A stretch of DNA of 10,738 bases from Candidatus Desantisbacteria bacterium CG1_02_38_46 (GTDB taxonomy: Bacteria; Desantisbacteria; UBA1551; UBA1559), in assembly GCA_001871015.1 (NCBI GenBank), contig MNUO01000018.1, positions 1 through 10,738 of the forward strand, written 5' to 3'. The position numbers and the translations under genes were made by a program. The notes below the pieces were generated by a model. It saw only the letters and a program-made list of their open reading frames with translations. It was not told the DNA's origin and searched no databases. How positions within the stretch are numbered: the stretch's first letter is position 1; every line of letters starts with the position of its first letter. Of the stretch, positions 1-10,738 are shown one piece after another.

Positions 1-180
1 TATGCTTACTTCAAGCATTTTCTTAACACTAACTTCTGCAGTTATAGAGCGGGTAATTGCAGGTTTAAATTTAAGCAGAATTTCCCCAGGCACATATCCC
101 GCCAAAAGTGGTGGTAAGACAAATAATAACAAAAAAAAGAGGGACGCTTCTACTTTTAAAGTAAAACGAGACCTTGACAT
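1..180 (-). CDS. Secreted protein, N-terminal part only; subtilase-propeptide-like start
   Basis: This is a partial gene that runs off the left edge, giving 60 residues without a stop. The frame opens at ATG 178-180 and reads MSRSRFTLKVEAS, then a hydrophobic stretch (about residues 14-27, LFFLLLFVLPPLLA), then GYVPGEILLKFKPAITR. The basic n-region (R3, R5, K9) followed by the hydrophobic core is a convincing signal peptide, with cleavage expected near A27/G28. The segment YVPGEILLKFKP (residues 29-40) resembles the start of propeptides of secreted subtilisin-like proteases and related surface proteins; this is from family knowledge, and no catalytic residues are in view. No clear Shine-Dalgarno precedes the ATG. 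The start lies in the loop of an inverted repeat whose second arm encodes about residues 8-14. A downstream TTG (130-132) is possible but would leave a signal peptide without positive charges. It follows the PorV-like gene by 41 bp. Confidence 0.6.
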   Translation of the reverse strand, partial: MSRSRFTLKVEASLFFLLLFVLPPLLAGYVPGEILLKFKPAITRSITAEVSVKKMLEVSI

Positions 181-215
181 TGCTTTTATAATTTCGCAAA
201 AAGTAGAAGCGTCCC
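141..215. repeat. 17-bp perfect inverted repeat with 41-nt loop (MITE/REP-like, possibly terminator-like)
   Basis: The arms GGGACGCTTCTACTTTT (141-157) and AAAAGTAGAAGCGTCCC (199-215) are perfect inverted repeats separated by 41 nt. An A-tract (131-138) lies outside the left arm and a T-tract (217-222) outside the right arm, so in either direction the stem is followed by a run of Ts, as in a bidirectional terminator. The loop is long for an intrinsic terminator. The minus-strand coding frame of the edge gene also runs through the loop and left arm. The layout fits a small non-autonomous element of REP/MITE type better; the link to a Y1 (REP-associated) transposase is inference, and no transposase is present. 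It begins 6 nt after the stop codon of the PorV-like gene. Confidence 0.7.
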
Positions 216-221
216 CTTTTT

Positions 222-1238
222 TCATAATCTCATAATCATAGCGAGGCGATGCGTTCCATATGTATTTTTAATTCCGGAAAGTGGATATATAAAAGCATAG
301 TCAAATTGAAGGTCTGGTGAACCGAGGTGATAACTTGCTCCCAGGCTAAAATTCTTATATCCATTTGTCCCTATACTAAATCCTGTCCTCCATCCCATCT
401 GATTTTTCTTTTGAGAAAATCCCTGCAAATCAAATTCACCTATTTCAAGTATAATCCAGTTTTCTATTCCAAGATTTAAGTTATAATCTCCATCCCGATA
501 TAAACCATCTATATTGATTGCGTAACTCCCACCTTCACCAAACCTGTAGGAAGTACCCATTTTAAAACTTATTGGAACAGCATCTCTATTCATAAGACTT
601 ATGTCTGGCTGGTTTATATCTCCGGCAAATACCCCAAATGAAAAAAAGTCAACAGGTCTATACAAAAACCCGAGGTCAACACTTACACCGGACGCTGAAC
701 TACCCCCCTGGAAAACCGGGTCTAACTGAGATGGCTCTGACATATCATATTCAGGCTTGTAAGATTTATATCTATATTTCAAAGATGCGCCAATCGAAAA
801 CTTCTCTGCCTTAAATCCCTTTGCATAAGAAACTGCAAAAGTGATTTCTTTGTAAAGTTCAGAAGTTCTACGCTCTAAATAACCTAAGCCAAATGCACCC
901 ATTTCTTCTTTTAATTTTTGGCCGTATCCAATAAACCCATCACCTATGCTCTCACCCAGACCTAAATAATATCCGGCGTACATTGCCTGCACTTCTATAC
1001 TCTTCAGTTGAACCAATCCCGCCGGATTGTAATAAGAAGCGTTGAGGTCATCAGCCAATGCCACAAATGCATCACCCATTCCCAGAGATCTTGCTCCAGC
1101 TCCCAGGTCTTCAAATGCTGCATAACATAAACCCGACATTAAAACTGACAGCAGAGTAAACTCTGCCACTACCGTTAAAAATTGTGTGATGAATCGCACC
1201 GCTACACAATAAAACAGCGACTGTAACTTCGGCTTCAT
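222..1238 (-). CDS. PorV/PorQ-type (UPF0164) outer-membrane beta-barrel protein
   Basis: The 338-residue protein starts at ATG 1236-1238, chosen because AAAGGAG (1245-1251) sits 6 nt upstream; an in-frame start 11 codons earlier lacks this. An export signal occupies about residues 1-40, ending CYA/AFED. The mature start carries the family signature: GAGARSLGMGDAFVALADD (47-64... region), then ASYYNPAGL (about 67-75). In known members this leads into a FadL-like barrel of antiparallel strands, and the rest of this protein alternates glycine- and aromatic-rich strand-like segments, ending HRLAMIMRL. In Bacteroidetes PorV works with the type IX secretion system, but the wider UPF0164 family occurs in many phyla and its role is mostly unknown, so I do not claim secretion. 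Unusually, residues 23-30 (VVAEFTLL) of the signal peptide are encoded by a copy of the GCAGAGT repeat found elsewhere between genes. It is a paralogue-like neighbour of the next upstream gene, which is also PorV-like. Confidence 0.85.
   Translation of the reverse strand: MKPKLQSLFYCVAVRFITQFLTVVAEFTLLSVLMSGLCYAAFEDLGAGARSLGMGDAFVALADDLNASYYNPAGLVQLKSIEVQAMYAGYYLGLGESIGDGFIGYGQKLKEEMGAFGLGYLERRTSELYKEITFAVSYAKGFKAEKFSIGASLKYRYKSYKPEYDMSEPSQLDPVFQGGSSASGVSVDLGFLYRPVDFFSFGVFAGDINQPDISLMNRDAVPISFKMGTSYRFGEGGSYAINIDGLYRDGDYNLNLGIENWIILEIGEFDLQGFSQKKNQMGWRTGFSIGTNGYKNFSLGASYHLGSPDLQFDYAFIYPLSGIKNTYGTHRLAMIMRL
1150..1173. repeat. GCAGAGT-family palindromic repeat inside a signal-peptide coding region
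   Basis: The core GCAGAGTAAACTCTGC (1151-1166; arms of 7 bp around AA) is flanked by CACTACC, the same flank seen in the copies upstream of the second PorV-like gene and ahcY. Here it lies within codons 23-30 of the PorV-like gene, giving VVAEFTLL in frame. The matching stretch spans 24 bp, a multiple of three, so its presence keeps the frame. Confidence 0.9.
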
Positions 1239-1244
1239 CTTCGT

Positions 1245-1251
1245 CTCCTTT
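1245..1251 (-). promoter_or_regulatory. Shine-Dalgarno fixing the start of the 222-1238 gene
   Basis: The minus strand reads AAAGGAG, 6 nt before ATG 1236-1238. It supports the inner start over the in-frame ATG at 1269-1271, which lies in the edge of the palindromic repeat array. Confidence 0.75.
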
Positions 1252-1267
1252 CTGCGACTATATTTAA

Positions 1268-1444
1268 TCAAACCTGAAGGTTTGAGTTACGTAACTCAGG
1301 GCTTTAGCCCTGACCTAATCAGACCTGAAGGTCTGAGCTACGTAACTCAGGGCTTTAGCCCTGACCTAATCAGACCTGAAGGTCTGAGCTACGTAACTCA
1401 GGACTTCAGTCCTGACCTGCTGTAACTCAGGGCTTTAGCCCTGA
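1268..1444. repeat. Tandem array of 18-bp palindromes, 51-nt period
   Basis: Three units start at 1268, 1319 and 1370, followed by a partial unit to 1444. Each full unit carries two 8-2-8 palindromes joined by GTTACG/GCTACG and TAAC. The first palindrome is TCAAACCTGAAGGTTTGA (1268-1285) or TCAGACCTGAAGGTCTGA (1319-1336, 1370-1387). The second is TCAGGGCTTTAGCCCTGA (1296-1313, 1347-1364, 1427-1444) or TCAGGACTTCAGTCCTGA (1398-1415). In unit 1 the joining segment is itself a perfect palindrome, GAGTTACGTAACTC (1284-1297). The array fills the 209-bp gap between the two PorV-like genes and ends 3 nt before the stop codon of the upstream one. In RNA the palindromes would form short hairpins with minimal loops; none is followed by a good U-tract. 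Confidence 0.95.
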
Positions 1445-1447
1445 TAT

Positions 1448-2500
1448 TTAAAATATCAAAGAACAAGAAATTGCATGGCTTCCAATTGGATTTTGGCTTA
1501 ATGTCTGCCCGTCCTGCCCAATCAGTTTTTCACCCATAAATGCATAATCTACATTCAGGAATAGAAAAGTAATACCGGCTCCAAGCGTAGGATATTTTTG
1601 ACTTAAACCACCTCTAGCTTTTATGAAACCGAAAAGGCTAATCTCTGCCCCTATTTTCACTTTGTCAAGGAAATCGCCCTGCGAAGAAACTAAATCAGCA
1701 AAGTCCATTGAAAGTGTAATAAAGTTGAGTAACTTTGTGCTTGCACCGATTGTCATATTCGTTGGAACCGTATCACTGCCAATTTTTGAATAGAGGTCTT
1801 TAAACATTACACCCACATCAACAAAACCCAGAACTTTGCAATTCAAACCAGCATCCACTCCCCATCCATGCTGGGGGCTAACGTTAGATGGACTCTTTGA
1901 AGTAACATTCTTTGTTGTGCAATTGACATCAACCTTATACTCTTCAAGCATCCTGTAAACATATTTCAAGTTTACACCATAAGAAAAATCAAGGATGGGA
2001 ATTAACTTGGGCAATTTCCCTGCTATGGTGAGCATCATCCCAACATCTGTACCATAACTCCATGTCTCGCTATACATTGCTCCTGCTAAATCGGCCTGCA
2101 ATAAAAAAGCATTCCTTATTCCATAGACATTTAATGCCCAGGAAGGGTTGAATAATCCAACATACGCAAATCCTTTTGCTGCTGATTTGAGGTCTTTTAA
2201 TTTCTCGCAGTCTGCCTTGGTCAATTTATCATATGCCTTTATGTTCGTAATATAGGTTACTGCATCCTGGTTACCCTTCAAGTAAAGCCCTGGCAGAACA
2301 AGAAGTGAATTTTTCATCTTGGTTAGGCCCGCGGGATTATAAAATACACCTTCAGGACCTTCTGCTACTCCAGTATACGCACCGCCCATTCCATCAGCCC
2401 TGATTCCCTCAGGACTAATTCCCACTGTCTGAGCCCCATGACCAATTCCCCAGACCGCCATCAAACCTACAACCACAAACCCAATTAATCTTTTTAACAT
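1448..2500 (-). CDS. PorV/PorQ-type (UPF0164) outer-membrane protein, second copy
   Basis: The protein has 350 residues from ATG 2498-2500. The frame is open a further 30 codons upstream, but that part is translated repeat (including SAEFTLL). AGGAGG at 2507-2512, 6 nt before this ATG, and the signal peptide right after it settle the start. Signal: MLKRLIGFVVVGLMAVWGIGHGA, with cleavage near A23/Q24. The mature start has GISPEGIRADGMGGAYTGVA (about 27-46) and FYNPAGLTKM (about 53-62), the UPF0164 signature also found in the downstream neighbour. The body shows repeated strand-like blocks, and the chain ends SHAISCSLIF, with the C-terminal phenylalanine typical of outer-membrane barrels. Residues about 125-250 differ strongly from the neighbour, so these are distant relatives rather than a recent duplication. 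A FadL/OmpP1-like transporter is the main alternative. Repeat arrays flank the gene on both sides. Confidence 0.85.
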   Translation of the reverse strand: MLKRLIGFVVVGLMAVWGIGHGAQTVGISPEGIRADGMGGAYTGVAEGPEGVFYNPAGLTKMKNSLLVLPGLYLKGNQDAVTYITNIKAYDKLTKADCEKLKDLKSAAKGFAYVGLFNPSWALNVYGIRNAFLLQADLAGAMYSETWSYGTDVGMMLTIAGKLPKLIPILDFSYGVNLKYVYRMLEEYKVDVNCTTKNVTSKSPSNVSPQHGWGVDAGLNCKVLGFVDVGVMFKDLYSKIGSDTVPTNMTIGASTKLLNFITLSMDFADLVSSQGDFLDKVKIGAEISLFGFIKARGGLSQKYPTLGAGITFLFLNVDYAFMGEKLIGQDGQTLSQNPIGSHAISCSLIF

Positions 2501-2506
2501 CTCCAC

Positions 2507-2512
2507 CCTCCT
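2507..2512 (-). promoter_or_regulatory. Shine-Dalgarno fixing the start of the 1448-2500 gene
   Basis: A perfect AGGAGG on the minus strand lies 6 nt upstream of ATG 2498-2500. It decides against the longer reading frame that runs back through the repeats to 2590. Confidence 0.85.
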
Positions 2513-2524
2513 CGTATAATATAT

Positions 2525-2695
2525 CTTTAGCAGAGTAAACTCTGCACTTCCAGAGTGCCTACTTTTGGCCACTACCAATCTTGGTGTCACTTTAGCAGAG
2601 TAAACTCTGCCACTACCAATCTTGGTGTCACTTTAGCAGAGTAAACTCTGCACTTCCAGAGTGCCTACTTTTGGCCACTACCAATCTTGGTGTCA
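2525..2695. repeat. Three tandem copies of a GCAGAGT-family repeat (65, 41 and 65 bp)
   Basis: The copies are 2525-2589, 2590-2630 and 2631-2695. Copies 1 and 3 appear identical. Copy 2 lacks a 24-bp internal segment (from the second half of the ACTCTGC arm through TTTTGGC). Each starts CTTTAGCAGAGTAAACTCTGC and ends ACCAATCTTGGTGTCA. The 16-bp palindromic cores lie at 2530-2545, 2595-2610 and 2636-2651. The tail holds a second small palindrome, ACCAATCTTGGT (5-2-5). The array fills nearly the whole gap between ahcY and the second PorV-like gene, from 3 nt past the ahcY stop to 12 nt before the Shine-Dalgarno. The identical copies suggest recent duplication. Confidence 0.95.
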
Positions 2696-2698
2696 CCA

Positions 2699-4140
<1,442 letters not shown>

Positions 4141-4141
4141 A

Positions 4142-5338
4142 TTATATTCCTGCTTCTTTGCGCAGGACCTCTGCCATATTGGTCTTTTCCCAGGTAAAAC
4201 CTTCTTTTTCTCTTCCAAAATGACCATATGCAGCAGTCTTTCTGTAAATCGGGCGCAGCAGATCCAGATTCTTTATCATTTCTCTCGGCCTTAAATCAAA
4301 ATGCTTAAAGACAAGATTCTTTATCTGTTCCTCCGGGATTTTATAGGTGCCGTAAGTATTAATTGTCACTGATAGTGGCTCTGCCTTCCCAATAACATAT
4401 GAAATGTGCATCTCGCATCTGTCTGCCAGCCCTGCCTTGACAATATTCTTGGCAACATATCTTGCCATATAAGCTGCAGAACGGTCAACTTTGGTTGGGT
4501 CCTTACCTGAAAAAGCGCCTCCGCCATGAGCGCACATCCCCCCATATGTATCAACGATGATTTTTCTGCCCGTCATTCCAGTGTCACTCTGGGGTCCTCC
4601 TGTCAAAAATTTACCTGTCTCATTGATATGATATTCGGGCTCAACCTTTCGCATCCATGCAGGAATCACTGGCTTGATTACTTTCTCAATTATCTCTTCT
4701 TTTGTTTTGTTGCTCATCCTGCTCGAATTCTTAGGATCAAGAGCTTCTTCAGTATGTTGTACAGCAATTACAACTGACCTTACGCTGAAAGGTTTTTTAT
4801 TTTTGTACTCTACAGTAACCTGAGATTTTCCATCAGGACCCAAATATTTAATTATACCTTTCTTTCTAACCTCTGCAAGGCGCCGCGTCAGTTTATGGGC
4901 AAGAATAATTGGCATAGGCATCAATTCTGGTGTTTCATTAATTGCAAAACCGACCATCATTCCCTGGTCCCCAGCTCCTCCGCGGTTCACACCTAAAGCA
5001 ATATCAGGAGATTGCCGGCCGATTGCATTGAGAACTGCACAGGTTTTATAATCAAAACCATATTTGGCGTCTGTATAACCAATCTCCTTAAGAATATCCC
5101 GCACAAGTTTGTGCAAATCAACGTAACAACCTGTTGTAATTTCTCCGCCCACAATAACCATTCCAACTGTTACAAAGGTTTCGCAGGCAACTCTCACTGC
5201 TTCAACGCACCCATTTTTCCCCTGAATTTCACAGCGCAAGATTTCATCGAGCACTCCATCAGAAATCTGGTCGCAAATTTTGTCCGGGTGACCCTCTGTT
5301 ACCGATTCTGAAGCAAACAGATAATTACCTTTAATCAT
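4142..5338 (-). CDS. metK: S-adenosylmethionine synthetase (methionine adenosyltransferase)
   Basis: It makes SAM from methionine and ATP, releasing phosphate and pyrophosphate, in the cytoplasm as an oligomer. The 398 residues match the normal bacterial length. Conserved motifs: [11 protein letters not shown] (10-20), GAGDQG (121-126, the signature hexapeptide), [19 protein letters not shown] (245-263) and [19 protein letters not shown] (272-290, the nonapeptide and ATP/metal-binding loop); the C-terminal YGHFGRE is also typical. The start ATG 5336-5338 overlaps the TGA of the upstream pyrophosphorylase gene as ATGA, and a strong purine-rich Shine-Dalgarno (AGGAGG, 5345-5350) lies inside that gene, so translation is probably coupled. 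No key residue appears missing. The unusual point is the partner: metK sits in the same transcript as sugar-nucleotide genes, with ahcY next. Confidence 0.98.
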
Positions 5339-6414
5339 TTTTCTCCTCCTCCCAGCTGTACTATTCCATCAAACATTGATATACTTTCAATTACGCGCGC
5401 ATTTTTTCCGATGATACAATTTTTTATGCGCACCCCCTTTCCTATATATGCGTCATCCCATATTATGCAATCCTGCAAAATTGCCCCTTCGTCAACAAAA
5501 GAGTTATTGCCCAATACAGTTGCTCCACTTATTTTGACATTTTTCTTAACCCTGCAATTCTTTCCAATTATAAGTGGGGATGAAAGAAACGCTGATGAGT
5601 CAATTTCGCATCCTTCGCCAATCCACGCTTGTCCACGCCCTCCGAACTTCCCACTGATGCCAACCCACCTACGGGTACCCCCTATCTTCACTCTTACTTT
5701 TCCTTCAAGAATATCCTTGTGCGCCATTCTGTATTGGAGAAGGTTGCCAATATCACACCAGTAGTCAGTTGTATAATATCCATAGATTTTTTTCTTTTTT
5801 TTCAAAAGGAGGGGAAATAGATTTTTAGCAAAGTCAAACTCCTTATTTCGGGGAATATATTTAAGGACTTCTGGCTCAAGCACATAAATACCTGTATTTA
5901 TTCCTCCGGCCATTCCATGAAAAACTTCTCCCCATCCCGGCTTTTCAAGAAAATGGGAAATCTCGCCACCTTTACTTACCGCGGCTATACCATATTCCAG
6001 ACGGGCACTAACTTCCTTCAAAACAATTGTCCCTATGCCGGCTTTTTGTTTATGAAATTTTAACAGTTTTGTTAAGTTGGTATTTGCCAACCCATCTCCA
6101 CTCATTACCAAGAATGTTCCTTTTTTAAAAAAATCCTCTGCTTTCTTAACCCCACCTGCTGTACCCCACGGTTTTCTCTCAAAAGAATAAGTAATATTTA
6201 CTCCCCATTGTTCTCCATTTCTAAAATAATTTTTTATAATCTTGGGTTTAAAATGAAGATTCATAATAATATCCTTTATCCCATGACTCCTCAATAATTC
6301 TATTGTATATTCGAGTACAGGTTTATTTGCTACAGGAACCATAGGTTTTGGAATTGTATAAGTAAGTGGCCTTAATCTCGTTCCAATGCCACCACACATC
6401 ACAATTGCTCGCAT
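5335..6414 (-). CDS. Sugar-nucleotide pyrophosphorylase, probably mannose-1-phosphate guanylyltransferase
   Basis: This nucleotidyltransferase joins a sugar 1-phosphate to an NTP, giving an NDP-sugar and pyrophosphate. The 359 residues have two parts. The N-terminal Rossmann-like NTP_transferase domain (1 to about 235) has [11 protein letters not shown] (8-18), PKPM (22-25), GTAGG (84-88), the metal-binding SGD (105-107), EKP (157-159), [12 protein letters not shown] (173-184) and DYWCDIG (217-223). A C-terminal left-handed beta-helix (about 262-350) follows, with hexapeptide-like turns such as [15 protein letters not shown]. The form without a cofused mutase, ending [14 protein letters not shown], resembles the N-terminal part of bacterial fused GMPP-phosphomannomutases; the mutase here is a separate gene 4 kb upstream. 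GDP-mannose is therefore the best guess, but glucose-1-phosphate specificity cannot be excluded. AAAGGAAG (6421-6428) precedes the start by 6 nt. Its stop overlaps metK. Confidence 0.85.
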
Positions 6415-6446
6415 TTATATCTTCCTTTACAACTCATTAAGAAAAA

Positions 6447-6592
6447 TCAGACCTGAAGGTCCGTAGCTCAGGGCTTTAGCCCTGACATGCTGTACCTCAT
6501 GACTTTAGTCCTGACCTGCCGTAGCTCAGGGCTTTAGCCCTGACATGCTGTACCTCAGGACTTTAGTCCTGATATCAAACCTAAAGGTTTGA
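6447..6592. repeat. Tandem array of 18-bp palindromes, 29-nt period
   Basis: 8-2-8 palindromes start every 29 nt: TCAGGGCTTTAGCCCTGA (6468-6485), TCATGACTTTAGTCCTGA (6497-6514, one arm mismatch), TCAGGGCTTTAGCCCTGA (6526-6543) and TCAGGACTTTAGTCCTGA (6555-6572). A truncated TCAGACCT copy (6447-6461) lies on the left and TCAAACCTAAAGGTTTGA (6575-6592) on the right. GGGC-type and GGAC-type palindromes alternate, and units 1 and 3 are identical including their spacer, so the larger period is 58 nt. The array fills most of the 211-bp gap between the second glycosyltransferase and the pyrophosphorylase. The same family occupies 1268-1444. No terminator with a U-tract and no promoter was recognised in this gap. 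Confidence 0.95.
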
Positions 6593-6625
6593 GTTACAAC
6601 ACTTCTGGTATAATTTCCTTAGCTA

Positions 6626-7831
6626 TTAAAAAATCGCAGGAAAATTTACATCTCTTTTCTGTGCTCTTTCGTATACATCAAAATATTGCTGAACAACAAT
6701 TTCCCAGCTAACTCTGCTTTCAAGATACCATTTGAGGTTATTTCCTAAATATCTCCTTAAACTCTCGCTTGAGGCAAGCCTGATAATATTTCTTTTCAGC
6801 GATTCCTTATCAGTAAAAAGCAACCCTCCATTACTCTCAATTGTTTGGGAAGTAAGTCCTTCCAGAGGAGCTGTAGTTATATATGGTTTATTCAAAGCAA
6901 TAATCCGGGCAAGGGTCCCTGATTGTGTTTCGTCTACAGATGGAAGGATTACGAAATCACATATTGCCATCACTTTATAATAGAGAACTCCGCGTGGCTC
7001 AAATTTGAAATATTTTGCAATACCTTTCTTTTCTAATTCCTTCAGTTTCGTTATGTATTTCTCATAATCTTTCCTGTGGTCAGGATCCCTGATATCACCG
7101 GCAGCAAAAAGAAACCAGTTTTCGCCGGTCCTTCCAAAAATTACCTGTTCAATTTCCTCCCATAAATCAAGAACAATATCCCATCTTTTATTACTCTGTA
7201 CCCAGCCAACCAATCCGACCATATGCCTGCCTATAAGTTCACTTAATCCCAATTCTTCTTTTAATTTATTTATCTCTTTATCTCCATATCTTCTATCATT
7301 TCTTGCTCCATGAGGAATAACAGCGACTTTGTTCAACAATTTTTTGTTCTTTTTCTCTCTGAATGTCCAGGAAAACCTCCATTTCTGATATTTACACTTT
7401 AATATTAAAACAGTGCATTTTTTTAAAACTTCCCAGATAAACCATTCTTCTTTTTCTCTTAACCTGCCGTGTACTGTATGTGCCTCTATGATTACAGGAT
7501 ACTCTTTTATACGGTCAAGCAATTTGAGAAATCCCTGGTTGTAATCAATCTTTCCCCTCTTATTTATATAGTTGTAAAGTCCATATTCATGCTGGATATG
7601 AACTACATCCGGATTCAATTCTTTAATTTTCTCTGCAACCGGTTTATACCAGTCCTCCTTGTTTAAATCAATAATTGGATGGACATTTTCTCCCCTGCCA
7701 TCCAGATGCGAAATGACATTAATCATTACATCGGGAGCTGCTTTTTTGATAAACTCTATAGCCTCTTCAACAAATGTTGCTATTCCGCAAAAACGAGGTG
7801 AGAAACTAGAAATCATAACTATTGAACGCAT
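6626..7831 (-). CDS. GT4-type glycosyltransferase (second of the cassette)
   Basis: This 401-residue protein is predicted to transfer a sugar from an NDP-sugar with retention, in the cytoplasm. It shows the GT-B plan. The N-terminal acceptor domain has ISSFSPRFCGIATF (7-20) and VVHIQHEYGLY (76-86), and AHTVHGR (117-123). VIPHGAR (171-177) leads into the donor domain, which has GLVGWVQSNKRWDIVL (206-221) and PSVDETQSGTLARIIAL (297-313), where the family's donor-binding acidic region lies. The N-terminal motifs match those of the other glycosyltransferase here (ECGIATF, QHEFGIY, VIPHG), so the two are distant paralogues, but the donor domains differ, with DETQSGTLA against NPDQITSGTLA. Substrates cannot be read from sequence. 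AAAGGAG (7841-7847) overlaps the stop codon of the upstream gene, 9 nt before the ATG, and supports both the start and cotranscription. Confidence 0.85.
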   Translation of the reverse strand: MRSIVMISSFSPRFCGIATFVEEAIEFIKKAAPDVMINVISHLDGRGENVHPIIDLNKEDWYKPVAEKIKELNPDVVHIQHEYGLYNYINKRGKIDYNQGFLKLLDRIKEYPVIIEAHTVHGRLREKEEWFIWEVLKKCTVLILKCKYQKWRFSWTFREKKNKKLLNKVAVIPHGARNDRRYGDKEINKLKEELGLSELIGRHMVGLVGWVQSNKRWDIVLDLWEEIEQVIFGRTGENWFLFAAGDIRDPDHRKDYEKYITKLKELEKKGIAKYFKFEPRGVLYYKVMAICDFVILPSVDETQSGTLARIIALNKPYITTAPLEGLTSQTIESNGGLLFTDKESLKRNIIRLASSESLRRYLGNNLKWYLESRVSWEIVVQQYFDVYERAQKRDVNFPAIF

Positions 7832-7846
7832 AGCTATTTTCTCCTT

Positions 7847-8914
7847 TCAATATTTTCTATTACGAATCATCTCCTCAATATTAAGTCGTGCAAGTAAATA
7901 GGAAACCGTGGATTCTGCTCCCTGATTAAGATTTACACCTTCAGGAGTCAGGCCATCGAAACAAGCACCTGCCTGTTCATCATATATAACAGCATTCTGG
8001 ATATTTCTGCCTAAAAACCACTCAAAAGAAACAAACGCTTTTTCTTTGTATTTTTTATCCTTTGTAATCCTGTATGCCTGAAAATTAAGCTCAACCATTG
8101 CTGCTGCATCGATTGGTTGCTGGTCATACAGCGACTTCTTTCCATCTTTTTGATACCATTTTTCCTGTCCGATAAGCACAAGTTTATTATCAACAAATGA
8201 CAATTTAGAAAGAAATTCCAGGGATTCAAGACCAATCTGTAAATATTTTTTTTCTTTTGTGACTTCATAAAGACAGAAAAATGCCTGAGAAAGTCTTGCG
8301 TTATCATATGTAAGGTAGGGTTCAAACCACTTCCATTCCTGCGTCTTTGACGATTCCCGTTGGTAAACTTCTTCAAGGGGCTTAAGCAAAAACTTCATTT
8401 TTTCTAAGATATCCTGTTGTGGATACTTCCTGTAATAATGATAAAGACCAAAAATGGTATACGCCCTCGCCCTGAAAGATTTGAAATCAAGACTCCATGT
8501 AACGCTTTTTTCAAATAATTCCTTGGCAAGTTTCTGGACATTGTGGTATATCTTTGCATCTAACGTACATCCACAACCCCACAATGCCCTGCCCTGTGAA
8601 TCTTCACTACCCTCCTCATCTAAAAAATCTCTGCGGTAATCCACAAGGTTGTGAAATTTCCCATCTTCCCTCTGAGCATAATGTAAAAACTCAAGATAAG
8701 CACCTACTAAATCTGCACTTTCATCGTCATTAAGCAAATTATGATGATTCAACACTACAATTAATGCCCGGGCATTGTCATCAGTGGTATAACCGCTTTT
8801 CCTGTCAGGAATAGAATATTTTCCGTGCTGAAGCAATCCCATATCATCAGTTAGAGTTTTAAGATAGTCCAATTTTATAGATGGAAATTTTTTTGCTGTG
8901 AATGTAAATCTCAT
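7847..8914 (-). CDS. Predicted (alpha/alpha)6-barrel sugar-active protein, function unknown
   Basis: The protein has 355 residues from ATG 8912-8914, chosen because it overlaps the TGA of the upstream glycosyltransferase as ATGA; an earlier in-frame ATG at 8963-8965 would lie well inside that gene, with no ribosome site. No signal peptide or membrane segment is visible, so it is probably cytoplasmic. It is helix-rich with loops carrying clustered acidic and aromatic residues: GYTTDDNARALIV (41-53), EDGKFHN (83-89), EDSQGRALWGCG (104-115), WKWFEPYLTYDNARLSQAF (194-212), YDQQPIDAAAMVE (263-275) and GVNLNQGAESTVSYL (326-340). The repeated DDNAR / YDNAR motifs and the Q-P-I-D-A block recall six-hairpin glycosidases and phosphorylases. 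I cannot assign a catalytic acid or substrate. Being locked between two GT4 genes, it probably acts on, or measures, the same glycan. Confidence 0.7.
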   Translation of the reverse strand: MRFTFTAKKFPSIKLDYLKTLTDDMGLLQHGKYSIPDRKSGYTTDDNARALIVVLNHHNLLNDDESADLVGAYLEFLHYAQREDGKFHNLVDYRRDFLDEEGSEDSQGRALWGCGCTLDAKIYHNVQKLAKELFEKSVTWSLDFKSFRARAYTIFGLYHYYRKYPQQDILEKMKFLLKPLEEVYQRESSKTQEWKWFEPYLTYDNARLSQAFFCLYEVTKEKKYLQIGLESLEFLSKLSFVDNKLVLIGQEKWYQKDGKKSLYDQQPIDAAAMVELNFQAYRITKDKKYKEKAFVSFEWFLGRNIQNAVIYDEQAGACFDGLTPEGVNLNQGAESTVSYLLARLNIEEMIRNRKY

Positions 8915-10047
8915 TTTAGTGTTTCCCGAAAAAGACTTAAATATTTCCTGCCTACATTTGACCATATCATCTGACGGCTGAAATTGTATGCCCTCTTCTC
9001 AATTCTTTTCTTCAGTTGCCCGTCATCAAGGACTTTGTTCACAGCCCAAGATATTGAATCCGGATCCCTGAATTTGGCAAGAAAACCCCTTCCGTCTGCC
9101 AGCATTTCACGGGCGTACAGGTATGGCGTAGATACTGAAACCTTGCCACAGGATAAAGCATATGCAAGGGTCCCGCTTGTAATCTGGTCAGGATTTAGAT
9201 ACGGGGTTATATAAACACTGGTTGCCTGAAGATAACGAACAAGTTCCCTTAAAGCTAAGTACCTGTTGTGGAATTTTACATGGTCTTCAAGTTTTAAATT
9301 GTTGACCAATCGTATTAATTTTAACCGATAGCGCTCTCCTTCCTTCTTTCTTACTTCAGGATGAGTCTCACCAATAATGAAGTAAGTGGCATTTGGATGT
9401 CTCTGAACAATCCTGGGCATTGCCATAATTGCATACTCTATCCCCTTACCTTCACTTATCAAGCCGAATGTTGAGAGTATAATCCTGTTAGAATATCCAT
9501 TCAAAAACTCATTTAAAGTATCTCTTGAGACTGGTTTTACATCTGGTACACCATGTGGAATAACCCGGATTTTCTTCTCTGGTACTCTGTATATATACTT
9601 CAGCATCTGGACTGCTTTATTTGCCATTACAACAACATAATTGCTATAATCCGCAATATTCTTAATTATAATTTTCTCCATCGGTCCAGGTTTCGGAAGT
9701 ACGGTATGCAGAGTTGTTACAACGGGCTTATTAACTGTTCTAAGAAAGAAAACGAGGTTCTTTCCCCTTGGCCCTCCATAAATTCCGAATTCATGCTGGA
9801 CATTTACTACATCAATGTTTGAATTGCTAACCCATTGGGCTAAATCTAAATATTCCCTCAGGTTATTTGCGTTAATTTGAATTTTTACGCGGGGTTCATA
9901 ATTATATGCCGCCTCTTCCTGGTTAACAGCGATAACTTCGGATTTCACCAACCCACCTACACTTTCTACAGCATTAATCAGGTCTTTTGCAAATGTTGCT
10001 ATTCCGCATTCTCTGGGAGGATATGTGCTTAAGTACGCTATTTTCAT
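8911..10047 (-). CDS. GT4-type glycosyltransferase (first of the cassette)
   Basis: This 378-residue GT-B glycosyltransferase probably acts in the cytoplasm and uses an NDP-sugar. The N-terminal domain has YLSTYPPRECGIATF (5-19), VVNVQHEFGIYGGPRG (80-95) and TTLHTV (111-116). VIPHGVPDV (162-170) marks the domain linker. The C-terminal donor domain has LSTFGLISEGKGIEYAI (191-207), the phosphate-contact loop seen in GT4 enzymes, and PYLNPDQITSGTLAYALSCG (282-301), followed by VSTPY. In this subgroup, proteins starting YPPRECGIATF are, from general knowledge, often found near mannose-handling genes; that is suggestive only. It starts 1 bp after the stop of the small membrane protein gene and overlaps the next gene by 4 bp, so it is inside a tightly packed operon. 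The upstream Shine-Dalgarno is weak, which suggests translational coupling. Confidence 0.88.
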   Translation of the reverse strand: MKIAYLSTYPPRECGIATFAKDLINAVESVGGLVKSEVIAVNQEEAAYNYEPRVKIQINANNLREYLDLAQWVSNSNIDVVNVQHEFGIYGGPRGKNLVFFLRTVNKPVVTTLHTVLPKPGPMEKIIIKNIADYSNYVVVMANKAVQMLKYIYRVPEKKIRVIPHGVPDVKPVSRDTLNEFLNGYSNRIILSTFGLISEGKGIEYAIMAMPRIVQRHPNATYFIIGETHPEVRKKEGERYRLKLIRLVNNLKLEDHVKFHNRYLALRELVRYLQATSVYITPYLNPDQITSGTLAYALSCGKVSVSTPYLYAREMLADGRGFLAKFRDPDSISWAVNKVLDDGQLKKRIEKRAYNFSRQMIWSNVGRKYLSLFRETLK

Positions 10048-10048
10048 T

Positions 10049-10471
10049 TTAAATGCCTGACATCAGCGCTTTATCAATCTCGCCAATTACTGTATTTATT
10101 TTATCCTTCACCTTAATATTTAAAGCATCCATGTCGCCCTGAATCTCCACAAGAGCAGAATCAATTCTGCCAAAACTCACCTTCACTTTCTCTGATATAC
10201 CTTCCATACCCCTGGACAGGATTTCTCTGGCACTGCTGATTTCCTGATTTGCAATTCCAAAGTTTTTTTCTGACACATCTACTAAAGCTATTCTTGTATG
10301 GTCTTTCGCCTGCAAAAGCAAAATACGAAATTCCTTATCCTTTAAATCTTCAGTTAAGCTGGTAATCTTTGAATTCATTTCAGAAATTTTAATCGCTCCC
10401 ATGAAATAGCCTATCCCGAATGCCAGTCCAGCAATAATAACGCAAATTATTACAATCTGAATTACTCTCAT
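10049..10471 (-). CDS. Small membrane-anchored helical protein, function unknown
   Basis: I do not recognise this 140-residue protein. Residues 4-26 form one strong hydrophobic helix (VIQIVIICVIIAGLAFGIGY...), followed by about 110 mostly helical, charged residues with heptad-like spacing, e.g. ISEMNSKITSLTEDLKDKE (29-47) and the IDSALVEIQGDMDALNIKVKDKI stretch in 103-125, ending EIDKALMSGI. It is probably anchored in the inner membrane by its N-terminus, with a coiled-coil or helical-bundle domain on one side. The start ATG 10469-10471 overlaps the mutase stop as ATGA, and a strong AAGGAGG (10477-10483) lies 5 nt upstream. It sits between a sugar-phosphate mutase and a glycosyltransferase, so a scaffold or regulatory role in glycan assembly is possible but is only inference. 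Confidence 0.75.
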   Translation of the reverse strand: MRVIQIVIICVIIAGLAFGIGYFMGAIKISEMNSKITSLTEDLKDKEFRILLLQAKDHTRIALVDVSEKNFGIANQEISSAREILSRGMEGISEKVKVSFGRIDSALVEIQGDMDALNIKVKDKINTVIGEIDKALMSGI

Positions 10472-10738
10472 GCCTGCCTCCTTCCAATCATTTGTTTTCC
10501 TGCTTTCAGCATTTCCCTAACTTTTACAGGACTATTTGCCTCTGCGTAAATCCTGACGAGTGGTTCAGTACCTGATGGTCTTAACAAAAGCCATGCTTCC
10601 CCTCCAATAATATTCGAGGAACCAAGGATGAATTTCATTCCGTCATATGTCCTGATTTCCCTGACCTTCATCCCTGCTATTCTTTTTGGAACTTTTTTAA
10701 TAATCACACTATTTATTTTTTCTTTAATACCTTGACAC
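10468..10738 (-). CDS. Phosphoglucomutase/phosphomannomutase, C-terminal part
   Basis: This gene is cut by the right edge; 90 in-frame residues are visible and the 5' part is missing. The segment VREIRTYDGMKFIL followed by AWLLLRPSGTEPLVRIYAEA is the domain IV signature of alpha-D-phosphohexomutases, where RPSGTEP binds the substrate phosphate. These enzymes interconvert hexose 6-phosphate and hexose 1-phosphate through a phosphoserine that would lie outside the window. The frame stays open to the edge (upstream residues QGIKEKINS), so the apparent GTG start at 10705-10707 is not the true start. Whether the sugar is mannose, glucose or glucosamine cannot be decided from this domain. The product would be the substrate of the pyrophosphorylase at 5335-6414. 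It overlaps the next gene by ATGA. Confidence 0.92.
   Translation of the reverse strand, partial: CQGIKEKINSVIIKKVPKRIAGMKVREIRTYDGMKFILGSSNIIGGEAWLLLRPSGTEPLVRIYAEANSPVKVREMLKAGKQMIGRRQA

Follow-up and report, generated by a model that had tools for sequence, protein, structure and literature searches.

Two clusters of short palindromes in the window (the whole 10,738-nt stretch analysed, from Candidatus Desantisbacteria bacterium CG1_02_38_46) are very probably BIME-like arrays of a REP family whose hairpin, formed in single-stranded DNA, is used by a REP-associated tyrosine transposase (RAYT). The units, 23 nt long, non-autonomous and headed by a GTAA or, less often, a GTAG tag, are classed as REP elements because of that tag, their polarity, their arrays with abutting heads, their intergenic placement and their copy number. 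The preliminary description of this DNA recorded the palindromes and the pairing of their arms, and missed the tag, the orientation, the REP/BIME identity and the unit at 6447. What carries the present reading within the genome is the anatomy, polarity, copy number, covariation and mostly intergenic placement of the units.

Anatomy of the units and their arrays

Thirteen units occupy the two sites; eleven are perfect, one (6497) is mismatched and one (6447) is truncated:

1268..1290, minus strand: REP unit, tag GTAA, triplet AAC, loop TC
1291..1313, plus strand: REP unit, tag GTAA, triplet GGG, loop TT; its tag abuts that of the 1268..1290 unit
1319..1341, minus strand: REP unit, tag GTAG, triplet GAC, loop TC
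1342..1364, plus strand: REP unit, tag GTAA, triplet GGG, loop TT
1370..1392, minus strand: REP unit, tag GTAG, triplet GAC, loop TC
1393..1415, plus strand: REP unit, tag GTAA, triplet GGA, loop TC
1422..1444, plus strand: REP unit, tag GTAA, triplet GGG, loop TT
6447..6462, minus strand: truncated REP unit, triplet GAC; foot and tag end absent where the next unit starts, as read from the sequence
6463..6485, plus strand: REP unit, tag GTAG, triplet GGG
6492..6514, plus strand: REP unit, tag GTAC, one stem mismatch (TCATGACT/AGTCCTGA)
6521..6543, plus strand: REP unit, tag GTAG, triplet GGG
6550..6572, plus strand: REP unit, tag GTAC, triplet GGA
6575..6597, minus strand: REP unit, tag GTAA, triplet AAC, loop TT

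Perfect 8-2-8 palindromes start at 1268, 1296, 1319, 1347, 1370, 1398, 1427, 6468, 6526, 6555 and 6575. These eleven are the members of the family among the twelve perfect 8-2-8 palindromes of the window, where 0.2 are expected and 200 dinucleotide shuffles yield three at most. The 8-2-8 design, described at first as uniform, is perfect in the eleven; it has one mismatch at 6497 and is incomplete at 6447. The latter is a second defective copy (6497 had been taken for the only one), with a shortened right arm that ends at 6462, where the GTAG of the next unit starts.

Written from the tag, complete units read GTAR-CTCA-nnn-CTTYAG-nnn'-TGA (the tag is GTAC at 6492 and 6550), and units that display a GA or AA loop are minus-strand copies of a polar element with loop TC or TT. 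Behind the tag come the foot (CTCA/TGA), a paired triplet that varies and the constant apex CTTYAG. All four arm pairs quoted in the preliminary description are found in the window. Their arms do change together, but of the eight pairs only the three at arm positions 4-6 take part, whereas TCA/TGA and CT/AG stay the same throughout. (Folded as single-stranded DNA, the units have predicted hairpin energies of -4.8 to -6.7 kcal/mol, and for the mismatched unit at 6492..6514 the prediction drops to -0.9 kcal/mol.)

The polarity bears on an earlier suggestion, that of a symmetric protein site, which would here be the 18-bp core bound as duplex DNA by a dimer. The core does have two-fold symmetry, but the element is polar, since just one side bears a GTAR tag and the loop is TY, and a protein reading duplex sequence is not expected to tolerate matched triplet changes. 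With the association with RAYT genes described below also against it, such a site is extremely improbable.

The window contains other repeats. A second REP-like family, GTAGTGGCAGAGTTTACTCTGC, lies on the minus strand at 1151-1172, 2530-2690 and 3994-4139. Its genome holds 82 exact copies, and none is present in two genomes that carry the first family (G001 and G087, below); its triplet, unlike that of the first family, barely varies (GAG in 17 of 18 sampled copies). At 4027-4102 are four 25-nt tandem copies of this family's half unit (CACTCTGCCACTACTGTAATGGTCY), in which the tag side is kept and one hairpin arm is absent. A 24-nt inverted repeat of the GGGACGCTTCTACTTTT type around 41 nt, at 134-222, resembles a miniature element. 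Copies of the pattern AAAARGGGACGYTTC number 23 in the genome, and G001 has none.

Copy number, placement and pairing in the genome

The assembly to which the window belongs as contig 99 (1.73 Mb, 87.84% complete) holds 262 copies of a pattern in which tag, foot and apex are fixed and the triplet is left free; the reversed control pattern finds none there. GTAR hairpins are present in 3 of 145 genomes searched. Several features by which REPs are recognised are found: a 5' GTAG-type tetranucleotide, with a variant fourth base, directly adjoining the hairpin; high copy number with mostly intergenic location (62 of 71 sampled copies lie outside ORFs, although 89% of the sequence sampled is ORF); and arrays of alternating orientation, that is BIMEs, with units head-to-head at 0 or 11 nt and tail-to-tail at 2-5 nt, next to direct arrays. 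Sixty sampled copies with exact anchors carry GTAA (55) or GTAG (5).

Fifty of 54 placed copies lie between tandem ORFs. This placement would suit hairpins kept mainly for a role in RNA (3' end protection, attenuation or termination), with pairing selected in the transcript locus by locus, and published REPs are thought to be RNA elements in part (PMC3733652). Such a role does not account for the polarity of the tag, for the link with RAYT genes in different phyla or for a foot that follows RAYT phylogeny. Moreover, an Rfam search gave no match, and a scan for intrinsic terminators (a GC-rich hairpin with a run of T after it) passes no complete unit, only the truncated one at 6447, at 6463-6448. 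We regard RNA function as an unlikely main reason for the hairpins; the units may have an RNA role in addition to their REP/RAYT role.

The covariation seen in the window extends over the genome. Sixty copies were sampled from 195 kb of stretches, on contigs picked for holding matches and with anchors outside the triplet; 58 of them are Watson-Crick paired at all three triplet positions, against a mean of 16.6 and a maximum of 27 when the right arms are re-dealt among copies. A count by eye over 100 listed copies gives 96 fully paired, each of the other four being mismatched at one position. The preliminary description had proposed this genome-wide check and named mostly uncompensated copies as the contrary outcome; that outcome was sought and is absent. 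Triplet pairing is likewise found in a genome of the same order (G001; 30 of 31 copies) and in a distant one (G087; 18 of 21).

All 58 paired copies belong to five triplet types (GGA, GGG, AAC, GAC and AAA). Since most copies fall into these five subfamilies, the covariation is largely between subfamilies, and the 262 copies are not independent events. Passage from one type to another could have gone through rare matched triplets such as AGA and AGC, each seen once among the copies listed, and through one-step mismatched intermediates.

These rare triplets and the very small number of mismatched copies are also what might be seen if one arm were copied onto the other, by template switching or gene conversion within the palindrome and without selection on pairing. 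Few subfamilies repeated many times are expected if whole units are copied, however, and together with the persistence of mismatched one-step intermediates they make the arm-onto-arm copying proposed earlier unnecessary. Variation is, furthermore, confined to the triplet, with foot and apex invariant, and we consider arm copying very unlikely.

RAYT genes beside the same units

Most telling for the identity of the units is the transposase. The same units flank RAYT genes in relatives of the window's genome, and the foot of the hairpin follows RAYT phylogeny. G001 (Ca. Desantisbacteria CG1_02_49_89, of the same order) has two RAYT genes of 159 codons on its contig 23, each with GTAACTCA hairpins on both flanks, as in the window family. 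Their products, P0001 and P0002, score 99.8 and 94.7 bits against NCBIfam NF047646 (REP-associated tyrosine transposase; cut-off 80) and also pass Pfam Y1_Tnp. P0001 matches the solved TnpArep structure 4er8 (E=2e-7); it has HLH at 71 (the HUH motif) and YIFNNP from Y130. In the alignment Y130 falls on residue 115 of 4er8, which in the E. coli enzyme is the catalytic tyrosine (PMC8266576). Set against the published subclasses in Table 1 of PMC6006769, the motif combination DHLH and YIFNNP gives an exact fit to none of the rows. In G087 the RAYT gene is interrupted by TAG, and GTAACTCA-ACC hairpins lie on its flanks. Beside one of the G001 genes (L061, 3640-3770) are two REP-like units with a long loop insert (CTTYTCGAAGATCCGCCAATCTT...GGAGG) and arms that still match.

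A cognate RAYT was not found in the window's own genome; with an estimated ~12% of that genome missing from the assembly, its lack there is not decisive. Three Y1_Tnp matches in this genome were considered and rejected, as they are fragments or have other repeats on their flanks, and a search with the G001 RAYT returns only two of the three, at a distant 26-28% identity. One of the Y1 transposase genes (L001) has an in-frame TAA and is flanked by ends that resemble the inverted repeat at 134-222; the other full-length gene (L002, about 1415-2450) has inverted repeats of the GGGTCAGACCTC type on either side instead of REPs, like published TIR-flanked RAYT relatives. We infer that the genome has, or had, a cognate RAYT: its gene may lie outside the assembly, or the family may have been orphaned.

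The gene order ahcY-metK-NTP transferase is common to the window and G001, with different repeats in the gaps; in the ahcY-metK region, a single REP of G001 stands in the place of the window's second family. A clean empty site was not found in the syntenic gaps of G001, and no insertion was seen directly, the gaps being too diverged for one to be read.

Comparison was extended to 80 related RAYT loci from many phyla. At sixty of them one or more GTAR hairpins lie no further than 300 bp away, and hairpin density falls 26-fold, from 4.82 per kb near the gene to 0.18 beyond 800 bp. Where the apex is CTNNAG (49 loci), the foot adjoining the tag is nearly constant within each locus and the triplet is variable, with two or more matched triplets at 29. 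Full pairing is seen in 177 of 203 copies (within-locus shuffles: mean 104.6, maximum 130); these figures concern the triplet, as the scan demanded a paired foot and is therefore uninformative on foot pairing. On the RAYT tree (a quick tree with many open forks) the foot changes 23 times; 200 shuffles never needed fewer than 34 changes and averaged 37.2. That pairing is maintained, as was first proposed, is thus supported in three genomes and at 49 RAYT loci. (At RAYT loci L126, L137, L143 and L145 of Ca. Bipolaricaulota the hairpins, GTAG-CGTCGNNN with a loop of five bases, are of another design than the CTTYAG type.)

A foot that is nearly constant within a locus and tracks the RAYT, next to a triplet that varies and stays paired, argues that tag, foot and apex behave as sequence that is recognised and the triplet as a stretch that must pair, in line with published assays of stem mismatches (PMC8266576). 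In the mechanism that we propose, the tagged strand would fold into a hairpin while the DNA is single-stranded; the RAYT, a small Y1 HUH transposase, would recognise tag, foot and loop and cleave near the hairpin, thereby copying or moving units. Paired hairpins would be the better substrates, so that the subfamilies that spread would have matching arms, and the triplet, read as duplex and not by sequence, would be free to drift in matched pairs. A matching transposase probably moves or copies the hairpins in this way.

Known REP systems and the GTAA tag

The family resembles the GTAG-tagged REP superfamily (Di Nocera et al. 2013, PMC3733652) in having a terminal tag on one side, a stem of 6-9 bp and a short TY loop, and in forming sub-families whose stems differ by alternative, complementary residues; dimers and clusters, intergenic location and RAYT association are further points in common. 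It differs in its host lineage, which is new, and in its mostly GTAA tag, the families being compared by text description. As in the REPs of Stenotrophomonas and other gammaproteobacteria (Nunvar et al. 2010, PMC2817692), inverted units flank the rayt gene and palindromes are preserved, which was read there as selection for complementary mutations; the CTTYAG apex also occurs in the REPs of H. influenzae and Thioalkalivibrio (PMC2817692). Those REPs have GT(A/G)G heads, and their feet and hosts differ. As with TnpAREP of E. coli, S. maltophilia and Marinomonas, the putative partner is a Y1 HUH enzyme for which tag and loop would matter, and in perfect-palindrome REPs a stem mismatch lowers cleavage (PMC8266576). 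E. coli REPs, in contrast, need a bulge (PMC8266576), which is absent from the window family.

Complementary stem changes, TY loops, clusters and RAYT association are already published (PMC3733652, PMC2817692). What is new is the family (by comparison with the text description in PMC3733652), the host lineage, the relative's REPtron and the predominance of GTAA, whose fourth base, A, is the unusual feature; tag variation has been described mainly at positions 2 and 3 (PMC3733652). Tag and cleavage dinucleotide are cross-complementary, with CT or CA for GTAG (PMC8266576), so that GTAA predicts cleavage at TT or TA. Flanking dinucleotides were considered as a signal of the cleavage site and set aside: GTAA units often have TA or TT on their 3' side, yet array copies share their spacers and GTAG copies are few. 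A broader proposal, possible but rather doubtful, is that the RAYT clade with a CTCA foot exchanged its guide tag GTAG for GTAA, with TT or TA as the expected cleavage sites, within a modular code across phyla in which tag and foot are read as sequence, the triplet is read as duplex and CTTYAG is fixed.

The covarying palindromes are thereby explained, and in a candidate lineage that has received little study a REP family is linked to its likely transposase. The comparison of 49 loci tells apart the parts of a REP that track the transposase from the part that needs only to pair, and simple cleavage tests follow from it. The GTAA tag is natural variation at a base that has been linked in the literature to cleavage-site choice.
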